NCBI GenBank assembly: GCA_017480785.1
Contig: JAFURZ010000006.1
Span: forward strand, 100,655-164,654
DNA: 64,000 bases
Reading direction: 5' to 3'
From: Bacteroidales bacterium
Lineage (GTDB): Bacteria; Bacteroidota; Bacteroidia; Bacteroidales; P3
In this document: piece by piece, positions 1-64,000 of the stretch
How positions within the stretch are numbered: the stretch's first letter is position 1
Layout of the letters: each line of letters opens with the position of its first letter
Notes under the pieces: model-generated
Seen by the model: the letters and a program-made list of their open reading frames with translations, nothing else
What the model was told of the DNA's origin: nothing
Database searches by the model: none
Program-made: the position numbers and the translations under genes

Positions 1-1
1 C

Positions 2-3000
2 GTCGACGGCAACAACTACAACACGGGCAGCGACGACCTGAAACCCGTCATGTACATCATCGGTTCCGTCATTGGCGCCGGCACCTCGGCCGCCGGTGGC
101 GATGTGTACAGCCGTATCGACATGCGCAACTACGGCGAGATGGGCGACGATTGCCGTCCCTCCCGCGACCTGAAAGCCATACAGCGTGCCGACGGCCTGT
201 GGCTGAACAACACGGCCATCCGCTACACCGGCTCCACCGACGCCATCAGCGCCTACCTGAGCACCCAGATTACCATCAACCGTATCGACACATTCCACAC
301 CGTGGGCTACAACGTCATCGACGTGGACTATGCCATCACCAACATCGGCGAGGTCAACTACTGGCAGCAGGCGGCTTACCCCTACTTCCCGCGCTACATG
401 GCAGAGAACGCCGACTTGGCCCGCGACGACAGGGATATACTCTGCGACGTGGAGCAACCCACCTACATCTGCAACCAACTCGGCATTCTCGACAGGTCAA
501 GCAACGCCTACACGGCACTGGTGGTCAACGACGGTATCAACATCGACTTTATCGCCCCCAACGGCGTCTATTCGGAGATTCATGGCTTCGCCTACCTGCT
601 GGCGCCGAAGAACAGCAGCGCCGTCGTCACGGCGGCGCCCAAGTTCGGCAGCACCAACTCGGACAACGGCGGTTTCCTCACCGTCTGCCAAGACTCGCTG
701 AAGGTCATCAGCGGCGGTACCGGCTACGTACTCGAGTGGGGTACGCCTACTGCAGCAGAGGTACTCGACGGAGCGGAATATCCCTACTACAACTACAGCT
801 CGCAGTATCGTGTGTGGTCGCTCGGCAACGGCACGCGTCGCCGCTTCGCTGTCGTGCAAGCCCACTCCAACCCCGATAAGGATTTGGCCGACAACAAGAA
901 AATCACCCTGGAGGGTAGCGACAACGGCACCGCCACGGACTACAACCTGGCCATTGCCCACAGCACGCTGACCCTGCCGCCCACCAAACCCGGCCACTAC
1001 TATGTGATTAACGGCAGCAAGGGCGTCGACCTGACCGACGAGAACGAGGAGATGCGCCTGGTGGACGAGAGCTACCTGCCCGTCACCTGGGCCGATGGCG
1101 AGACCAACAGCCTGAGCAACAGCTGGGGCATCGCATCCCCCAACACCAGCGCAGCCCACAATGCCTCGCAGGTCGAGGATGCCGCCCACGGCTCCATCAA
1201 GACCTTGACCCAGGCCACAGGATCCGAGGGCATAGCCTTGCAAGGTATCGACTACATCTATAAGAACTCGAACACCTACTTCGGCCTGATGATGGCGTCG
1301 GGAGCCAACTTTGCGCGGGACAACGAGGGCAACCTGATACCTCCTACCGGTTATGTAGACAACTCTGCCTGGTATGGCGGCACCACCCTCTCGGGCAACA
1401 GCCACGTGAATGTGGTCCAGAACTTCTCCACCGCTATCGTGGGCGAGAACGAGAACGTGTCGCCCGAACTCGACCTCTACATGCTCTACGACAACCGCTT
1501 CAGCCATACCATCCTCGGCACCGTCACGCTGCAGCTCGACGAATACGACGAAAACGGGAACAACCTGAACAAACCCATCGAGGTGGAGATCACCCTCAGC
1601 ACCGTGCTGGAGGAATTCACCGACATGGAGTACGAGGTGCTGGCCATGTACAACGAAGGTCGCACCGACATCTTCGAGCGCAAGGTGGTGCTTCCCGCCA
1701 CGCTGCAGACGCGCGAGGTGTACCTCAAGGGCATCACCTGGGCTCCGACCGACAACAATGGCAACTGGCTCAGCACAGCCTCCAACCCCACCAACTTCTA
1801 CATGACCGACAAGGAAGCGGTCATCACCGGCGACGATGTCAACGACGCCAACCGCTTCGGCATGGAGATTTATGTGACTGACAACGTGTCGAACACCCTC
1901 ACCACCTCGGTGGGTTGGTACACCCAGGAGATGACCTTCGACAAAAAGAAGAACCTCTACACCCTGGCCGGCTACACCGCCACCGAGAAGAAGCGCGTCA
2001 CCGGAGATGACGAGAACGCCTACTACGACGATGGTGGCACGCACACGATTGCCACCAAACCGATTACAAATGTCGGTTCCCTCTACGGCGAGCCGCTGGG
2101 CACCCTCGACGGCCGTGGTGAGGCCGCCGTGGTGGTGAGACTCAACTTCGACGGTAGCCGTATCTACCCAAAGACGGAAGGCAAAGGCTATGTGGGCAAG
2201 GTGGTGATGCACCTGGTGAGCTACAACTCTGAGAGCGCCCACCTGCCAGAAGATGCCAACGAGTTTGACCTGACCGTCTACGTGAAGACCCGCGCCCACG
2301 GCGACACCATCTACCTGGCCACCGCCCTGAATGAGATTACACGCAACGGTATCACCCTCCACTCGCACTCCAGCGGCACCGATGGTGTCAATACCCGCAC
2401 CACCGACCTCACCAAAACCTGCGGCAAGGAGCCCAACGACTACCTGCACACCTTCCAGGAGGCCTTCACCGGCCCCTATCAGGAGGGCGACGTCATTGCC
2501 ATCCTCGACGAGGTGGTCATCGGCGACCACACCCAGGTGTTCATCAAGGGCGAGGAATACATGCCGGTGCAGGTAATCCGCTACAGTGGCCATCACCACA
2601 CCTTCCCCGGCGAGGACTGCGCCTACCGAGGCACCATGATTACCGTCGACGGCACCGACGCCAGCTTCACCGCCCGCTGCATCACCTTCAACGGCAGCAT
2701 GCTCACCAAGACCAAGCCGAATATTGTGGGTGACCAGTGGGACGGCATGACTGAAACCCTATGGAAAGCCAACCACCCCAACCTGCTGAGCGACTACAAG
2801 ATTGATGGAGGAGGAAATGTCGTCGGCGTCTACGACAAATATGCCGACACACTGAGAGCCAAAGGCCCCATCATCGCTGCCAAGAACGGCACCGTCACCC
2901 TGCAGAACAGCACCACCGTGGAGCACAACTACAACGAATACGCGGGCAATGAGGCCTATCTGCGTGGTGCCATCAGCGTCACCGGCGGCAGCACTTTGAA

Positions 3001-6000
3001 CCTGATCAACAACGTGAACATCAAGGAGAACTTGAGTAAGAAACTGGATAGCGACACGCGTGAGCACCCGCTCAACGGCGCCGTCTATGTGGACGGAGGC
3101 TCGGTGTGGCTGCAGTCGCCCACCAGCCAGGGCACCGCCATCCTGGCCAACAAGAACCTGCAGGTGGAGACCGAGAACAGCGACTACTACGCGCTCGATG
3201 TCATCAACATCAAGGGCCTTGCCGACGACCAGAATGTGCACTACTCCTTCCAGGAGGGCAACCTCTACAACAACGAAGGCGTGCTGACCAACGCCAACTT
3301 CAGCCTGGCCAACATCTACCTGACCCGTACCGAAGCGTCGGCCGGCAACAACATGATGGATGACAAGACCGACCTGATTTACCTCTCGTCGCAGCCCACT
3401 GCCGGCACGAAGGTAGGCATCAGCAAGTGGTTACCCGGCCCCACGGAGCGCGACACCATCCAGGTAGTCTTCCAGTCGTCGGCCTTGCAGCTAAACGAAG
3501 CCGTCTACACCAACAAGAACTTCTCGGCGGACGACGGCTACAACATCTTCTACAACTACGGTGTCAACGGCACGCGCGCCTACCTGCACCGCTGCGCCAC
3601 CTTCAACTACCAGCAGGGCGACGGCAGCAGCCTCTTCGTCAAGAACATCGAAAGCACCCCCTACACGGCCGACTTCAATAGCGACCGCGCAGTGGACTAC
3701 CACGTGCTGCCCGATGCCAGCTGCCCCACCGGCGGCGACACGCTGCTCTACCGCCTGCAGGGTGGTTTCTTCCCCTACACCTATACCTGGTATGATGTGA
3801 CCGCCGGCAATGCCGAGGTGCGCACCCACACCACCAGCCAGACCAACCTCGCCATCGACAACCAAATCAAGAGCTCGAACTTCGACGGGCTGCGTGAGTC
3901 CGTGGTCGACAGTCTGGTCACCTCGCCGGTCACTATCCCCTACAATGAGAATACTGGCCTTTACCACTACAAGGTCAGTGCCACGGATGTCACCGGATTC
4001 TGCACCCTGACCAAGGATGTGGAGGTGCAGCTAATCAAGGACATCAGCGGCGGCTCCATCACCCCGATTGACTACGACTACGACGGCACCTACACCGCTG
4101 CCAACTGGAGCGACAACGCAGCTGTCAATGTCGACGTCACCCCCAACGCCAAGAACCCCTACAACGGCACCGATGCCAAAGGCAAGCGCACCTACGCCGC
4201 CATCAAGATTACACCCTACGTGTCGCCCAACAGCACCTACGGCCGCATCATCGCCGCAGTGGATGAGGAAATCTACGACACCGATAATCCCACTCGCGGC
4301 CTGCAGGAACTCTCGTTCTGCGAGGGCGATGTGATTCGCCTGGCAGCGGCAGACAAGCCAGGCAAGGAGTTCGTCATGTGGGACTTCTCGCCCTACTACA
4401 GCACGCCGACCACCTTCGTGGTGCCCGCGGCCAGCACCGATGTGATTGCCTACTTCAGCCCCAAGGACTACTGGATTGACGTGGTCAACACTCCCGAGGT
4501 AGCCAACGCCGTCTATGACAACAGCTTCATTTACGGCAGCCGTCCAGCAGGCAAGGGCTACGTGACCACCTACCACGGCGACGTGCACATCTACGACGAG
4601 AACGGTCTGGCCTGGTTCATCAGCGTGGTCAACGGCTTGAACGGCACGCAGGCACGCTCGTTCTTCTTCAACAACGTCTACCTGCACCAGAAAGACGGTG
4701 GCTACGACATGGCAGCCCACAAGTGGACCCCCGTAGGCACCATCCAGCACCGCTTCCGCGGCGGCTTCATCGGAGTGGCTGGCGACAATGACACCGCCAC
4801 CGTACCCTTGGCTGACGGCCAGTACGTGAGCATCAAGCACCTCATCGTCGACGAACCCGACCTCAACGACGTGGGTATGTTTGCCTTCCTCGACTCGGCC
4901 TTGGTGCAGAGCGTGAAACTGGAAGCCGCTCTGATGCGCGGAGCACAGTATGTAGGTACCTTGGCAGCCAACAGCGTGCAGACCGAAATCACCAACTGCT
5001 CGGTCATCGACTCGCTCGAAGGCGCCGAGACCAGCACCACCATCCTCACCACGCACCACACGAGCGGCGGCATGGTGGGCAAGGCCGACCGCACCACCAT
5101 CAACCTCTCGGGCACCTCGGCCAAGTATGTGGGCGACGCAGTCTACAGCGGCGGCATGGTGGGCTATGCCACGGGCAGCAAAATCTACAACAACTACATG
5201 CGCAACCTGAGCCGCATGAGCGCCGTCTACCAGGGCGGTGTGGCCGGCTATGCCGATGCCACCACCACCTACACGCCCAGCAGCCGCTTCGGCGCCAAGA
5301 GCGGTGACAACGACGGCCGCACCTACATCAAGAACAACTACGTGCACTCCATCGACCAGGGCCACACCCAGCGCGTAGGCGGTCTGGTGGGCTATGCCAA
5401 GAACAGCGTCATCGAGAACAACTACGTCTATGGCGACATGAGCGGTGAATCGACCAACGGCGGCATCGGCGCAGTGCTCGACGACGGCACCCAGGCCATG
5501 CACAACTACTATGAGAACAAGGCCGCGGGCCATGCCGTGGGACAGACGCGCGGCAGCGCCGCCACCGCCCATAACGAGGCCTTCGGCGGCACCGGCAACC
5601 AGGTGACCCTCAACCAGCCTGACTACGGCGTCAACAACCTCACGCGCGTGCTCAATATATGGGTACGCACGAACGGCGGCAACTTCCGCAGCTGGCGCAG
5701 CGACCTGGCCGGCACCAACCACGGCTACCCCGTGTTCGGCACGCCCGACATGATACCGGTTGCCGACTCGCTGACCGTCACGGGCTGCGACAGCGTGGAG
5801 TGGGACGGTGTAACCTACCTCTTCGACGACGAAATCATCAGCCATGTCGTCGACTCGGTGATGATGGTCGACAGCACCTTCACCCTGCGGGTGATGGTGA
5901 ACCACGCCACCCGCGAGCAGGTGGAGGACAGCGTGCATGTGGGCTACGGCTACTCGGGCTACGGCTTTGAGCTGTCGGAGACCGACGTGCTGATGCTCTA

Positions 6001-6367
6001 CCGCACCGTGGGACGCAGCCACTCGACCACCATCGTGCTCACCGACACGCTGCAGAACGCCTCCGGATGCGACAGCATCATCACCCTGCAGCTGACCATC
6101 AACGGGCGTCTCGACATTGTGGAACCCACCGTGCAGAGCCAGATACGCGTCTATCCCAACCCGACGACCTCGCGCGTCACCGTCGAGGCCACCGACGCCA
6201 TGAGCCACGTGGAACTCTATGACAACCACGGCCGCCGTCTGGAGAGCTACAACGCCCGCAACTACAACGACATCACCATCGACGTCAGCCACTACCCCGC
6301 CGGGGCCTACTACCTGCGGGTGCACACTGCCGACAATATCACGATACAAAAACTCATCAAGAAATGA
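2..6367 (+). CDS. Giant T9SS-secreted surface protein (5' end outside window)
   Basis: The frame is open to the left edge, so the N-terminus, including any signal peptide, lies outside the window; the first internal ATG is at 50 and gives 2105 residues. Most of the protein is Asn/Thr/Asp-rich and looks like extracellular beta structure. GLUG-like repeats (GGMVG, GGVAG, GGLVGYA motifs) lie near residues 1670-1800. CDSV/CDSI motif modules follow near 1910-2020, as in Bacteroidetes adhesins. The last ~75 residues (VYPNPTTSRVTVEA ... GAYYLRVHT ... IQKLIKK) form a type A T9SS sorting domain, so export through the outer membrane and surface attachment are inferred. The stop codon overlaps the next start (ATGA at 6364). 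Ligand and exact role are unknown. Confidence 0.9.
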   Translation, partial: VDGNNYNTGSDDLKPVMYIIGSVIGAGTSAAGGDVYSRIDMRNYGEMGDDCRPSRDLKAIQRADGLWLNNTAIRYTGSTDAISAYLSTQITINRIDTFHTVGYNVIDVDYAITNIGEVNYWQQAAYPYFPRYMAENADLARDDRDILCDVEQPTYICNQLGILDRSSNAYTALVVNDGINIDFIAPNGVYSEIHGFAYLLAPKNSSAVVTAAPKFGSTNSDNGGFLTVCQDSLKVISGGTGYVLEWGTPTAAEVLDGAEYPYYNYSSQYRVWSLGNGTRRRFAVVQAHSNPDKDLADNKKITLEGSDNGTATDYNLAIAHSTLTLPPTKPGHYYVINGSKGVDLTDENEEMRLVDESYLPVTWADGETNSLSNSWGIASPNTSAAHNASQVEDAAHGSIKTLTQATGSEGIALQGIDYIYKNSNTYFGLMMASGANFARDNEGNLIPPTGYVDNSAWYGGTTLSGNSHVNVVQNFSTAIVGENENVSPELDLYMLYDNRFSHTILGTVTLQLDEYDENGNNLNKPIEVEITLSTVLEEFTDMEYEVLAMYNEGRTDIFERKVVLPATLQTREVYLKGITWAPTDNNGNWLSTASNPTNFYMTDKEAVITGDDVNDANRFGMEIYVTDNVSNTLTTSVGWYTQEMTFDKKKNLYTLAGYTATEKKRVTGDDENAYYDDGGTHTIATKPITNVGSLYGEPLGTLDGRGEAAVVVRLNFDGSRIYPKTEGKGYVGKVVMHLVSYNSESAHLPEDANEFDLTVYVKTRAHGDTIYLATALNEITRNGITLHSHSSGTDGVNTRTTDLTKTCGKEPNDYLHTFQEAFTGPYQEGDVIAILDEVVIGDHTQVFIKGEEYMPVQVIRYSGHHHTFPGEDCAYRGTMITVDGTDASFTARCITFNGSMLTKTKPNIVGDQWDGMTETLWKANHPNLLSDYKIDGGGNVVGVYDKYADTLRAKGPIIAAKNGTVTLQNSTTVEHNYNEYAGNEAYLRGAISVTGGSTLNLINNVNIKENLSKKLDSDTREHPLNGAVYVDGGSVWLQSPTSQGTAILANKNLQVETENSDYYALDVINIKGLADDQNVHYSFQEGNLYNNEGVLTNANFSLANIYLTRTEASAGNNMMDDKTDLIYLSSQPTAGTKVGISKWLPGPTERDTIQVVFQSSALQLNEAVYTNKNFSADDGYNIFYNYGVNGTRAYLHRCATFNYQQGDGSSLFVKNIESTPYTADFNSDRAVDYHVLPDASCPTGGDTLLYRLQGGFFPYTYTWYDVTAGNAEVRTHTTSQTNLAIDNQIKSSNFDGLRESVVDSLVTSPVTIPYNENTGLYHYKVSATDVTGFCTLTKDVEVQLIKDISGGSITPIDYDYDGTYTAANWSDNAAVNVDVTPNAKNPYNGTDAKGKRTYAAIKITPYVSPNSTYGRIIAAVDEEIYDTDNPTRGLQELSFCEGDVIRLAAADKPGKEFVMWDFSPYYSTPTTFVVPAASTDVIAYFSPKDYWIDVVNTPEVANAVYDNSFIYGSRPAGKGYVTTYHGDVHIYDENGLAWFISVVNGLNGTQARSFFFNNVYLHQKDGGYDMAAHKWTPVGTIQHRFRGGFIGVAGDNDTATVPLADGQYVSIKHLIVDEPDLNDVGMFAFLDSALVQSVKLEAALMRGAQYVGTLAANSVQTEITNCSVIDSLEGAETSTTILTTHHTSGGMVGKADRTTINLSGTSAKYVGDAVYSGGMVGYATGSKIYNNYMRNLSRMSAVYQGGVAGYADATTTYTPSSRFGAKSGDNDGRTYIKNNYVHSIDQGHTQRVGGLVGYAKNSVIENNYVYGDMSGESTNGGIGAVLDDGTQAMHNYYENKAAGHAVGQTRGSAATAHNEAFGGTGNQVTLNQPDYGVNNLTRVLNIWVRTNGGNFRSWRSDLAGTNHGYPVFGTPDMIPVADSLTVTGCDSVEWDGVTYLFDDEIISHVVDSVMMVDSTFTLRVMVNHATREQVEDSVHVGYGYSGYGFELSETDVLMLYRTVGRSHSTTIVLTDTLQNASGCDSIITLQLTINGRLDIVEPTVQSQIRVYPNPTTSRVTVEATDAMSHVELYDNHGRRLESYNARNYNDITIDVSHYPAGAYYLRVHTADNITIQKLIKK

Positions 6368-6573
6368 AACGACACTACATAAAACCCACGCTTGAGGTGT
6401 ACCTCTACAGCGCAGAGAAGGGCTTCGCCCACAGCATAGCCCTGGAGAATGCCACCCACAACCGGGACTACGTGCTCATCGAAGGCTCCGACCGCAGCAC
6501 CATGCGTGCCTCGGAGGAGGTGACGGAATACACCGACGAAGGCGGTCAGTTTATGACCGGCGAATGGGATTAA
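6364..6573 (+). CDS. Small conserved-type Bacteroidales protein (69 aa)
   Basis: The 69-residue product begins MKRHYIKPTLEVYLYSAEKG, a pattern seen in short proteins encoded next to surface-protein genes in Bacteroidales (general recollection, not searched). It has no signal peptide or membrane segment and its C-terminal half is acidic. Its ATG overlaps the stop of the giant T9SS gene by four bases, which implies translational coupling. Its last ten bases overlap a possible upstream start of the next frame. Function is unknown; its place between two cell-surface genes suggests a part in their production or regulation. Confidence 0.6.
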   Translation: MKRHYIKPTLEVYLYSAEKGFAHSIALENATHNRDYVLIEGSDRSTMRASEEVTEYTDEGGQFMTGEWD

Positions 6574-6637
6574 CCAAAACGAACAAAAAAACACTACGCA
6601 AGATGAATAAAAAAACATCCATATTCCGCCCCATCAT

Positions 6638-6680
6638 GTCCGACACAACTCCGACACAACTCCGACACAACTCCGACAGT
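6638..6680. repeat. Tandem 11-bp repeats (ACAACTCCGAC)x3
   Basis: Three consecutive ACAACTCCGAC units follow a partial unit. The same 11-bp unit, with a T/C change, makes up the arms of the palindrome at 24248-24337 and the half element at 45366-45430. Downstream TTGTCGGA (about 6691) can pair with the last unit. The array sits just before the preferred start of the lipoprotein gene at 6711, so it probably belongs to the 5' leader. Confidence 0.75.
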
Positions 6681-6710
6681 TTTACGCTTTTTGTCGGACA
6701 AAAGTCGGTC

Positions 6711-9209
6711 ATGAGACGGCTTTGTTTCGGTCTTATGGCGGTGCTGACCCTGACCCTGTCCGGATGCAAAGACGACGAGGTCAGACGGCAATACACCATC
6801 AACGCCACCATGGAGCAGTTGCAGAACGCCGACAAGTACGGCTCGAAGGTGCAGCTAATCAACGAAGAGTGGACCTACTGGGAGTACAACGACTCGATCG
6901 ACATCATCAGCAACGAGTCGAAGGGCAACACTACCGGCACGCTCTACACTGGCTGGCTGGTGAACGGCGGCGGCGGCGACTATAGCGACTACAACGGTGT
7001 CTTCATCACCACCCTCGAAGAGGAGGATGGACACAGTTCACAGTGGTTTGTGGGCGTGCACCCCGCCAACTACCAGAAACATAAAATCACCTACAACGGC
7101 ACGACTAACCACGGTTTCACCGCCAAGGTGTATCTGGAGCCCGTGCAGCACTACCGTCACGACTCGTCGTATGCGCGTCAGGTGCTGCCGATGATAGCCA
7201 CCTATGACGGTCCCCAATGGAACGAGTCAAACCCCACCCCCTACCGCCTTGACTTCCATGCGCTGGCGGGCCTGGTGCGCCTGCAGCTGCTCAACGGTAC
7301 GGGCAGCAGCATGAACATCTCGAAGATAGAGCTGGTATCGCTCGACTTCGCGAGCGCCCCTGACGGCGACGGAACAGGCAAACGGCCCCTCTGTGGCCGC
7401 TTCCCGGTGAAGAACCTCTACAACTTCAACGCCCACCTCGACCACACCAACCTCGAAGCACCCAGCACGCTGGGTGGAACCGGCGACGGCTACACCCTCA
7501 CCCTCTCGACCAGCGAGAACGCCGACGAAGGGAGCCTGGAGTTCGGGGAGAACGAGCTGAAGAGCTTCTACGTGGTGCTGCCCGCCTTCCACGGCATGGA
7601 CACCACCACCGTCTACCACCTGCAGATGAAGGTCTACACGACCGACAACAAGGTGTGCTCCAAGAACTTCACCGTACAGACACGCCGCAACGGCATCACC
7701 TACATGCGCGCCATCAACATCACCGAGTTTGCCGACGACCCCGGAACAGGTAGCGGCAACCCCGTGCTGGTGGGCTACGGCACGTCGACGCGTCCGTTCA
7801 AAATCTATACCATCGCCGACCTGCAGTATGTGCGCGACCGCTTCAACGCGGGCGGTGAGGTGCGCATCAACGGGCAGTTGGTGACGCGCGACACGTGGTT
7901 CCGCATCATGCGCTCCGACCTCGTGCTGACCGACGCCAACTGGCGCGACGGCATTATCGACTTCAAGGGCCACATGACCTACTACAGCAATGCCCCCCAC
8001 GTGACCCATGGCATCGTCAACCAGAGCTATAAGCCCGTGTTCCAAAGCATCAATGCCGACGGCGTGGTGAAGGGGCTAGCCGTCGTGACCAACAGCGACC
8101 TTGACTTCAACAGTCTGGGCACAGGTACCGACTACTCGCCCCTGTGCGGCACCAACAACGGCCGCATCGAGGACTGCCGCAACATCTCGCCCGAGGGGCT
8201 TACAGGCGACGCCCGCTACTTCAGAGGCAAGGTGGGTGGTGGAAGCTGCTATGCCGGCATCTGCATCACCAACAACGGCACCATCACCGGTAGCGACTAT
8301 GCTGCCATCCGCACCCTGACCAACAACTGCAACTTTGCCGGCATCTGCAAGGAGAACACTGGTACTGTGCAGGGATGCGCATTGTCGTCCCCCGCCGAGG
8401 TCGAAGGACCCGGCAACCGCGGCGGCGTCGTCTACACGAACAACGGCATCGTGAGCGACTGCTACTGCGAAATCAGCTACTCCAACTTCCTCAACAGCGC
8501 CAACTGGGGCGGTATCGTCTATCAGAACAACACCGGCTCGTTGCATCAGGTGAACAACTGCTACGTGAGCCATAACGCCATCCTGCGCTCCAATGGCAAC
8601 GTGGGCGGCATCGTGTGCATCAACAACGGCATCGTCAACTACTGCCACAACGAGAGCTATGCCCTGTGTGGCAAGGAGGTAGGCGGCATCGTGGCCACCA
8701 TGAACGGTGGCGTGGTGAGCAACAGCTACTGCAACGACCCTGCACTCTTCATGACCCTCTATCAAGTGGCTGCGACCCATAGCGCGGGCGGCATTGTGGC
8801 CGTGCAGACTGCCGGCACGATACGCAACTGCTTTGCGGTCCTCAAGCACTTCACCCTGAGCACAGGCGACGCCACCGGCACCTATGGTGCCCTGGTGGGA
8901 CGCATCATGTCCAACGCCGCCACTGTCGAGAACTGCTATGCCTACGAAGTCGATGAGGGCACCCCGCACTTCTACGGCAGCAACAACAGCGGCAACCTGA
9001 CCCACTGCCACCTGCTGGGCGCCACACAGACCGATGTGGACGGCATCACCACCGTGAACCATGCCTCGCTCGAGACGTTGCTCTCCTCACTGAACGAAAA
9101 CAAACCCGGCGACGGCCTGAGCTGGACCCGCGGTCTGGGGGCTGGTGTAGAGAGCGACACCCAAGTGCCTACCCTCGTGCCCCCTGCCACGACCAAAAGA
9201 CACCACTAA
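6711..9209 (+). CDS. Large outer-surface lipoprotein with GLUG-like repeats
   Basis: The frame is open from 6564, but the ATG at 6711 gives a clean lipoprotein signal (MRRLCFGLMAVLTLTLSGC, Cys19 as lipidation site, followed by acidic residues), so this start is preferred; the product is 832 aa. The segment between 6564 and 6711 contains the 11-bp repeats and low-complexity residues. The middle resembles fimbrillin-like beta domains. Residues about 560-750 hold repeated GGIV-x-NNG-x-V-x-C units resembling GLUG motifs, matching those in the upstream giant protein. No T9SS tail is seen, so anchoring is probably by lipid. It lies in one transcription unit with the giant protein and the following barrel-like protein. 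Confidence 0.75.
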   Translation: MRRLCFGLMAVLTLTLSGCKDDEVRRQYTINATMEQLQNADKYGSKVQLINEEWTYWEYNDSIDIISNESKGNTTGTLYTGWLVNGGGGDYSDYNGVFITTLEEEDGHSSQWFVGVHPANYQKHKITYNGTTNHGFTAKVYLEPVQHYRHDSSYARQVLPMIATYDGPQWNESNPTPYRLDFHALAGLVRLQLLNGTGSSMNISKIELVSLDFASAPDGDGTGKRPLCGRFPVKNLYNFNAHLDHTNLEAPSTLGGTGDGYTLTLSTSENADEGSLEFGENELKSFYVVLPAFHGMDTTTVYHLQMKVYTTDNKVCSKNFTVQTRRNGITYMRAINITEFADDPGTGSGNPVLVGYGTSTRPFKIYTIADLQYVRDRFNAGGEVRINGQLVTRDTWFRIMRSDLVLTDANWRDGIIDFKGHMTYYSNAPHVTHGIVNQSYKPVFQSINADGVVKGLAVVTNSDLDFNSLGTGTDYSPLCGTNNGRIEDCRNISPEGLTGDARYFRGKVGGGSCYAGICITNNGTITGSDYAAIRTLTNNCNFAGICKENTGTVQGCALSSPAEVEGPGNRGGVVYTNNGIVSDCYCEISYSNFLNSANWGGIVYQNNTGSLHQVNNCYVSHNAILRSNGNVGGIVCINNGIVNYCHNESYALCGKEVGGIVATMNGGVVSNSYCNDPALFMTLYQVAATHSAGGIVAVQTAGTIRNCFAVLKHFTLSTGDATGTYGALVGRIMSNAATVENCYAYEVDEGTPHFYGSNNSGNLTHCHLLGATQTDVDGITTVNHASLETLLSSLNENKPGDGLSWTRGLGAGVESDTQVPTLVPPATTKRHH

Positions 9210-9222
9210 ATAAAAACACCCG

Positions 9223-9786
9223 ATGAAACACAGCCTTCTGACCCTCACCCTGCTGCTGATTGCCTGTCCCGTCCTTCGGGCGCAGGTGGGCGACACCACC
9301 GGCTGGCACATGCGCCTGTCGACCGGTGCCAGCGTCAGCAGCGGCTTCGGGCAGACGCAGTCGCTCAGCTGGGTGGCGCCCTCGTTTGAGTTCCACCCCA
9401 CCTCGCGGCTCACCGTCAACACCGGGTTTGCCGCCGTCGGCAGCCTGATGCCCTCCGACTACAAGCTCCAGGGCAACAACGCCCGTAGCCTGGCCCCCTT
9501 GCGAGCCGGCACGCAGGCCACCGCCCTCTGGGCCGAGGCTAGCTACCGAATCAACCAACGCCTCTGGGTGTGGGGCGCCGTGGCCCATGTCGGAGGCTTC
9601 GCCCAGCCCCTGTGGCTCGACCGCAGCCTGCCCCTGCAGGCCACCGCTTTCAGCGGCGGTTTCGGCTACCGCTTCGGAGAGAACAGCATACTGGAGATGC
9701 ACATCCATATCGTCCGCGACAAATACGGCACCCTGGCGCCGATGCTCTACGACGACCCTTTTCACTATAACCGATTACTCTTTTAG
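9223..9786 (+). CDS. Exported beta-barrel-like outer-membrane protein (187 aa)
   Basis: An N-terminal signal peptide (MKHSLLTLTLLLIACPVLRA, cleavage near Ala20-Gln21) precedes alternating hydrophobic/polar strands and a C-terminal Phe, as in small outer-membrane barrels. It starts 13 bp after the upstream lipoprotein gene and ends directly against the next ATG, so it is co-transcribed. No family name could be assigned. Similar size and architecture recur at 59430-59996 and 61180-61776, but clear sequence similarity was not seen by eye. Confidence 0.65.
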   Translation: MKHSLLTLTLLLIACPVLRAQVGDTTGWHMRLSTGASVSSGFGQTQSLSWVAPSFEFHPTSRLTVNTGFAAVGSLMPSDYKLQGNNARSLAPLRAGTQATALWAEASYRINQRLWVWGAVAHVGGFAQPLWLDRSLPLQATAFSGGFGYRFGENSILEMHIHIVRDKYGTLAPMLYDDPFHYNRLLF

Positions 9787-10431
9787 ATGGAATACAACAC
9801 ACAACGCGAACAACTGAAGATAGCCGACTATGGACGCAACGTGGTGAAAATGATTGACTACGCCAAGCAGCTTGCTTCCCGTGAGGATCGCACCCGCATG
9901 GCCAACACCATCATCGACGTCATGGCGCAGCTCAATCCCAAAATCAAAGAGCGTACCGACTACCGCCACATCCTCTGGGACCACCTGATGATTATGGCCA
10001 ACCATGAATTCGACGTCGACTGCCCCTACCCTATCAACCGTGAAGAGACCGAGAACTTCCGCCCCCACCGCCTGAGGTTGCACGAAGGCGGCATACGCTA
10101 TCGCCACTATGGCCGTGCCCTGGAGGACATGGTACGTGCCGTGGCCGACATGCCCGCCGGCGACGAGCGCGACACTCTCACCGCCCAGATTGCACAGAAC
10201 ATGAAGCGACAATATCTGCAGTGGAACCGCGACACCGTCGACGACAGCCTCATCACCGAACAGCTGACCACTCTCAGCGAGGGTCGGCTGCAACTGCCTG
10301 CCGGATTCCAGTACACCGACACCAAGGAAATACTCGCATCCATCAACAATTCGCAGAACAACAAGTCCGAGGGCGGCACCAAGAAAAAGAAGAAGAAGAA
10401 AAAGAAGAACAACACCGCTGCCCAGCAATAA
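9787..10431 (+). CDS. DUF4290 domain protein
   Basis: The 214-aa product begins MEYNTQREQLKIADYGRNV and carries the conserved DWD-like block (LWDHLMIMANHEFDVDCPYP) typical of DUF4290 proteins, which are widespread in Bacteroidetes and often sit upstream of murA. There is no signal peptide, so it is cytoplasmic. The C-terminus is a run of nine lysines encoded by AAG/AAA repeats, possibly nucleic-acid binding. It begins immediately after the previous stop and 15 bp before murA. Function is unknown in the family; linkage with murA is the only hint. Confidence 0.85.
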   Translation: MEYNTQREQLKIADYGRNVVKMIDYAKQLASREDRTRMANTIIDVMAQLNPKIKERTDYRHILWDHLMIMANHEFDVDCPYPINREETENFRPHRLRLHEGGIRYRHYGRALEDMVRAVADMPAGDERDTLTAQIAQNMKRQYLQWNRDTVDDSLITEQLTTLSEGRLQLPAGFQYTDTKEILASINNSQNNKSEGGTKKKKKKKKKNNTAAQQ

Positions 10432-10446
10432 CCAACACCTCCCATT

Positions 10447-11763
10447 ATGGCAAGCTTTGAAATCAACGGAGGACGACGGCTGAAAGGCGAGATAGTGCCG
10501 CAGGGGGCCAAGAACGAAGCCCTGCAGGTGCTGTGTGCCGTACTCCTCACCTCGGAAAAGGTACGCATCAGCGACATACCTGACATTCGCGATGTCAACC
10601 GTCTCATTGACCTGCTGAAACTGCTGGGCGTCAGCGTGCGGCAGGACGTCACCGCCACTACCGAGAGCGGACGCACCTTTGAATTCCAAGCCGACCAGGT
10701 GAACCTCGAGGTGCTGGGCAGTGCCGAATACCGTGAACAAGCCGGCACCCTGCGTGGCAGCATCATGCTTGTCGGCCCCCTCCTGTCGCGCTTCGGACGG
10801 GCCGTGGTGCCCCAACCCGGGGGTGACAAGATAGGGCGGCGACGGCTCGACACCCACTTTATCGGCATGGAACGCCTCGGCGCCACCGTTGAATACAAAC
10901 GCGGCGCCTATATGGTCAACGCCAAGCGTCTCAAAGGGTGCTACATGCTTCTGGACGAAGCGTCGGTCACCGGCACCGCCAACCTCGTGATGACCGCCGT
11001 GCTGTCCCACGGCACCACCACCATTATGAACGCCGCCTGCGAGCCTTACGTCTACCAGCTCTGCAAGATGCTCAACAGCATGGGAGCACGCATCAGCGGT
11101 GTGGGCAGCAATCTGCTGACCATCCGCGGCGTGCGTGAGTTGCACGGCTGCGAGCACCGCCTGCTGCCCGACATGATTGAGGTGGGTTCTTTCATCGGCA
11201 TGGCCGCAATGACCCAGAGCGACCTCACCATCCGCAACGCGCAGGTGCAGCATCTAGGACTCATACCGCAGGTGTTCCGCCGCCTCGGCATCGAGGTGTG
11301 GCAGAAGGGCGACGACCTCTACATCCCCGCCCAGGAGCACTACGAGATAGAGCGCTTCATGGACGGCAGCATTATGACCGTGGCCGATGCGCCGTGGCCA
11401 GGGTTCACGCCCGACCTCATCAGCATCGCCCTCGTCGTGGCCACCCAGGCCAAAGGCAGCGTGCTCATCCACCAGAAGATGTTCGAGAGCCGCCTCTTCT
11501 TCGTCGACAAGCTCATCGACATGGGTGCCCAGATAATCCTTTGCGACCCCCACCGCGCCACCGTCATCGGCCTTGACCGCGTGCACAAGCTGCGCGGCGT
11601 GCGCATGACCTCGCCCGACATCCGCGCCGGTGTGGCGCTCCTCATCGCTGCCCTCAGCGCCGACGGCACCAGCCGCATCGACAACATAGAGCAGATAGAC
11701 CGCGGATACCAGCACATTGACGACCGTCTTCGCCGCCTCGGCGCCGACATCAGACGAATATAG
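10447..11763 (+). CDS. murA: UDP-N-acetylglucosamine 1-carboxyvinyltransferase
   Basis: The 438-aa enzyme transfers enolpyruvate from PEP to UDP-GlcNAc, the first committed step of peptidoglycan synthesis, in the cytoplasm. The full-length EPSP-synthase fold is present, with Lys22-Asn23 in GAKNEAL matching the substrate-binding pair of E. coli MurA. The catalytic loop reads PQPGGDKIGRRRLDTHF, with Asp127 where E. coli has Cys115. Asp at this position is known from other MurA enzymes and gives fosfomycin insensitivity. The start at ATG 10447 follows the DUF4290 gene by 15 bp, and the downstream CpsB-like gene follows 12 bp later. Confidence 0.96.
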   Translation: MASFEINGGRRLKGEIVPQGAKNEALQVLCAVLLTSEKVRISDIPDIRDVNRLIDLLKLLGVSVRQDVTATTESGRTFEFQADQVNLEVLGSAEYREQAGTLRGSIMLVGPLLSRFGRAVVPQPGGDKIGRRRLDTHFIGMERLGATVEYKRGAYMVNAKRLKGCYMLLDEASVTGTANLVMTAVLSHGTTTIMNAACEPYVYQLCKMLNSMGARISGVGSNLLTIRGVRELHGCEHRLLPDMIEVGSFIGMAAMTQSDLTIRNAQVQHLGLIPQVFRRLGIEVWQKGDDLYIPAQEHYEIERFMDGSIMTVADAPWPGFTPDLISIALVVATQAKGSVLIHQKMFESRLFFVDKLIDMGAQIILCDPHRATVIGLDRVHKLRGVRMTSPDIRAGVALLIAALSADGTSRIDNIEQIDRGYQHIDDRLRRLGADIRRI

Positions 11764-11775
11764 ACCCCACATACC

Positions 11776-12516
11776 ATGGCATTTCACCTGTTTAAGAGAA
11801 ACAACGAACCACGGCCCATCTTCGCCACCTTGGGCACCGACATGCACTGCCACCTCATTCCCGCCGTCGACGACGGGTCGAAATGCACCGAAGAGAGCCT
11901 CGAATGCCTGCGCACGCTGAAATCCGTGGGATACAGCAAGGTGTATATCACCCCCCACTTCCAGCATCCACGCTTCCCCAACAACGAAGACGACATCGTG
12001 CGTCGCTATGGCGAGCTGTGTAACGCCGCCGCCGAGGCCGGCATAGACATCGAGCTGGCTGGCATCGCCGGAGAATACCGCATCGACAGCGGCTTCAAGG
12101 CCCGCCTCGACAACCCCCGTTTCCTGCAGGTCGCCGGCAAGTATGTCCTCGTCGAGTTGTCGCTCCACCAACAGATGCCGGGAGCCGACGAGATGATATT
12201 TGACATGCAGATGAAAGGCTACGACCTCATCCTTGCCCACCCCGAGCGCTACCCCTACCTGAACATCGACGGTCCCCGCATCGAGCAGCTGCTCAATCAG
12301 GGTGTCTACCTGCAGGTCAACGCGCTCTCCCTCGGCGGATTCTATGGCGAAGAGGCCCGTCGGCGCGCCTACGCCATCATCGAGCGGGGATGGGTAAGCT
12401 TCATCGGCACCGACACCCACAACACCCTCTACTGCCAGGCCCTGCGCGAGCTCTCGCACAGCCGCAAGATAGAGAAACTCCTTGAGAAACACGAATTCAT
12501 GAACAACACATTATAA
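11776..12516 (+). CDS. CpsB/CapC-type PHP-fold tyrosine phosphatase
   Basis: This 246-aa protein has the PHP metal-binding motifs: DMHCHLIPAVDDGS near residues 22-35, ITPHFQHP near 58-65, AHPERYPY near 154, and GTDTHN near 213. These match CpsB/CapC/YwqE manganese-dependent protein-tyrosine phosphatases that dephosphorylate Wzz/Wzc-like kinases controlling capsule or exopolysaccharide. No signal peptide is present, so it is cytoplasmic. It is 12 bp downstream of murA. No tyrosine kinase gene is visible in the window, so the substrate is unknown. Confidence 0.88.
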   Translation: MAFHLFKRNNEPRPIFATLGTDMHCHLIPAVDDGSKCTEESLECLRTLKSVGYSKVYITPHFQHPRFPNNEDDIVRRYGELCNAAAEAGIDIELAGIAGEYRIDSGFKARLDNPRFLQVAGKYVLVELSLHQQMPGADEMIFDMQMKGYDLILAHPERYPYLNIDGPRIEQLLNQGVYLQVNALSLGGFYGEEARRRAYAIIERGWVSFIGTDTHNTLYCQALRELSHSRKIEKLLEKHEFMNNTL

Positions 12517-12547
12517 AAATATTAACCCAATTAAAACCCACACAACT

Positions 12548-13042
12548 ATGAAAAAGTTATTATTTGCCCTTGTGGCCGTCAGCGCATTGCTGACCGTATC
12601 GTGCACCAAAAATGATGAGACCTCGCTCAAAGGCCGGTGGGAAGCCCCCCGTTTCGCCGAAAATCCGGACGACATAGCCTTTGTCGCCATCTTCGGCGAG
12701 GAAGACCTCGACCTGTATGTCATTGCCTGGGGACAGCACATGAAGGGAACATACACTTGGTCCAACGATGTTGTGAAATACAATATCACTGAAGCCAATC
12801 AGGCTTATACCGACGTAGCCTACGACAATGAAGGCAACATGACAAGTTGGTCGTGGATGGCCGGAAACCTTGACGCTGCAACCCTTACTCTCTCGAGTGG
12901 CTATGACTGGTATCCGATGACCGGAGAAGAGCTGGCCCGCGCCAAAGAGGAATTCGGCGAATTCGAGTTCAAGGTCAATGGGAACACCGCGACCAGCACT
13001 TTAGTAGGCATCGAAAACCTAACATTCAATAAAGTTAATTGA
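12548..13042 (+). CDS. Lipoprotein, lipocalin-like candidate (164 aa)
   Basis: A lipoprotein signal peptide ends at TVSC (Cys19). The mature part starts with a short polar linker and then LKGRWEAPRF, the GxW-type opening common in lipocalin-like Bacteroidetes lipoproteins. The gene follows the phosphatase after a 31-bp AT-rich gap with poly-A before the ATG and precedes purB by 6 bp. A similar small lipoprotein (KWKCTQVEGS opening) is encoded at 52229-52594. Function unknown. Confidence 0.7.
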   Translation: MKKLLFALVAVSALLTVSCTKNDETSLKGRWEAPRFAENPDDIAFVAIFGEEDLDLYVIAWGQHMKGTYTWSNDVVKYNITEANQAYTDVAYDNEGNMTSWSWMAGNLDAATLTLSSGYDWYPMTGEELARAKEEFGEFEFKVNGNTATSTLVGIENLTFNKVN

Positions 13043-13048
13043 GCAGAG

Positions 13049-14398
13049 ATGAATAGTCTGAATGCCGTCTCGCCCATCGACGGGCGCTACCGTAGCAAAT
13101 GCGAAGCCCTGGCAGCCTACTACTCCGAAGGGGCCCTGATAAAATACCGCGTGCGCGTCGAAGTGGAGTACTTCATCGCCCTTAGCGAGCGCCTCAAGGA
13201 GGTGCGACCCCAGCTGGCCGTCGTGACCGACAAGGCCGAGGCCCTGCGCGACATCTACCGCCACTTCACCGACGACGACGCCCTGGCCATCAAAGAGATA
13301 GAGAAGACCACCAACCACGACGTGAAAGCTGTGGAGTACTTCCTCAAAGGCAAGTTTGACGACATGGGCCTCGCCGCCCTGAAAGAGTTCATCCATTTCG
13401 GCCTCACCTCGCAGGACATCAACAACACGTCGGTGCCGCTGAGCATGAAAGACTGCGCCAGGGAGGTGCTGCTGCCGGCCTACCGCAACATACTGGGCCT
13501 GCTGAAAACCAAAGCCGAAGAATGGCGCGACATACCCATGCTGGCCCACACCCACGGCCAGCCTGCCTCACCCACCACGCTGGGCAAGGAGTGGGGGGTC
13601 TTCGCCTACCGTCTGGAACGCCAGCTGCAGGAGCTGGAGCGCCTGCCCTTCACCGCCAAGTTCGGCGGCGCCACGGGCAACTTCAACGCACACCTGGCCG
13701 CCTTCCCCGACATAGACTGGCGTGCCTTCGGCAACGACTTCGTGGCCAACCATCTGGGGCTAGAACGGCAGCAACTCACCACCCAAATCGAGAACTACGA
13801 CATGATGGCGGCCTGGTTCGACGCCTGCAAGCGCATCAACGTCATCCTCATCGACCTCTGCCGCGACGTGTGGACCTACGTCTCGATGGAATACTTCAAG
13901 CAGCGCATCAAAGCCGGCGAAGTGGGCAGCAGCGCCATGCCCCACAAAGTGAACCCCATAGACTTCGAGAACGCCGAGGGCAACCTCGGTCTGGCCAACG
14001 CCATCTACGAGCACCTGAGCCACAAGTTGCCCGTCAGCCGCATGCAACGCGACCTGACCGACTCGACCGTCAGCCGCAACATCGGCGTGCCCATCGCCCA
14101 CACCCTCATCTCCCTGGCCTCGCTCGAGAAAGGGCTCGGCAAACTGCTCCTCAACGAAGAGGCCCTCCGGCGCGACCTCGACAACAACTGGGCCGTGGTG
14201 GCCGAAGCCATACAGACCATCCTCCGCTCCGTCGGGTATCCCAACCCCTACGAGGCCCTGAAACAGCTGACCCGCACCAACGAGAAGGTCACCGCACAAA
14301 CCATCAGCGACTTTGTCGACACGCTTGAGGTGGCTCCCGAGGTCAAGCAACGCCTCAAGACCATCACCCCGCACAACTACATCGGGTACACCCTCTGA
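13049..14398 (+). CDS. purB: Adenylosuccinate lyase
   Basis: The 449-aa protein has the fumarase/aspartase superfamily signature GSSAMPHKVNPIDFEN near residues 292-307, the catalytic TSQDINNT loop near 123-130, and AHTHGQPASPTTLGKE near 169-184. This identifies the bifunctional purine enzyme that splits SAICAR and adenylosuccinate, releasing fumarate. It is cytoplasmic and of normal length. The ATG at 13049 directly follows the lipoprotein stop. A 128-bp gap with a short GC-rich hairpin (about 14412-14425) separates it from the next gene. Confidence 0.96.
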   Translation: MNSLNAVSPIDGRYRSKCEALAAYYSEGALIKYRVRVEVEYFIALSERLKEVRPQLAVVTDKAEALRDIYRHFTDDDALAIKEIEKTTNHDVKAVEYFLKGKFDDMGLAALKEFIHFGLTSQDINNTSVPLSMKDCAREVLLPAYRNILGLLKTKAEEWRDIPMLAHTHGQPASPTTLGKEWGVFAYRLERQLQELERLPFTAKFGGATGNFNAHLAAFPDIDWRAFGNDFVANHLGLERQQLTTQIENYDMMAAWFDACKRINVILIDLCRDVWTYVSMEYFKQRIKAGEVGSSAMPHKVNPIDFENAEGNLGLANAIYEHLSHKLPVSRMQRDLTDSTVSRNIGVPIAHTLISLASLEKGLGKLLLNEEALRRDLDNNWAVVAEAIQTILRSVGYPNPYEALKQLTRTNEKVTAQTISDFVDTLEVAPEVKQRLKTITPHNYIGYTL

Positions 14399-14526
14399 CC
14401 GCCCCCACCCGACCCCGGCTCCGGGGCGGGACCGCACCGTCGTTTGTCCGTGTCGACTCGGAGCAAACACGAAGGAGACACGAAGCAGAGTAGTATTAAA
14501 TACTGAATAAGAGCCTGTTAAACCGA

Positions 14527-16338
14527 ATGAAAAACATAACACTCAGCTACTCAAAGCCATATAGCGCCCGCGTGGCATTATATGTGCTGTTGGTCGTGCT
14601 CAGTGTGGTCTTCACCATGGCCACCGCCTTGTCGGTGGCCGACTTTCTGAAGATACTCTTCGGCACCGAAAGCGGTGACGGGGCGCTGGGAGCCGCCGTG
14701 ACAGGGGGCAACCTTGTAACCCGTTGGCTCGACGGGCTCTACACCTGGCTGATAGGATTCGGTCGGCTCAACGCACTACTGCTTTTCTCGGCCATCATCT
14801 TCGTGCTCTACAGCCTGAAGAACATCTTCGGCTACTTCTCGGCTGTGGAGATAGGCATCATCCGTACGCGCGTGGTGCGCGACCTGCGCAACGACCTTTT
14901 CCACAAGGCCCTGCACCTGCCCATCGGCTACTACAACCACCACCGCAAGGGCGACGTGCTGGCTCGCTTCGGGAGCGACATGGTGGAATACGACGAGAAC
15001 ATACTGGGGTCGGTGCAGATGCTGCTGACAGCCTTCATCAGCATGGTACTCTATCTGGCCATGCTGTTCTACCTCAACGTGAAGCTGACGCTCTTTGTGC
15101 TCTGCATGCTTCCCTTGGTGGCCTTCGTCATCTCCAGCCTCTCGCGTCGCCTGAAGCGCAAGTCGCAGACCGTGCAGGAGATGAATTCGCACCTTGTGTC
15201 GCTGACCGACGAGACCATCGGGGGGATGAAAGTCATCAAGGCCTATACTGCCATCGAATTCAGCAACAACCGTTTCCGCGAGTATAACCGCGATTACACG
15301 CGGCGGCGCACGGCGATGTTCCGACGCATCTATGCCGCCTCGCCCATCAGCGACTTTCTGGGCAACCTCATCGTGGTGGGCATCCTGCTCTTCGGCTCGC
15401 TGCTCATCATGCGTGGTGACCATGGCCTGACGGCCGACCTCTTCATCAGCTACGTGATGCTCTTCGTGCTGATGATACCGCCCGCCAAGGAGCTGACCAC
15501 CGCCATCGCACAGATAAAGAAAGGCAAGGCCTGTGCCGACCGCGTGGCAGCCTTCCTCGAAGAAGCCGAGGAACCCGGAGGGGCCCGCATAGCCAGAGGG
15601 GCCCACATGGAAGGTCCGGCAGTAGAACTGCGGCATGTGTCCTTCAGCTATACCCAGGGGGTGGAGGTGCTGCACGACGTGAGCTTCCGTGTGCCGCAGG
15701 GCAGCACGGTGGCGCTGGTCGGAGCCTCGGGCAGCGGCAAGTCGACCATCGCCGACCTCATCGGCCGCTACTACGAGGTGACCGAAGGGGAAATCCTCTT
15801 CGGCGGAGTACCGGTCAAAGAACTGAGCCTCGGAGACCTGCGCAGCCGCATCGGCGTGGTGGCCCAGGACACGCTGCTTTTCAACGACAGCGTGGCCGAG
15901 AACATACGCTTCGGGCGCCCCGAGGCGACACAGGAGGCCATCGAGGCCGCCGCCCGCGCCGCCCAGGCGCACGACTTTATCATGGCGCTGCCCCATGGCT
16001 ACCAGACCAACCTGGGTGAGGGAGGCAGCATGCTCAGCGGAGGGCAACGCCAACGCATCAGCATCGCCCGCGCCCTGCTGTGCGAACCCGAGTTGCTGAT
16101 ACTCGACGAGGCCACCTCGGCCCTCGACACCGAGAACGAACGCCAGCTGCAGCTGACTCTCGACCACGTGCTCCAGGACCACACCGCCATCGTCATCGCC
16201 CACCGCCTGTCGACGGTGGCGCGTGCCGACTGCATCCTGGTGCTCGACAACGGCCGCATCGTGGAGGAAGGCTCCCACGACGAGCTGATGGCCCTCGGAG
16301 GTCGCTACAAGCAACTGGTTGACCTACAAAGACTGTAA
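14527..16338 (+). CDS. ABC exporter, fused permease and ATPase (MsbA-like)
   Basis: The 603-aa half-transporter has an N-terminal six-helix membrane domain (about residues 15-320) and a C-terminal nucleotide-binding domain with Walker A GASGSGKST near 399, signature LSGGQRQRISIARALL near 500, Walker B LLILDEATSALD near 520 and an H-loop in IVIAHRLST. This is the typical MsbA/LmrA-type exporter, which works as a homodimer in the inner membrane, often for lipids or drugs. Substrate cannot be told from sequence. It stands 128 bp after purB and 14 bp before the T9SS type B gene. Confidence 0.92.
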   Translation: MKNITLSYSKPYSARVALYVLLVVLSVVFTMATALSVADFLKILFGTESGDGALGAAVTGGNLVTRWLDGLYTWLIGFGRLNALLLFSAIIFVLYSLKNIFGYFSAVEIGIIRTRVVRDLRNDLFHKALHLPIGYYNHHRKGDVLARFGSDMVEYDENILGSVQMLLTAFISMVLYLAMLFYLNVKLTLFVLCMLPLVAFVISSLSRRLKRKSQTVQEMNSHLVSLTDETIGGMKVIKAYTAIEFSNNRFREYNRDYTRRRTAMFRRIYAASPISDFLGNLIVVGILLFGSLLIMRGDHGLTADLFISYVMLFVLMIPPAKELTTAIAQIKKGKACADRVAAFLEEAEEPGGARIARGAHMEGPAVELRHVSFSYTQGVEVLHDVSFRVPQGSTVALVGASGSGKSTIADLIGRYYEVTEGEILFGGVPVKELSLGDLRSRIGVVAQDTLLFNDSVAENIRFGRPEATQEAIEAAARAAQAHDFIMALPHGYQTNLGEGGSMLSGGQRQRISIARALLCEPELLILDEATSALDTENERQLQLTLDHVLQDHTAIVIAHRLSTVARADCILVLDNGRIVEEGSHDELMALGGRYKQLVDLQRL

Positions 16339-16352
16339 CACCCATAGGAAAG

Positions 16353-17573
16353 ATGAAAGCGGACAATGGAAAGATTATTACGACGGTGGTGTTTGTTTGC
16401 GCAAGCATTGCCTTCCATTGTCCGTTCTACTCGGTCCACACCCTCCACGCCCAGGCACCGGTGGCTCCGGTGACCGACTGGCGGGCCACCGTCGACAGCG
16501 CAACCCAGCAGATAGTGCTAAGCTGGCGCCCCTCGGCCGACAGTGCCACGCTGGGCTACCACCTCTGCACCGGCAATCCCTGTCTGGACTACGACACCGT
16601 CTTCGGGCGGCTTGACACGAGCTACGTCTGTGTGGACCACAGTCCGCTGGAGCGCCACACCTACCGCCTGCATGTCTTCGACAGCGTCTACAACGTCAGC
16701 GAACTGACGCCGGCCTTCGGGAACATCGTGCTCGAAGCCGACGTGCCCGAGTGCGAGACCACCGTCAGCGCCCGCTGGACCCCCTATCCGGGCATCCCCG
16801 ACGGCCGCCCGTTCTACACCCTGCAAACACGGCTGGAGCCGTTCGACAGCACCTTCTACAACCAATTCACCACCGGCGACAGCACGGCGCTCGAAACCAC
16901 CTTCAGCATGCCGGAGTCCGTCACGCGGGCATGGCTGAGGGTGGTTGCCTTCGGCAACAACGGGTTCCGGTCGCTGTCGAACACCGTGATGGTGGAGCGC
17001 CGCACCGTGGATAGCGCGTCGGTAGTGGCCATCAGCGACATCGAATACGACAGCCTGCACACCGCCATCGACCTCACCTTCCTGGTCGACACCGCCTTTG
17101 AATACACCCTCTACCGCAGCGTGGACGGCACCCCGTGGCGCAGCGTGGAGACCTTCCATCCGACGGCCTCGCCCTACACCTACCGCGACATGGGCATCAA
17201 CCCCTACGACTCGCTGCACTGCTACCAGCTGGAGGTCCTCGACGCCTGCGGCCTCAACCCGCACTACTCGTCCACCGCCTGTGTGGTGGTGCCCAACCCA
17301 CCCGTGCCGGCCATCGCCATACCCAACGTCATCGTGGCCGGAAGCGACGACAACGGGACATTCCAGCCCAAGATACAGGGCCTGAAAGGCGACCTTTATG
17401 AGCTGACCATCTACAACCGCAAGGGGCTGCTGGTCTACTCCACCACCGACCCCGCCGCCGGCTGGACGCCGCCCGACTCGGCACCGCAGGGAGCCTACTC
17501 CTACTTCCTGCGCTGCCGCTACAACACCAACGACATCAAGACCTACGCCGGAACCGTAACCCTCATCAGATAG
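16353..17573 (+). CDS. Secreted protein with T9SS type B (gliding-motility C-terminal) sorting domain
   Basis: The 406-aa product has an N-terminal signal segment (VVFVCASIAFHC region, mature part after about residue 34) and fibronectin-like beta modules. The last ~85 residues (IPNVIVAGSDDNGTFQP, YNRKGLLVYST, GAYSYFLRCR, TYAGTVTLIR) match the CHU_C / type B T9SS sorting domain. Export to the cell surface or medium through T9SS is inferred. GGAAAG lies just before the ATG. It precedes the 130-aa gene by 8 bp. Confidence 0.82.
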   Translation: MKADNGKIITTVVFVCASIAFHCPFYSVHTLHAQAPVAPVTDWRATVDSATQQIVLSWRPSADSATLGYHLCTGNPCLDYDTVFGRLDTSYVCVDHSPLERHTYRLHVFDSVYNVSELTPAFGNIVLEADVPECETTVSARWTPYPGIPDGRPFYTLQTRLEPFDSTFYNQFTTGDSTALETTFSMPESVTRAWLRVVAFGNNGFRSLSNTVMVERRTVDSASVVAISDIEYDSLHTAIDLTFLVDTAFEYTLYRSVDGTPWRSVETFHPTASPYTYRDMGINPYDSLHCYQLEVLDACGLNPHYSSTACVVVPNPPVPAIAIPNVIVAGSDDNGTFQPKIQGLKGDLYELTIYNRKGLLVYSTTDPAAGWTPPDSAPQGAYSYFLRCRYNTNDIKTYAGTVTLIR

Positions 17574-17581
17574 TACCCACC

Positions 17582-17974
17582 ATGAAGACCGAAGACTACA
17601 TCCTGTTGATTGAACGCAACTCGCACCACCAGCGCGACGACTGGGGCGTGGAGAGCGAGAGCCGCAGCTACTACGACATTGCATTGGACGGCCTCAAGGC
17701 CGGCGACACGCTGTATCCCACCGAATACCGCGGCGAGCAGCTGTCGCGTCGCCGCGACCCGCAGACCTACCTGGAATGCCTGCAGGTGGAGGACCGTCGG
17801 CTCACCTTCCGCTTCCACTACCTCGAGAACTACCGCGGCACCGAGCTCACCGTCGGGCCCGACCTCCCCGCCACCGCCAGCGGAAGCACCGACCGTTCCT
17901 CGGCCCGCTACACCGTCAGCCTCGTCCCCAAAGAACAATTCACCCCCCAAGAGGGATTTACCAATTACAAATAA
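17582..17974 (+). CDS. Hypothetical cytoplasmic protein (130 aa)
   Basis: A 130-aa polar protein without signal peptide or membrane segment, beginning MKTEDYILLIERNSHHQRDD. It contains a short basic stretch (EQLSRRRDPQ) and a Ser/Thr-rich segment near residue 100. It sits between the T9SS type B gene (8-bp gap) and the MORN-repeat gene (10-bp gap), so all three are probably co-transcribed. Not recognised as any named family. Confidence 0.6.
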   Translation: MKTEDYILLIERNSHHQRDDWGVESESRSYYDIALDGLKAGDTLYPTEYRGEQLSRRRDPQTYLECLQVEDRRLTFRFHYLENYRGTELTVGPDLPATASGSTDRSSARYTVSLVPKEQFTPQEGFTNYK

Positions 17975-17984
17975 CCGAAGAGAT

Positions 17985-19295
17985 ATGCACAAACGTAACG
18001 AAGACGGAAAGATTTACCACGGCGGATGGCAGCAAGGCAGCGTCATCCAGCAGAAACTGGACGGCCCCATTGGCGACGGCAGCATCGACTACCCCAACGG
18101 CGACCGATTCGAGGGCTCCTTCCACCTCAGCTATGCCCACATCAACGGACCCGCCTATATGGCCGACGGCACCTACACCTTCGCCAATGGCGACCGGATT
18201 GAGCACTGCTGGATTGACGGGAACGACGCCCTGTACGGCGTCTACGAGACCCTGCATGCCGACGGCACCCGCAGCATCGCCATGTGGTACAAAGGCAAGC
18301 GCGTGGGCCTCGAAATCGAGGTAGACCGGAAGACCTGCAACTACCGCGAGCGGGGCTTTCTGGTACATTCCTTCAGCCAACTCAACTTCAACTACACCTA
18401 CACCCCCGGCAACAACGGTTTCAACCGGCTGGAGGTGACGCTGTACAACGGCATGCGCCTGGTGCACTGGTTCAAGAACAACGACAACGAGCCAGACCTC
18501 TTCTGCGAGCTCTACTACCCCGACGGCGACTGGATGGAATACTGGGGCTGGAACGACCTGAAAGAGTTCCGCCCCTGGGACGGCGTCTTCACCTACCACC
18601 GCTGTGCCGACGGCATGAAGAAATACGACACCTGGAAAAACGGCACGCCGCAGGAGCAGTACGACCACAACACCTGGGAGCATGACGAACACGGAGCACG
18701 CCGCATCCACGTGGAGCTGGACCCCTACGGCAATCCCTTCGGCCACGACATCCTCCTTTGGCCCGACGGCCACACCCAGTGGGGCTACGGCTACCACTAC
18801 GAGGGCACGCAACAGGACGGCATCCCCGAAGGGAGGGGCGTCTTCTACGACGACTCCGGGCGCCGCTACGAGGGCTTGTTCCACAAGGGCCTCTGCCATG
18901 GCGAAGGCACCTACACCTTTGGAGACATCGTGCAGAGCGGCCGCTGGGAGCAGGGGCGTTTCCTCGACGGCAAGGAGCCCGCGGCTCCCGTCATGCTGAA
19001 AGTGCACTGGACCCACACCCACTGCAGCCCCTCGGGCGAGTTCCCCGACGGGGAAGAGGAATGGACCATCGAGGCCAAACCCGGCGAACTCAACCTGCCG
19101 AAATACACCAGCGGCATCACCATCGAACTGCTCGAGCCCGACCGCATCATCCTCTCCTCCTACGGCCAGCGACTCAAGACCCTCACCCCCGGCAAGACGG
19201 TGGGCTTCCTCGACGAGGTGGAAGGGCGCGAATACAGCGACGGCATCGTCTACGAAAGCGACGAATACAATACTAAAATCACTTGGTTGACATGA
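17985..19295 (+). CDS. MORN-repeat protein (436 aa)
   Basis: The start at ATG 17985 is chosen because earlier in-frame starts would lie inside the upstream gene. The protein is rich in Tyr-Asp-Gly motifs such as IDYPNGDRFEGSF, TYTFANGDRIEHCW, RRYEGLFHKGLCHGEGTYTF and QSGRWEQGRFLDGK, which are MORN repeats. There is no signal peptide. MORN proteins act as scaffolds or lipid-binding modules in several systems, but bacterial roles are poorly defined. The stop overlaps the nadK start (ATGA at 19292), so the two are translationally coupled. Confidence 0.75.
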   Translation: MHKRNEDGKIYHGGWQQGSVIQQKLDGPIGDGSIDYPNGDRFEGSFHLSYAHINGPAYMADGTYTFANGDRIEHCWIDGNDALYGVYETLHADGTRSIAMWYKGKRVGLEIEVDRKTCNYRERGFLVHSFSQLNFNYTYTPGNNGFNRLEVTLYNGMRLVHWFKNNDNEPDLFCELYYPDGDWMEYWGWNDLKEFRPWDGVFTYHRCADGMKKYDTWKNGTPQEQYDHNTWEHDEHGARRIHVELDPYGNPFGHDILLWPDGHTQWGYGYHYEGTQQDGIPEGRGVFYDDSGRRYEGLFHKGLCHGEGTYTFGDIVQSGRWEQGRFLDGKEPAAPVMLKVHWTHTHCSPSGEFPDGEEEWTIEAKPGELNLPKYTSGITIELLEPDRIILSSYGQRLKTLTPGKTVGFLDEVEGREYSDGIVYESDEYNTKITWLT

Positions 19296-20145
19296 AAATA
19301 GCACTCTACTACCGACATATCGACGACAACGACCGGCCGGCCCTCGACCAGCTGACCGCCACCCTGTGCGGGAAAGGCATCGACACCGTCACCATCCACG
19401 ACGGCGACACGCTCGCCCCCTGCGACTTCCTCTTCAGCATCGGTGGCGACGGCACCCTGCTCAGCACGGTGCAGTTTGTCCGGCCCGACCGGCCCGGGGA
19501 CTTCCCGCCCGTCCTGGGCATCAATTTCGGCCACCTGGGCTTCCTGACGACCGTGGGCAAGGAAAACCTCTACACCATGGTCGAAGAGCTCCTGGAGGGG
19601 CGGTTTACGCTCGAGGAGCGCACCCTCCTCCAACTACACACCACCCACTCCCCACTCCCCACTACCCACTACCCACTACCCACTCCCCACTCCCCACTCC
19701 CCGCTACGCCCTCAACGAGGTGTTCGTCCACCGCACCGAGGAGGCTTCGCTGCTGCGCACCGAGCTCCATGTCGACGGCCGCTATGTGGCCACCTATGCC
19801 GGCGACGGCGCCATCGTGGCCACCCCCACCGGCTCCACGGCCTACTCGCTCTCCTGCGGCGGCCCCATCCTGACGCCCGACTCGCGCGGTCTCCTCATCA
19901 CCCCCATCTCGGCCCACACGCTCACCCTCCGCCCCGTCATTGTGCCCGACACCGTCGAGCTGCACCTGCGCGTGGGCGACGACTGCTTCCTGGGCTGCGA
20001 CTCCAGCCGCACCACCCTCGCGGGCGGCAGCGAGCTGACACTCCGCCGCGCACCCTTCACCATCCGCCTCGTGCGACTCGGCAGCCAGAACTTCTTCACC
20101 GCCATCCGCGAGAAACTCATGTGGGGGACGGAGATTAGGTTATAG
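19292..20145 (+). CDS. nadK: NAD kinase, frame broken in a heptamer repeat
   Basis: The N-terminal frame (from ATG 19292) carries the NAD-kinase GGDGTLL motif near residues 51-57 and GINFGHLGFL. The C-terminal half continues in a different frame (about 19707-20145) with YALNEVFVHR, TPTGSTAYSLSCGGP and a normal C-terminus ending at 20145. The frames are separated by a CCCACT(C/A) tract (19644-19706) with eight perfect units. Arithmetic shows that nine or six perfect units would restore one frame of about 286 or 279 codons. NAD kinase makes NADP and is normally essential, so in most cells the tract is probably in frame, or this copy number is an assembly error. Start overlaps the MORN gene. Confidence 0.85.
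19644..19706. repeat. Heptanucleotide tandem repeat in nadK
   Basis: Eight perfect CCCACT(C/A) units fill 19644-19699, in the order C, C, A, A, A, C, C, C for the seventh base, followed by a degenerate CCCGCTA. The unit is not a multiple of three, so each gain or loss changes the reading frame. It replaces the variable region that normally joins the two NAD-kinase lobes. The peptide in any frame is Pro/Thr/His/Leu-rich. Confidence 0.95.
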
Positions 20146-20175
20146 TTTACAGTTTACGGTTTAACGTTTAAGTTT

Positions 20176-20634
20176 ATGCAACACAAGACTCTTTTCCACC
20201 TCCTGCTGGTCATCACCTATATCTTCGCCGGACTCAGTGCCTTCAGCTACCTGGTCACGGCGGCCATGCTGCCCACCATGCAACAACTCTATGCCGACAA
20301 TCCCGGCCTGCTGCCCGAACAGTTCGGCGTGATGATGCAGCAGATGCTCGACACGCCGCGCGGCTACTTCCTCGGCGCCGGCCTGCTCTACCTGCTCGAG
20401 GTGCTGGGTGCCGCCCTGATGTGGCGCCTGCGCTGGACGGGCTTCCACTGCTACACGCTGTCTCGACTGCTGCTCCTGCTGTTGCCGCTGCTCTTCCTGG
20501 GACGCGGCTTCGTGGGCATCGGCGACATCATGTTTGCACTGCTTTTCGTAGCCGTCTACTACATGCTCATGCGACGCCTGACGGCCGACGAGAAGGAGCC
20601 CCCCGCCGGCGAGGGTGATACGCCACAGGAGTAA
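20176..20634 (+). CDS. Small integral membrane protein (152 aa)
   Basis: The protein has four hydrophobic segments (about residues 8-30, 62-80, 92-110 and 113-132) and a polar acidic C-terminus (DEKEPPAGEGDTPQE). It is predicted to lie in the inner membrane with a topology typical of small DoxX- or DUF-type proteins, though no family was recognised. It is 30 bp downstream of nadK, across an AT-rich run with TTTA/GTTTA repeats. A strong terminator hairpin follows at 20665-20710. Confidence 0.7.
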   Translation: MQHKTLFHLLLVITYIFAGLSAFSYLVTAAMLPTMQQLYADNPGLLPEQFGVMMQQMLDTPRGYFLGAGLLYLLEVLGAALMWRLRWTGFHCYTLSRLLLLLLPLLFLGRGFVGIGDIMFALLFVAVYYMLMRRLTADEKEPPAGEGDTPQE

Positions 20635-20664
20635 TCCCCTCATTTCTACACATGTTATATACCA

Positions 20665-20710
20665 GTTCAACTTGAGTTCGACTTGAAAACAAGTTAAACT
20701 CAAGTCGAAC
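20665..20710 (+). terminator. Rho-independent terminator hairpin
   Basis: A 21-bp stem (left arm 20665-20685, right arm 20690-20710) has a four-base AAAA loop and two mismatched positions that can form G-U pairs. TCTTTTTATT follows it on the + strand. It lies between the converging genes ending at 20634 and 20721 and can end transcription from the left. Confidence 0.8.
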
Positions 20711-20720
20711 TACTGTCTTT

Positions 20721-21281
20721 TTATTGTTTCTTCCCCTGGTTCGGCAGCATCAACGGCTCATCAGCATCGACCTGCCCCCACATGTAGTCATGGAAGACAA
20801 CCTTCCTCGCTTCTGTTGTGCGTGCTTGGAAGACAGCCACCCAGTGGAAATAGGGCGACGCAATACACATGTCGTTGCTGACGGCTCCCGGGTCGTCCAG
20901 CCGGTCGCCCCACACCTCGGGATGGTCGGGTGCCGAATACCAGAAGTCGAGGATATGCATAGCCTCCCGTCCTGCATTCTCGAACGTCTTGCCCTGGCGT
21001 CGCAGCTCCTCCTCAAACTTCTCGGTCAGACGGCGGAAGTCGAACTCGTCCAGCATCCACTCCCAGCCCTCGTCGGTGAGGGCCTCCACGATGGTGACGC
21101 GGACCGTCAGGCTGTCGTTCAAGGGATAGTCCTTGATGAAACCTGCACGCACACCGGGCACATCCTTGCAGCGCTCGTACAGCACGCTGCCCTCCGGCTC
21201 GGCCGGACGCAGACGCCACACCGTCGCCGTCAGCAGCAGCACGGCCAGCACCCCGATGTATATGTACGCAGGTTTCTTCAT
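20721..21281 (-). CDS. Membrane-anchored protein of sigma module A (186 aa)
   Basis: A single N-terminal hydrophobic segment (IYIGVLAVLLLTATVW, residues 7-22) suggests inner-membrane anchoring with a periplasmic domain. The region after it (VLYERCKDVPGVRAGFIKDY, PLNDSLTVRVTIVEA) lines up by eye with the 167-aa protein at 57209-57712 (LFRQYYRVDGINASYLKEFS, LDDTLTVPVTVLTA), so the two are paralogues. Its start overlaps the preceding short TM gene by four bases. The order sigma factor, short TM protein, this protein is shared by both loci. A sensor or co-regulator role is inferred from context only. Confidence 0.65.
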   Translation of the reverse strand: MKKPAYIYIGVLAVLLLTATVWRLRPAEPEGSVLYERCKDVPGVRAGFIKDYPLNDSLTVRVTIVEALTDEGWEWMLDEFDFRRLTEKFEEELRRQGKTFENAGREAMHILDFWYSAPDHPEVWGDRLDDPGAVSNDMCIASPYFHWVAVFQARTTEARKVVFHDYMWGQVDADEPLMLPNQGKKQ

Positions 21282-21652
21282 CTTATGCTTCTCGTCATGC
21301 CATTAGAGGATTGAAAAGTACCCCCCCCGTCGGACCAGAGGCGCGCCACCGCAGGAGCCGAGCAGGTGCCCAGGGCCGAGCAGGCCCGGTTCACCACCAG
21401 CGCCTCGTCGCCCTCGAGGTTGCAGAGCACCTGCCGGTCGTCCACCCGCTGGGGCAACAGCATGTACCACCCCGCCGGCAACGCCAGCAGCACCACCATG
21501 GCCGCCACGCGCAGGGCCGCACGCCGCGTGGAGCACCAGGCACCCACGTCGCCGCCCACCTGGCGCGACAGCCGCCACACATGTCCGGCATCGGCCGCAC
21601 GCCGCCGCGCCTGCTCGCGCTCCATCAACTGTAATACATCTATATTTTCCAT
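21278..21652 (-). CDS. Short one-TM protein, candidate anti-sigma factor, module A (124 aa)
   Basis: The product has a charged N-terminal cytoplasmic stretch (residues 1-45, Arg-rich), one membrane segment (AAMVVLLALPAGWYMLLP, about 49-66) and a short periplasmic tail. It is encoded after the sigma gene and overlaps the next gene by four bases. The partners at 53863 and 56928 have the same N-terminal plan: an acidic/hydrophobic start, a W-x(n)-R-R-x-x-R segment, then a TM helix. No zinc anti-sigma HxxxCxxC motif is seen, so the anti-sigma call is inference. Confidence 0.6.
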   Translation of the reverse strand: MENIDVLQLMEREQARRRAADAGHVWRLSRQVGGDVGAWCSTRRAALRVAAMVVLLALPAGWYMLLPQRVDDRQVLCNLEGDEALVVNRACSALGTCSAPAVARLWSDGGGTFQSSNGMTRSIR

Positions 21653-21667
21653 ATTCCTTATCTTTTT

Positions 21668-21806
21668 AATGGCGAATTATGCGAATGGCTCTAAGCTTGC
21701 GCAGGTCAATTGGGGGCTAATTACTCGAAGCTTTCGCAGGAGCAATTCGAGTAATTCGCCTGCCATTGGGCGCGTCAGCCCATTCGTTAAATTCGTTAAA
21801 TTCGCC
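21668..21806. repeat. GGCGAATTAyxCGAAT-type intergenic repeats in module A
   Basis: This stretch between the sigma gene and its partner holds no gene. It contains GGCGAATTATGCGAATGGCT with CGCAGGTC downstream, AATTACTCGAAGC/GAGTAATTCGCC inverted copies, and TTCGTTAAA repeated twice. The same words occur at 56311-56350, upstream of sigma module B (GGCGAATTACTCGAATTACG, GCGAATGGCTACGCAGGTC). It could form hairpins and act as a dispersed repeat or an intra-operon regulatory site. Confidence 0.6.
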
Positions 21807-21819
21807 GTTTCCATAATCA

Positions 21820-22314
21820 TTATCCGTTATTGGCTTTCTGTCTCATTTTTTCTATTATCGCCGTGTGCAGCCGTGAGGCCTCGGCGGGGGCGATGTGCAG
21901 CACCTCCCCTATCTCGCCGTCGGTATAGCCGTCGAGCACCAGGTCCAGCACGCGGTGTTCCACCACCGTCAGGTCGGCCGCCAGGCGGTCGATGGTGTCG
22001 CGGGCCGAGGTGTCGTCGGCCGCCACCTGCTGTGCCGCCTCGAGCGGCACGGTCTCCACCTGCGGCCGGCGGCGCAGGTGCTCGAACACGCTGCGGCATC
22101 GCACGCGCACCCACGCCCGCTCCTGTGCCGGGGTGGCGCCGGACCGCAGCGTGTGGCGGTAGTGCCACAGGTGGGCCAGCACCTCCTGCATCAGGTCGGC
22201 CACGCGTTCCGCGTCGCCACCGGCATGCCACCAGCAGAGGCTCCGGATGAGCCCCCGGTGGCGCGTCGCCAGCGCGTCGAAGTCGTCGTAGCGTGAAGTG
22301 CCGTTGCCTGCCAT
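21820..22314 (-). CDS. ECF-type RNA polymerase sigma factor, module A
   Basis: The 164-aa protein has an ECF layout: a region 2 block (ALATRHRGLIRSLCWW, DLMQEVLAHLWHYRHTL) at about residues 13-60 and a region 4 helix-turn-helix block (VLDLVLDGYTDGEIGEVLHI) near 122-142. It would direct RNA polymerase to a small regulon in response to a membrane partner. The partner is encoded 167 bp downstream. Similar proteins are at 53399 and 56441. A TACTATAT box lies 18 bp upstream of the ATG. Confidence 0.82.
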   Translation of the reverse strand: MAGNGTSRYDDFDALATRHRGLIRSLCWWHAGGDAERVADLMQEVLAHLWHYRHTLRSGATPAQERAWVRVRCRSVFEHLRRRPQVETVPLEAAQQVAADDTSARDTIDRLAADLTVVEHRVLDLVLDGYTDGEIGEVLHIAPAEASRLHTAIIEKMRQKANNG

Positions 22315-22332
22315 GGAGTCGTATTGCTACCA

Positions 22333-22340
22333 ATATAGTA
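22333..22340 (-). promoter_or_regulatory. TACTATAT box upstream of sigma A
   Basis: On the minus strand TACTATAT is centred about 22 bp before the sigma A start. It resembles the TATAATAT and TATTATAT boxes before the sigma B gene (56418), the sigma C operon (52700) and the 58-kb leader (58185), rather than the usual TAnnTTTG box. GTTAAATC occurs 36 bp upstream, at the same distance as in those at 56373 and 58142. Inferred promoter. Confidence 0.45.
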
Positions 22341-22463
22341 ACCCGAATTATTGAAACAGGGGCATACCAAAGGCGGGATTTAACTTTTTTTATGATTTCC
22401 TCCAGACCCGCCACCGGTGCACACTGTTGTTATTTCTCTTGCACAACGACGATAAAATATTTT

Positions 22464-22493
22464 TTTGCATATTAAAAATAAATTGTATCTTTG
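22464..22493 (+). promoter_or_regulatory. Bacteroidetes-type promoter (TTTG / TATCTTTG)
   Basis: TTTG at 22464-22467 and TATCTTTG at 22486-22493 are separated by 18 bp, close to the -33/-7 consensus TTTG-N19-21-TAnnTTTG of Bacteroidetes. The box lies 33 bp before the ATG of the 61-aa gene at 22526 and would drive it together with the T9SS gene at 22727. Confidence 0.75.
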
Positions 22494-22525
22494 CATCAGG
22501 AAAACCAAACCAAAAGGTCATCATT

Positions 22526-22711
22526 ATGATACGCAAAACATTATTTTTTACAGCCTTATCACTGCTCTCTATCACCATGTACGGGCAGGTGACAAAGTTT
22601 TACATCGACGCCGAAACCAATGCTATCATCCGCTCGCTTGATAACGGCACCAACATCCCCTATTCTCCCCAAATTGAACACATCGATGCCTCTATTATTT
22701 GCACAGAATAA
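22526..22711 (+). CDS. Small secreted peptide (61 aa)
   Basis: The ATG at 22526 is preferred because the promoter box ends at 22493. The product has a signal peptide (MIRKTLFFTALSLLSITMYG, cleavage before Gln21) and about 40 mature residues without recognised motif. It is followed after 15 bp by a T9SS-exported protein, so the two are probably co-transcribed. It may be an accessory peptide to the T9SS protein; function unknown. Confidence 0.6.
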   Translation: MIRKTLFFTALSLLSITMYGQVTKFYIDAETNAIIRSLDNGTNIPYSPQIEHIDASIICTE

Positions 22712-22726
22712 CAACAATTAACAATT

Positions 22727-24178
22727 ATGATGAAAAGAGCCGTTCCCCTTGCTGTATTGACGATGCTGCTACTGTTTGCACCGCCCGTGGGCGCGCAATA
22801 TGGCAGTTACTATTACCACCGTGTGGGCGACACCATCGAATGGAAACCCAACAACGGGTATTTTTCATGGTGGGAATTCGAATACTATCACGAAAACAAC
22901 CTTAAAATTAGCATTGATAAAAACTACTTAGGAACCCCCACAGGTCATGACTCCTGCCGGATACTGCAATATTTCTACACGCCGACCCCGTTGAAAATCA
23001 TTGGCGTGGCTGGGTCCAGCATCAAATATCGCGCCGATACCTATGTGCCAATCCCTAATTTTCTTTCCGCCAGCGTGACCGGTGGCGAGCCTGAATACTA
23101 TCTCATCTACGACGCCGACAGCACCGACTTCGTCCTGAAAGCGCGTGTCGAATGGAACTCATGTGACCCACACCGGATGGTACACCTGTGGACTCACAAA
23201 GGTGTTCAATTCTGGGGCAGTGGCAGCAGTATGGATGACAGTTGCTGCAATACCAACACTGAAGAAATATATCTCCCGATTTTTGAATACTACTTCGACG
23301 AGCCCATCTACGTCACCGACTCGTTCTATGTTGGAACCACGACCCGCAATCTTGCACGTGCCTCATCAGATATTTACGCTATGCCCATGGTCCCGGTGAC
23401 CCGTGGCTACTCAGATTGCAACAACGATAACATAGCTTTCTACATCAATGCTTGCTACCCCGTCAATCTCACCCAGAAAGGTATCGGAAGTACTTGGCGG
23501 CCCAATACTATGACTGCATATCCTACCGACCAATGGTGGTGGGCGCACTCCTCTGTCGACCATGATTTGTGCCCGCTGCTGATTTACCCCATCATCCAGG
23601 TCGACACAACCCTGCCGCCACCCGACCTGTGCGATTCGCTACGCAATGTACAGGTCACCAACACAGACTCCACCGCCATCGTCACTTGGGATAATTTCCC
23701 GAACTACAGCAGCGTGTATCTCAAATACGGCTATGGGAGCCCCAACCTATGGCAAACCGTCGACGTCACAGGCAACACCTCGTACACCATCACCAATCTC
23801 GTGCCCGGACAACGCTACGGTGTCACGATGAAGGCCGTGTGCGAAATCAGCAAAAAGGAGACGCCCTGGACAGAACCCGTCCACTTCTACACCGTCCCTG
23901 GCACTACCGCCATCGAGGAGGGACCACAAAACCCGGCATCGCCCCTCGCCGCCCAAACCTTCCTCCAGCCCAACCCCGCACACGGCAATACCACCGTCTC
24001 CTCTTTCTTCAACCTGAGACGCATCGAGATTGTTGATATCCATGGCGTGATGGTCTACAGCGAACCCGTCCACGGCCACCGCGTCACCATCCCCCTCGAC
24101 GGGTTGCGCAGCGGGACCTACATCGTCGCCATCCACACCCACGACGGCACCACCCACAAGAAACTTATCGTTCAGTAG
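22727..24178 (+). CDS. T9SS-secreted protein with fibronectin-type III domain and type A tail
   Basis: The 483-aa product has a signal peptide ending at VGAQ (about residue 24) and a large Tyr/Trp/Cys-containing domain (30-285) of unknown type. A fibronectin III-like module follows (LRNVQVTNTDSTAIVTWDNF to GVTMKAVCE, about 305-385). The last 75 residues (FLQPNPAHGNTTVSS, IVDIHGVMVYSE, SGTYIVAIHTHDG, KKLIVQ) are a type A T9SS sorting domain. It is presumably surface-exposed. The gene stands between sigma module A and a large palindromic repeat. Confidence 0.85.
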   Translation: MMKRAVPLAVLTMLLLFAPPVGAQYGSYYYHRVGDTIEWKPNNGYFSWWEFEYYHENNLKISIDKNYLGTPTGHDSCRILQYFYTPTPLKIIGVAGSSIKYRADTYVPIPNFLSASVTGGEPEYYLIYDADSTDFVLKARVEWNSCDPHRMVHLWTHKGVQFWGSGSSMDDSCCNTNTEEIYLPIFEYYFDEPIYVTDSFYVGTTTRNLARASSDIYAMPMVPVTRGYSDCNNDNIAFYINACYPVNLTQKGIGSTWRPNTMTAYPTDQWWWAHSSVDHDLCPLLIYPIIQVDTTLPPPDLCDSLRNVQVTNTDSTAIVTWDNFPNYSSVYLKYGYGSPNLWQTVDVTGNTSYTITNLVPGQRYGVTMKAVCEISKKETPWTEPVHFYTVPGTTAIEEGPQNPASPLAAQTFLQPNPAHGNTTVSSFFNLRRIEIVDIHGVMVYSEPVHGHRVTIPLDGLRSGTYIVAIHTHDGTTHKKLIVQ

Positions 24179-24204
24179 CCCCACCCCGACCGCACTCGGA
24201 GATT

Positions 24205-24226
24205 CCTAATTACATCGCGCACGACC
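24205..24226. repeat. Dispersed ACATCGCGCACGAC repeat, copy 1
   Basis: TAATTACATCGCGCACGACC follows the stop of the T9SS gene. Near-identical copies are at 45204-45220, 45452-45473 (inverted) and 63909-63931 (inverted). A degenerate version, ATTATATCGCACGCGATATA, is at 24486-24505 and is itself a palindrome. Confidence 0.75.
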
Positions 24227-24247
24227 TATTCCGGGACACCTACGGTG

Positions 24248-24337
24248 CAACTCCGATACAACTCCGATACAACTCCGAGGATGGTCCGACTGCAGTCGGA
24301 CTATCCTCGGAGTTGTATCGGAGTTGTGTCGGAGTTG
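24248..24337. repeat. 90-bp near-perfect palindrome of 11-bp units
   Basis: The centre is TCCGACTGCAGTCGGA (24285-24300). Each side carries CAACTCCGATA-type 11-bp units (three per arm), so the arms pair over about 45 bp with very few mismatches. A half copy is at 45366-45430 and a unit array at 6638-6680. It lies between a + gene and a - gene and could work as a bidirectional terminator or be a mobile palindromic repeat. Confidence 0.9.
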
Positions 24338-24437
24338 TTACGGAGATATGACGGCTTATTATCATATTAGCATATTGGTTTTCAGTGTATTGTTTACAAC
24401 ATGACCGCAAGGGGGCCTGTCAATGGGGCAAAAAAGG

Positions 24438-24467
24438 CCCGGGGCGCCTCTGGCGAGGCGCCCCGGG
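24438..24467 (-). terminator. Rho-independent terminator of threonine dehydrogenase gene
   Basis: A 13-bp GC stem (CCCGGGGCGCCTC / GAGGCGCCCCGGG) with loop TGGC is followed on the minus strand by CCTTTTTTG. It is 44 bp past the stop of the gene ending at 24511. Confidence 0.9.
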
Positions 24468-24510
24468 CGGAGGGCTGAAAAGTGCTAATTATATCGCACG
24501 CGATATAACT

Positions 24511-25458
24511 TTACAGCAGCTTTTTCTTCAGGTTGAGAATCATGTCGTCGGTCATGCGCTCGAGGTCGTACTGCGGGTTCCAGCCCCACTCCTGGCGGGC
24601 GCAGCTGTCGTCCATCTTGTCGGGCCAGCTGTCGGCGATGGCCTGCTTGATGGGCTCGGGCTCGTAGACCATCTCGAACTGCGGGTAGCGCTTCTTGATG
24701 GCGGCGTAGATAATCTCGGGGTCGAAGCTCATGCTGGTGACGTTGAACGAGTTGCGGTGCACCAGCTTGGTGGGGTCGGCCTCCATGATGTCAATCATGG
24801 CCTTCTGTGCGTCGGGCATGTACATCATATCCATGTAGGTGCCTTTCTTCAGGGGGCAGACGAAGCGCTCGCCCTTGACGGCGGCGTAGTAGATTTCGAC
24901 GGCGTAGTCGGTGGTGCCGCCGCCGGGGAGGGTCTGGTAGCTGATGAGGCCGGGGAAGCGCACCGAGCGGGTGTCGACGCCGAAGCGGGTGAAGTAGTAG
25001 TCGGAGAGCAGCTCGCCGGTGACCTTGGTGACGCCGTAGATGGTGTTGGGGCGCTGGATGGTGTCCTGCGGCGTGTTGTCGTGCGGCGTGCTGGGGCCGA
25101 AGGCGCCGATGCTGCTGGGGGTGAAGACGGCGCAGCCGAAGAGGCGGGCCACCTCGAGGCAGTTCACCAGCGAGCCGATGCCCACGTTCCAGCCCAGCAT
25201 GGGGTTGAGCTCGGCCGTGGCGCTCAGGATGGCCGCCAGGTTGTAGATGGTGTCGATGTTGTACTGCTTCACGGCAGTGGCAATCTGCATAATCTGGGTC
25301 GAGTCGATGCGCTCCACCGGGCCGCGCTCGTAGGGGTCGCCCTTCAGCGGACGCAGGTCGCTGCACACCACATTGCTGTCGCCATAGATGTCTCTCAAAT
25401 TACGTGTCAGCTCCGAGCCAATCTGCCCGCCGGCACCGACGATAAGGATTTTTTTCAT
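24511..25458 (-). CDS. L-threonine 3-dehydrogenase, SDR/epimerase-type
   Basis: The 315-aa protein starts KKILIVGAGGQIGSEL, the NAD-binding Rossmann motif. It has NLAAILSATAELNP near residue 72, SSIGAFGP near 116, the catalytic YGVTK near 142-146 and SFNVTSMSFDPEII near 242. These match short-chain (epimerase-like) threonine dehydrogenases, which oxidise L-threonine to 2-amino-3-ketobutyrate. Kbl, the next enzyme in the route, is encoded at 38000-39181 on the same strand, separated by the restriction island. A TATCTTTG box is about 90 bp upstream. Confidence 0.85.
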   Translation of the reverse strand: MKKILIVGAGGQIGSELTRNLRDIYGDSNVVCSDLRPLKGDPYERGPVERIDSTQIMQIATAVKQYNIDTIYNLAAILSATAELNPMLGWNVGIGSLVNCLEVARLFGCAVFTPSSIGAFGPSTPHDNTPQDTIQRPNTIYGVTKVTGELLSDYYFTRFGVDTRSVRFPGLISYQTLPGGGTTDYAVEIYYAAVKGERFVCPLKKGTYMDMMYMPDAQKAMIDIMEADPTKLVHRNSFNVTSMSFDPEIIYAAIKKRYPQFEMVYEPEPIKQAIADSWPDKMDDSCARQEWGWNPQYDLERMTDDMILNLKKKLL

Positions 25459-25549
25459 TGTTATTGATTTTATTTCTATTTCTATTATTGTCTATTAACA
25501 AACAGAATTATAGAGCATTGCGTAGAATATGGGCTTTTTCTTACGCCCA

Positions 25550-25557
25550 CAAAGATA
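25550..25557 (-). promoter_or_regulatory. -7 box TATCTTTG for the threonine dehydrogenase gene
   Basis: On the minus strand TATCTTTG matches TAnnTTTG. It lies about 90 bp upstream of the ATG at 25458 and just downstream of the hsdR stop (25583), so the dehydrogenase can be transcribed apart from the restriction operon. A clear -33 TTTG was not seen. Confidence 0.6.
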
Positions 25558-25582
25558 CATAATAATTTCTATACGGCGCTAA

Positions 25583-28500
25583 TTAATTGTTATTTCTTAT
25601 GAGTTCGTTTGCTATCAGTTCGGCCTGTTTCAGCACGGTGTCGGTGGCCAGCTGCTCCATGTCGGGCGGATAGCCGAAGCGGCGCAGCAGCCGCTTGACG
25701 GCCACCTTCATCTTGGCCCGCACGGTGGTCTTGAGGGTCCAGTCGATAGAGGAGTTCCGGCGGATGGTCTCGGTGAGCACCACGGCCAGCTCGCGCAGCT
25801 TCTCCTTGCCCATCAGTTCGAGGGCACTCTCGTTGTCGGCCACGGCGGTATAGAAGGCGTATTCGTAGGGTTCCAGCCCCATTTCCTGCGCCGCATTGTC
25901 GCTCTCCACAATGTGTTTGCTCAGCTTGATAAGCTCGTCTATCACTTCGGCGGCGGAGATTATTTTGTTGTGGTAGCGCGTGATAGAGCCGTCGAGCATC
26001 TCCATCAACGTGCGCCCTTCGACGAGGTTGGTGCGCATTCGGCTTTTGATTTCGTCGGTGAGCAGCTTGCGCAGCACTTCGAGAGCTATATTCTTGTGTT
26101 CCATATCCTTCAGTCCCAGCAAAAACTCTTCGGAAAGTATGGATATGTCGGGTTTTTTGATGCCGGCGGCATCAAAGAGGTCTATCACCTGCTCCGATAC
26201 AAGAGCTTGATCTATCACCTGCCGGATGGTGGTCTCAATCTCCTCGTTGGTGTGGCTGTTCGGCTTCGTATCGAACTTACAGAGGCGAGCCTTCACTGCC
26301 TGGAAAAAAGCCACTTCGTCTTTCACTTCCATCGCCGCCTCATTTGGCACCGAGAGGGCAAAGGCCTTGCCGAGAGCAGTCACCTCGTTTACAAAACGTT
26401 TTTTGCCGTCATCAAGTCCGAGAATGAAATCTTCCGCTATCAAAATCCACGACAGCTTGCCGGCGGTGGCGGCAACGAAATACTGCTTGTAGTCAAGTCC
26501 GTGGAGCATCTGCTGCACCACCTCCAGTTTCTCCTGCATCAGGGCCACGGCCTGCTCTTGCTGCTGGGTGGGGTCGCCCTTGCCGCCGGAGTCGGAATAG
26601 AACGACAGCGCCTCGCGCAGGTCGGAAGCGATGCCGAGGTAGTCCACCACCAAGCCGCCGGGCTTGTCTTTGTAGACGCGGTTCACACGGGCAATGGCCT
26701 GCATCAGGTTGTGCCCACGCATGGGCTTGTCTATATAGAGGGTGTGCAGACAGGGCACGTCGAAGCCGGTGAGCCACATATCGCGCACGATGACCAGCCG
26801 CAGATCGTCGTCGGGGTCTTTCATGCGGTCGGCCAACATGCGGCGCTCCGCCTTGGTGGTGTGGTGCTTGGCGATAGCGGGACCGTCGCTGGCAGCGGTG
26901 GTCATCACCACTTTCAGGGCGCCTTTCCGCAGGTCGTCGTTGTGCCACTCGGGACGAAGCTTCACTATCTCGTCGTAGAGCTCCACGGCAATACGGCGGC
27001 TCATGGCCACAATCATGGCCTTGCCCTCGAACACCTGCTGGCGGGCCTCGAAATGTTCCACGATGTCGCGGGCTATGTTCCGCACACGGTTGGGACTGCC
27101 TATCAAGGCCTCCAGCTGTGTCCACTTGGCTTTGGCCTGTTGCACATCGTCCAACTCGCCCACCTGCAATTCTTTATCGAGGTCTTCCACCAGCTTGCGA
27201 CCCTCAGCGCTCAGCTCAACCTTGGCCAGACGACTCTCATAATATATGCGCACCGTGGCGCCATCCTCCACCGCCTGCGCGATGTCGTAGACGTCAATAT
27301 AGTTGCCGAAGACGGCAGGGGTGTTCTTGTCGGTCAGCTCGATGGGGGTGCCAGTGAAGCCGATGTAGGTGGCGTTGGGCAGCGCGTCGCGCAGGTATTT
27401 GGCGAAACCGTATTTGATTTCCGAGCCCACCACCTCGTCGGCCTCATTGCGTACCTCCTTGGTCTTGGCAGCGAAGCCGTACTGCGTGCGGTGCGCCTCG
27501 TCGGCTATCACCACCACATTGTTACGGTCGGTCAACCTGTCGTAGGTGTTGCCCTCATCGGGCTGGAATTTCTGTATGGTGGTGAAGACCACCCCACCCG
27601 ACTGCACCTGTAACAATTGTTTCAGGTGTTCGCGACTGTCAGCCTGCACGGGCGTCTGGCGCAATAGTTGCTTGGAGGCCACGAAGGTCTCATATAGTTG
27701 GTCGTCGAGGTCGTTGCGGTCGGTGATGACCACCACGGTGGGGTTCTGCAGCCGCTGCACAATCTTGCCTGTATAGAACACCATCGAGAGCGACTTGCCG
27801 CTGCCCTGCGTGTGCCACACCACGCCGGCACGGTGGTCGCCGGTCTGCTGCTCTTTGACGGTCCTGAATCCGAAGTTTTTAGGCGATTCGCCCATTCTAG
27901 GCAGTATGTTGTTGATTCCCGTGGCCCTCATCGTGGACTCCACGGCCTTGTTGACGGCATAGTATTGATGATAGGCCGCCACCTTCTTCACCGTGGTGAT
28001 GGCCAGCTGTCCGGTGGCTTTGTCCTCGTGCTTGTCTTTCTCGAAGACGGTGAACGAGCGCACCAAGTCAAGCAGCGTCTCTTTGTTCAGCATGCCGCGT
28101 AGCAGCACCTCCAGCTCGCCCACCAGATGCGAGGCAACGGTCTCGCCGTCCTCGCTCTTCCAGGCCGAGTAGCGGCTCAATCCTGCCGACAGCGAGCCCG
28201 CGCGGGCTTCCAAGCCGTCGGAGATAACTATCAACTCGTTGTAGATGAACAGCGACGGTATCTGAGCCTTGTAGGTCTCTATCTGGTTGTAGGCGGCGGT
28301 GATGGTGGCCTCCTCGTCGGCGGCATTCTTCAGCTCCATCACCACCAGTGGCAGGCCGTTGACGAACAACACCACGTCGGGACGCAGTGTGTGGCCGTTC
28401 TCCGCCACGGTGAACTGGTTGACCACCATGAAGTCGTTGTTGTGCGGATCGTCGAAGTCCACCAGCCAAACCTTCTTGCCGCGCTCCTCACCCTGCTCAT

Positions 28501-28804
28501 AGACCGACACCGTCACACCCTGCGTCAGCAGCTCGTGGAAAGCCTCGTTGTCGGCCAGCAGGTCGGTGGAGCCAAGGCGCAGCACCGTCTTGACGGCCTC
28601 ATCCTGCACGCTGTATGGCAGCGACGGATTAAGCCTCCGCACCGCAGCCTCCAGCTTCTCCCGCAGCACCACCTCACCCAACGACTTCCGTATCGGACTC
28701 TTGCCGTCAGGCGCAATATCCGGCCCGTAGAGGTAATCGTACCCCCTGCCCTGCAGGATGTCGATGGCCATTTGCTCAATATCCGCTTCCTTCAGCTTGG
28801 TCAT
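25583..28804 (-). CDS. hsdR: Type I restriction endonuclease subunit R
   Basis: The 1073-aa protein has an N-terminal nuclease domain with the PD...ELK motif ([19 protein letters not shown], about residues 140-158) and superfamily 2 helicase motifs: Walker [12 protein letters not shown] near 333 and the DEAH box [11 protein letters not shown] near 430. [25 protein letters not shown] and QAIARVNR follow. The C-terminal region binds the methylase core. With HsdM and HsdS it forms a complex that translocates and cuts unmodified DNA. It is last in the - strand operon, 5 bp after the AlbA_2 gene. Length is normal. Confidence 0.96.
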
Positions 28805-28809
28805 AGTCG

Positions 28810-30354
28810 TTATATGTTTATTTTCCAGTATCCATTCTTATCCTCGCCAACACGCATCAGTATTCCCCAGCCTTTAAGTATAGCTATATTTCGTGCAACA
28901 GTGGCTCTTCCAACCCCCAATTGCAATGCCATTTCATCGTATGTCAATGAAGGATTCTTTCTCACCAAATCAATAATATCCTCTTGGGTAGGAGCTGTTT
29001 TTACAGTATCATTTGCAGTATCATTTACAGTATCATTTGCAGTATCATTAACATTTGCAGTGCCATTTACAGGTGCATTCAAAACAACACGTTTCCCACA
29101 GCCTTTATGTACGGGAATAAACACATTGATGAAGCTTCGCTCACTGTTGGTCTCAACCGTAGCTCTCGGCGAACCATTCTTCTTCAACTCCTCCTGAATG
29201 GTAGGAATGCCTGTTGAGCGGCCTTCGGTCAGGTCCAGTTCTTTCAGGAAATCGCCCAGCCTGCGGTTGCGGTAACGTCGCGAAATCATTCGATCACCCT
29301 TCTCTATCACGGCCTGCACTATCGACCTGTCGGGGCCGGGAATACTCAGTATATGTATTCCTTCGGGCTCCACCGAGATTTCCACAGGCTCGTACTGCTG
29401 GTAATCACGATGATACAGTGCGTTGACTATCGCCTCTTCCAATGCTTGAATGGGATAGTTGAAGAACCGTATGCTTTCAGGCACGTTTTTCTGTTTCTTC
29501 ACATTTTCCCTGATGATGTTGTTTTTCAAGTAGGTCAATGCGCCCTGTATCATCTGGGGCACACTGCCGTAAATTGTAGTCTCGCTGAAGTTATTGGGGT
29601 CGTTGATACGTCCTTCGGGAAAGATGACGATGTCCACCTGCGTATAGCGGAATATCTTTTCGGGATGCTCGCAGAACATCATCGCAGCCACATTCTTGAC
29701 CATTCTGTTTTCCGACGGACCGTCCATCAAGTCCATTTGTTCCAATGTTTGCTCCAGCGGCTGCGTGAAAAGCACTTTCTCCAATCTGCTGTCCACCTTG
29801 GCCAGATAATCACGCAGCAATGCCATAGAGATGTCTGTCAGTTTAATGTTTGGATTGGCCCTCTCGTCGAAAGGCACACGGTTGGCCATATCCCGCAACT
29901 CGTCCAACACCTCGCCTTTGGCGACGATGCTACTCGAACCGTCTCTGACGCAATATACAGGCTTCTTCACCTTGGCCAACACGTCACTGGGAACTGCATA
30001 TGGACGGTTCACGCCAGCAGGGACCCATATCACAAGGATTGTCTTGCCGTCAATCTCCTCAACAGAGGTGCGCGGCATATAGTAAGGTTCTATCAAATTG
30101 TTGAAACCGACCATCTGCTTCATTATGCCATCCACGGCCTCGGGATTAATACCCATCACAGGTCGTTTGGCAATACCATTCGCCTCCTCAACCCCGACAA
30201 GTATATATCCTCCGCCAAGATTGTCAAAGTCATTGGCGAAAGCCCCGATACTACGGTAAATATCCGTCGGGTTCCAACCCTTCTTGAACTCGATACGGTT
30301 GGATTCAATTTTTCTCCTGTTCAGCAGGTCTTCTATGTTTATCGGCAGTGCCAT
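28810..30354 (-). CDS. AlbA_2 (Schlafen-like) / ATPase-like protein with winged helix, in R-M operon
   Basis: The 514-aa protein starts with an AlbA_2 domain ([33 protein letters not shown], residues 20-55). A HATPase_c_4-like part follows ([16 protein letters not shown] near 300, [12 protein letters not shown] near 370), and a C-terminal helix-turn-helix ([20 protein letters not shown] near 475). Between the last two is an Asn-Asp-Thr-rich linker coded by 12-bp tandem repeats. Such proteins are common in defence islands and type I R-M operons; their role there is unproven. It ends 5 bp before hsdR. Confidence 0.82.
29003..29050. repeat. Four 12-bp in-frame repeats in the AlbA_2 gene
   Basis: Units (A/G)CAGTATCATTT are repeated four times, coding on the minus strand for alternating NDTA/NDTV. 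Copy changes would lengthen or shorten the linker before the helix-turn-helix by four residues without breaking the frame. A similar 12-bp array occupies the same position in the AlbA_2 gene at 61851-63320. Confidence 0.85.
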
Positions 30355-30447
30355 AATTCTTCTTATTTTTATTGTTTCCCTTCTTCGATCAATCTACGTG
30401 GGTTATATGATCCTTCGGCGATGGTTCGGTGATTCCGTGTTTGATAA

Positions 30448-31275
30448 TTAAAACGGGAAATCTTCAATTTCATCTGTTTTTGATGTAGGAAAATGCTTTT
30501 TACTCAAATATGAACAAAACGATGCAGACAAGTGTACAATCAATTCGGCTTCCTCAAAGTTAGGATTGCGTCCCTCGCGTAAATGTCTACCCCATTCTGA
30601 TGCATAGCCGAAAATCTTAGACACTATTTCATCCGTTGGTCGCGGTACTATTTCCGGATGATCCTTTATTAACTGGCCCAATGTGCTTTTTGTTCCTGTC
30701 ACTTCTCTTGCAACACACTCCAATGCTGCCACAGAATGCTGAATTGCACCTGTTATTTCCGGTTCTGGTTTTTTGGAAAGGTCTTTTAATGCCTCTTTAA
30801 GTTCATTTGCACTTGTATCAAGCCCAGCCTCAGACAATATGATTGCAGATTCTGCCATCTTTTCTTCAAAAGCATCATCTCCTCTATATTCAATCACTCC
30901 GTTCGTCATTTTCCAACCAATGCCTTTCTGCACAAAATAGTCATTCACGTCTTTCTCAAATCCTGCTTTGGAAATACTATCTCGAAGACTTGTATACACA
31001 AGCTCTATCACATCATATACATAGTACCATTGGCAGTTCTCTAATACTCCAATAATCTCATCTCGCATAAAATCATTCTCGCCCCAATTGCTTCTATCTG
31101 GTGCTGTTTTTGTTGCAGAACAAACTATGGCTCTAATGGTCTTTAGGGATGAAATATACGGTTCAACCATTAATAATAGATAATCTCGTAATTCCACCGG
31201 CACATCATATCGCGTCACAATAGGAACTGACTCTGTGGCGACACCTATTCTACTTGAAAAAACATCCATATTCAT
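30448..31275 (-). CDS. AbiJ-like (AbiJ-NTD4 type) putative abortive-infection protein
   Basis: The 275-aa protein begins MNMDVFSSRIGVATESVPI, with VPVELRDYLLLMVEPY soon after. This resembles the opening of AbiJ_NTD4 proteins (FSxRxG ... LRxxL). The C-terminal half (GAIQHSVAALECVAREVTG, TLGQLIKDH, ASEWGRHLREGRNPNFEEAE) looks like the all-helical Abi_C/HEPN-like region of the same proteins. The call comes from remembered family patterns and is moderate. The gene is AT-richer than hsdR and hsdM. It lies between hsdS and the first AlbA_2 gene, on the same strand. Confidence 0.6.
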   Translation of the reverse strand: MNMDVFSSRIGVATESVPIVTRYDVPVELRDYLLLMVEPYISSLKTIRAIVCSATKTAPDRSNWGENDFMRDEIIGVLENCQWYYVYDVIELVYTSLRDSISKAGFEKDVNDYFVQKGIGWKMTNGVIEYRGDDAFEEKMAESAIILSEAGLDTSANELKEALKDLSKKPEPEITGAIQHSVAALECVAREVTGTKSTLGQLIKDHPEIVPRPTDEIVSKIFGYASEWGRHLREGRNPNFEEAELIVHLSASFCSYLSKKHFPTSKTDEIEDFPF

Positions 31276-31310
31276 ATCTTTTTTTCAACAACGCTTATTC
31301 TTTCATTTTA

Positions 31311-32456
31311 TTATTCAGTTACTTTCACTTCACCATTCATCAGCCGTGGCAGTAATGTGTCGCGCTGGGCGGTGAGGGCTTGTATTTGACATTGATTGTT
31401 GCTGATTTTTTCGTCAATCGACCTTGTATGTTCCTGGAATAATTTAATTGTTCTATTATCTGGAATAACAACATCAATATTCTCAAAATCCGATTTGCTT
31501 ATTGAGCCGAAAACTGTTCCATTGTCATTGAATGACTTGATCTCCTCCAACAACGATTTAATTTTATAATAAGTATATGAATAGTAATCTTTTTCGTGTT
31601 TGTATCTAAATGCAGCTACGCCTCGGCCGATACAGCATCTCTCTGTAGCCATATTTTGTGCTCCCACGGGTGCCCGAACGCTAATCAGCGTATCATTGAC
31701 CTCTGCAAATCGTGTCGGTGCTGTGGTATAAACACGTCTTGTGGGGAAACGGAATCCGAAATCAGCATTTCCTTGATACATTGGAATTCCTATTCCGTTT
31801 TCATTAAAGCTGTCGCCACTTGGAGATTGTCCCATTGTAAAATCAAATTCATCTCCCAATTTGCCTTCTTTCCATTCGGGATTAGGGTTGTCGATGAAGT
31901 AGTGGCGGAAGAGGGTTTCGGCGAGGGCTTCGAGGGTCGTGTTCTCCCGATTCAACAAATCTATCTTGTCATCCAACAAACTCAATATCCCCGCTATCCT
32001 CTTCTGCTCCTCCAACGGAGGAAGCAATAGAAAAAGATTATCGAATGCTTCTTTTGCTACTCTTTGACGGCCAGAACTACCTTCTAAATTATGCTCAGCA
32101 TGTGACCTTACTTCATCGCTCCTTGATAAATAATACACAAAGTTCGAATCCGACACCCCTTCTTTTCCTCTAAATACATGGAACTCTGTTGATCCAAATC
32201 CATACCCATCTTTCAGCCCTCTTACCTGACATATTTTCCCATTTTCCAAACAAGGGGTTATCCTTGCAAACAATGTGTCTCCATTTATAAAACGGCTCCC
32301 CCCGCCCAGCTCTTTATGTTGAGAGTATGTACAGAACTTTGTTGAAGAATCCAAATCTTTCATTTCAATAAAAGACACGGGGATCCTCTTCGGAATCTTT
32401 ACTGTAGGATTTATGTCAACAAAATCCGAAAATCTATATTCTTTCCATTCGCTCAT
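31311..32456 (-). CDS. hsdS: Type I restriction-modification specificity subunit
   Basis: The 381-aa protein has the two-half HsdS plan: target-recognition domain 1 (WKEYRFSDFVDINPTVKIPK), a conserved helical spacer (LPPLEEQKRIAGILSLLDDKIDLLNRE, about residues 150-175), target-recognition domain 2 (WKEGKLGDEFDFTMGQSPSG) and a final helical region (QIQALTAQRDTLLPRLMNGEV). It determines which DNA sequence is methylated and cut. It is AT-richer than the neighbouring hsdM and hsdR. No invertible repeats or second hsdS copy were noticed nearby. Confidence 0.94.
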   Translation of the reverse strand: MSEWKEYRFSDFVDINPTVKIPKRIPVSFIEMKDLDSSTKFCTYSQHKELGGGSRFINGDTLFARITPCLENGKICQVRGLKDGYGFGSTEFHVFRGKEGVSDSNFVYYLSRSDEVRSHAEHNLEGSSGRQRVAKEAFDNLFLLLPPLEEQKRIAGILSLLDDKIDLLNRENTTLEALAETLFRHYFIDNPNPEWKEGKLGDEFDFTMGQSPSGDSFNENGIGIPMYQGNADFGFRFPTRRVYTTAPTRFAEVNDTLISVRAPVGAQNMATERCCIGRGVAAFRYKHEKDYYSYTYYKIKSLLEEIKSFNDNGTVFGSISKSDFENIDVVIPDNRTIKLFQEHTRSIDEKISNNQCQIQALTAQRDTLLPRLMNGEVKVTE

Positions 32457-32466
32457 ATTACATTTT

Positions 32467-32735
32467 CTATTTAATGTCCTCTATTTCTTGCACCAATTTG
32501 TCTCGCTCGTCAAAATGCTTGTCTTTCACTAGCCCAGCCTTCGGAGAGAAAGGACTTGTTTTGCATAGATTATCCAAGGCATAATACCGCCTTTCTTTCT
32601 CACATGATTTTCACGCAAGTAGCCCTTGCTATTCTTGACCATAAAGCGTAACGTCACACAAGCAATGACAAGTGTCACCACCATCACCACAAACGATGCA
32701 CAAGCCACTATCAGATTTGCTGTTTCTATACTCAT
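32467..32735 (-). pseudogene. Small membrane protein with apparent frameshift
   Basis: From ATG 32735 the frame encodes a TM segment (TANLIVACASFVVMVVTLVI, residues 5-24) and then NSKGYLRENH before reading into a poor frame that stops at 68 aa. In a second frame the same DNA continues as EKERRYYALDNLCKTSPFSP, KAGLVKDKHFDERDKLVQ and EIEDIK, ending at 32467, which looks much more like protein. A one- or two-base indel near 32600-32615 would join them into a protein of about 89 aa. It lies directly upstream of hsdS, so it is part of the R-M operon. Damage or sequencing error are both possible. Confidence 0.55.
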
Positions 32736-32990
32736 ATTGTTTCTATTCCTTATTTTCAGTTATAAAATAATGCTTAATAACTGGTTTTTTTAATTGTAAA
32801 ATTTTCTTTTACAACCGATTGTTTCTTATTCCAAAAACATCATCACTCAACGTGTATTTATTCCATTCCCTCATAGGACAATCACTTTTTTCTTTATATC
32901 TATCTTCTTTTTCCTTATCATATAAGAAAGCAACATTATGATATATAATACATTACGTTTTTTCTTTTCAATAATTACACCTCAAACACC
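32736..32990. other. AT-rich spacer in R-M island, no gene seen
   Basis: About 255 bp with many T/A runs lie between the second AlbA_2 gene and the small membrane gene. No convincing reading frame, tRNA or hairpin was seen. It may hold a promoter for the hsdS half of the island, but no TAnnTTTG box was identified with confidence. Confidence 0.4.
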
Positions 32991-34658
32991 TCATTTTCTA
33001 CCACTTTTTTCAAGAAAAGAATCTTCATTCAGTTTATACCTTCTATATTTTCGACCACCAAGAGGTGTTATTTCACCATCTTTAGCCATAGTTCTAACCA
33101 TTTTTTCTAATTCCAAATAATCTACATCTGGTAACCTTGAAGCCATTTCAGATAGCAGACTATTAGAATGATATTTTAGATCTTCAAGTATCAATGCTTT
33201 AAGGCGGTATGGTTCTATGGTCTTTAATGTTGTTGGGAATTGCATTTTAGTGGTGGAAACAAACTCAGGATTTATCTCATATTTAGTTCCTCGGCCAGAT
33301 CCTTTTTGTAAAATAATGTTATTTGAAATCAATGATTCAACATATGGGCGGAGCCGACTACCATCTGTGAGTTGAAGTTCTTTTGATAGTTCATTAGCTG
33401 TTACTGATTTCTTTTGCAAAATGATTCCCAATGAAATATATGCTTTTTGACTAATTCTGTAATTTGACGATACAAAATCACATATTCTGGATGATTCTTT
33501 GGAAACAATTTTCTTATAAACCGTGACTTCAACATAGTCTTCTCCCTCATAAACTATTGGCTTACACTTGCCTGAAGTCAACAAGGTTTCATAAATCAAG
33601 TCATAACCAGAACCTTCAGCCTCCATCAAGTGCAAATCATAAAAAACATTTGCGAGATGAATATTTCTTTTTTCCGTTTTCTGAAGAATATTATTCACGG
33701 TCACCCCGATTGGCAGCACCCCAGGGTTAGTAACAGTCATTCTGTCAGGATAGAGTTTTATGAAAATATCTCCTCGTGTAGTGTATGGCCTATGAACGAT
33801 GGCATTACACAACAACTCCCTCACAACCTTTTCGTCGTAAACTGGCATTTCCTTGCGCCAAAGGCCTTCTGAAACCTCATTATATTCCCTCCAGTCCGGA
33901 ATGCTTTCCCACAAGGTTATCAATAATTCCCGAGGATTTAAACTATAATCGCTCCAAACTTTCTTGTCTACCTTGTGCTCTTCTGTATCATATTTAATGT
34001 ATTGTACAATGGGTGAATACAACAAACGTGCTCTTTGTTCTTGTTTCCCTATCCACAACACTCCCAAATTTGTCAGATATCCATTTTCGTCAATCATTTG
34101 GTAATAAGAAAGGAGCTCCTCATCTGTTTTTTCTTTTACAAATTGTGATACTCTATCGGAAGACCTGATATCCAACACAAACTTGTTTAATTTTGAAATA
34201 TCTGCCTTCTGCCACTGTATTTTTAGAGATACCTTAGTTTCCCAACTATATGCAGGCTTATCGGAAATCAATCGACTTAGTTCATCTGGTAAAAGAGGTC
34301 TACTTGAATCGTGATCTCTAATATAATAAACTCCTTTTGTTGTACTTGCAATAGACACTTGCGATGGAAGAACATGCAACTTCATATACTGCCCACCATT
34401 ATCTGAAACTATTACTTCTGGTCTTAATGCAACATTTATTGTAAGCTCATTAATACGTTTTATAATCTTTTCAGGCAATCCATCTGGAATTACTTGGCCA
34501 GGAGCAGGTTTGTCCTCTCCATCTTCAATACCAATTGCCAAGTATCCGCCATGACTATTTGCAAAAGCGACACAGTCTTTCGACAGTTCTTCAAAATCGG
34601 CAGTTCTGCCTGTAACTTTTTTCAGGGACTTTTTGTCGAATTTATTGTTTTCTTCCAT
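32991..34658 (-). CDS. AlbA_2 (Schlafen-like) / ATPase-like protein, second copy in R-M operon
   Basis: The 555-aa protein has an AlbA_2 domain (GRTADFEELSKDCVAFANSHGG ends, GYLAIGIEDG, residues 17-45) and a HATPase_c_4-like region (VVRELLCNAIVHRPYTTRGD near 270, EAEGSGYDLIYETL near 335). The C-terminal part has two winged-helix-like segments (KSVTANELSKELQLTDGSRL; SNSLLSEMASRLPDVDYLEL). It begins 12 bp after the hsdM stop. It is clearly AT-richer than hsdM, which suggests separate acquisition. Unlike the copies at 28810 and 61851 it has no 12-bp repeat linker. Confidence 0.8.
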   Translation of the reverse strand: MEENNKFDKKSLKKVTGRTADFEELSKDCVAFANSHGGYLAIGIEDGEDKPAPGQVIPDGLPEKIIKRINELTINVALRPEVIVSDNGGQYMKLHVLPSQVSIASTTKGVYYIRDHDSSRPLLPDELSRLISDKPAYSWETKVSLKIQWQKADISKLNKFVLDIRSSDRVSQFVKEKTDEELLSYYQMIDENGYLTNLGVLWIGKQEQRARLLYSPIVQYIKYDTEEHKVDKKVWSDYSLNPRELLITLWESIPDWREYNEVSEGLWRKEMPVYDEKVVRELLCNAIVHRPYTTRGDIFIKLYPDRMTVTNPGVLPIGVTVNNILQKTEKRNIHLANVFYDLHLMEAEGSGYDLIYETLLTSGKCKPIVYEGEDYVEVTVYKKIVSKESSRICDFVSSNYRISQKAYISLGIILQKKSVTANELSKELQLTDGSRLRPYVESLISNNIILQKGSGRGTKYEINPEFVSTTKMQFPTTLKTIEPYRLKALILEDLKYHSNSLLSEMASRLPDVDYLELEKMVRTMAKDGEITPLGGRKYRRYKLNEDSFLEKSGRK

Positions 34659-34670
34659 AATCCATATTGC

Positions 34671-36188
34671 TCAATCAATATTTATTCTATTCAAATTCTC
34701 CAATATCACTTTGTTCAGTCGGTCTTCCTCTTTCAGTTGCTCTTCGAATTCGGCACGGAGGGCGGTGAAGCGCTCGGCGAAGTTGAAGTCGTCTTCCTCT
34801 TCGGGTAGGCCGACGTAGCGGCCGGGAGTGAGCACATAGTCCAACTCTGCCACACGGCTGACGGGCACCGAGGCGCAGAAGCCAGGCACATCGGCATAGT
34901 CGGCCGACTCATCGCGCCAACGATGGTAGGTGTCGGCAATCTGGCGGATGTCCTCCTCGGTCAGCTCGCGGGTGCGGCGGTTGATGAGGTGGCCCATATT
35001 ACGGGCGTCGATGAAAAGAATCTCGCCAGCCCGCTTTGTCCTGTTGCGGCTGACAAACCACAGACAGGCGGGAATCTGCGTGTTAAGGAACAGCTTGGCA
35101 GGCAGATTGACGATGCAGGCGATGAGTCCTTTGTCGATAAGGGCCTTGCGAATCTCACCTTCGCCGCCAGTTTTCGATGTCAGAGACCCTTTGGCCAGCA
35201 CGAAGCCCGCCTGTCCCGAGGGGGCGAGGTGGTAAACGAAGTGTTGTATCCAGGCAAAGTTGGCATTACCTACGGGCGGCACACCGTACTGCCAACGGGC
35301 ATCACCGCGCAACTGGTCACCGCTCCAGTCGCTGTCGTTGAAGGGCGGATTGGCGATGACGAAGTCGGCCTTCACGTCCTTATGGGCATCGTTGAGGAAC
35401 GAGCCTTCGGTGTTCCACTTTACCTGCGAAGCGTCGATACCTCGGATGGCGAGGTTCATCTTGCAGAGTCGCCAAGTGGTCTGGTTGCTCTCCTGTCCAT
35501 AGATGGAGATGTCCTCGACGCGGCCTTGATGCTCGCGCACGAACTTATCGCTCTGCACGAACATACCGCCCGAGCCACAGCAGGGGTCAAGCACACGTCC
35601 GTGGTAGGGCTCCAACATCGTCACCAGCAGTTCCACGACGCTGCGCGGCGTGTAGAACTGGCCACCCTTCTTGCCTTCGGCCAAGGCAAACTCGCCGAGG
35701 AAATACTCGAATACGTGACCCAGCAGGTCGGCACTACGCGTGCTGGTATTCTCAAGTGTGGAGTTGCCTATCAGGTCTATCAGTTCGCCCAGCGACGTGG
35801 GGTCAAGGTTGGGACGCGAAAACACCTTTGGCAGCACACCTTTCAGCGAACGGTTCTCACGCTCGATGGCATCCATAGCCTCGTCTATCAGTTTGCCAAT
35901 CTGCGGATTCTTGGCATTGGCCACAAGGTAGGCCCAGCGGGCACTCTCCGGCACATAGAACACGTTCTCGGCCAGGTATTCCTCGCGGTCCTCGGGGTCG
36001 GCACCCTCGGCCTGCTGCTTCACCAACTCGGCATAGAGCCGCTCAAACGACACCGATATATAGCGTAGGAATATCAGACCCAGCACCACGTGCTTGTATT
36101 CGGCCGCGTCGATGTTCTTGCGCAGCTTGTCAGCAGCCTTCCACAGCCGTTTTTCCAGCGGCTCTTCTATCTGTTCTTTCTTTGCCAT
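34671..36188 (-). CDS. hsdM: Type I restriction-modification methyltransferase subunit
   Basis: The ATG at 36188 (MAKKEQIEEPLEKRLWKAAD) is preferred to one eight codons upstream, giving 505 aa. It has the N-terminal HsdM_N helical domain (residues 8-150), AdoMet motif I DPCCGSGGMFVQS near 200 and the catalytic N6-adenine motif NPPFNDSDW near 280. It methylates adenine in the site read by HsdS and forms the core of the restriction complex. It is first in the - strand operon. Its composition matches hsdR and the chromosome rather than the AT-rich genes between them. Confidence 0.96.
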   Translation of the reverse strand: MAKKEQIEEPLEKRLWKAADKLRKNIDAAEYKHVVLGLIFLRYISVSFERLYAELVKQQAEGADPEDREEYLAENVFYVPESARWAYLVANAKNPQIGKLIDEAMDAIERENRSLKGVLPKVFSRPNLDPTSLGELIDLIGNSTLENTSTRSADLLGHVFEYFLGEFALAEGKKGGQFYTPRSVVELLVTMLEPYHGRVLDPCCGSGGMFVQSDKFVREHQGRVEDISIYGQESNQTTWRLCKMNLAIRGIDASQVKWNTEGSFLNDAHKDVKADFVIANPPFNDSDWSGDQLRGDARWQYGVPPVGNANFAWIQHFVYHLAPSGQAGFVLAKGSLTSKTGGEGEIRKALIDKGLIACIVNLPAKLFLNTQIPACLWFVSRNRTKRAGEILFIDARNMGHLINRRTRELTEEDIRQIADTYHRWRDESADYADVPGFCASVPVSRVAELDYVLTPGRYVGLPEEEDDFNFAERFTALRAEFEEQLKEEDRLNKVILENLNRINID

Positions 36189-36358
36189 TATCTTATTCTT
36201 AATGAATTGCAAGACCTAAAATATTATTCATTCCATATCTATTTCACACCTTTGCCCTGAGATTCACGACTAGCTCGAGGGTGGCGGATGCGGCCGATGG
36301 ACTCGGAGATTTCGCCGATGTCGTCGACGGTCACCTGAAGGCGGGGGCGGGAGGGCGG

Positions 36359-37591
36359 CTATTTCTCGAAGAGGGCCTTGGCGGCGTCCATGCGGGCGGG
36401 GATATCGACGCCGAAGGGGCAGCGGCTGAGGCAGGCGCCACAGTGGGTGCACTCCGAGGCTTTGTGGTCCAGCTGGTTGTACTGCGCCTGCAGTTCGTCG
36501 GTGAGACCGCCGAGCTCCGCCTTGTCAAGCAGTTCGTTGACGCGTGCGATGGGGATGCCCTGGGTGCAGGGCGAGCAGTGGTTGCAGTAGGTGCAGCCGG
36601 CATCGGCTTTCATGTCCACGTCCGCTGTTTTACGCTCCCCGTCCATCCAGTCTTTCTCCTGGTCTGTGGCATGCATCCAATGCAGGTCGCGCTTGAGCTC
36701 GTCGAGGTTGTCGATGCCGAGGATGCAGGTGGAGATGCAGGGCTTGGCGAGGCAGTAGGCGATGCACTGCTCGGGGGTGTAGGCGCGGCCGAGGGGCGAG
36801 GTCTGCTCGTCGAGCAGGCGGCCGCCACCGCCGAAGGTCTTCATCACGGTGACGCCGATGTGGTGGGTGGCGCAGTAGTCGTAGAACTCGACGCGCACGG
36901 GGTCGATGCCGCCCTGGAGGTTCTCCATGGCGCCTTTCTCCCAGGGGATGGCGCCGCCGCGCAGCTGGTCGAAAGCGGGGTTGAGGCTGAACATGATGAC
37001 CTCCACCCAGCCGCTCTTGGCGGCCCGCAGGGCTACCTCGGCGTTGTGGCTGCTGAGGCCTATGTGCTTGATTTTACCTTCTTTCTTCAGTTGGAAGACA
37101 TATTCAAGGAAGGGCGAGTCCTGTATTTCCTCCCACTCGCGGTGGCTGTCGGTGATGTGAATCATGCCCACCTCGATGTGGTCGGTGTGCAGACGGGCGA
37201 GGAGGTCCTCGAAGCCGGCGCGGCACTCCTCCACGTCGCGCGTGCGGGTGTGCTGCCCATCCTTGTAGACGGTGCCGATATGGCCTTGGATAATCATCTC
37301 GTCGCGGCGGCCCTGGAGGGCGTAGCCGATGTTGGAGCGGGTCTTGGGGTTGGCGTCGTAGATGTCGATGTAGTTCATGCCGCTGTCGAGCGCCATGGTC
37401 ATCAGTTCGAGCGATGCAGCGCTGTCGAGCTTCTCGAAGCCACCGCAGCCGATACTGATTTCGCTGACTTCGAGCCCCGTGGCTCCCAGCGGACGATAGC
37501 TCATGTCGGTCGGTTTCCCGTTGTTCTGCTGTTTGCAGCCTACTGCCACCAGGCACGCGGCCGCCATCAAAAAGGTGTGGATTTTCTTCAT
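36359..37591 (-). CDS. Aldo/keto reductase with C-terminal 4Fe-4S domain, predicted lipoprotein
   Basis: The start at 37591 is chosen because a TATCTTTG box (37614-37621) leaves no room for the ATG at 37609 to have a leader. The 410-aa product begins with a signal ending AACLVAVGC (Cys19), a lipobox. An aldo/keto reductase domain follows (LGATGLEVSEISIGCGGFEK; DSGMNYIDIYDANPKTRSN; HIEVGMIHITD). A C-terminal ferredoxin part has CTYCNHCSPC near 335 and CTHCGACLSRCPFG near 383. Redox enzymes of this kind occur in anaerobes; substrate is unknown. Export as a lipoprotein is inferred. Confidence 0.82.
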   Translation of the reverse strand: MKKIHTFLMAAACLVAVGCKQQNNGKPTDMSYRPLGATGLEVSEISIGCGGFEKLDSAASLELMTMALDSGMNYIDIYDANPKTRSNIGYALQGRRDEMIIQGHIGTVYKDGQHTRTRDVEECRAGFEDLLARLHTDHIEVGMIHITDSHREWEEIQDSPFLEYVFQLKKEGKIKHIGLSSHNAEVALRAAKSGWVEVIMFSLNPAFDQLRGGAIPWEKGAMENLQGGIDPVRVEFYDYCATHHIGVTVMKTFGGGGRLLDEQTSPLGRAYTPEQCIAYCLAKPCISTCILGIDNLDELKRDLHWMHATDQEKDWMDGERKTADVDMKADAGCTYCNHCSPCTQGIPIARVNELLDKAELGGLTDELQAQYNQLDHKASECTHCGACLSRCPFGVDIPARMDAAKALFEK

Positions 37592-37613
37592 ATTGAATGC
37601 TGTTTTCATTTTG

Positions 37614-37621
37614 CAAAGATA
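37614..37621 (-). promoter_or_regulatory. -7 box TATCTTTG for the aldo/keto reductase gene
   Basis: The minus-strand TATCTTTG matches TAnnTTTG and ends 22 bp before the ATG at 37591. It decides the start choice of that gene. Confidence 0.65.
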
Positions 37622-37737
37622 CGCAAAAAAGCCGAGACGGGTGAAATATTTTTTGCCGCGTCGGGAAATAGTTGCATCTTTATAGAATGTTTCTGTTCCG
37701 ATTTTTGATTAAAACGGCAATTCCCGATTGGGACAGA

Positions 37738-37930
37738 GAGTGGGAAAGTTAGGTACTTTTGTGGGAAAAATGAGGGCTTTTGTGGGTCGATTTTGACGAT
37801 TTCGGCAAAAAGGCCTTATTTTTGTCCGTGGTCGATGGCCAAGGGCCGACGACCGAAGAAAGTGTTCTTTGACATATTGAGTAGATAGGTATGCAGAGCG
37901 TTACCATGAGTGTAGCGCCGAAGCTTGGGG
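37738..37930 (+). repeat. Dispersed ~190-bp element with promoter and boxA-like site, copy 1
   Basis: This gene-free stretch aligns by eye with the minus strand of 56080-56272 over its whole length. Shared parts in order: GTGGGAAAGTT(A/G)GGTAC; GTGGGTCGATTT; TTCGGCAAAA; GGCCTTAT; TTC(T/A)TTGACATATTGAG; CAGAGCG; GCGCCGAAG. It contains a -7-like TATTTTTG at 37817-37824 and a boxA-like TGTTCTTTGACA at 37863-37874. It may encode a short non-coding RNA read on the + strand, towards kbl's terminator. Confidence 0.65.
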
Positions 37931-37940
37931 AAAAAAGAAA

Positions 37941-37960
37941 CCGGGGGCTGACGCCCCCGG
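37941..37960 (-). terminator. Rho-independent terminator of kbl
   Basis: CCGGGGGC, loop TGAC, GCCCCCGG forms an 8-bp GC stem. On the minus strand it is followed by TTTCTTTTTTCC. It lies 40 bp past the kbl stop. Confidence 0.85.
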
Positions 37961-37999
37961 CTGGTATCTGCCGCCACTACGCGGCATCAGTGGGTGTTC

Positions 38000-39181
38000 T
38001 TAGCCTTCGATTTCCTTGCGGACTTTCTTGAAGGCCTCAATGCACTTGTCGAGGTGTTCGTGCTCGTGGGCGGCGCTGATTTGCACGCGGATGCGGGCCT
38101 GGCCTTTCGGCACAACAGGATAGTAGAAGCCAGTGACGAAGATGCCTTCTTCCTGCATCTTGGCAGCGTACTGCTGGCTCTTGGCGGCATCATAAATCAT
38201 AACGGCACAGATGGCACTCTCGCTGGGCTTGCAGTCGAAGCCTTCCTCCTTCATGCGGCGCAGGAAGTAGTCGGTGTTCTCGTGCAGTTTGTCCTGCAGG
38301 GCGTTGGTCTCGCTCATCAGTTCGAACATGCGGATGCCGGCGGCCACGAGGCCGGGGGCCATGCTGTTGCTGAAGAGGTAGGGGCGGCTACGCTGACGGA
38401 GCATGTCGATGATTTCCTTCTTGCCGGTGGTGAAACCGCCCATGGCGCCGCCGAAGGCTTTTCCTAATGTGCCGGTGAGGATTTCAATCTTGCCGCGCAG
38501 GTTGTAGCGCTCGGTGACACCGCGGCCAGTCTTGCCGACGACGCCGGCGGAGTGGCTTTCGTCGACCATCACCATGGCATCGTACTTGTTGGCGAGCTCG
38601 TAGATTTTGTCGAGCGGGCAGACATTGCCGTCCATCGAGAAGACGCCGTCGGTGACGATGATGCGGAAGCGGTTCTTCTGGGCGGCTTTGAGCTGCTCCT
38701 CGAGGTCGGCCATGTCGGCGTTGGCGTAGCGGTAGCGCTGGGCTTTGCAGAGGCGGACGCCGTCGATGATGGAGGCGTGGTTGAGGGCGTCGCTGATGAT
38801 GGCGTCCTCTTCGGTGAGCAGAGGCTCGAAGACACCGCCGTTGGCGTCGAAGCAGGCGGCGTAGAGGATGGTGTCCTCGGTGCCGAAGAACTCGGCAATT
38901 TTGCGCTCAAGCTGCTTGTGGAGGTCCTGGCAGCCGCAGATGAAGCGGACGGAGGCCATGCCGAAGCCACGGGCGTCCATGCCGGCCTTGGCGGCCTTGA
39001 TGAGCTCGGGGTTGTCGGCCAAGCCCAGGTAGTTGTTGGCGCAGAAGTTGAGGCACTTCTTGCCTTTCACCATAATCTCGGCACCCTGGGGGCTCTCGAT
39101 GATGCGTTCGTTTTTGTAGAGACCGGCGGCTTCGATGTCGGCCAGCTCTTTCTGCAAGTGTTGTTGAAACTTAGTGTACAT
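38000..39181 (-). CDS. kbl: Glycine C-acetyltransferase (2-amino-3-ketobutyrate CoA ligase)
   Basis: The 393-aa PLP enzyme splits 2-amino-3-ketobutyrate with CoA into glycine and acetyl-CoA, the second step of threonine breakdown. Seen: FCANNYLGLADNPELIKAAK near residue 45, SVRFICGCQDLHKQLE near 85, VDESHSAGVVG near 207, and the PLP lysine in TGTLGKAFGGAMGG near 242. Alpha-oxoamine synthase fold, normal length, cytoplasmic. It pairs with the threonine dehydrogenase at 24511-25458. It resembles the serine palmitoyltransferase at 49833, a member of the same family. Confidence 0.95.
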   Translation of the reverse strand: MYTKFQQHLQKELADIEAAGLYKNERIIESPQGAEIMVKGKKCLNFCANNYLGLADNPELIKAAKAGMDARGFGMASVRFICGCQDLHKQLERKIAEFFGTEDTILYAACFDANGGVFEPLLTEEDAIISDALNHASIIDGVRLCKAQRYRYANADMADLEEQLKAAQKNRFRIIVTDGVFSMDGNVCPLDKIYELANKYDAMVMVDESHSAGVVGKTGRGVTERYNLRGKIEILTGTLGKAFGGAMGGFTTGKKEIIDMLRQRSRPYLFSNSMAPGLVAAGIRMFELMSETNALQDKLHENTDYFLRRMKEEGFDCKPSESAICAVMIYDAAKSQQYAAKMQEEGIFVTGFYYPVVPKGQARIRVQISAAHEHEHLDKCIEAFKKVRKEIEG

Positions 39182-39222
39182 GATTGATATTGTTTTTATT
39201 GTTTATTGTTTGATTGCATGGA

Positions 39223-40044
39223 TTAGAGGCAAACGGCCATCTGTTGCTGCAGCTTCTGTGCCTCGCGGGCGGCGGCTTCGGCGAAGTCGGTGCCGGAGGA
39301 GGCATAGATGATGCCGCGGGACGAGTTGACCAGCAGGCCACAGTCGCTGTTCAGCCCATAGCGGCACACCTCCTCGAGGCTGCCACCCTGGGCGCCCACG
39401 CCGGGCACCAGCAGAAAGCTGCCGGGGACGATACGGCGCACGTCGGAGAGCATGTCGGCCTTGGTGGCACCGACGACATACATCATGTTGTCCTCGCTGC
39501 CCCACTGTCTGGAGGTCTCGAGAACGCGCTGATAGAGCGGCGTACCTTCGCGGTCTTCGGTCAGTTGGAAGTCGAAGGCTCCCTTGTTGGAGGTGAGGGC
39601 CAGCAGGATGACCCACTTACCTTCATAGACGGTGAAGGGCTGCACCGAGTCGGCACCCATATAGGGGGCCACGGTGATGGCGTCGAAGTTGAAGTCGCCC
39701 TGCGGGTCAAGGAAGGCGCGGGCATAGCGTTCGCTGGTGTTGCCTATGTCGCCACGTTTGGCGTCGGCGATGGTGAATACTGGCTTCTTCAGCTGGTGGA
39801 TATAGTCCATGGTGAGCTTCAGCTGGCGCAGACCCTCGAGGCCGAGGGCTTCGTAGAAAGCCAGATTGGGCTTGTAGGCCACACAGTGGTCGATGGTGGC
39901 GTCGATGATGGCGCGGTTGAAACGGAAGACACCGTCGCGCTCGGCACGCAGGTGTTCGGGCATCTTGGCGGGGTCGGTGTCGAGGCCGACGCAGAGGAAC
40001 GAACGACGCTCGCGGATAAGGGATATCAGCTCTTTTCTGGTCAT
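39223..40044 (-). CDS. pyrF: Orotidine 5'-phosphate decarboxylase
   Basis: The 273-aa protein ([18 protein letters not shown] near residue 15; [14 protein letters not shown] near 54; the catalytic block [17 protein letters not shown] near 93) is the type 2 OMP decarboxylase that makes UMP in the last step of pyrimidine synthesis. Length fits the longer type 2 form. Its ATG overlaps the gldA stop by four bases (40041-40044), so the two are translationally coupled. Cytoplasmic. Confidence 0.94.
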
Positions 40045-40748
40045 GAGAGGGTTAATTTATGGAACTGTTCGGTAAGTTTCTTGGCGTTGAGTCCCGTCAT
40101 GCTCTCATCGGCCACAATGCGGCCGCTACTGATGATGACGGCTCGACTGCACATGGCCTCCACCTCCTGCATGATGTGGGTGGAGAGCAACACGGTTTTG
40201 TCTTTGCCCACGTTGCGGATGAGGGAACGGATGAACTCCAGCTGGTTGGGGTCGAGGCCAGTGGTGGGTTCGTCGAGGATGAGCACCTGCGGGTCGTGGA
40301 TGAGGGCCTGGGCCAGGCCCACACGCTGGCGGTAGCCCTTGGAGAGCTGTCCGATGCGCTTGTTGGCCTCGGGTGCGAGACCGGTGAGTTCAATCATCTC
40401 GTCGGCCCGGCTATTGGCCTGCTTCACGCCGCCCATGCCGGCGGCAAAGCGGAGGTATTCGCGCACATACATGTCGAGGTAAAGTGGATTGTGCTCGGGC
40501 AGGTAGCCTATGCAGCGGCGCACGGCAAGCGTGTCGTCGTAGATGCTGTGTCCGCACACGCAGGCTTCGCCTTCGGTGGGCGGGATGAAGCAGGTGAGTA
40601 TCTTCATCAGGGTCGACTTGCCGGCTCCGTTGGGACCCAACAGGCCTACTATCTCACCTGGATGCACTGTGAGGCTCACGTGGTCCAGCGCCCGCTGTTC
40701 ACCATAGAGTTTGGATATATCTTTGACTTCTATCATTTCTTCTGTCAC
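40041..40748 (-). CDS. gldA: GldA-type ABC transporter ATP-binding protein
   Basis: The 235-aa ATPase has Walker [16 protein letters not shown] near residue 40, [19 protein letters not shown] near 80, signature [15 protein letters not shown] near 133 and Walker [18 protein letters not shown] near 154. The run around [18 protein letters not shown] matches what I recall of Flavobacterium GldA, the ATPase of the GldAFG gliding transporter. No gldF or gldG permease is next to it. It is the first gene of the pyrF unit. Assignment as GldA is good; a gliding role here is inferred. Confidence 0.8.
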
Positions 40749-40789
40749 CGCACTTCCGTACGGTGTTATTACGGATTATGCCTCGGGCA

Positions 40790-42268
40790 TTATTTGACTT
40801 TCTTGTTATTCTTTTCAATCTGTGCAGCACGCTCAAGGGTAATGCGCTCTCCTTTGTATATGGCCACCACGAAGGCGTCTTTGAAGCGGGTGCTCTCCTT
40901 GATGGTATTGCAACGCTGACGGGCTTCGGCAAGACTGGTATAGTCGCCGGCGGTGTACATATAGAACTTGCCAGACCGCGAGACATGGAAGTCCTTGATG
41001 CCCTGCAGGTCGGGGTCGCCAGCCTTCATGTCGCGCGTGGCGGTGCAGAACTGCACGCGGTAGCGCACCCCCGACGGGACGGTCGCCTGTTGCTTGGGCT
41101 GCTCTTTCTTGGGCTCGGACTTGGGTTGTTCGGCTCTGGGCTGTTCAGCTTTAGGTTGCTCTGTTGGGGCGGCGGGTTCCTTGACGGCAGGCAGTTCGAC
41201 CGCGGGGGTGGGCTTCGCCACAGGAGCCTCCTTCGGGGCCTCTACAACAGGTTTCACCTCGACGGGTTGGGGCTCGGCAGGCTTCTCTGTCATGGCAGGC
41301 TTCGGAGCAGCAGGTTTCTCCTCCACGACGGGCTCTGTCGGCGGCACTTCCTTGGGCTCCTCCTTCGCCACAGGCTGTGGCTCGGCCACCTTCTCCTGCA
41401 CCACCACTGGGGGCTCCGGCTTCTTTTCCTCGACCGTTCCGGCCTGTTTCCAACCCTTGATATTGATGACGGGGTTGGCAATACGGTCGGTTCCCTCCTC
41501 GGTCGACTTGTAGGTCATAAAGGCGTTGAAGAGACACACCGCTATCGTGGCCTGACCTTCATCGCTAATCATATAGGCTTCTTCGGCAGGATTGCTGATG
41601 AAGCCTATTTCTGTAAGTACCGATGGGCAAGTGGTCTTGTACAGCACATACAACTCAGCCTGCTTCACGCCGCGGTTCACGGTCTTGATGCTCTGCCTGT
41701 ACTGTGTCTGTATGGCCTGTGCCAGGTTGAGGCTCTTGTCGATAAAAGCGTTCTGGAACATCGTCAACATGACATAGGTCTCAGGTGCGTTGGGGTCAAA
41801 GCCGCTGTAGTCGGCGTTGTTCTTGTAATCAGCCTCAAGCAGTATGTCGGCATTCTCCTTTTTTGCCACCTCCAAGTTGGCGCGACTTTCGGAAAGACCC
41901 ATCACGAAGGTCTCCACGCCGGTCGGCGTGCTGGTGGGGTGCGAATTGGCATGGATGCTGATGAAGAGGTCGGCCTTGTTGCGGTTGGCGATGTGGGCAC
42001 GCTCAGCCAGCGAGATATCTACGTCGGTGGTACGAGTGTAGATAACCTTCACGTCGGGGTAGTTGTCTTCGATGAGCTTGCCGAACTTCTTGGCCACCGC
42101 CAAGGTGATGGTTTTCTCCTGAGTGCGTTTGCCTTGGGCACCCGGTTTGGCACCGCCGTGACCAGGGTCAATCACCACCGTCCGGACGCGGTAGCTTTCC
42201 TTTTTTTGAGAAAAAACAGGCCCTACCGTCACCAATAACACAATAAATATTGCAATTATGCGTTTCAT
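40790..42268 (-). CDS. N-acetylmuramoyl-L-alanine amidase with C-terminal SPOR domain
   Basis: The 492-aa protein has a signal peptide ending VFSQ (about residue 21). An Amidase_3 domain follows (TVVIDPGHGGAKPGAQGK near 31, SIHANSHPT near 104, ETFVMGLSESRANLEVAKKEN, CPSVLTEIGFISNPAEEAYM near 218), then a long Pro/Glu/Ala/Lys-rich linker (about 270-395). A SPOR-like peptidoglycan-binding domain ends it (VRYRVQFCTATRDM, FYMYTAGDYTSLAEARQ). It cuts the stem peptide from MurNAc in the periplasm, probably at division sites. A TACTTTTG box lies 21 bp upstream of the start. Confidence 0.93.
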   Translation of the reverse strand: MKRIIAIFIVLLVTVGPVFSQKKESYRVRTVVIDPGHGGAKPGAQGKRTQEKTITLAVAKKFGKLIEDNYPDVKVIYTRTTDVDISLAERAHIANRNKADLFISIHANSHPTSTPTGVETFVMGLSESRANLEVAKKENADILLEADYKNNADYSGFDPNAPETYVMLTMFQNAFIDKSLNLAQAIQTQYRQSIKTVNRGVKQAELYVLYKTTCPSVLTEIGFISNPAEEAYMISDEGQATIAVCLFNAFMTYKSTEEGTDRIANPVINIKGWKQAGTVEEKKPEPPVVVQEKVAEPQPVAKEEPKEVPPTEPVVEEKPAAPKPAMTEKPAEPQPVEVKPVVEAPKEAPVAKPTPAVELPAVKEPAAPTEQPKAEQPRAEQPKSEPKKEQPKQQATVPSGVRYRVQFCTATRDMKAGDPDLQGIKDFHVSRSGKFYMYTAGDYTSLAEARQRCNTIKESTRFKDAFVVAIYKGERITLERAAQIEKNNKKVK

Positions 42269-42288
42269 ACCAATACTAATTGAGACTG

Positions 42289-42296
42289 CAAAAGTA
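42289..42296 (-). promoter_or_regulatory. -7 box TACTTTTG for the amidase gene
   Basis: TACTTTTG on the minus strand fits TAnnTTTG and ends about 20 bp before the amidase ATG at 42268. It lies in the 62-bp divergent region shared with lptD. Confidence 0.7.
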
Positions 42297-42330
42297 CGAA
42301 ATATTTTTTAATTAGCGAAACTAAAATAAC

Positions 42331-44886
42331 TTGACCCGTCGACTGAGACATATACCGACACTCCTTTCCCTGCTGATAGTGATGCTATTGGCTCCCGTAG
42401 CCACTATGGCACAAAGCGACATCGACACCCTCATGCCCCTTTCGTCCAATGCTGTCAACGAGGTAATCAAGTACAAGGCCCGCGACTCGGTCGCCATGGA
42501 CCTCGACAGCCGCAAGGCCTACCTCTACACCAATGGCAGCATCGACTACCAGAACATGCTCCTCCAGGCCAACCGCGTCGTGGTTGACTTCAACCGCCAG
42601 ACCCTCCAGGCACACGGCACACCGGACACCGCCGGCAACACCGAGGGGCGCCCCTTCTTCAAGCAGGACGACGCCGAATACCACGCCGACAGCATCACCT
42701 TCAACTACACCACCCAGAAAGGCATCATCCAGGGCGTCATCACCCAGGAGGGCGACGGCTTCCTGCACGGAAAGAAGGTGAAGAAGATTAACGACAGCGT
42801 AATGTATCTCAGCGGCGGCAGCTACACCACCTGCAACTATGCCCACCCCCACTTCGCCATCAACTTCACCAAGTCGAAACTCATCACCAACAACAAGATA
42901 GTCACCGGCCCCGCCTGGCTCACCGTCGAGGACGTGCCCACCCCCGTGGCCCTCCCCTTCGCCTTCTTCCCCATCACCAAACAGCGCCAGAGCGGTATCC
43001 TTATCCCCTCCTACGGCTGGATGAACTACCGCGGCTACTACCTCAAGGACGGCGGCTACTACTTCGCCCTGAGCGACAACCTCGACCTCTCGCTCCTCGG
43101 CGAGCTCTACACCAACCTCTCCTGGGCCGCCGAGGCCAAAAGCAACTACTACGTGCGCTACAAATACAAGGGTGCCGTCGACCTGCGCTACGGCCAGACC
43201 TTTGAAGGTATTCGTGGCGACTCGGCCAATTTCAATTCCTTCAACGACTTCAAGTTCACCTGGACCCACGACCAGGACCCCAAAGCCAATCCCTACTCCC
43301 GCTTCTCGGCCAACGTCAACCTGCAAAGCCGCAACTACAACAAGAACACCACCAACAGCAGCGACTACTTCAACTCCACCACCACCTCGTCCATCAGCTA
43401 CACCACCAAGCTCGGTCCCTACCTGAACCTCGCCGCCTCGGCCCGCGAGTCGTTCAACGCCCAGACCGGCATAATGAACATCAAGCTGCCCTCCATCTCC
43501 CTCTCCTCCATCACCCTCTACCCCCTGCGCCGGCGCCAGCCCTCCGGCTCCTACCGCTGGTACGAGAACATCTCCCTCTCCTACGTCCTCAATGCCGAGA
43601 ACAACCTCACCACCCCCGACTCCGAACTCTTCTCCCCCGTCACCCTCGACCGCATGCAGTACGGCGTCAAGCACAGCGTACCCCTGTCACTGAGCGTCAA
43701 GGTGCTGCGCTTCTTCAACTGGACCAATTCCTTCTCCTACAACGAACGCTGGCACTGGACCACCACCGACCGCACCTACGACCCCGCCGACGGCAGCCTC
43801 ACCATCGACACCCTCCACGGCTTCCGTGCCAACCGCGATTTCGCCCTCTCCTCGTCCCTCTCCACCCGCATCTACGGCATGTTCCAATTCAAATACGGCC
43901 CCCTCAAGGCCCTCCGGCACGTCATCAACCCCTCCCTCTCCTTCTCCTACCACCCCGACTTCGGCAACCCGCGCTTCGGCTGGTGGAAGCAGTACACCGA
44001 TACCACAGGCTACGTGCACCGCTACTCCATCTTCCAGCAGTCGCTCTATGGCGGCCCGCCCGACGGGCGCAGCGGAAACCTGCGCCTCTCTATAGGAAAC
44101 AACCTGGAGGTCAAGGTACAGAACCCCTTCGACACCGCCGCCGAGGTCAAGAAAATCGCCCTCATCGAGAACCTCAACCTCGCCATGGGCTACGACCTGG
44201 CCAAAGACAGCCTCAACCTCAGTAGCCTCTCCGTCAGCGGCCGCACCACCCTCTTCCGCTCCCTCGTGCTCAACTACACGGGCTCCTTCTCGCCCTACGT
44301 CATCGACTCCCTCGGACGGATGCACAACCAGCTCCTCTGGGAGTCCGAACGCCGCCTCTTCCGCATGGAGAACAGCACCTGGAGCGCCCAGCTATCCTAC
44401 AGCCTCAACAACAACACATTCTCCAAAGGCGGCTCCAAAAGCCAGGGACGCCCCACCACCACCCTCATCCAGACTCCCAACGCCACACCCATACCTATCC
44501 TCCTCGGCGGCTATGCCGACTTCGACGTGCCGTGGAACGTGAGCTTCAGCTACACCTACTCCCACGTCGACCGCTACGTGGCCAGCCTCATGGACATCCA
44601 GAGCGAGACCATCCAGAGCATCACCCTCTCGGCCAATGTCAGCCTCACCAAGAACTGGCGCGTCGCCATGAGCACCGGCTACGACATCTCGAACAAGGGC
44701 ATGTCCTACACCACCGTCGACATCTACCGCGACCTCCACTGCTGGGAGATGCGCTTCTCGTGGGTCCCCTTCGGCTACTACAAGAGCTGGTTCTTCCAAA
44801 TCAACATCAAGGCCGACGCCCTCCGCGACGTCAAGTACGAGAAGAAGAAGAACTACCAGGAAAACAACGGATATTACAGTTATTGA
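42331..44886 (+). CDS. LptD-family LPS assembly outer-membrane protein
   Basis: An in-frame stop at 42322 leaves TTG at 42331 as the first useful start, giving a signal peptide (HIPTLLSLLIVMLLAPVATM, cleavage before Ala27-Gln28) and 851 aa. The N-terminal OstA-like part (KYKARDSVAMDLDSRKAYLY to FINFTKS region, residues 46-185) leads into a long Tyr/Asn-rich beta barrel, beginning with PVALPFAFFPITKQRQSGIL near 205. This is the Bacteroidetes form of LptD, which inserts lipopolysaccharide into the outer leaflet. It is 2 bp upstream of the MerR gene. Confidence 0.85.
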   Translation: MTRRLRHIPTLLSLLIVMLLAPVATMAQSDIDTLMPLSSNAVNEVIKYKARDSVAMDLDSRKAYLYTNGSIDYQNMLLQANRVVVDFNRQTLQAHGTPDTAGNTEGRPFFKQDDAEYHADSITFNYTTQKGIIQGVITQEGDGFLHGKKVKKINDSVMYLSGGSYTTCNYAHPHFAINFTKSKLITNNKIVTGPAWLTVEDVPTPVALPFAFFPITKQRQSGILIPSYGWMNYRGYYLKDGGYYFALSDNLDLSLLGELYTNLSWAAEAKSNYYVRYKYKGAVDLRYGQTFEGIRGDSANFNSFNDFKFTWTHDQDPKANPYSRFSANVNLQSRNYNKNTTNSSDYFNSTTTSSISYTTKLGPYLNLAASARESFNAQTGIMNIKLPSISLSSITLYPLRRRQPSGSYRWYENISLSYVLNAENNLTTPDSELFSPVTLDRMQYGVKHSVPLSLSVKVLRFFNWTNSFSYNERWHWTTTDRTYDPADGSLTIDTLHGFRANRDFALSSSLSTRIYGMFQFKYGPLKALRHVINPSLSFSYHPDFGNPRFGWWKQYTDTTGYVHRYSIFQQSLYGGPPDGRSGNLRLSIGNNLEVKVQNPFDTAAEVKKIALIENLNLAMGYDLAKDSLNLSSLSVSGRTTLFRSLVLNYTGSFSPYVIDSLGRMHNQLLWESERRLFRMENSTWSAQLSYSLNNNTFSKGGSKSQGRPTTTLIQTPNATPIPILLGGYADFDVPWNVSFSYTYSHVDRYVASLMDIQSETIQSITLSANVSLTKNWRVAMSTGYDISNKGMSYTTVDIYRDLHCWEMRFSWVPFGYYKSWFFQINIKADALRDVKYEKKKNYQENNGYYSY

Positions 44887-44888
44887 TT

Positions 44889-45200
44889 ATGGATAAACTC
44901 TACTACTCCATCGGCGAAGTGGCCGAGATGCTTGGCGAGCCCCAGTCGGTGTTGCGGTTCTGGGAGACCGCCTTCGACGAGGTGCACCCCGTGAAGAACA
45001 AACGCGGCGTACGCTCCTACACCGAGCACGACATCGGCATCCTGCAACGCATACGCCACCTGACACGCGACTGTGGCTACACCCTCGAGGGCGCACGCGA
45101 ACAGCTGCGCATGCGACCCCTCGACGACCCCAAACAGGAAATCATCAACCGCCTCACCGACGTGCGCCGCTTCCTGACCGAACTCAAGGAGCAACTCTGA
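44889..45200 (+). CDS. MerR-family transcriptional regulator (103 aa)
   Basis: The protein starts MDKLYYSIGEVAEMLGEPQS, a MerR winged-helix DNA-binding domain (residues 5-75; VLRFWETAFDEVHPVKNKRG, YTEHDIGILQRIRHL). A coiled helix follows (QEIINRLTDVRRFLTELKEQ). It lacks an effector domain, like the short MerR proteins that often follow envelope genes in Bacteroidetes. It starts 2 bp after lptD and is followed by a strong terminator. Confidence 0.9.
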   Translation: MDKLYYSIGEVAEMLGEPQSVLRFWETAFDEVHPVKNKRGVRSYTEHDIGILQRIRHLTRDCGYTLEGAREQLRMRPLDDPKQEIINRLTDVRRFLTELKEQL

Positions 45201-45256
45201 GATAATACATCGCGCACGACTAAACTGCATTCCGCAAGGGTGTGCCACACCACCAA

Positions 45257-45302
45257 CCGCGCCTGCCATGGGCAACCACCCATGGCAGGCGCGGTTTTTT
45301 TT
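45257..45302 (+). terminator. Rho-independent terminator after the MerR gene
   Basis: A perfect 16-bp stem (left arm 45257-45272, right arm 45279-45294) with a six-base loop is followed by eight T residues. Confidence 0.95.
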
Positions 45303-45365
45303 GTGCCTGAACATCAGCAGGTTAGCCTTTTCAACGGGTTAAAACCATGAAAACCACGTGGTTTG

Positions 45366-45430
45366 TCCGACTGCAGTCGGACCATCCTCGGAGTTGTGTC
45401 GGAGTTGTTACGGAGTTATTACGGAGATGA
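45366..45430. repeat. Half copy of the 11-bp-unit palindrome
   Basis: TCCGACTGCAGTCGGA (45366-45381) is identical to the centre of the palindrome at 24285-24300. To its right are CCATCCTCGGAGTTGTGTCG, GGAGTTGTTACGGAG and another TTATTACGGAGAT, as in the 24-kb copy. The left arm is missing. Confidence 0.85.
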
Positions 45431-45481
45431 CCTGGCGGCAACCCGGAATTGGTCGTGCGCGATGTATTTAGGAATTGTTAA

Positions 45482-46351
45482 CTACATTTCCATCAGCTTC
45501 AGGAAGGGTGCGGGGACGGGGGTTTCGAACTTCAGGCGGCGACCGGTGACGGGATGGGTGAAGCCGAGTCGGTAGGCGTGGAGGCAGAGCCGCGAGACGG
45601 GCGAGATGTCGTCCTTGTAGCCATACATCGGGTCGTGCACCACGGGGTGCTTCAGCTCGCGCAGGTGGACGCGTATCTGGTTGCGGCGGCCGGTGTCGAG
45701 CTTGAGGTCGACGAGCGAGTAACGGCGCGAGGTGCGGGTCACCTCGTAGTGGGTCACGGCCAGTTTGCCGCCGTTGTCGGTGGGTGACGAGAGGACGCAG
45801 TACTCGCCGTCGGTGAGCCAGCTGCGTATCTCGCCCTGGGGCGGCTCCAGGTGGCCCCAGGCCACGGCCACGTAGCGGCGGTCGTAGACGGTGCCCTTCC
45901 AGTCCTCCTCGAACATCCGGCTCACCTCCTTGCTCTTGCCGACCACCATGAGGCCGCTCGTATCGCGGTCCAGGCGATGCACGACGTGGGCGTGGCAGTG
46001 CTGGCGGGTGGCCTCGAGGTACTGGTTGATGACGGTGATGACGGTCTTGTCGGCGGGGTTCCTGCTGTAGCTGAGGAGCCCTTCGTGCTTGTTGACCACG
46101 AGGAGGTGCTGGTCTTCGTAGACGATATCGAGGTCGCGCGGCCGCAGGCGGTCCTGGAAGGAGGTTTTCTCGATGCTTACCTTCATGCCCCGTTGCAGGG
46201 GATAGTTGAACTGGCTGGTGCGCCGGCCGTCGACGTAGACGTTGTGGGCCAGCAACTCTTTCACCCGGCTTTTCGAGGTCTCGGGCATCCGGGCGATAAG
46301 GAAGGCGAGGAGCTCACAGGGCTCGTCGACGATGTATTCAGTCTTCTTCAT
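45482..46351 (-). CDS. RluA-family rRNA/tRNA pseudouridine synthase
   Basis: The 289-aa protein has a short N-terminal S4-like segment (SKSRVKELLAHNVYVDGRRT near residues 26-45) and the pseudouridine synthase domain, with catalytic Asp in HRLDRDTSGLMVVGKS near 125-140, and DLKLDTGRRNQIRVHLRELK near 210. It converts specific uridines to pseudouridine in RNA; the target site cannot be told. Cytoplasmic. The gene follows a possible mini-lipoprotein frame on the same strand. Confidence 0.93.
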   Translation of the reverse strand: MKKTEYIVDEPCELLAFLIARMPETSKSRVKELLAHNVYVDGRRTSQFNYPLQRGMKVSIEKTSFQDRLRPRDLDIVYEDQHLLVVNKHEGLLSYSRNPADKTVITVINQYLEATRQHCHAHVVHRLDRDTSGLMVVGKSKEVSRMFEEDWKGTVYDRRYVAVAWGHLEPPQGEIRSWLTDGEYCVLSSPTDNGGKLAVTHYEVTRTSRRYSLVDLKLDTGRRNQIRVHLRELKHPVVHDPMYGYKDDISPVSRLCLHAYRLGFTHPVTGRRLKFETPVPAPFLKLMEM

Positions 46352-46378
46352 ATTCCGGATAACGCCGTACTGCCGCTT

Positions 46379-46468
46379 TTATTGTCTCAGCCGCAGGGGG
46401 AAGGTGGTGGTATCGTCCTTGCCGCAGGACGTAAGGGAAAGCATTGTCGCAGCCACAAAGAGCAGCAT
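46379..46468 (-). CDS. 29-aa mini-lipoprotein or lipoprotein signal remnant
   Basis: ATG 46468 to TAA 46379 encodes MLLFVAATMLSLTSCGKDD followed by ten residues. It is a complete lipoprotein signal with lipobox SLTSC (Cys15) and almost no mature part. Either it is a real small lipoprotein or the leftover 5' end of a deleted lipoprotein gene. It lies 27 bp upstream of the RluA gene and no clear ribosome site was recognised. Confidence 0.35.
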   Translation of the reverse strand: MLLFVAATMLSLTSCGKDDTTTFPLRLRQ

Positions 46469-46580
46469 GGTCAGTCATTTGATTTGGTTTGCCATTGTTG
46501 TGATTATTTAAATTAATTATGTTTCCATGAACATAATAACCACAAAAAGGGACGAAAGGGAACAAAGAGGAAAAAAAAAA

Positions 46581-46604
46581 TCAGTGTTTCATGTGAAACA
46601 CTGA
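46581..46604 (-). terminator. Rho-independent terminator of the nadA unit
   Basis: TCAGTGTTTC, loop ATGT, GAAACACTGA gives a 10-bp stem. On the minus strand it is followed by ten T residues (46571-46580). It sits 14 bp after the stop at 46618. Confidence 0.95.
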
Positions 46605-46617
46605 TTTTGCGGGGTTA

Positions 46618-47121
46618 TTAACAATTCGAGCTGTACAAATCAACAATTTCGTAGGGGTTGCCAATTTGCTGGATGAATTTCAACATATCGTCTCGACTTA
46701 TCACCAGCGAGGCATGGTTGTCGTTGGGGTGGAAGCTCACCTTTTCGGCATTCAGCAACTGGCGGTCGACGAAGAGGGTCACCTCGTGGTTGGCATCGTT
46801 CACTAGAGTGAAGAGAGAGACGCTGCCTGGCTTTACTCCGAGGTAGCGCATCATCCGCTCGGGGCTGGCGAAGGAGAGTTTGCCTTGGTGCAGGCGGTGC
46901 TCCATGTCGTGGATATCCATGGCATGACGCGAGTCCATAATGACTAGGTAGTGGCGATTGCCCTTGTGGTTGCGGAAGAAGATGTTTTTGCAGAGCGTGG
47001 TGCCCTCGCCGCGGTAGAACTGCGCGGCAATCTCGATGGTCGGTGCCTCGGGGTGCTCGTAGTAGTCGAAGGGGATGCCCATGCGCTCAAGCGCGGCATA
47101 TACTTGCGGTTGTCCCAGCAT
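46618..47121 (-). CDS. Prolyl-tRNA deacylase-like protein (YbaK/PrdX family)
   Basis: The 167-aa protein has the YbaK/EbsC fold motifs: YYEHPEAPTIEIAAQFY near residue 20, LCKNIFFRNHKGNRHYLVIM near 43, LSFASPERMMRYLGVKPGSV near 81, and LFVDRQLLNAEKVSFHPNDN near 115. It matches PrdX/ProX-type enzymes that hydrolyse mischarged Ala-tRNA(Pro). Cytoplasmic. It lies 6 bp downstream of nadA on the same strand and ends at a terminator. Confidence 0.88.
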   Translation of the reverse strand: MLGQPQVYAALERMGIPFDYYEHPEAPTIEIAAQFYRGEGTTLCKNIFFRNHKGNRHYLVIMDSRHAMDIHDMEHRLHQGKLSFASPERMMRYLGVKPGSVSLFTLVNDANHEVTLFVDRQLLNAEKVSFHPNDNHASLVISRDDMLKFIQQIGNPYEIVDLYSSNC

Positions 47122-47127
47122 CGTCGG

Positions 47128-48075
47128 CTATTTGATGATTCCCAACTGGCGGCTCATGTCAAGCATGCGGACAATGGGGCGCTTGGCGGCCTCTATCATC
47201 TCTGCCGACATCAGTATCTCGGGCTGCTCGTCGCGCAGGCAACGGTATAGCTTCTCCAGCGTATTGAGCTTCATGTAGGCACAGTCGTCGCAGGCGCAGC
47301 TCTTGTCGTCGCGCAGGGTGATGAACTCCTTGCCGGGGTTTTCTTTCTTCATTTCGTAGAGGATACCCGTCTCGGTAGCGACGATGAACTTCTTGGCTTC
47401 ACTGGCCTTTATGTAATTGAGCATAGCCTTGGTGGAACCAACGAAGTCGGCCACCTGCAGCAGGGCGGCGTTGCACTCGGGATGGGCAATCACCGGGGCG
47501 TCGGGATGCTCGGCCTTGATTTTGAGGATGGCCTCGGCCTGCATGGCGTCGTGCACAGTGCAGACACCGTTCCAGAGCAGCATCTGGCGGCTGGTCACCT
47601 GGTTGATGTAGCCTCCGAGATTCTTGTCCGGCGCGAAGATAATCTTCTGCTCTTCGGGCAATGAACGTACCAGCTTCTCGGCGTTGCCGGAGGTGCAGAT
47701 AAGGTCGCTGAGGGCCTTGATTTCGGCCGAGCAGTTGATGTAGCTGATGACCATGTGGTCGGGGTGCTGGACTTTGAAGGCGGCGAAATCTTCACCCTTG
47801 CAGCTCTCCGCCAACGAGCAGCTTGCCTCCATGTCGGGCAGCAGTACCTTGCGGCCGGGGTTGAGTATCTTGGCCGTCTCGGCCATGAAATGGACGCCGC
47901 AGAAGACGATGATATCTGCCTCGGTGCGTTGTGCCTCCTGCGCCAGGGACAAGCTGTCGCCCACATAGTCCGACAGCTCCTGTATCTCGTGCCGTTGGTA
48001 GTAGTGTCCCAGTATGACGGCGTTATTTTCCTTTTTCAGTCGCAGGATCTCCTGCTTTAATTGCTCGTTGGTCAT
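47128..48075 (-). CDS. nadA: Quinolinate synthase
   Basis: The ATG at 48075 (MTNEQLKQEILRLKKENNAV) is chosen because a TATCTTTG promoter box lies at 48101-48108. The 315-aa enzyme condenses iminoaspartate with dihydroxyacetone phosphate to quinolinate in NAD synthesis. Motifs include VILGHYYQRHEIQELSDYVG near 20, the cluster-binding cysteines in VFCGVHFMAE, CTSGNAEKLV and SCACDDCAYMKLN, and IAHPECN near 205. It binds a 4Fe-4S cluster. No nadB or nadC is adjacent. Confidence 0.96.
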   Translation of the reverse strand: MTNEQLKQEILRLKKENNAVILGHYYQRHEIQELSDYVGDSLSLAQEAQRTEADIIVFCGVHFMAETAKILNPGRKVLLPDMEASCSLAESCKGEDFAAFKVQHPDHMVISYINCSAEIKALSDLICTSGNAEKLVRSLPEEQKIIFAPDKNLGGYINQVTSRQMLLWNGVCTVHDAMQAEAILKIKAEHPDAPVIAHPECNAALLQVADFVGSTKAMLNYIKASEAKKFIVATETGILYEMKKENPGKEFITLRDDKSCACDDCAYMKLNTLEKLYRCLRDEQPEILMSAEMIEAAKRPIVRMLDMSRQLGIIK

Positions 48076-48100
48076 ATTTGTCCCTTTACATTTGAAAGTG

Positions 48101-48108
48101 CAAAGATA
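48101..48108 (-). promoter_or_regulatory. -7 box TATCTTTG for nadA
   Basis: The minus-strand TATCTTTG ends 26 bp before the ATG at 48075 and fits TAnnTTTG. Confidence 0.7.
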
Positions 48109-48542
48109 CGAAAAAATAATTAAGTGAATACTTCCAATGTCCTTTTTGTTATATCCTTTTTCACCATTCATTTATAATTATCTTTATATTTTTTTATTCT
48201 TTTGTTTATTATTTTGGGTGTTAATTTGGTTGAAAAGTGGGCTAACTTTTATATGGTCTACTAGAGTCTTCAACCGATATTAACTCCGATTTGAACAACG
48301 GAAAGTGTTCATTCTGTGCGGTAAGTTTGTATTTTGAACAGAATGTGGATTTCGGAGCAAACAGGGTGAAGTTGATTTCGGGAAAGAGCAGTTAGGAAGG
48401 GTTAATTATGTTGATAGAGGTGCTGAAAAAAGCCTTTTTGTCAACAGGGGAAAATTATCAACAGGGCTATTGACAACGGTTAACAATGGAATCAACTATG
48501 GGGTGTTGATAACAAAAGGGTGGCGGTATGGGCTTTTTGTCG
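48109..48542. other. Gene-free divergent region with DnaA-box-like cluster
   Basis: The region has an AT-rich part (48110-48230, long T/A runs) and a part with several TTATCAACA-like 9-mers: TGTTGATAG 48409, TTGTCAACA 48438, TTATCAACA 48455 and TGTTGATAA 48504 (inverted). The DnaA consensus is TTATCCACA, so each has one or two mismatches. Genes diverge here (nadA leftward, rpiB rightward). A replication origin or a regulator-binding cluster are both possible. Confidence 0.4.
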
Positions 48543-48550
48543 TACCTTTG
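48543..48550 (+). promoter_or_regulatory. -7 box TACCTTTG for rpiB-deoC
   Basis: TACCTTTG fits TAnnTTTG and lies 25 bp before the ATG at 48576, which sets the start of rpiB. Confidence 0.65.
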
Positions 48551-48575
48551 CAACCAGAAAAGAAAATATAATGCT

Positions 48576-49022
48576 ATGGAAGAGAAAGAAATCATACCCA
48601 TCGCCTGTGACCATGCGGGCTACGACTTGAAGTTGAAAGTGATTGACCATCTGCGCAAGCGGGGACTGGAGGTGAAGGACTTCGGCACCCATTCGACCGA
48701 GAGTTGCGACTACCCCGACTTCGCCCATCAGGTGGGAGCGGCCCTGGAGCGTGGCGACTACCGTCGCGGCATCGTCATCTGCGGCTCGGGCAACGGAGTG
48801 CAGATGACGGTGAACAAGTACCGTCATGTGCGGTGTGCCCTCTGTTGGACGCCGGAGATTGCCCACCTCGGACGGCAGCACAACGACTGCAACTGCATCT
48901 CTATTCCGGCCCGCTTCATTGACGAGGCTACGGCTTTGGCGGTGGTCGACGAGTATCTCGACACCCCCTTTGAGGGGGGCCGCCACGAGCGCCGTGTGGA
49001 GAAGATAAGCCAGCTGCTATGA
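48576..49022 (+). CDS. rpiB: Ribose-5-phosphate isomerase B
   Basis: The start at 48576 (MEEKEIIPIACDHAGYDLKL) follows the promoter box. The 148-aa enzyme has the RpiB/LacAB motifs ACDHAGYDLK near residue 10, ESCDYPDFAHQVG near 45, and the ICGSGNGVQMTVNKY block with the catalytic Cys near 68. It interconverts ribose 5-phosphate and ribulose 5-phosphate in the cytoplasm. Its end overlaps the deoC start by four bases, linking it with pentose phosphate salvage from nucleosides. Confidence 0.93.
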   Translation: MEEKEIIPIACDHAGYDLKLKVIDHLRKRGLEVKDFGTHSTESCDYPDFAHQVGAALERGDYRRGIVICGSGNGVQMTVNKYRHVRCALCWTPEIAHLGRQHNDCNCISIPARFIDEATALAVVDEYLDTPFEGGRHERRVEKISQLL

Positions 49023-49789
49023 GCGACATGATGTTGGCGAGGCGCCTCTTTGCCTGTATCGACAACACCACGCTCAACGCCACCGACAACGATGCCACAG
49101 TGGAGGCTTTTTGCCGCCGTACCCGTGAGCTGACGCTCGACGACGGAACCCATGTGGCTGCGGTGTGTGTCTATCCGCGTTTTGTGGACGTGGCTAGGCG
49201 AACCCTCGAAGGGAGCGGCATCAGGGTGGCCTCGGTGGCTGGAGCCTTTCCTCACGGACAGCTTCCGACAGGGTTGAAAGTAAAGGAGGTGCGATATGCC
49301 GTAGCGCAGGGAGCCGACGAGGTGGACGTGGTGCTCAGCCGCGGCCTGCTGCTGGCTGGAGAAGACAATGCCGTGCGTGACGAGGTGGCCGCACTGAAAG
49401 AGGCTTGCGGCACGAGCAGGCTCAAGGTTATCCTCGAGACCGGCGAGCTGCCCTCCCCAACCCTCGTGGAGCGGGCATCGCAACTGGCCATCGACGGAGG
49501 GGCCGACTTCATCAAGACCTCGACGGGCAAGATAGCCGTCGGAGCCACCCTCGATGCCGCCGAGTCGATGTTAAATGTAGTTAAAAGGAACGTTAAAAAA
49601 TACAAAAAAACGATTGGTTTCAAGGCCGCCGGAGGCATCTCAACCCCCGAAGAGGCAGTGGCTTATGCCGAAAAGGCAAAAAAAATAATGGGAGAAGACT
49701 ACATTAATAATCAGACGTTTAGAATAGGTGCCAGCCGTCTGACAGAGTGCCTCCATGCATTTTTAACATTTCAATCTGCCGCTAATTGA
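49019..49789 (+). CDS. deoC: Deoxyribose-phosphate aldolase
   Basis: The 256-aa TIM-barrel aldolase splits 2-deoxyribose 5-phosphate into glyceraldehyde 3-phosphate and acetaldehyde. Seen: IDNTTLNATDNDATVEAFCR near residue 14, VAAVCVYPRFV near 47, GADEVDVVLSRG near 98, and the Schiff-base lysine in DFIKTSTGK near 162-170, with GFKAAGGIST near 200. It overlaps rpiB by four bases (ATGA), forming a deoxynucleoside salvage pair. Cytoplasmic, normal length. Confidence 0.95.
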   Translation: MSDMMLARRLFACIDNTTLNATDNDATVEAFCRRTRELTLDDGTHVAAVCVYPRFVDVARRTLEGSGIRVASVAGAFPHGQLPTGLKVKEVRYAVAQGADEVDVVLSRGLLLAGEDNAVRDEVAALKEACGTSRLKVILETGELPSPTLVERASQLAIDGGADFIKTSTGKIAVGATLDAAESMLNVVKRNVKKYKKTIGFKAAGGISTPEEAVAYAEKAKKIMGEDYINNQTFRIGASRLTECLHAFLTFQSAAN

Positions 49790-49832
49790 AAACTTTTTTG
49801 TTACTTTGCACTTTGGTTTAATTGTTAAAAGT

Positions 49833-51023
49833 ATGAAACCACTGCGACAAAAGTTAGCCCAATACACCTACCCCCAAGAGATGAGAGCCTTGGGTATTTA
49901 TCCTTATTTCACTCCTATCTGCAGCGAGCAGAACACCGAGGTTTATGTGAAGGGATACGACCATCCTATTCTAATGTTCGGAAGCAACAGCTACCTGGGC
50001 CTCACCAACGACCCGCGTCTGAAGGAGGCCGCCAAGCGCGCCATCGACAAGTATGGCACCGGCTGTGCAGGCTCGCCGTTCCTCAACGGCACGCTCGACA
50101 TCCATATCCAGTTGCAGGACGAGCTGGCCGAGTTCCTCGGCAAGGATGGTGTGATGCTCTTCTCGGCAGGTTTCCTGGCCAACAGCGGTGTGATACCCAA
50201 CATCTGTGGCCGTGGCGACTACCTGTTCTACGACGAGCGCGTCCACGCTTCAATCATGGAAGGCCGCCTCATCACCAATGCCAACACGCAGAAGTACCGT
50301 CACAACGACATGGCCGACCTGGAGCGTGTCCTGGCCAAGGTGCCGGTCGAGGCCTCAAAGCTGGTGGTCACCGACGGAGTCTTCTCGATGGAGGGCGATG
50401 TGGCGCATGTGGATAAGATGGTGGAGATTTGCAACCGCTACGGTGCCACGCTGATGGTCGACGAGGCCCACGGTCTGGGCGTGTTCGGACGCGAAGGCCG
50501 CGGCACCTGCGACCACTACAACATGCTGCCTCAGGTCGACTTGGTCATGGGCACCTTCAGCAAAAGCCTTGCCTCGGTGGGTGGTTTTATAGCCACCGAC
50601 AAGGAGACCATCAACTGGATGAAGCATTCGGTGCGTCCCTACATCTTCACCGCCAGCATCACGCCGGCCAGCACCGCCTCGGTGCTCGAGGCACTGCACA
50701 TCATGCGCTCCGAGCCCGAACGCAACGCAGCCCTGTGGGACAACCAGCGCTATGCTTTCAAGGCCTTCAAGGACTTGGGCTTCGAGATTGGCAACACCTC
50801 CACGCCTATCATCCCGCTCTTCATCCGCGACAACGTGAAAACCTTCACCATCACCCATGAGCTGCTGGTGAACGGTGTGTTTGTGACTCCCGTCATCAGC
50901 CCTGCAGTGCCGAGCGACGAGACCCTCATCCGCTTCGCCCTGATGGCCACCCACACCCATGAGCAGATTGATATCGCTGTGGAGAAGATATACAACTCCT
51001 TCAAGAAGTTGGAGGTGATTTGA
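49833..51023 (+). CDS. spt: Serine palmitoyltransferase
   Basis: The start at 49833 follows a TTACTTTG box-like sequence (49801-49808). The 396-aa PLP enzyme of the alpha-oxoamine synthase family has MFGSNSYLGLTNDPRLKEAA near residue 49, YGTGCAGSPFLNGTLDIHIQ near 72, VDEAHGLGVFGREGRG near 209 and the PLP lysine in GTFSKSLASVGGFI near 240. The sequence closely follows the Bacteroides enzyme that condenses serine with palmitoyl-CoA to 3-ketosphinganine. The neighbour at 51063 is a probable acyltransferase. Sphingolipid synthesis is expected in this group. Confidence 0.88.
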   Translation: MKPLRQKLAQYTYPQEMRALGIYPYFTPICSEQNTEVYVKGYDHPILMFGSNSYLGLTNDPRLKEAAKRAIDKYGTGCAGSPFLNGTLDIHIQLQDELAEFLGKDGVMLFSAGFLANSGVIPNICGRGDYLFYDERVHASIMEGRLITNANTQKYRHNDMADLERVLAKVPVEASKLVVTDGVFSMEGDVAHVDKMVEICNRYGATLMVDEAHGLGVFGREGRGTCDHYNMLPQVDLVMGTFSKSLASVGGFIATDKETINWMKHSVRPYIFTASITPASTASVLEALHIMRSEPERNAALWDNQRYAFKAFKDLGFEIGNTSTPIIPLFIRDNVKTFTITHELLVNGVFVTPVISPAVPSDETLIRFALMATHTHEQIDIAVEKIYNSFKKLEVI

Positions 51024-51062
51024 GAATAGATAATAGAGTAAGAAGATAAGACATACTACACT

Positions 51063-52184
51063 ATGGCCGAAATAACCATCAAGCCTGTCGAGAGTCGGCG
51101 CGATTTGCGACGCTTCATCGCCTTTCCGAACAAGCTGTTCAAGGATGTGCCTACCTACATCCCAGCGCTCAACTTCGACGAAGTGAATCTCCTCTCCGAC
51201 AAGAATCCCTCGCTGGAGCACTGCTCGCGCGAGCTTTTTTTAGCCTGGCGCGATGGCAAGGTGGTGGGCCGTGTGGCCGCCATCATCAACCGCACGGTCA
51301 ACGAGCACTGGAACAAGAAGGCCGTTCGCTTCGGATGGTTCGACTTCATCGAGGACTACGAGGTCTTCACCGCCCTGTTGGCCAAGGTGGAGGAGTACGG
51401 CCGGAAGCACGGGATGGACGAGATAGAAGGTCCCTTCGGGTTCACCGACATGGATAAGGAGTGCTGGGTAATCGACAACTTCGACGCCCGCCAGAACATC
51501 TCCACCCTCTACAACCCCGAGTACTACGTGCGCTTCGTCGAGCGTGCAGGCTACGAGGTCAAGTGCAAGTGGCAGCAGTACTCCATGCAGGCCAACCAGC
51601 CTGTGCCCGACAAGGTGGCGCGCCTGAACAAAATCATCATGGAGAAGTATAAACTCCACCTGGTGAAAGTTAAGCACCGCAAGGAGCTCTATCCGCACGC
51701 CGAGAAGTTCTTCCGTGCCATCAACGAGAGTTTCAAGGACCTCTACGACTTTGTCCCTATGACCGACAAAGAAATCGACGTCTACATTAAGGAATACATT
51801 CCGTTTGTGAACCTCGACTTCGTGCAGTTTGTCGAGGACGAGGACGAGAACCTGGTGGCCTTCGGCCTCTCCATCCCCGACCTCAACGGAGCCTACAAGA
51901 AAGCCAACGGGAACCTCTTCCCCTTCGGATGGTACCACATATTGAGAGCATTCCGCAAGTTCGACACCATCGACCTGCTGCTCAACGGAGTGTTGCCCGA
52001 GTGGCAGAAACGCGGTGTGCACAGCATCTACTACTCCGACATGAACGAAGCGGCTATCCGCCACGGTGTGCACACGGCCTATACCAACCCCCAGATTATC
52101 GGCAACGAGGCCGTGAAGATATGGGAGACGCAGTACCACACCACGCCCCTGATGCAGCGCGCCGTCTTCGGGAAAACATTGTAA
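51063..52184 (+). CDS. GNAT-like acyltransferase, possible sphingolipid N-acyltransferase
   Basis: The 373-aa cytoplasmic protein has a GNAT-like half (FKDVPTYIPALNFDEVNLLS near residue 24; ELFLAWRDGKVVGRVAAIIN near 58; GPFGFTDMDKECWVIDNFDA near 122) and a second half (LVAFGLSIPDLNGAYKKANG near 258). Proteins of this kind are annotated as hypothetical GNAT proteins in Bacteroidetes. It begins 39 bp after spt, on the same strand. Bacterial ceramide synthase of Caulobacter is also described as a GNAT-type protein, so a role in acylating the sphingoid base is plausible but inferred. Confidence 0.6.
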   Translation: MAEITIKPVESRRDLRRFIAFPNKLFKDVPTYIPALNFDEVNLLSDKNPSLEHCSRELFLAWRDGKVVGRVAAIINRTVNEHWNKKAVRFGWFDFIEDYEVFTALLAKVEEYGRKHGMDEIEGPFGFTDMDKECWVIDNFDARQNISTLYNPEYYVRFVERAGYEVKCKWQQYSMQANQPVPDKVARLNKIIMEKYKLHLVKVKHRKELYPHAEKFFRAINESFKDLYDFVPMTDKEIDVYIKEYIPFVNLDFVQFVEDEDENLVAFGLSIPDLNGAYKKANGNLFPFGWYHILRAFRKFDTIDLLLNGVLPEWQKRGVHSIYYSDMNEAAIRHGVHTAYTNPQIIGNEAVKIWETQYHTTPLMQRAVFGKTL

Positions 52185-52228
52185 GAAACCTTTTAAATCA
52201 CCTTATTATTAATCAAAAACACAAAAAA

Positions 52229-52594
52229 ATGAAAAAGTTCAAAGTTGCAGCACTCCTGATGTGCTTTGTGGCCATGAGCATGGCCTTCACTTCGTGCCAG
52301 AAGAATGAAGACCTCATCGTCGGCAAGTGGAAATGCACCCAAGTAGAAGGCTCCAGCTCCAGCATGGATGCTTCGGTCGGTGCCATCTGGGAGTTCACGG
52401 CCGACAACAAGGTCACCATCGAGGGCGTTTCCGCCGCCACCTATGCCATTGACGGCGACGACCTCACCATCTCGGTCAATGCCTATGTGACCACCGTCAC
52501 TCTCAAGCTCGACATCGTGAAGCTCAACAAGAGCACCATGATTCTTGCCGAGGACGGCAACGAGGCCAACAAAGCCACCTTTGAGCGCCAGTAA
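52229..52594 (+). CDS. Lipoprotein, lipocalin-like candidate (121 aa)
   Basis: The ATG at 52229 lies after an A-rich leader and gives a lipoprotein signal ending FTSC (Cys23). The mature part opens LIVGKWKCTQVEG, the GxW opening of lipocalin-like lipoproteins, then alternating strands (WEFTADNKVTIEGVSAATYA, DDLTISVNAYVTTVTLKLD). It resembles the lipoprotein at 12548 in plan. It follows the acyltransferase gene by 44 bp and ends at a strong terminator. Confidence 0.72.
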   Translation: MKKFKVAALLMCFVAMSMAFTSCQKNEDLIVGKWKCTQVEGSSSSMDASVGAIWEFTADNKVTIEGVSAATYAIDGDDLTISVNAYVTTVTLKLDIVKLNKSTMILAEDGNEANKATFERQ

Positions 52595-52620
52595 GCGTTG
52601 CTCAGCAACATTAACCAGTA

Positions 52621-52655
52621 GGGCCGGAAAGCATCATGCCTTCCGGCCCTTTTTT
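52621..52655 (+). terminator. Rho-independent terminator
   Basis: GGGCCGGAA (52621-52629) pairs with TTCCGGCCC (52641-52649), followed by six T residues. Confidence 0.95.
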
Positions 52656-52675
52656 CAAAAAAATTTTACTCTCTT

Positions 52676-52707
52676 GTCAGATTTCGGCGAAAAAGTGGGT
52701 ATTATAT
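52676..52707 (+). promoter_or_regulatory. TATTATAT-type promoter for the sigma C operon
   Basis: Only 56 bp separate the terminator from the ATG at 52712, so the operon promoter must lie here. GTCAGATTTCGGCG (52676-52689) and TATTATAT (52700-52707) match GTCAGAAATCGCCC and TATAATAT before the sigma B gene with the same spacing. The box ends five bases before the ATG, which implies a leaderless or nearly leaderless message. Confidence 0.55.
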
Positions 52708-52711
52708 GGGC

Positions 52712-53398
52712 ATGAAACGGACGATAGTCATTATGCTGCTCCTGCTCTCGGCGCTGGCAGCCCAGGCACAGGAAGAATTTGAAGAGGACAGCGTGCTGAT
52801 TTCGGGCACGGTGGTCAACCGCATGACGGGCCAGCCGGAGCCCTACACCATAGTGCGCCTGATGCAGGCGGGAGCGCTGCGGGCGGCGGCATGGTGCGAC
52901 AGCACGGGCAGCTTCGGCGACCTGTTGCTGCCCGTGGGGGGCTACTTGCTTGAGGTGCAGGTACAGGGCGTCACGCTCTACCAGGCCGACCTCTTGCTGC
53001 AGCAGGATGCCAACCTCAGCATCGGCGTCATCACCGACACACTGCGCATGGTCGACCTGCGCGAGGTGCGTGTGACGGCTCTGCGCCACCTGTTGGGGTC
53101 GCGCTACATCGCCTCGCCCGACGACGTGCGCCTCTGGAACATGCTCTACCGCAACGGAGGAGGCAGCCACGAGGCCGCGGTCGCCATCTCGCCCGATATG
53201 CAGCCCGAGATGGACATACTGGACCTTGAGAACGGGGTGGTGCGGACCCTCCTGCCCATCAGAACCCCCGCCAAGGCCCACAAGTATTTCACCCGCAACG
53301 CCGGCCTCAAGGTCGACGCCACCAACAGCGACATGAAGAACGACCTGCTCCAGAACGGCCGCATCCGCGACACGAAGGTACCCGCCAAGAAGGAATAG
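52712..53398 (+). CDS. Exported protein with carboxypeptidase-regulatory-like domain (228 aa)
   Basis: A signal peptide (MKRTIVIMLLLLSALAAQAQ, cleavage after about residue 20) is followed by an acidic stretch. A beta-sandwich segment comes next (SVLISGTVVNRMTGQPEPYT, YLLEVQVQGVTLYQADLLLQ, residues 28-95) that looks like the CarboxypepD_reg-like domain of TonB-dependent proteins. The tail (TDTLRMVDLREVRVTALRH and beyond) resembles the part just before a TonB plug, but no receptor barrel follows. Its stop codon abuts the sigma gene start, so it is the first gene of the sigma C operon. It may be a surface partner or target of that sigma factor. Confidence 0.65.
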   Translation: MKRTIVIMLLLLSALAAQAQEEFEEDSVLISGTVVNRMTGQPEPYTIVRLMQAGALRAAAWCDSTGSFGDLLLPVGGYLLEVQVQGVTLYQADLLLQQDANLSIGVITDTLRMVDLREVRVTALRHLLGSRYIASPDDVRLWNMLYRNGGGSHEAAVAISPDMQPEMDILDLENGVVRTLLPIRTPAKAHKYFTRNAGLKVDATNSDMKNDLLQNGRIRDTKVPAKKE

Positions 53399-53866
53399 AT
53401 GGACCTCCAAGCCACATACACCGCCCTCCTCTGCCGCCACCGCCAGTTGGTGTGGACGCTCTGCTGGGCGCGTGCCCGTGGCGACCGTGAGCGCTGCCGC
53501 GACCTGGTGCAGGACGTCAGCCTCTCGCTGTGGGAGCATTTCGGCAAGCTGCGTCCGGAGGCCAGCCCCTTCGAGGAACGCGCCTGGGTGGCGTGGCACA
53601 CCCGCACCGTGCTCGACCATCTGCACCGCCGCCCCTCCCCCACCCTTGTGCCGCTGCCCGACAATCTGTCCGCCAGCGAAGACCACGACCGCGAGACCCT
53701 CGACGAGCTGCTCGAGAGCCTCACCGATACCGACCGCCAGCTGGTACAGCTGCGCCTCGAAGGCTACAACGCCGACGAGATAGCCGAGCAGACAGGCCTC
53801 CGCCGCGATGCCGTCTACCAGCGCCTGCACCGCATCATTGAACGTTTACGTAAGGAGAAAAGATGA
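53399..53866 (+). CDS. ECF-type RNA polymerase sigma factor, module C
   Basis: The 155-aa protein has sigma region 2 (TALLCRHRQLVWTLCWARAR, CRDLVQDVSLSLWEHFGKLR, residues 8-60, with RTVLDHLHRRP near 75) and region 4 (QLVQLRLEGYNADEIAEQTG, DAVYQRLHRIIERLRKE, near 118-153). It begins directly after the upstream stop and overlaps the next gene by four bases. It is similar to the sigma proteins at 21820 and 56441; shared words include VYQRLHRII/IYQRYHRII with the latter. Confidence 0.88.
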   Translation: MDLQATYTALLCRHRQLVWTLCWARARGDRERCRDLVQDVSLSLWEHFGKLRPEASPFEERAWVAWHTRTVLDHLHRRPSPTLVPLPDNLSASEDHDRETLDELLESLTDTDRQLVQLRLEGYNADEIAEQTGLRRDAVYQRLHRIIERLRKEKR

Positions 53867-55071
53867 AACACGAAGAGATAGACAATTTGATTGACCGCCT
53901 GCAAGGATTTGACACCGACGAGCTGCAAAGCGCCATGAGCGACGGCTTCGACGAGTGGTGCCAGCGACGCCAGCAACGCGGCCGCACCCTGCGGCGCCTT
54001 GCTGTCGTGGCCTTGCTGCTGCTCACCTCCACGGCCCTCGCCATGTCCGTGGTGCCGCAATGGCGCCCCGCATTCTTCTCAGGAGGAGCCAAGACGCCTG
54101 TGCAGTCGGCCTGTGCACCGGCCCCCAAGCCGCAACCGCACGTCGCGCCGGTCGATACCGTCAGTGTCACCAGTAAGACCGACGCCACTGTCGACTACAC
54201 CTACTTCGGACGCTCCGAAGAGGGCTACTCCGTCACCTATGGCGTCGACTCCCGTACGCTTATCTACACCCGCCGGGTCGGCAACCGTATCATCAGCTCC
54301 TTTGTACACAATGCCTCCGACAGCCTCTTTGCCGACTCGGTGACCGACACCCTTTCGGAGCCCGTTGTCGATGGCGTGCAGGCGGCATCCGACATGCAGG
54401 AAGAGATAGTGTACGACTTCCTGTCGACCAGCCCGCAGGGCGACACGCTGCTGTTTGCCATCGTCGACTCCATGGAGCATCGGGTCAGCGTCTACAGCAA
54501 CGAGAATCGTTTCGGCCGGTGCCATGACAGCCTTGTCCTTCCCACGTGGGTCTTCCACGACGGCGAGCGCTACACGGTCACCGTCGTCGACGGCAAGGCA
54601 TTCGCCGGCTCCGCCATCCGCGCCCTCGTTCTGCCGGCCAGCGTGCAGGTGGTATCCGACAGTGCCTTCGCCGATTGCTGGCGCCTGAGGAAAGTATTGG
54701 TGCTGGGCGAGGTGCCGCCGCGGCTGGGCGCGAATGCCTTCGCCTCCATCGACCGAAAGGCGCTGCTCACCGTGCCCTGCCACACGGCCGATGTCTACGA
54801 CACAGCCTCCCGTTGGGGTGTCAGTTTCGGCTACAATATTGAGGAAGACTGCGCCGGAGTGCAGGAGGTCGAGCCACAGGTGGCCATAGTCCGTGTGGGG
54901 CGTGGCGAAATCAGCGTCAGCGGTGTCGACGAACAATGGTGGGTCTACGACCTGCGCGGCCAGCGTGTGGCCAGCCATCTCGGCGAAGGCACCGTCAAAA
55001 TCAATGTCCCCGGCACCTATGTCGTCATCGTGGGCGACCAGCTGTCGCAGAAGGTGATGGTGACCCTGTAG
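53863..55071 (+). CDS. One-TM protein with BspA-like leucine-rich ectodomain, candidate sigma C sensor
   Basis: The 402-aa protein starts with a polar cytoplasmic part (LIDRLQGFDTDELQSAMSDG, WCQRRQQRGRTLRR, residues 8-46), like the short partners of the other sigma genes. One TM segment follows (LAVVALLLLTSTALAMSVVP, 47-66). The periplasmic part holds a BspA-like leucine-rich repeat segment (AFAGSAIRALVLPASVQVVS, SAFADCWRLRKVLVLGEVPP, near 246-286). The end (WWVYDLRGQRVASHLGEGTV, NVPGTYVVIVGDQLSQKVMV) resembles a sorting-tail domain. It overlaps the sigma gene by four bases. Sensor or anti-sigma function is inferred. Confidence 0.6.
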   Translation: MKHEEIDNLIDRLQGFDTDELQSAMSDGFDEWCQRRQQRGRTLRRLAVVALLLLTSTALAMSVVPQWRPAFFSGGAKTPVQSACAPAPKPQPHVAPVDTVSVTSKTDATVDYTYFGRSEEGYSVTYGVDSRTLIYTRRVGNRIISSFVHNASDSLFADSVTDTLSEPVVDGVQAASDMQEEIVYDFLSTSPQGDTLLFAIVDSMEHRVSVYSNENRFGRCHDSLVLPTWVFHDGERYTVTVVDGKAFAGSAIRALVLPASVQVVSDSAFADCWRLRKVLVLGEVPPRLGANAFASIDRKALLTVPCHTADVYDTASRWGVSFGYNIEEDCAGVQEVEPQVAIVRVGRGEISVSGVDEQWWVYDLRGQRVASHLGEGTVKINVPGTYVVIVGDQLSQKVMVTL

Positions 55072-55101
55072 CGTCGGCGCGGCAAAGGGGCGTCGGCACG
55101 G

Positions 55102-55905
55102 CTAGCACTTGTAGTAGTCTCTCAGGATGGCCACCATCTGGTTGCCGCTGAGTATGTGTTTGATGACCGTCGAGAGCCATTGCTCGAGGTTGGCCACCAC
55201 GTTGCGCAGCGGGGGCCTCTTCATCTCCACCAGACGGGCAATGCGGCGGGCCAGCACCTCGGGCTTCAGACCCCCGTTCTCCTCCTTCTCGATGATGGCC
55301 AGCGAACGCTTGAACACGGGGCCGTAGTCGGGGTCGTCCAGCGTGGGCTGGCTGTTGCGGCGGCTGGCCGTGAAGCCCGTGGCAAAGTCGCCCGGCTCCA
55401 CCATGCACACTCGAATGCCGAACCGCGTCACCTCGGCCGCCAAGGCTTCGGTGAAGCCCTCGATGGCGAACTTCGAGGCCGAGTAGAAGCCCTGGTAGGG
55501 CAAGCCCATCAGGCCCCCCACCGAGCTCAGGTTGATAATCTTGCCCCCGTGCTGCTTCCTCATGTAGGGCAGCACGGCCTGGCTCATGTTCACGCACCCC
55601 ATGAAGTTGGTGCCCATCTGCAGGTCTATCTCCTCCTCGGTGGCCAGCTCCAGGGCGCCGCCGATGCCCACGCCGGCATTGTTGACGAGCACGTCCACCC
55701 TACCCGCTTCGGACGTTATCTGAGCCACCACGGCAGCCACCTGCTCGCGGTTGCGCACGTCGCACTGGCGATACTTGATGCCCGGGTGCTCCTGCGGTCG
55801 CCGGCAGAGGCCGTAGACCGTGTGGCCTTTGGTCGAAAGCAGTTCGGCCGTCGCCTTGCCGAAGCCCGACGAGGCGCCCGTGATGATGATTACTTGTGGA
55901 GTCAT
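55102..55905 (-). CDS. Short-chain dehydrogenase/reductase
   Basis: The ATG at 55905 (MTPQVIIITGASSGFGKATA) is chosen from the TATCTTTG box 19 bp upstream. The 267-aa protein has the NAD(P) motif TGASSGFGKA, NNAGVG near residue 82, the catalytic Ser region INLSSVGG and YSASK near 147-151. Classical SDR length. Substrate unknown; it lies alone on the minus strand between sigma modules C and B and ends 30 bp from the convergent gene. Confidence 0.9.
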   Translation of the reverse strand: MTPQVIIITGASSGFGKATAELLSTKGHTVYGLCRRPQEHPGIKYRQCDVRNREQVAAVVAQITSEAGRVDVLVNNAGVGIGGALELATEEEIDLQMGTNFMGCVNMSQAVLPYMRKQHGGKIINLSSVGGLMGLPYQGFYSASKFAIEGFTEALAAEVTRFGIRVCMVEPGDFATGFTASRRNSQPTLDDPDYGPVFKRSLAIIEKEENGGLKPEVLARRIARLVEMKRPPLRNVVANLEQWLSTVIKHILSGNQMVAILRDYYKC

Positions 55906-55924
55906 AGCTGTGTCAATTTTTTTG

Positions 55925-55932
55925 CAAAGATA
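55925..55932 (-). promoter_or_regulatory. -7 box TATCTTTG for the SDR gene
   Basis: TATCTTTG on the minus strand fits TAnnTTTG and ends 19 bp before the ATG at 55905. Confidence 0.7.
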
Positions 55933-56020
55933 CGAAAAAAAACACCACACCGGCACTTATTCGTGTGTAATATAGCCTGTAATGCCCGAAACGGCGTGTG
56001 CCGGAGGAGTCCCGGGATAC

Positions 56021-56040
56021 GTTAAATAATGTTAACCCCA
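56021..56040. repeat. GTTAAATAATGTTAA repeat, copy 1
   Basis: GTTAAATAATGTTAACCCCA lies in the gene-free region between the SDR gene and sigma module B. It is followed by GGCTAAAAAC and GAAAAAGTGAG (56050-56072), also found after the copy at 58132. The other copy is at 56363. Confidence 0.75.
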
Positions 56041-56079
56041 CCCCCGCCTGGCTAAAAACGGGGAAAAAGTGAGCCTCTG

Positions 56080-56272
56080 CTTTCCTTACTTCGGCGGCGC
56101 ATATCCAACGGCGCCGCTCTGTATTCCTCTCAACTCAATATGTCAATGAACGCTCGTCCGATGTCGCCACCGGACAGCCCCAATATAAGGCCCTTTTGCC
56201 GAAAACCCCCAAATCGACCCACGAAAGTACCCAACTTTCCCACAATAGTACCCAACTTTCCCACTCCGCCCA
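56080..56272 (-). repeat. Dispersed ~190-bp element with boxA-like site, copy 2
   Basis: Read on the minus strand, this stretch matches the element at 37738-37930 in order: a doubled GTGGGAAAGTTGGGTAC, GTGGGTCGATTT, TTCGGCAAAAGGGCCTTATA, TTCATTGACATATTGAG (56134-56150), CAGAGCG and GCCGCCGAAG. The -7 position here is TATATTGG (56180-56187). No reading frame was recognised in it. Confidence 0.65.
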
Positions 56273-56310
56273 CTTCCCTCCACGACGGCGAAAAACATCT
56301 TTTTTGAACG

Positions 56311-56350
56311 GCGAATTACTCGAATTACGCGAATGGCTACGCAGGTCGAT
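56311..56350. repeat. GGCGAATTACTCGAATT repeat near sigma B
   Basis: GGCGAATTACTCGAATTACG followed by CGAATGGCTACGCAGGTC matches words in the spacer of sigma module A (21668-21806). It lies about 95 bp upstream of the sigma B gene. Confidence 0.6.
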
Positions 56351-56362
56351 AGAACGGAGAAT

Positions 56363-56425
56363 GTTAAATAATGTTAAATCTACACCTGTCTATGTCAGAA
56401 ATCGCCCAAAAAACGTGTATAATAT
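56363..56425 (+). promoter_or_regulatory. Repeat and TATAATAT promoter upstream of sigma B
   Basis: GTTAAATAATGTTAAATC (56363-56380) is followed by GTCAGAAATCGCCC (56394-56407) and TATAATAT (56418-56425). The box is 15 bp before the sigma B ATG. The last two words match the promoter region at 52676-52707 at identical spacing. Probable promoter, perhaps read by this family of sigma factors. Confidence 0.55.
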
Positions 56426-56440
56426 AGTAAAGGGTGTTTT

Positions 56441-56935
56441 ATGAACCGCCGAGAGGAAGAAATATTAACCCTCTATGCCGAGCTGTTGCGCGACTTCCAG
56501 TCGCATCTGCTCTCCTATTGCTATCGGCATAGTCGTGACGAGGCCGATGCCGACCAGCTTCTTGTGGGCATCACTAACGCCATGCTGCGCGGCGTTCGCA
56601 CTCTGCGTCCCGACAGCAGCCCGAGCGAGCGCAACCGCTGGCTCCGGCGTTTGATGCGCCAAACCCTTGCCGACCACCGTCGCCGCCAACCCTCCTTCGT
56701 CTCGATTGACCATGCAATTGACATCGCCGTCGAAAGCGACGCCGATGCCGAGCTTGTCGAGTCGCTCCTGCAACACCTCAACCCCGACGAGCGTGCACTT
56801 CTTCAGGACCGCCTTGCCGGCTTTACCCCTTCCGAGTTGTCTGGGAGGTACAATGTCTCCGTCGATGCCATCTACCAGCGCTACCACCGGATTATTAAAA
56901 AGCTAAAAACAATATACAAACAATATTATGAATAG
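56441..56935 (+). CDS. ECF-type RNA polymerase sigma factor, module B
   Basis: The 164-aa protein has a divergent sigma region 2 (LYAELLRDFQSHLLSYCYRH, residues 10-29; LRRLMRQTLADHRRRQPS near 70) and a region 4 helix-turn-helix (LLQDRLAGFTPSELSGRYNV, DAIYQRYHRIIKKLKTIY, near 125-160). It overlaps the next gene by eight bases. It is the most divergent of the three sigma proteins, as the usual DLVQEVF block of region 2 reads DQLLVGITNAML. Confidence 0.78.
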   Translation: MNRREEEILTLYAELLRDFQSHLLSYCYRHSRDEADADQLLVGITNAMLRGVRTLRPDSSPSERNRWLRRLMRQTLADHRRRQPSFVSIDHAIDIAVESDADAELVESLLQHLNPDERALLQDRLAGFTPSELSGRYNVSVDAIYQRYHRIIKKLKTIYKQYYE

Positions 56936-57212
56936 AGAATTGCAAGACTTTCAAGACCTTGAGCTGCTGCTTCGACGCCACGCCTTCCGCGCCGACGTGA
57001 ACCGTCTGCGTGCCGGACTCTCCTCAGGCTATGCGGCTTGGAACCGCCGTCAGCACCGCGGCGACGTGCTGCGCTTTTCCGTCGCGGCCTGCTTTTTCCT
57101 GACCGCCATCGTTGTTTCCACATCCGAGGCACAGGCTGCACCATACCGCCTTCAGGGTGACCAGACCTATTCTGATTCCACTCTTTTTGTGCAGGAGGCA
57201 CTGTTGCAATGA
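56928..57212 (+). CDS. Short one-TM protein, candidate anti-sigma factor, module B (94 aa)
   Basis: The 94-aa protein has a cytoplasmic N-terminal part (FQDLELLLRRHAFRADVNRL, GLSSGYAAWNRRQHRGDVLR, residues 8-49) and one TM segment (FSVAACFFLTAIVVSTSEA, 50-68), then a short tail. The G-x-x-x-W-x-R-R-x-x-R-G pattern before the TM resembles GFDEWCQRRQQRG in the sigma C partner. It overlaps the sigma gene by eight bases and the next gene by four. No HxxxCxxC motif is present. Confidence 0.6.
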   Translation: MNRELQDFQDLELLLRRHAFRADVNRLRAGLSSGYAAWNRRQHRGDVLRFSVAACFFLTAIVVSTSEAQAAPYRLQGDQTYSDSTLFVQEALLQ

Positions 57213-57712
57213 AGCTGCGGTCGTTCATTGTCAGGATTGCAATCCCCAGCCTGATGGTCCTCCTTGGAGTTGGTTGCTGTGTGTGGTTCCATTTCCATCC
57301 ACGCCAGCTGCCGTTGAGCCAGTGCAGCGAACTCTTTCGCCAGTATTATCGCGTAGACGGCATCAACGCTTCTTATCTCAAAGAATTTTCTCTCGACGAC
57401 ACCCTCACCGTCCCGGTCACCGTTCTTACTGCTGCCGATAGTTCCATTTGGTTCACGCTGGTCCAGGAGCTCCATATTCCGGAAGTCATTATCGCGAGAA
57501 TGCAGAGCGACACCTCGGCTGTGATTTCAAAAATGACGCGCAAGGGACAGTACGACCAGCCGCCCGACAGCTCGATGGCCAACAATGAGTTGGTATTCCT
57601 CTACCCTGTCGCGAAAACCCTCTTTGTCTTCCATCTTGAATCGGAAACCCAATATGATGCTATCTTCAGCTATAAATACAGAATGCAAAAACACCCCTTA
57701 AACATTAATTAA
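57209..57712 (+). CDS. Membrane-anchored protein of sigma module B (167 aa)
   Basis: An N-terminal hydrophobic segment (IAIPSLMVLLGVGCCVWFHF, residues 10-29) is followed by a periplasmic domain. ELFRQYYRVDGINASYLKEF and LDDTLTVPVTVLTAADSSIW align with the 186-aa protein of module A (20721-21281). It overlaps the short TM gene by four bases (ATGA). The pair of paralogues at two sigma loci suggests a common sensing or effector role, not otherwise known. Confidence 0.65.
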   Translation: MKLRSFIVRIAIPSLMVLLGVGCCVWFHFHPRQLPLSQCSELFRQYYRVDGINASYLKEFSLDDTLTVPVTVLTAADSSIWFTLVQELHIPEVIIARMQSDTSAVISKMTRKGQYDQPPDSSMANNELVFLYPVAKTLFVFHLESETQYDAIFSYKYRMQKHPLNIN

Positions 57713-57714
57713 TT

Positions 57715-58131
57715 ATGAAAAAAAGAACTATTTTAGTCGCCAGTCTTGCGGTGCTCGGACTACTGGCCGCCGGTTGTCAAAAAGAAACATTGTTGAACTC
57801 CCAGAGTTCCATAGCCCAGTCCGATGCTACCTTGTGTCAGATGAATTATTCCGTTGACGGTAATACCTATTCCGTGATACTTCACGGAGACGGCGAGTTG
57901 GAACTATTGTTGCGACAGCTGAATGCCATTTCTCGTGAAGGGCACAGGGTCATAATAGCGGGAAATGCCACCTCAGCCAATCCCGTCGGGACAAAGGAAA
58001 TCCTGACGTTTACCACCACAAATGAAGATGAAATGATTGCGTGGGAGAAAGCCCGAGTCAGAGAAGGCTACACTGTGGAAGTGGTTTATGATTCAAAAAC
58101 AGGGAGATACACGGGTACGGCCGTCCGGTGA
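57715..58131 (+). CDS. Lipoprotein at end of sigma module B (138 aa)
   Basis: A lipoprotein signal ends LLAAGC (Cys21). The mature part has YSVDGNTYSVILHGDGELEL, LLRQLNAISREGHRVIIAGN and TTTNEDEMIAWEKARVREGY, with a final EVVYDSKTGRYTGTAVR. The pattern is that of a small two-layer domain with a conserved Trp; no family was recognised. It begins 2 bp after the previous stop, so it is the fourth gene of the sigma B operon. A GTTAAATAATGTTAAATC repeat begins directly after its stop. Confidence 0.7.
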   Translation: MKKRTILVASLAVLGLLAAGCQKETLLNSQSSIAQSDATLCQMNYSVDGNTYSVILHGDGELELLLRQLNAISREGHRVIIAGNATSANPVGTKEILTFTTTNEDEMIAWEKARVREGYTVEVVYDSKTGRYTGTAVR

Positions 58132-58192
58132 GTTAAATAATGTTAAATCTGCCTATGCTAGGCTAAAAACCGCAAGAAAGTGAGTATTATAT
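58132..58192 (+). promoter_or_regulatory. Repeat and TATTATAT box before the lipoprotein/barrel cluster
   Basis: GTTAAATAATGTTAAATC (58132-58149), GGCTAAAAAC (58161-58170), GAAAGTGAG and TATTATAT (58185-58192) repeat the layout found at 56021 and 56363-56425. This would start a leader of about 300 nt before the gene at 58500. Confidence 0.5.
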
Positions 58193-58499
58193 AGGCGAAA
58201 ACAGGGAATCGTCCCACAAAACCATCGAACACCATGAGGAAATTCACATAACTGAGCCTCTTGCATCGGAGGCGAAAAAAGAAGGGTGCCTATGGCAGGG
58301 GTGAGTAGAAGCTAACGACCAAAACTCCCCCTTGCCTTCCCGGCACCCAGGTGCAGAACCTGCGTCCTGCTACTAAACGTAACGCAGCAGAGCAGGCCTT
58401 ATTATATGGGATGGGAATATTTTTCCCTGCATCCCGAAACAAAAACTACATTTACCCTGGGAAGGGTTCGAAAAAAAGTTTAATTAAAAACTCAATCCA
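58193..58499 (+). other. Long gene-free leader with mini-ORF and hairpins
   Basis: The stretch holds a five-codon frame (ATG 58234 to TAA 58251) followed by a GCCTC/GAGGC hairpin (58256-58273) and an A-rich run. A 65-nt hairpin (58284-58348) comes next, then a second TTATTATATGGG box at about 58401. It looks like a regulated leader or a small RNA; no longer gene was found. Confidence 0.45.
58284..58348 (+). repeat. Dispersed hairpin element, copy 1
   Basis: GGGTGCC pairs with GGCACCC at the base, and GGCAGGGGTGAG with CTCCCCCTTGCC inside. The loop is AGAAGCTAACGACCAAAA. The hairpin at 61785-61845 has the same order of stems and a loop with CGACGACCGG. It may be a structured RNA or repeat. 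Confidence 0.6.
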
Positions 58500-59414
58500 A
58501 TGAAGACAAGAACATTATTGCTGGCAGCTGCGATAGCGGCTTTCACGCTGGTGCAATCGGGTTGTACGCCTGAACAGATGGCTCCCAATCAAGGAGCAAC
58601 ATCAGAAAACGTAATACATAAACTAGACGAAAAGGGGGAGCTGTCTTGGCTAGTTCTTACCTCAGTCGAGCAATTAGATGATGTTATTAACTTTTTAGAT
58701 AATGCTGATGCTACCGATGCGTTAGTTTTTTTTGAAAAAAGCCAAGGATACGTCTCGATGAGATCTTTCTATGGGGAGGATTATTTGGATTCTATAGGTA
58801 TTATTGATGACGTATTAACAACGTTGTTGAATCCGAAAGGGACCATTCAAATAGGAAGCAAGATAATAACACTCAATCTGATAAATGAGTATGCGATGGT
58901 GGTGGATACGAGTTTGCTTACAGATACATCATACATCAGCATGGACGAAGATTTCAATGATTTTATGGATGGTATTGTGAAGCCAGAAAAAATACATAAA
59001 TCAGCCAGTTCCGTGACAAAAGGAAGAAAACGCCTGGATTCCTTCTCCTGTAATATGCCTTTTCATAGTGTAGTGGATTATAAAATCAAGTGCATCGCTG
59101 CTGTCAATAATGGTTGGTTCAGAAGTTCTATAAAAGCCAAAATTAGTCGACGGAGTGCATGTGGAGGAGTCCCTTATCTTTCAGTTACTTCTGACAATGG
59201 CCATTACCAACTAAAAAAATCATCTGTTTCCTACACCATAAATCATGAGGAAAAAGGTGGAGTTAAAAAATCTTATGTGGCAACCGGGTATAAAGGGAGT
59301 AAACAAGTAAAGAAAGGAGACCAGTCCTACCTGTTCGTCGCTCATTTCAGAGCTTATGACGTATATGACGAACAGAGTTTGAGTATTGTTATTCCTGTAT
59401 TTGTAAATCAATAA
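58500..59414 (+). CDS. Lipoprotein of AT-rich cluster (304 aa)
   Basis: A lipoprotein signal ends VQSGC (Cys22). The mature part includes DEKGELSWLVLTSVEQLDDV, ALVFFEKSQGYVSMRSFYGE and KGTIQIGSKIITLNLINEYA, then a C-terminal beta-rich region. The middle words line up loosely with the lipoprotein at 60112 (FYNYQKNKGFVSIG; NGMFAVGDNVFKIFKQGLVY), suggesting distant paralogues. It is followed after 15 bp by a barrel-like protein. AT content is higher than most of the window. No family was recognised with confidence. Confidence 0.7.
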   Translation: MKTRTLLLAAAIAAFTLVQSGCTPEQMAPNQGATSENVIHKLDEKGELSWLVLTSVEQLDDVINFLDNADATDALVFFEKSQGYVSMRSFYGEDYLDSIGIIDDVLTTLLNPKGTIQIGSKIITLNLINEYAMVVDTSLLTDTSYISMDEDFNDFMDGIVKPEKIHKSASSVTKGRKRLDSFSCNMPFHSVVDYKIKCIAAVNNGWFRSSIKAKISRRSACGGVPYLSVTSDNGHYQLKKSSVSYTINHEEKGGVKKSYVATGYKGSKQVKKGDQSYLFVAHFRAYDVYDEQSLSIVIPVFVNQ

Positions 59415-59429
59415 AAAAAATACAATACG

Positions 59430-59996
59430 ATGAAGATGCTAGAATTGGTGACAGCATTGGCTGTAGGTGTAGTCCTGAATATACCAGCTCAGGGACAGCC
59501 CGGATCACACGTTCCATGGGGCATAGAGAATAGTGTGGGATGTGTCGCAATGAAACATGCTGTAGGCCCCTCTATGTCTGAATCATGGATTGTGGGTGGA
59601 AATGAATATTATGAGTGGGTCATGGCCGTATCGGCCAGTTACGCGATAGGATTAACGGGCGCCTCTTATAGCACAGGACAGGGTGGCTTTATCCCAAACT
59701 ATGAACTGATGACACTTGGTGCCGGTATTCGGGGTAAATTGCCTATGACTGGCAAATTGCGACTTGATGCTGTAGCTTTGGCCAATGTCGGTTTCTGGAA
59801 TGTCCACGAGCTACGCAGTAACGATGTTTTTTCGGTAGGCGTAATTACCTTCCCGGTTTCGGGGGAAATATGCCTTCGTTATCTGATGACGGAAAAGATG
59901 TCCCTGGGACTCTACCTCCGAGGCAACTGCATAATAGAGAAAAATGTAATACCGATGTTTGGTGTCGGCCTGACAACCTCGGTCCAAGTATTCTGA
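59430..59996 (+). CDS. Exported barrel-like protein of AT-rich cluster (188 aa)
   Basis: The signal peptide (MKMLELVTALAVGVVLNIPA, cut near Gly22-Gln23) is followed by alternating strands with many Gly and aromatic residues and a C-terminal Phe (TTSVQVF), as in outer-membrane barrels. It starts 15 bp after the preceding lipoprotein and probably forms a pair with it. Directly after its stop a short frame, MISFGASVHFYLF (60009), looks like one more barrel strand. Confidence 0.65.
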   Translation: MKMLELVTALAVGVVLNIPAQGQPGSHVPWGIENSVGCVAMKHAVGPSMSESWIVGGNEYYEWVMAVSASYAIGLTGASYSTGQGGFIPNYELMTLGAGIRGKLPMTGKLRLDAVALANVGFWNVHELRSNDVFSVGVITFPVSGEICLRYLMTEKMSLGLYLRGNCIIEKNVIPMFGVGLTTSVQVF

Positions 59997-60111
59997 TGTA
60001 CCAACTCCATGATTAGTTTTGGAGCTAGCGTCCATTTCTATCTGTTCAAACCTGCAATCAATATTATAACGCAGCAGGGCAAAATATTAAAATATTATAA
60101 AAAAGAGAAAA

Positions 60112-61146
60112 ATGAAAAACAATCGATTAACTGTAATTATTATTTCTGTGGCCCTTGCCAGTGTGTTTTTGTCCTCATGTGGGAAAGACACCAGTAATAA
60201 TAGCGAAATAATGAGGGAGGGGAACATCCCGACAACGAAGGACGTGAACCTTCCGTATTATCCAAACCTTGACAGCGTATATTCCGAAATCAATCGGGCG
60301 GGTTTGTATTCAAATCCTTGCGATTTCTATAATTACCAGAAGAACAAGGGGTTTGTTTCGATAGGTGCCATAGCGGATGTTTTCTTCGATTCGTTAGACT
60401 TGGATGAGTTTAAGAGCCTCGATATCCTTCTGTCTTTTTATGATGGCAATCGGGATATGCTTGATACTTGTATGATGGAGAACAATGAGATAGCAATTGT
60501 GCCCAAATGGTTCTTCTCTGAATTTAGGTATGTCGCCAATGCCAATGGAATGTTTGCCGTTGGGGATAATGTATTTAAAATCTTCAAACAGGGTCTTGTG
60601 TATGCAGAAAGAACTTATGTGCAGGAGCTAACAAGTTTTACTGATGACATCTTGTCCTCAGCAGACACTTCTATTATTCATTATTGCATTCCAATTTCTA
60701 TTCATTCACATGAAGGCCATCCAAATTGTATGTTTGACTGGAGGAAAAGGAACTCCCCGTCGGATCCTAAAGATCGCATATATATTGAGATTGTAACACA
60801 CAAGTTTTTAAATAAAATTACGACCTTTGTGAAAGCTTATAATCTTCACCGCGCTCTGTTTTTTTGGGCTCCCAGCCGACATAATCTCTCAATAGATTCT
60901 AGAATCGTGTTCCATACCGCGGACAATAATGATGTTTGGTCTACTTATCCGATATCCAAAAATGAATCTGGCTATGCTTGCATCCTGACATCCAATGTAT
61001 ATGAGCGCAGTGTCGATAATATTAGCCGTAAAGCTCATGTTTTTTCCTGGTTCTTCAATGATTATCCAGATTATCATCACTACTATTCTTATGAAATTAC
61101 TGCCAGATACCCAGGTCATAGTCCTGAAGTGTTTAGATACAACTAA
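60112..61146 (+). CDS. Lipoprotein of AT-rich cluster (344 aa)
   Basis: A lipoprotein signal ends FLSSC (Cys23), followed by GKDTSNNSE. The mature part has PNLDSVYSEINRAGLYSNPC, NKGFVSIGAIADVFFDSLDL, NGMFAVGDNVFKIFKQGLVY and a His/Tyr-rich C-terminal region. Its plan is like that of the lipoprotein at 58500. It is followed after 33 bp by a barrel-like gene, repeating the lipoprotein/barrel order. The A+T-rich codon use differs from the GC-rich housekeeping genes. Confidence 0.7.
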   Translation: MKNNRLTVIIISVALASVFLSSCGKDTSNNSEIMREGNIPTTKDVNLPYYPNLDSVYSEINRAGLYSNPCDFYNYQKNKGFVSIGAIADVFFDSLDLDEFKSLDILLSFYDGNRDMLDTCMMENNEIAIVPKWFFSEFRYVANANGMFAVGDNVFKIFKQGLVYAERTYVQELTSFTDDILSSADTSIIHYCIPISIHSHEGHPNCMFDWRKRNSPSDPKDRIYIEIVTHKFLNKITTFVKAYNLHRALFFWAPSRHNLSIDSRIVFHTADNNDVWSTYPISKNESGYACILTSNVYERSVDNISRKAHVFSWFFNDYPDYHHYYSYEITARYPGHSPEVFRYN

Positions 61147-61179
61147 TACGGCTTCAAAAAAATCAAAATACTGTTTTCT

Positions 61180-61776
61180 GTGAAAAAAAACCTGTTGATA
61201 GTAGTCGCATTATGCCTTATTATTAGTTTTTGTTCGGCCCAGGGGCAGGATTATGTTCGAGAATGGCGTATTGGTTATGGCCCCCAAACACTATGCGGCA
61301 TTCCCTCGGGACACACCAACCCGGCGGGAACTGTAGCCTATGACTTTGGAGAGCTGGTGCTTGATGCCTCTCTTTGGAATCCATTGGACCGCGTCAGCAT
61401 AGGTCCGCAGATGTCCCTTTTCGGAACTTACCTTATCCCACATCCCGACGACCCTAATGGCAGTCTGTTCAAATTCGGACTGGGTGCCCGCCTCGGATTG
61501 GAAGCGCAAATCCACCTTCTGCCGAATCATGTGAGCGCCACACAGCGATGGAACCTAACACTGAATACTGCCCTCTGCCTACAGTACACTAGATTTCTCC
61601 CGATAGATTATACTGTGGGCATAACTTTGAAGGCGATATGGTATCCGTTTGAACAATGGGGTATATACTTTGAAGCTGGCCTGAACACCATACTGTGGGG
61701 ACAGTGGAGATACTTCAATCCTCTCCCGCTTAATTCAAATTCCATCCTCCGGTTTGGTGTTAGTCATCGTTTTTAA
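61180..61776 (+). CDS. Exported barrel-like protein of AT-rich cluster (198 aa)
   Basis: GTG at 61180 is the start, since no in-frame ATG precedes the signal peptide (MKKNLLIVVALCLIISFCSA, cut before Gln21). The mature part is Gly- and aromatic-rich, with strands such as LDRVSIGPQMSLFGTYL and LRFGVSHRF at the end, a barrel-type C-terminus. It pairs with the lipoprotein gene 33 bp upstream. Function unknown. Confidence 0.65.
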   Translation: MKKNLLIVVALCLIISFCSAQGQDYVREWRIGYGPQTLCGIPSGHTNPAGTVAYDFGELVLDASLWNPLDRVSIGPQMSLFGTYLIPHPDDPNGSLFKFGLGARLGLEAQIHLLPNHVSATQRWNLTLNTALCLQYTRFLPIDYTVGITLKAIWYPFEQWGIYFEAGLNTILWGQWRYFNPLPLNSNSILRFGVSHRF

Positions 61777-61784
61777 AGAAGAAA

Positions 61785-61845
61785 TGCCTAAGGCAGGGGG
61801 GAGCGAAAGCCGACGACCGGAACTCCCTCCTGCCTTTGCGGCAGC
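61785..61845. repeat. Dispersed hairpin element, copy 2
   Basis: GGCAGGGGGGAG pairs with CTCCCTCCTGCC, and outer TGCC with GGCA. The loop holds CGAAAGCCGACGACCGGAA. It lies between two convergent genes and may act as a terminator on both strands, though neither side has a clean T run. Confidence 0.6.
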
Positions 61846-61850
61846 AGATA

Positions 61851-63320
61851 TCATTTGACCAGTTTCAACCCCTTCTCAGAGAGGTAATAGCGTTGGTTTG
61901 GGTGATTCGGCTTGTCTGGGTAGGCACGGAGGACATAGCCTCCTTCGATAGCAGGACTAAGCAGAGTTACTCTAACATATCTTCGACTAGACATGTTTAG
62001 TCGTTGTTGCAGCTCATTCATTGTATATACATTGTCGCGTATGCAATTGATAATCTTTTGAACGTGGTCGCTAATAGTACTCTCAACTTGTACTACAGCT
62101 TGGGCACTAGCTTGGGCACTGGCTTGGTCACCAGCTTGGTCACCAAGCCAGTAGGTGATAGTGGAGCTTATCAGGTCGCTGGTGAACTCCACTTTGCCTT
62201 TGGTGAGCCTCTCCCACGCCAGCATCTTGTCGATGCCGTAGCCGGCATTCTCGCCCAGTTTGGCGTAGCGGAAGAACTTGATGATGTTTGGATTGCGAGG
62301 GATGGAGTGTATCTGTGTGCGAAGTTCAGACAGAGGGAACATGAATCGCCCCGGGTTTTGTAGCTCGATACGGTCGGAGAACACCCTTATCGTCGGGTGC
62401 ATAGGGCTGAAATAGTCGGCATGGGCGCAGCAATTGGTGAGGCCTTCCCTTAACGCATACAGCTGCGACTCGTCCTCCGCGCCAACGCCATCAGGCCGTG
62501 CCTCGTAAGGTGCATCCACAAAGTTGCGCAGTCGTTGGAGGATGATTTGATACGACTCCCAGATGTTATCCTGTTCCTGCATGCGGAAGGTGTAGCGCAC
62601 CTGGGCCTCTGCGAGACTCTTGCCTGGTATTTCGAGGTAGTCAATCCAGAAATTGCTCACATGCCGTTGCACCACGTCACGCCCGCCGAGCATTAGGAGG
62701 CCTCCGATGGTCAACTTCCCATCCTTCGAGATGCCCACTTTCTCGCAGAATTGGTTGTCGGACAGGTCCTTATAGGGAAATGAAGGGTTGTCGCTGCGTA
62801 TGTGGTTGCGGTAGGTCTCCAGCGAACTCTTGTTCAGGTCGTCTATGCTTGTCCCTTCCACCACCTGCTCGCTCTTGCTGCCGAAGGCCTGGTCGCGCAT
62901 CATGGCCATCACCTCCACCTCCGTGGCACGACGGTCGCCACTGCCCGTGCGGATGAATGTATTGATGGGGTTATTGTAGTAGATAGGCTTCACCATTGAC
63001 GACGGCACGAAAAAAGCCAGAACCAGCTTGCCGTCGAAATTGTACTTCTTGCCAGTTGCCGACAACCGCATATTGAACTTCTGACCGCTGCGGAGCGTGT
63101 TGTGGAAATCCGATTCAGTCTTCTCTCCGTTGTTCACCCCTTGTATCTCGAAGCGCTTCCCTTGCTGCTTGATGCCGAACACAACCCATCCGCCCGAGGT
63201 ATTGGAGAATGCTGACACCGTTGCCCACACATCCTCCGGCAACTTGTCCTGTGCGGCCTTGCATTCGAAGTCGTCCCATTCTATCTCGCTCAGTTTCCGT
63301 AGCAGTTCATCTTTTGTCAT
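61851..63320 (-). CDS. AlbA_2 (Schlafen-like) / ATPase-like protein with winged helix, stand-alone
   Basis: The ATG at 63320 (MTKDELLRKLSEIEWDDFEC) is chosen because the promoter box TATTTTTG is at 63336-63343, giving 489 aa. It has an AlbA_2 domain (FECKAAQDKLPEDVWATVSA, GGWVVFGIKQQ, residues 18-52) and a HATPase_c_4-like part (LREGLTNCCAHADYFSPMHP near 310). A 12-bp-repeat linker (GDQAGDQASAQASAQA near 395) precedes a C-terminal helix-turn-helix (TMNELQQRLNMSSRRYVRVT near 433). It is the third such protein in the window but is not near a methylase. Confidence 0.82.
   Translation of the reverse strand: MTKDELLRKLSEIEWDDFECKAAQDKLPEDVWATVSAFSNTSGGWVVFGIKQQGKRFEIQGVNNGEKTESDFHNTLRSGQKFNMRLSATGKKYNFDGKLVLAFFVPSSMVKPIYYNNPINTFIRTGSGDRRATEVEVMAMMRDQAFGSKSEQVVEGTSIDDLNKSSLETYRNHIRSDNPSFPYKDLSDNQFCEKVGISKDGKLTIGGLLMLGGRDVVQRHVSNFWIDYLEIPGKSLAEAQVRYTFRMQEQDNIWESYQIILQRLRNFVDAPYEARPDGVGAEDESQLYALREGLTNCCAHADYFSPMHPTIRVFSDRIELQNPGRFMFPLSELRTQIHSIPRNPNIIKFFRYAKLGENAGYGIDKMLAWERLTKGKVEFTSDLISSTITYWLGDQAGDQASAQASAQAVVQVESTISDHVQKIINCIRDNVYTMNELQQRLNMSSRRYVRVTLLSPAIEGGYVLRAYPDKPNHPNQRYYLSEKGLKLVK
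62097..62144. repeat. Four 12-bp in-frame repeats in the AlbA_2 gene
   Basis: Four units of the form (A/G)GCTTGG(G/T)CAC(T/C) lie end to end, coding for the repeated AQAS/GDQA linker. Position in the protein is the same as in the gene at 28810-30354. Confidence 0.85.
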
Positions 63321-63335
63321 ACCCTGATTTTTTTG

Positions 63336-63343
63336 CAAAAATA
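63336..63343 (-). promoter_or_regulatory. -7 box TATTTTTG for the AlbA_2 gene
   Basis: TATTTTTG on the minus strand ends 15 bp before the ATG at 63320 and rules out the longer upstream start. Confidence 0.65.
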
Positions 63344-63378
63344 CGACTTTTTTCTGAATTGGAGAAGCCATACGACAT

Positions 63379-63529
63379 TTATTCGTTTTTTTCTGTCTGT
63401 TCGTGACCTCGCAAGGCCATAGAGTCAATGGCGGCGTAGAAAACGAAAGAGGGATTACATCCTTCGTCGGAGTACACCTGATAAGCAGCCATCACCTTCT
63501 CTTCCGTCGACGCCAATGTCCCATTCTCG
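63379..63529 (-). pseudogene. C-terminal fragment of an unknown gene
   Basis: On the minus strand an open stretch reads ENGTLASTEEKVMAAYQVYS, then DEGCNPSFVFYAAIDSMALR and GHEQTEKNE, ending at TAA 63379. Amino-acid make-up is protein-like but a stop lies just upstream (about 63535) and there is no good start. It is probably the leftover 3' end of a gene lost to rearrangement. Confidence 0.35.
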
Positions 63530-63532
63530 GAA

Positions 63533-63981
63533 TTTTAGCATTTGCGGCGCCCTGTGCTGGGGCGGCGGCAGCATCGCCACCCCCGCCGGCACCGTCACCA
63601 AGAAACTCATCGTCCAGCGCCGCTAGCTGGCCTCCCGCCCTGCGGGCGTAATCCGTAAATCCTGTAAAATCATGCTCCTATGGATGTGTGTGTACTGCCG
63701 CGCAGCGGGACAATCTACAGGATTTACAGGATTTCGCTCGCCCGGCGAGCGGGCGCACTGTCCGCAGGAGGATTCGTACAACACGAATTGCCGCCAATGG
63801 CCGCGAATGTTCAAAAATGAATTTATGCCAATTCATGGACATTCACGGCCATTCGTGTAAAAAAAACAATATGTTGTATGGTCGGTGTGAATAGCGCGGT
63901 TGTAGATAGGTCGTGCGCGATGTAATTAAGGTTTTTTAGCATTTGAGGCGTCCTGCGACGGGGTGGCGGCGCGGGGCGATG
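63533..63981. repeat. Repeat-rich gene-free end region
   Basis: TTTTAGCATTTG(C/A)GGCG(C/T)CCTG occurs at 63533 and again at 63934, both followed by GC-rich GGGGyGGCGGC. Between them are an inverted pair GTAAATCCTGTA / TACAGGATTTAC (about 63654 and 63716-63732), a hairpin AATGGCCGCGAATGT / ACATTCACGGCCATT (about 63796-63852) and the TCGTGCGCGATGTAATTAAG repeat (63911-63930). No gene was found. Confidence 0.6.
63573..63626 (+). pseudogene. Remnant of a T9SS type A sorting tail
   Basis: The frame ending at TAG 63626 reads IATPAGTVTKKLIVQRR, matching the final KKLIVQ of type A T9SS proteins such as the one ending at 24178. Nothing upstream in this frame looks like the rest of such a protein. Leftover 3' end of a deleted or recombined surface-protein gene. 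Confidence 0.45.
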
Positions 63982-64000
63982 CCGGAAGGAGGCGAAAAAC

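Follow-up and report, generated by a model that had tools for sequence, protein, structure and literature searches.

Two operons of P. gingivalis, PG_0214-0216 (SigCH) and PG_0985-0987, have the order sigma factor, presumed anti-sigma factor, DUF4252 protein, and their genes change together in transcriptomes, as described in PMC10101095 and PMC10434189. The anti-sigma role of PGN_0320, which lies downstream of SigCH, is called not elucidated in PMC7712824. Sigma factors that form one polypeptide with a transmembrane (TM) segment and an outside part are known as well, under the names ECF48, ECF52 (SCO4117), ECF53 and ECF243 (IutY): these have a zinc finger or a fused anti-sigma factor between the sigma factor and the outside part, and release by proteolysis has been demonstrated for IutY and put forward for the other three, according to PMC8999054 and PMC5826349. 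In the genomes that we sampled, DUF4252 (PF14060) genes are present in 48 of 119 at the level of the order, in many families; among 30 DUF4252 loci, one of which is cut by a contig end and one of which (L169) is a stretch without a sigma gene, 29 have a sigma gene and 26 have, by an automatic rule, a TM ORF in between. We take PG_0214 and PG_0215 to be the same genes as PGN_0319 and PGN_0320.

The three loci studied here, called A, B and C, lie in the window, by which we mean the whole stretch of 64,000 nucleotides analysed (G000:C15:100655-164654, in a genome of 2.25 Mb and 19 contigs, called below the own genome). Loci A and B share with the PG_0214 type the order ECF sigma factor, one-TM partner, third protein; they differ from it in their shorter partners and in third proteins that have no PF14060 match, while C has no third gene and a partner with an LRR-like outside part. 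The ORF positions given for the three loci by the initial annotation were all borne out by the ORF list, and the features are the following.

20721..21281, minus strand: third protein of A, 186 aa, with an N-terminal membrane anchor; assigned to the third-protein family by its relation to the third protein of B and by the family alignment.
21278..21652, minus strand: one-TM partner of A, 124 aa, with WCSTRR in its cytoplasmic start before the TM helix; no Pfam or NCBIfam match.
21820..22314, minus strand: ECF sigma factor of A, 164 aa, divergent (TIGR02937 at cut-off, similarity to sigma C, tree).
52675..52706, plus strand: predicted promoter of the C operon, an exact match TGTCAGATTT..GGTATTATA in the motif scan.
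52712..53398, plus strand: first gene of the C operon, a CarboxypepD_reg-like secreted protein (Pfam match below cut-off; paralogue at G000:C12).
53399..53866, plus strand: ECF sigma factor of C, 155 aa (TIGR02937).
53863..55071, plus strand: partner of C, 402 aa (profile searches; relatives fused to sigma).
56393..56424, plus strand: predicted promoter of the B operon, an exact match TGTCAGAAAT..GTATAATA in the motif scan.
56441..56935, plus strand: ECF sigma factor of B, 164 aa (TIGR02937).
56928..57212, plus strand: one-TM partner of B, 94 aa, with SSGYAAWNRRQHR before the TM helix (motif test; match to partner C).
57209..57712, plus strand: third protein of B, 167 aa, membrane-anchored (third-protein profile).
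57715..58131, plus strand: fourth gene of B, a 138-aa lipoprotein-like ORF, of a family encoded right after the third protein in 44 of 97 cases.

All four genes of B are adjacent (56441-58131); the fourth gene, like the lack of a third protein gene at C, is an addition to what had first been described. The first gene of the C operon is listed as an ORF from 52706, and its ATG, at 52712, comes directly past the -10 element; further along, the stop of the sigma gene overlaps the start of the partner gene (ATGA). The statement that each sigma factor is followed by a short one-TM partner holds for A and B, but not for C: its partner starts with about 45 cytoplasmic residues, which contain DGFDEWCQRR, continues with a TM helix from about residue 46, and ends with a large outside part in which a weak BspA-LRR stretch and an end resembling a sorting tail can be seen, both below cut-off.

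On sequence grounds, the operons of A, B and C are paralogues of one another, each built on an ECF sigma gene, as was initially proposed. Sigma C shares 41% identity with sigma A (E 2e-31) and 30% with sigma B (E 4e-20), and in a tree the three sigmas, together with the fused sigmas described below, form one clade with support 100/98, in which sigma C is nearest to another split pair and sigma B sits on a long branch whose exact placement is unsure. Sigmas B and C pass the TIGR02937 cut-off of 42.9 with 55.3 and 73.5 bits; sigma A obtains 42.9 bits in one scan and 42.2 in another, and in Pfam its region 2 is below cut-off and its region 4 has no match. Model NF058625 (sigma_PG0214, cut-off 130) gives 19.9 bits for sigma A and 39.6 for sigma C, and sigma B is not among the matches listed.

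Partners B and C match over a W-R motif (E 5e-4), and no BLAST similarity links partners A and B (E 11). In the form [GE][YFLVI]xxWx{1,2}R before the TM helix, the motif is present in 15 of 45 cytoplasmic partner segments, a set that includes B and C, from which it was drawn, against 0.4 expected from shuffles; a count of 15 was reached in none of 1000 shuffles. The W-R pattern noticed at the outset thus lies far above chance. However, since similarity between A and B is absent in BLAST and the motif is seen in just 15 of the 45 segments, the tether segment may not represent a single domain of common descent. It was also correctly observed that HxxxCxxC, the mark of zinc anti-sigma factors, is missing from partners A, B and C, and it is missing from all 74 extracted partners. 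A known anti-sigma family that could claim the partners did not turn up: at E up to 1, A, B and C match none of the curated ones in Pfam and NCBIfam, FecR type included. In the same two collections neither partners nor third proteins have a match above cut-off; the nearest is a sub-threshold LRR_5 stretch in partner C, which also scores 12 bits, against a cut-off of 23, with TIGR04183 (T9SS type A sorting domain). A degenerate sigma region 4 was also considered as the origin of the cytoplasmic segment and rejected, since the scores fall within those of shuffles: 65 of 300 are as high for partner C, and 98 to 300 of 300 for six other partners.

The third proteins of A and B are related, as claimed initially, with 32% identity over 79 aa (E 8e-8). 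A profile built from six third proteins and applied at E 0.01 to 61 genomes of the family has matches in 14 of them, namely all eight sampled genomes of the genus and all six of one sister genus, and none in the other 47, which represent ten genera. The own genome has 11 third-protein modules, plus C, in agreement with the proposal that membrane signalling modules have been duplicated into a family. The stretches surrounding the loci were fetched except around eleven matches (ten in the sister genus, one in G052), and a same-strand ECF sigma gene lies upstream of 92 of the 97 third proteins, in 14 genomes and two genera: the gene order is thus conserved elsewhere. An automatic rule places a TM partner between the sigma factor and the third protein in 74 of the 97 cases; this rule missed partners of the own genome at C18, C16 and C1 that were seen by eye, and what it picked includes frames extended too far and proteins with two or more hydrophobic segments. 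The third protein is directly followed by a fourth, lipoprotein-like gene in 44 of 97 cases. When viral contigs were scanned with the third-protein alignment, 22 stretches matched and none was confirmed, and among solved structures none shows a clear relation to the third family or DUF4252 (E above 0.4 throughout). The genomes of nine relatives are Bacteroidales or Bacteroidetes MAGs, some of rumen and reticulum origin.

The C pair is of a different subtype from A and B and, judging from the alignments, is the split version of transmembrane sigma-factor fusions. Partner C was searched against 59 genomes of the genus, and then a junction profile against 120 genomes of the genus: the sigma factor and the C-type membrane protein form a single ORF in at least 74 cases, in at least 54 of the 120 genomes. 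These numbers are hand counts of rows that cover at least 67 of the 82 junction positions with no stops, excluding a G187 row with internal stops and sigma-only rows; they are lower bounds because many genomes of the genus are incomplete. The own genome has no fused form. In the family sample (149 genomes, 12 genera) junction matches are confined to this one genus, and in 294 other genomes of the class sample, where the best candidates, up to 18 per genome, were scored, no fusion was found at E 1e-12.

In the alignment, the C-type TM segment and the VVPQWR after it are attached directly to sigma region 4 in the fusions, whereas in the split partner 40-odd cytoplasmic residues of its own precede the TM segment. 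The TM segment starts 14 residues past the VYQR of region 4 in 45 of 47 distinct ORFs, and 13 or 15 residues past it in the other two; there is no room for an anti-sigma domain between the two, and HxxxCxxC is found in none of 56 fusion-set ORFs. This position of the TM segment about 14 residues past VYQR, the lack of HxxxCxxC, and the BspA-LRR/DUF6383-like outside part of the long forms set the fusions apart from ECF52 and IutY. All ten fusions scanned pass TIGR02937 and Pfam region 4, and five pass Pfam region 2; LRR_5 passes in five long ones, with 173 to 212 bits, and the one trace of a sorting tail is a sub-threshold DUF6383 at the end of four (four of the five long ones). Many fusions have a proline-rich linker after the TM segment, which is a plausible protease site. 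A single origin of the fusions is neither supported nor rejected by the tree test (p-AU 0.148). The accessible part of the open-access literature yielded no membrane-tethered or fused sigma factor of this kind in Bacteroidales.

A second line of evidence comes from upstream regions. The word TGTCAGA is present in 40 of 55 upstream regions, taken from the fusion-set ORFs and from the sigma genes of A, B and C; in 30 shuffles no 7-base word exceeds 9. Its extension TGTCAGA-N17-GTATWATA occurs exactly at 52675, before the C operon, and at 56393, before B; a scan of the window with up to three mismatches has two matches, a number close to that in shuffles (mean 1.12, largest 4), but both are exact. 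Within three mismatches, the promoter is found upstream of 41 of the 52 ORFs of the fusion set (three of which are split-type partner ORFs), 21 times exactly, against 4.0 expected from shuffles, and upstream of 33 of 91 module sigmas, against 9.0 expected. The remaining 58 of these 91 have no match, and the sole match at A, with three mismatches, a 13-base spacer and a distance of 238 bases, is no better than chance; consequently, we attribute the promoter to the C-type sigmas and to some B-type sigmas, not to the whole family. Two sub-types can be distinguished: the C type, TGTCAGATTT..GGTATTATA, and the B type, TGTCAGAAATCG.CCAAAAAACGTGTATAATA, which is found at B, at the C5 module and at C15:12414. 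The own genome has seven exact sites, one with one mismatch and two with two, and a backward control gives four at up to two mismatches.

Across 119 genomes of the genus, the C-type promoter is matched exactly at 32 sites, which fall in 21 genomes, and the control with the backward pattern has none; 18 of the 21 genomes have a fused C-type sigma factor and three (G000, G187, G014) a split one. Behind 31 of the 32 sites are 13 sigma genes (one of them, at site L326, counted as such from its coordinates, which put it immediately before the fused gene of L244), seven genes of secreted BspA-LRR proteins (three of these calls, L333, L334 and L338, made by reading the sequence and not by Pfam), five of CarboxypepD_reg type (two, L316 and L320, called in the same way) and six of small lipoproteins, a label taken from the sequence in every case. 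Pfam, applied to ten proteins of these types, finds LRR_5 in three of three, CarboxypepD_reg-like domains above cut-off in two of three, and no family for four lipoproteins. The start codon lies 6 to 9 bases past the -10 element at 12 of the 13 sigma-gene sites, which suggests near-leaderless transcripts. Of the four exact C-type sites in the own genome, two lie before genes of LRR proteins and one before the C operon; the other stands before a gene pair at C12, the second of which shares 44% identity with the gene that opens the C operon. The 13 genomes that have a non-sigma promoter site all fall among the 57 of 119 that have a C-type sigma factor (3e-5, ignoring phylogeny; the test includes sites beside sigma loci, leaves out G187, and takes the 57 from the search of 120 genomes), a co-occurrence that we treat as no more than supportive.

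Homology, a conserved gene order, fusions and the constraint on them, a conserved promoter and the genes behind it can all be read from the DNA. The explanation that we favor, and consider likely, is that A, B and C are ECF sigma switches, in which a membrane partner tethers the sigma factor until an envelope signal frees it for autoregulation and for an envelope regulon. The one-TM partner would hold the sigma factor at the inner membrane through its 40 or so cytoplasmic residues; in the fusions, the covalent TM segment directly after region 4 would do the same. Sensing would take place outside, through the large domain of the partner itself in C, and through a short tail and the separate third protein in A and B, so that either the outside part or the third protein would read the condition of the envelope. 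Upon a signal, the sigma factor would be freed, most likely by regulated cleavage of the partner and probably with RseP, which is present in the own genome (170 bits, cut-off 147.55). The free sigma factor would then transcribe its own operon, from TGTCAGA-N17-GTATWATA for B and C, and the C-type ones a small envelope regulon of secreted BspA-LRR, CarboxypepD_reg-type and small lipoprotein genes. We infer in this scheme the binding of sigma by the partner, the choice of promoter by the sigma factor, the proteolytic release and the signal.

Several other explanations must be weighed against this one. To the idea that the fused ORFs are decaying or mis-assembled genes we give next to no credence. 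A few extracted ORFs do end early at a contig or locus edge, and one at a stop, but the junction recurs in 54 genomes, the offset of the TM segment is nearly fixed, and a conserved promoter lies upstream; decay itself was rejected on the grounds of constraint, dN/dS being below 1 wherever it can be computed in the sigma, junction and outside parts of 12 pairs (dS is saturated in some), with a highest value of 0.93 in one 21-codon TM segment. Constraint on the junction, together with the lack of room for an anti-sigma domain, is also what speaks for membrane proteins that are not inhibitors: the sigma factor would act while tethered, and the TM fusion would be the active form with no release needed, by analogy with a membrane-tethered regulator such as ToxR. 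We find this unlikely, in view of the presence of RseP, of the linker past the TM segment, if it is indeed cut by a protease, and of the sigma/anti-sigma fusion IutY, which is activated by cleavage according to PMC8999054. Finally, partner and third protein could be mere co-transcribed products of the sigma factor, with no role in control: the B and C operons themselves bear the predicted promoter, and the third and fourth proteins resemble components of the envelope. But 74 natural fusions of a sigma factor to a membrane protein, and a sigma gene kept upstream of nearly all third proteins in two genera, make such passive company quite improbable.

The remaining alternative, which overlaps the sigma-switch explanation but treats the family as known, would make modules A and B diverged but otherwise ordinary members of the PG_0214 type of sigma / anti-sigma / DUF4252 operon. 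The layout is the same. Moreover, hhalign aligns the third family with DUF4252 with a probability of 95.6% over 50 columns, signal sequences included, a value that drops to 32% and 12% after trimming, the similarity being located in the N-terminal segment; the third-protein profile, applied to the 30 DUF4252 loci, has eight weak matches at E up to 1, the best being 1.2e-4, to DUF4252 ORFs identified by position. Among partners, seven longer ones from the sister genus match those of DUF4252 operons at 97.6%, and the short ones of the window type at 60% over 14 columns, which is weak; the DUF4252-operon partners have in turn weak matches to NF052375 ('anti-sigma factor') in 6 of 17 cases (best E 6e-7), and the single score given for them lies far below cut-off. 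On the other side, PF14060, searched at E up to 10, matches nothing in the own genome and is absent among the matches listed, from 25 families, for 44 third proteins; NF058625 scores are far below cut-off; and the third protein was not found at the C-type and fused loci examined. We regard this alternative as a respectable possibility, on which we would not bet. In our view the third-protein modules probably work like, and derive from, the sigma / anti-sigma / DUF4252 operon type; given the shared layout, the match of the longer partners and the weak match of trimmed third proteins, we liken them to DUF4252 operons and do not file them as such.

The suggestion of a possibly undescribed family must be divided accordingly. 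It stands insofar as no curated anti-sigma family matches the partners; it fails insofar as DUF4252 operons have the same layout across Bacteroidales and the longer sister-genus partners appear related to theirs, so that the modules are not wholly undescribed. The operon layout is known; new here are the one-ORF sigma-TM fusions of the C type, their shared promoter, and their cargo-like outside part. If the sigma-switch explanation is true, a large uncultured genus of Bacteroidales has turned the ECF sigma/anti-sigma pair into a one-piece transmembrane sigma factor that has no separate anti-sigma domain, is present in several copies in some genomes, and is wired to envelope genes. Split and fused forms would then be natural experiments on which part of the partner controls the sigma factor, the promoter sequence and its predicted regulon are sharply enough defined for immediate testing, and the system would offer a handle on the regulation of BspA-LRR surface proteins.

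One last property of the fusions concerns the outside part. Past the linker, three long fusions are 65%, 58% and 54% identical, over 496 to 533 residues, to the LRR protein encoded after the C8 promoter of the own genome, the best match being 65% over 522 residues; beyond the sigma factor and the TM segment, they reproduce nearly all of a secreted BspA-LRR preprotein, with its signal peptide. A segment resembling the signal peptide of such cargo is found inside the ORF in 15 of 17 long-fusion rows, with a 15-residue hydropathy of 0.97 to 1.72; some genes are represented by two of these rows, and both exceptions come from a single gene. No such segment is seen in C of the window, whose partner matches the C8 LRR protein in pieces, at 28 to 39%, and no promoter elements were found inside the ORFs of four long fusions checked. 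It is tempting, if speculative, to conjecture that C and the fusions related to it work as receptor-like transmembrane sigma factors, keeping watch over the same surface proteins whose expression they turn on: the tethered copy may be a mimic of the cargo that reports on secretion or surface status, freeing the sigma factor when more cargo is needed, and the internal signal peptide could let one ORF yield both a sigma factor and a secreted LRR protein. We hold this to be doubtful. A comparable logic is described for P. gingivalis in PMC7712824, where, in PorA/PorXY/SigP, a surface protein with a sorting CTD feeds an ECF sigma factor that controls envelope genes; there, the sorting-domain protein is separate and acts via a two-component system, whereas in the C type the tail-like domain is on the sigma factor's own membrane protein.

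Three loci, L075, L091 and L120, form one module group, similar in the third protein; upstream of their sigma genes the promoter takes a distinct form, in which the -10 element resembles CGTTTA. These sequences hint at a divergence of promoters between paralogues. The promoter sub-type seen before the B operon has an exact match at G000:C15:12414 (L311), on the contig of the window, upstream of several ORFs that resemble small lipoproteins and secreted proteins; the ORFs listed there include no recognised sigma gene.

At least two TM-fused sigma genes are present at each of the loci L282 (G272:C10), L231 (G231:C6) and L283 (G258:C16), where short and long forms lie close together. Within the sigma-TM-LRR ORF of long fusions, including L232:2130-4340:+, a signal-peptide-like segment and an in-frame methionine occur around residues 275-300. 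Judged by their sequences, the long fusions look as if an entire secreted LRR preprotein had been appended to a sigma-TM protein, and such an ORF could give two products.

Seven partners of the sister genus (L147, L149, L150, L152, L154, L157 and L159) have a C(N/S)xxC motif at their C-terminal end, outside the membrane; in their alignment both cysteines are invariant in all seven. By eye, several partners of the window's genus have similar tails.

Oriented divergently to sigma A is the gene of a sorting-domain protein, whose TIGR04183 match scores 36 bits against a cut-off of 23:

22727-24178, + strand, secreted protein of 483 aa; T9SS type A sorting domain
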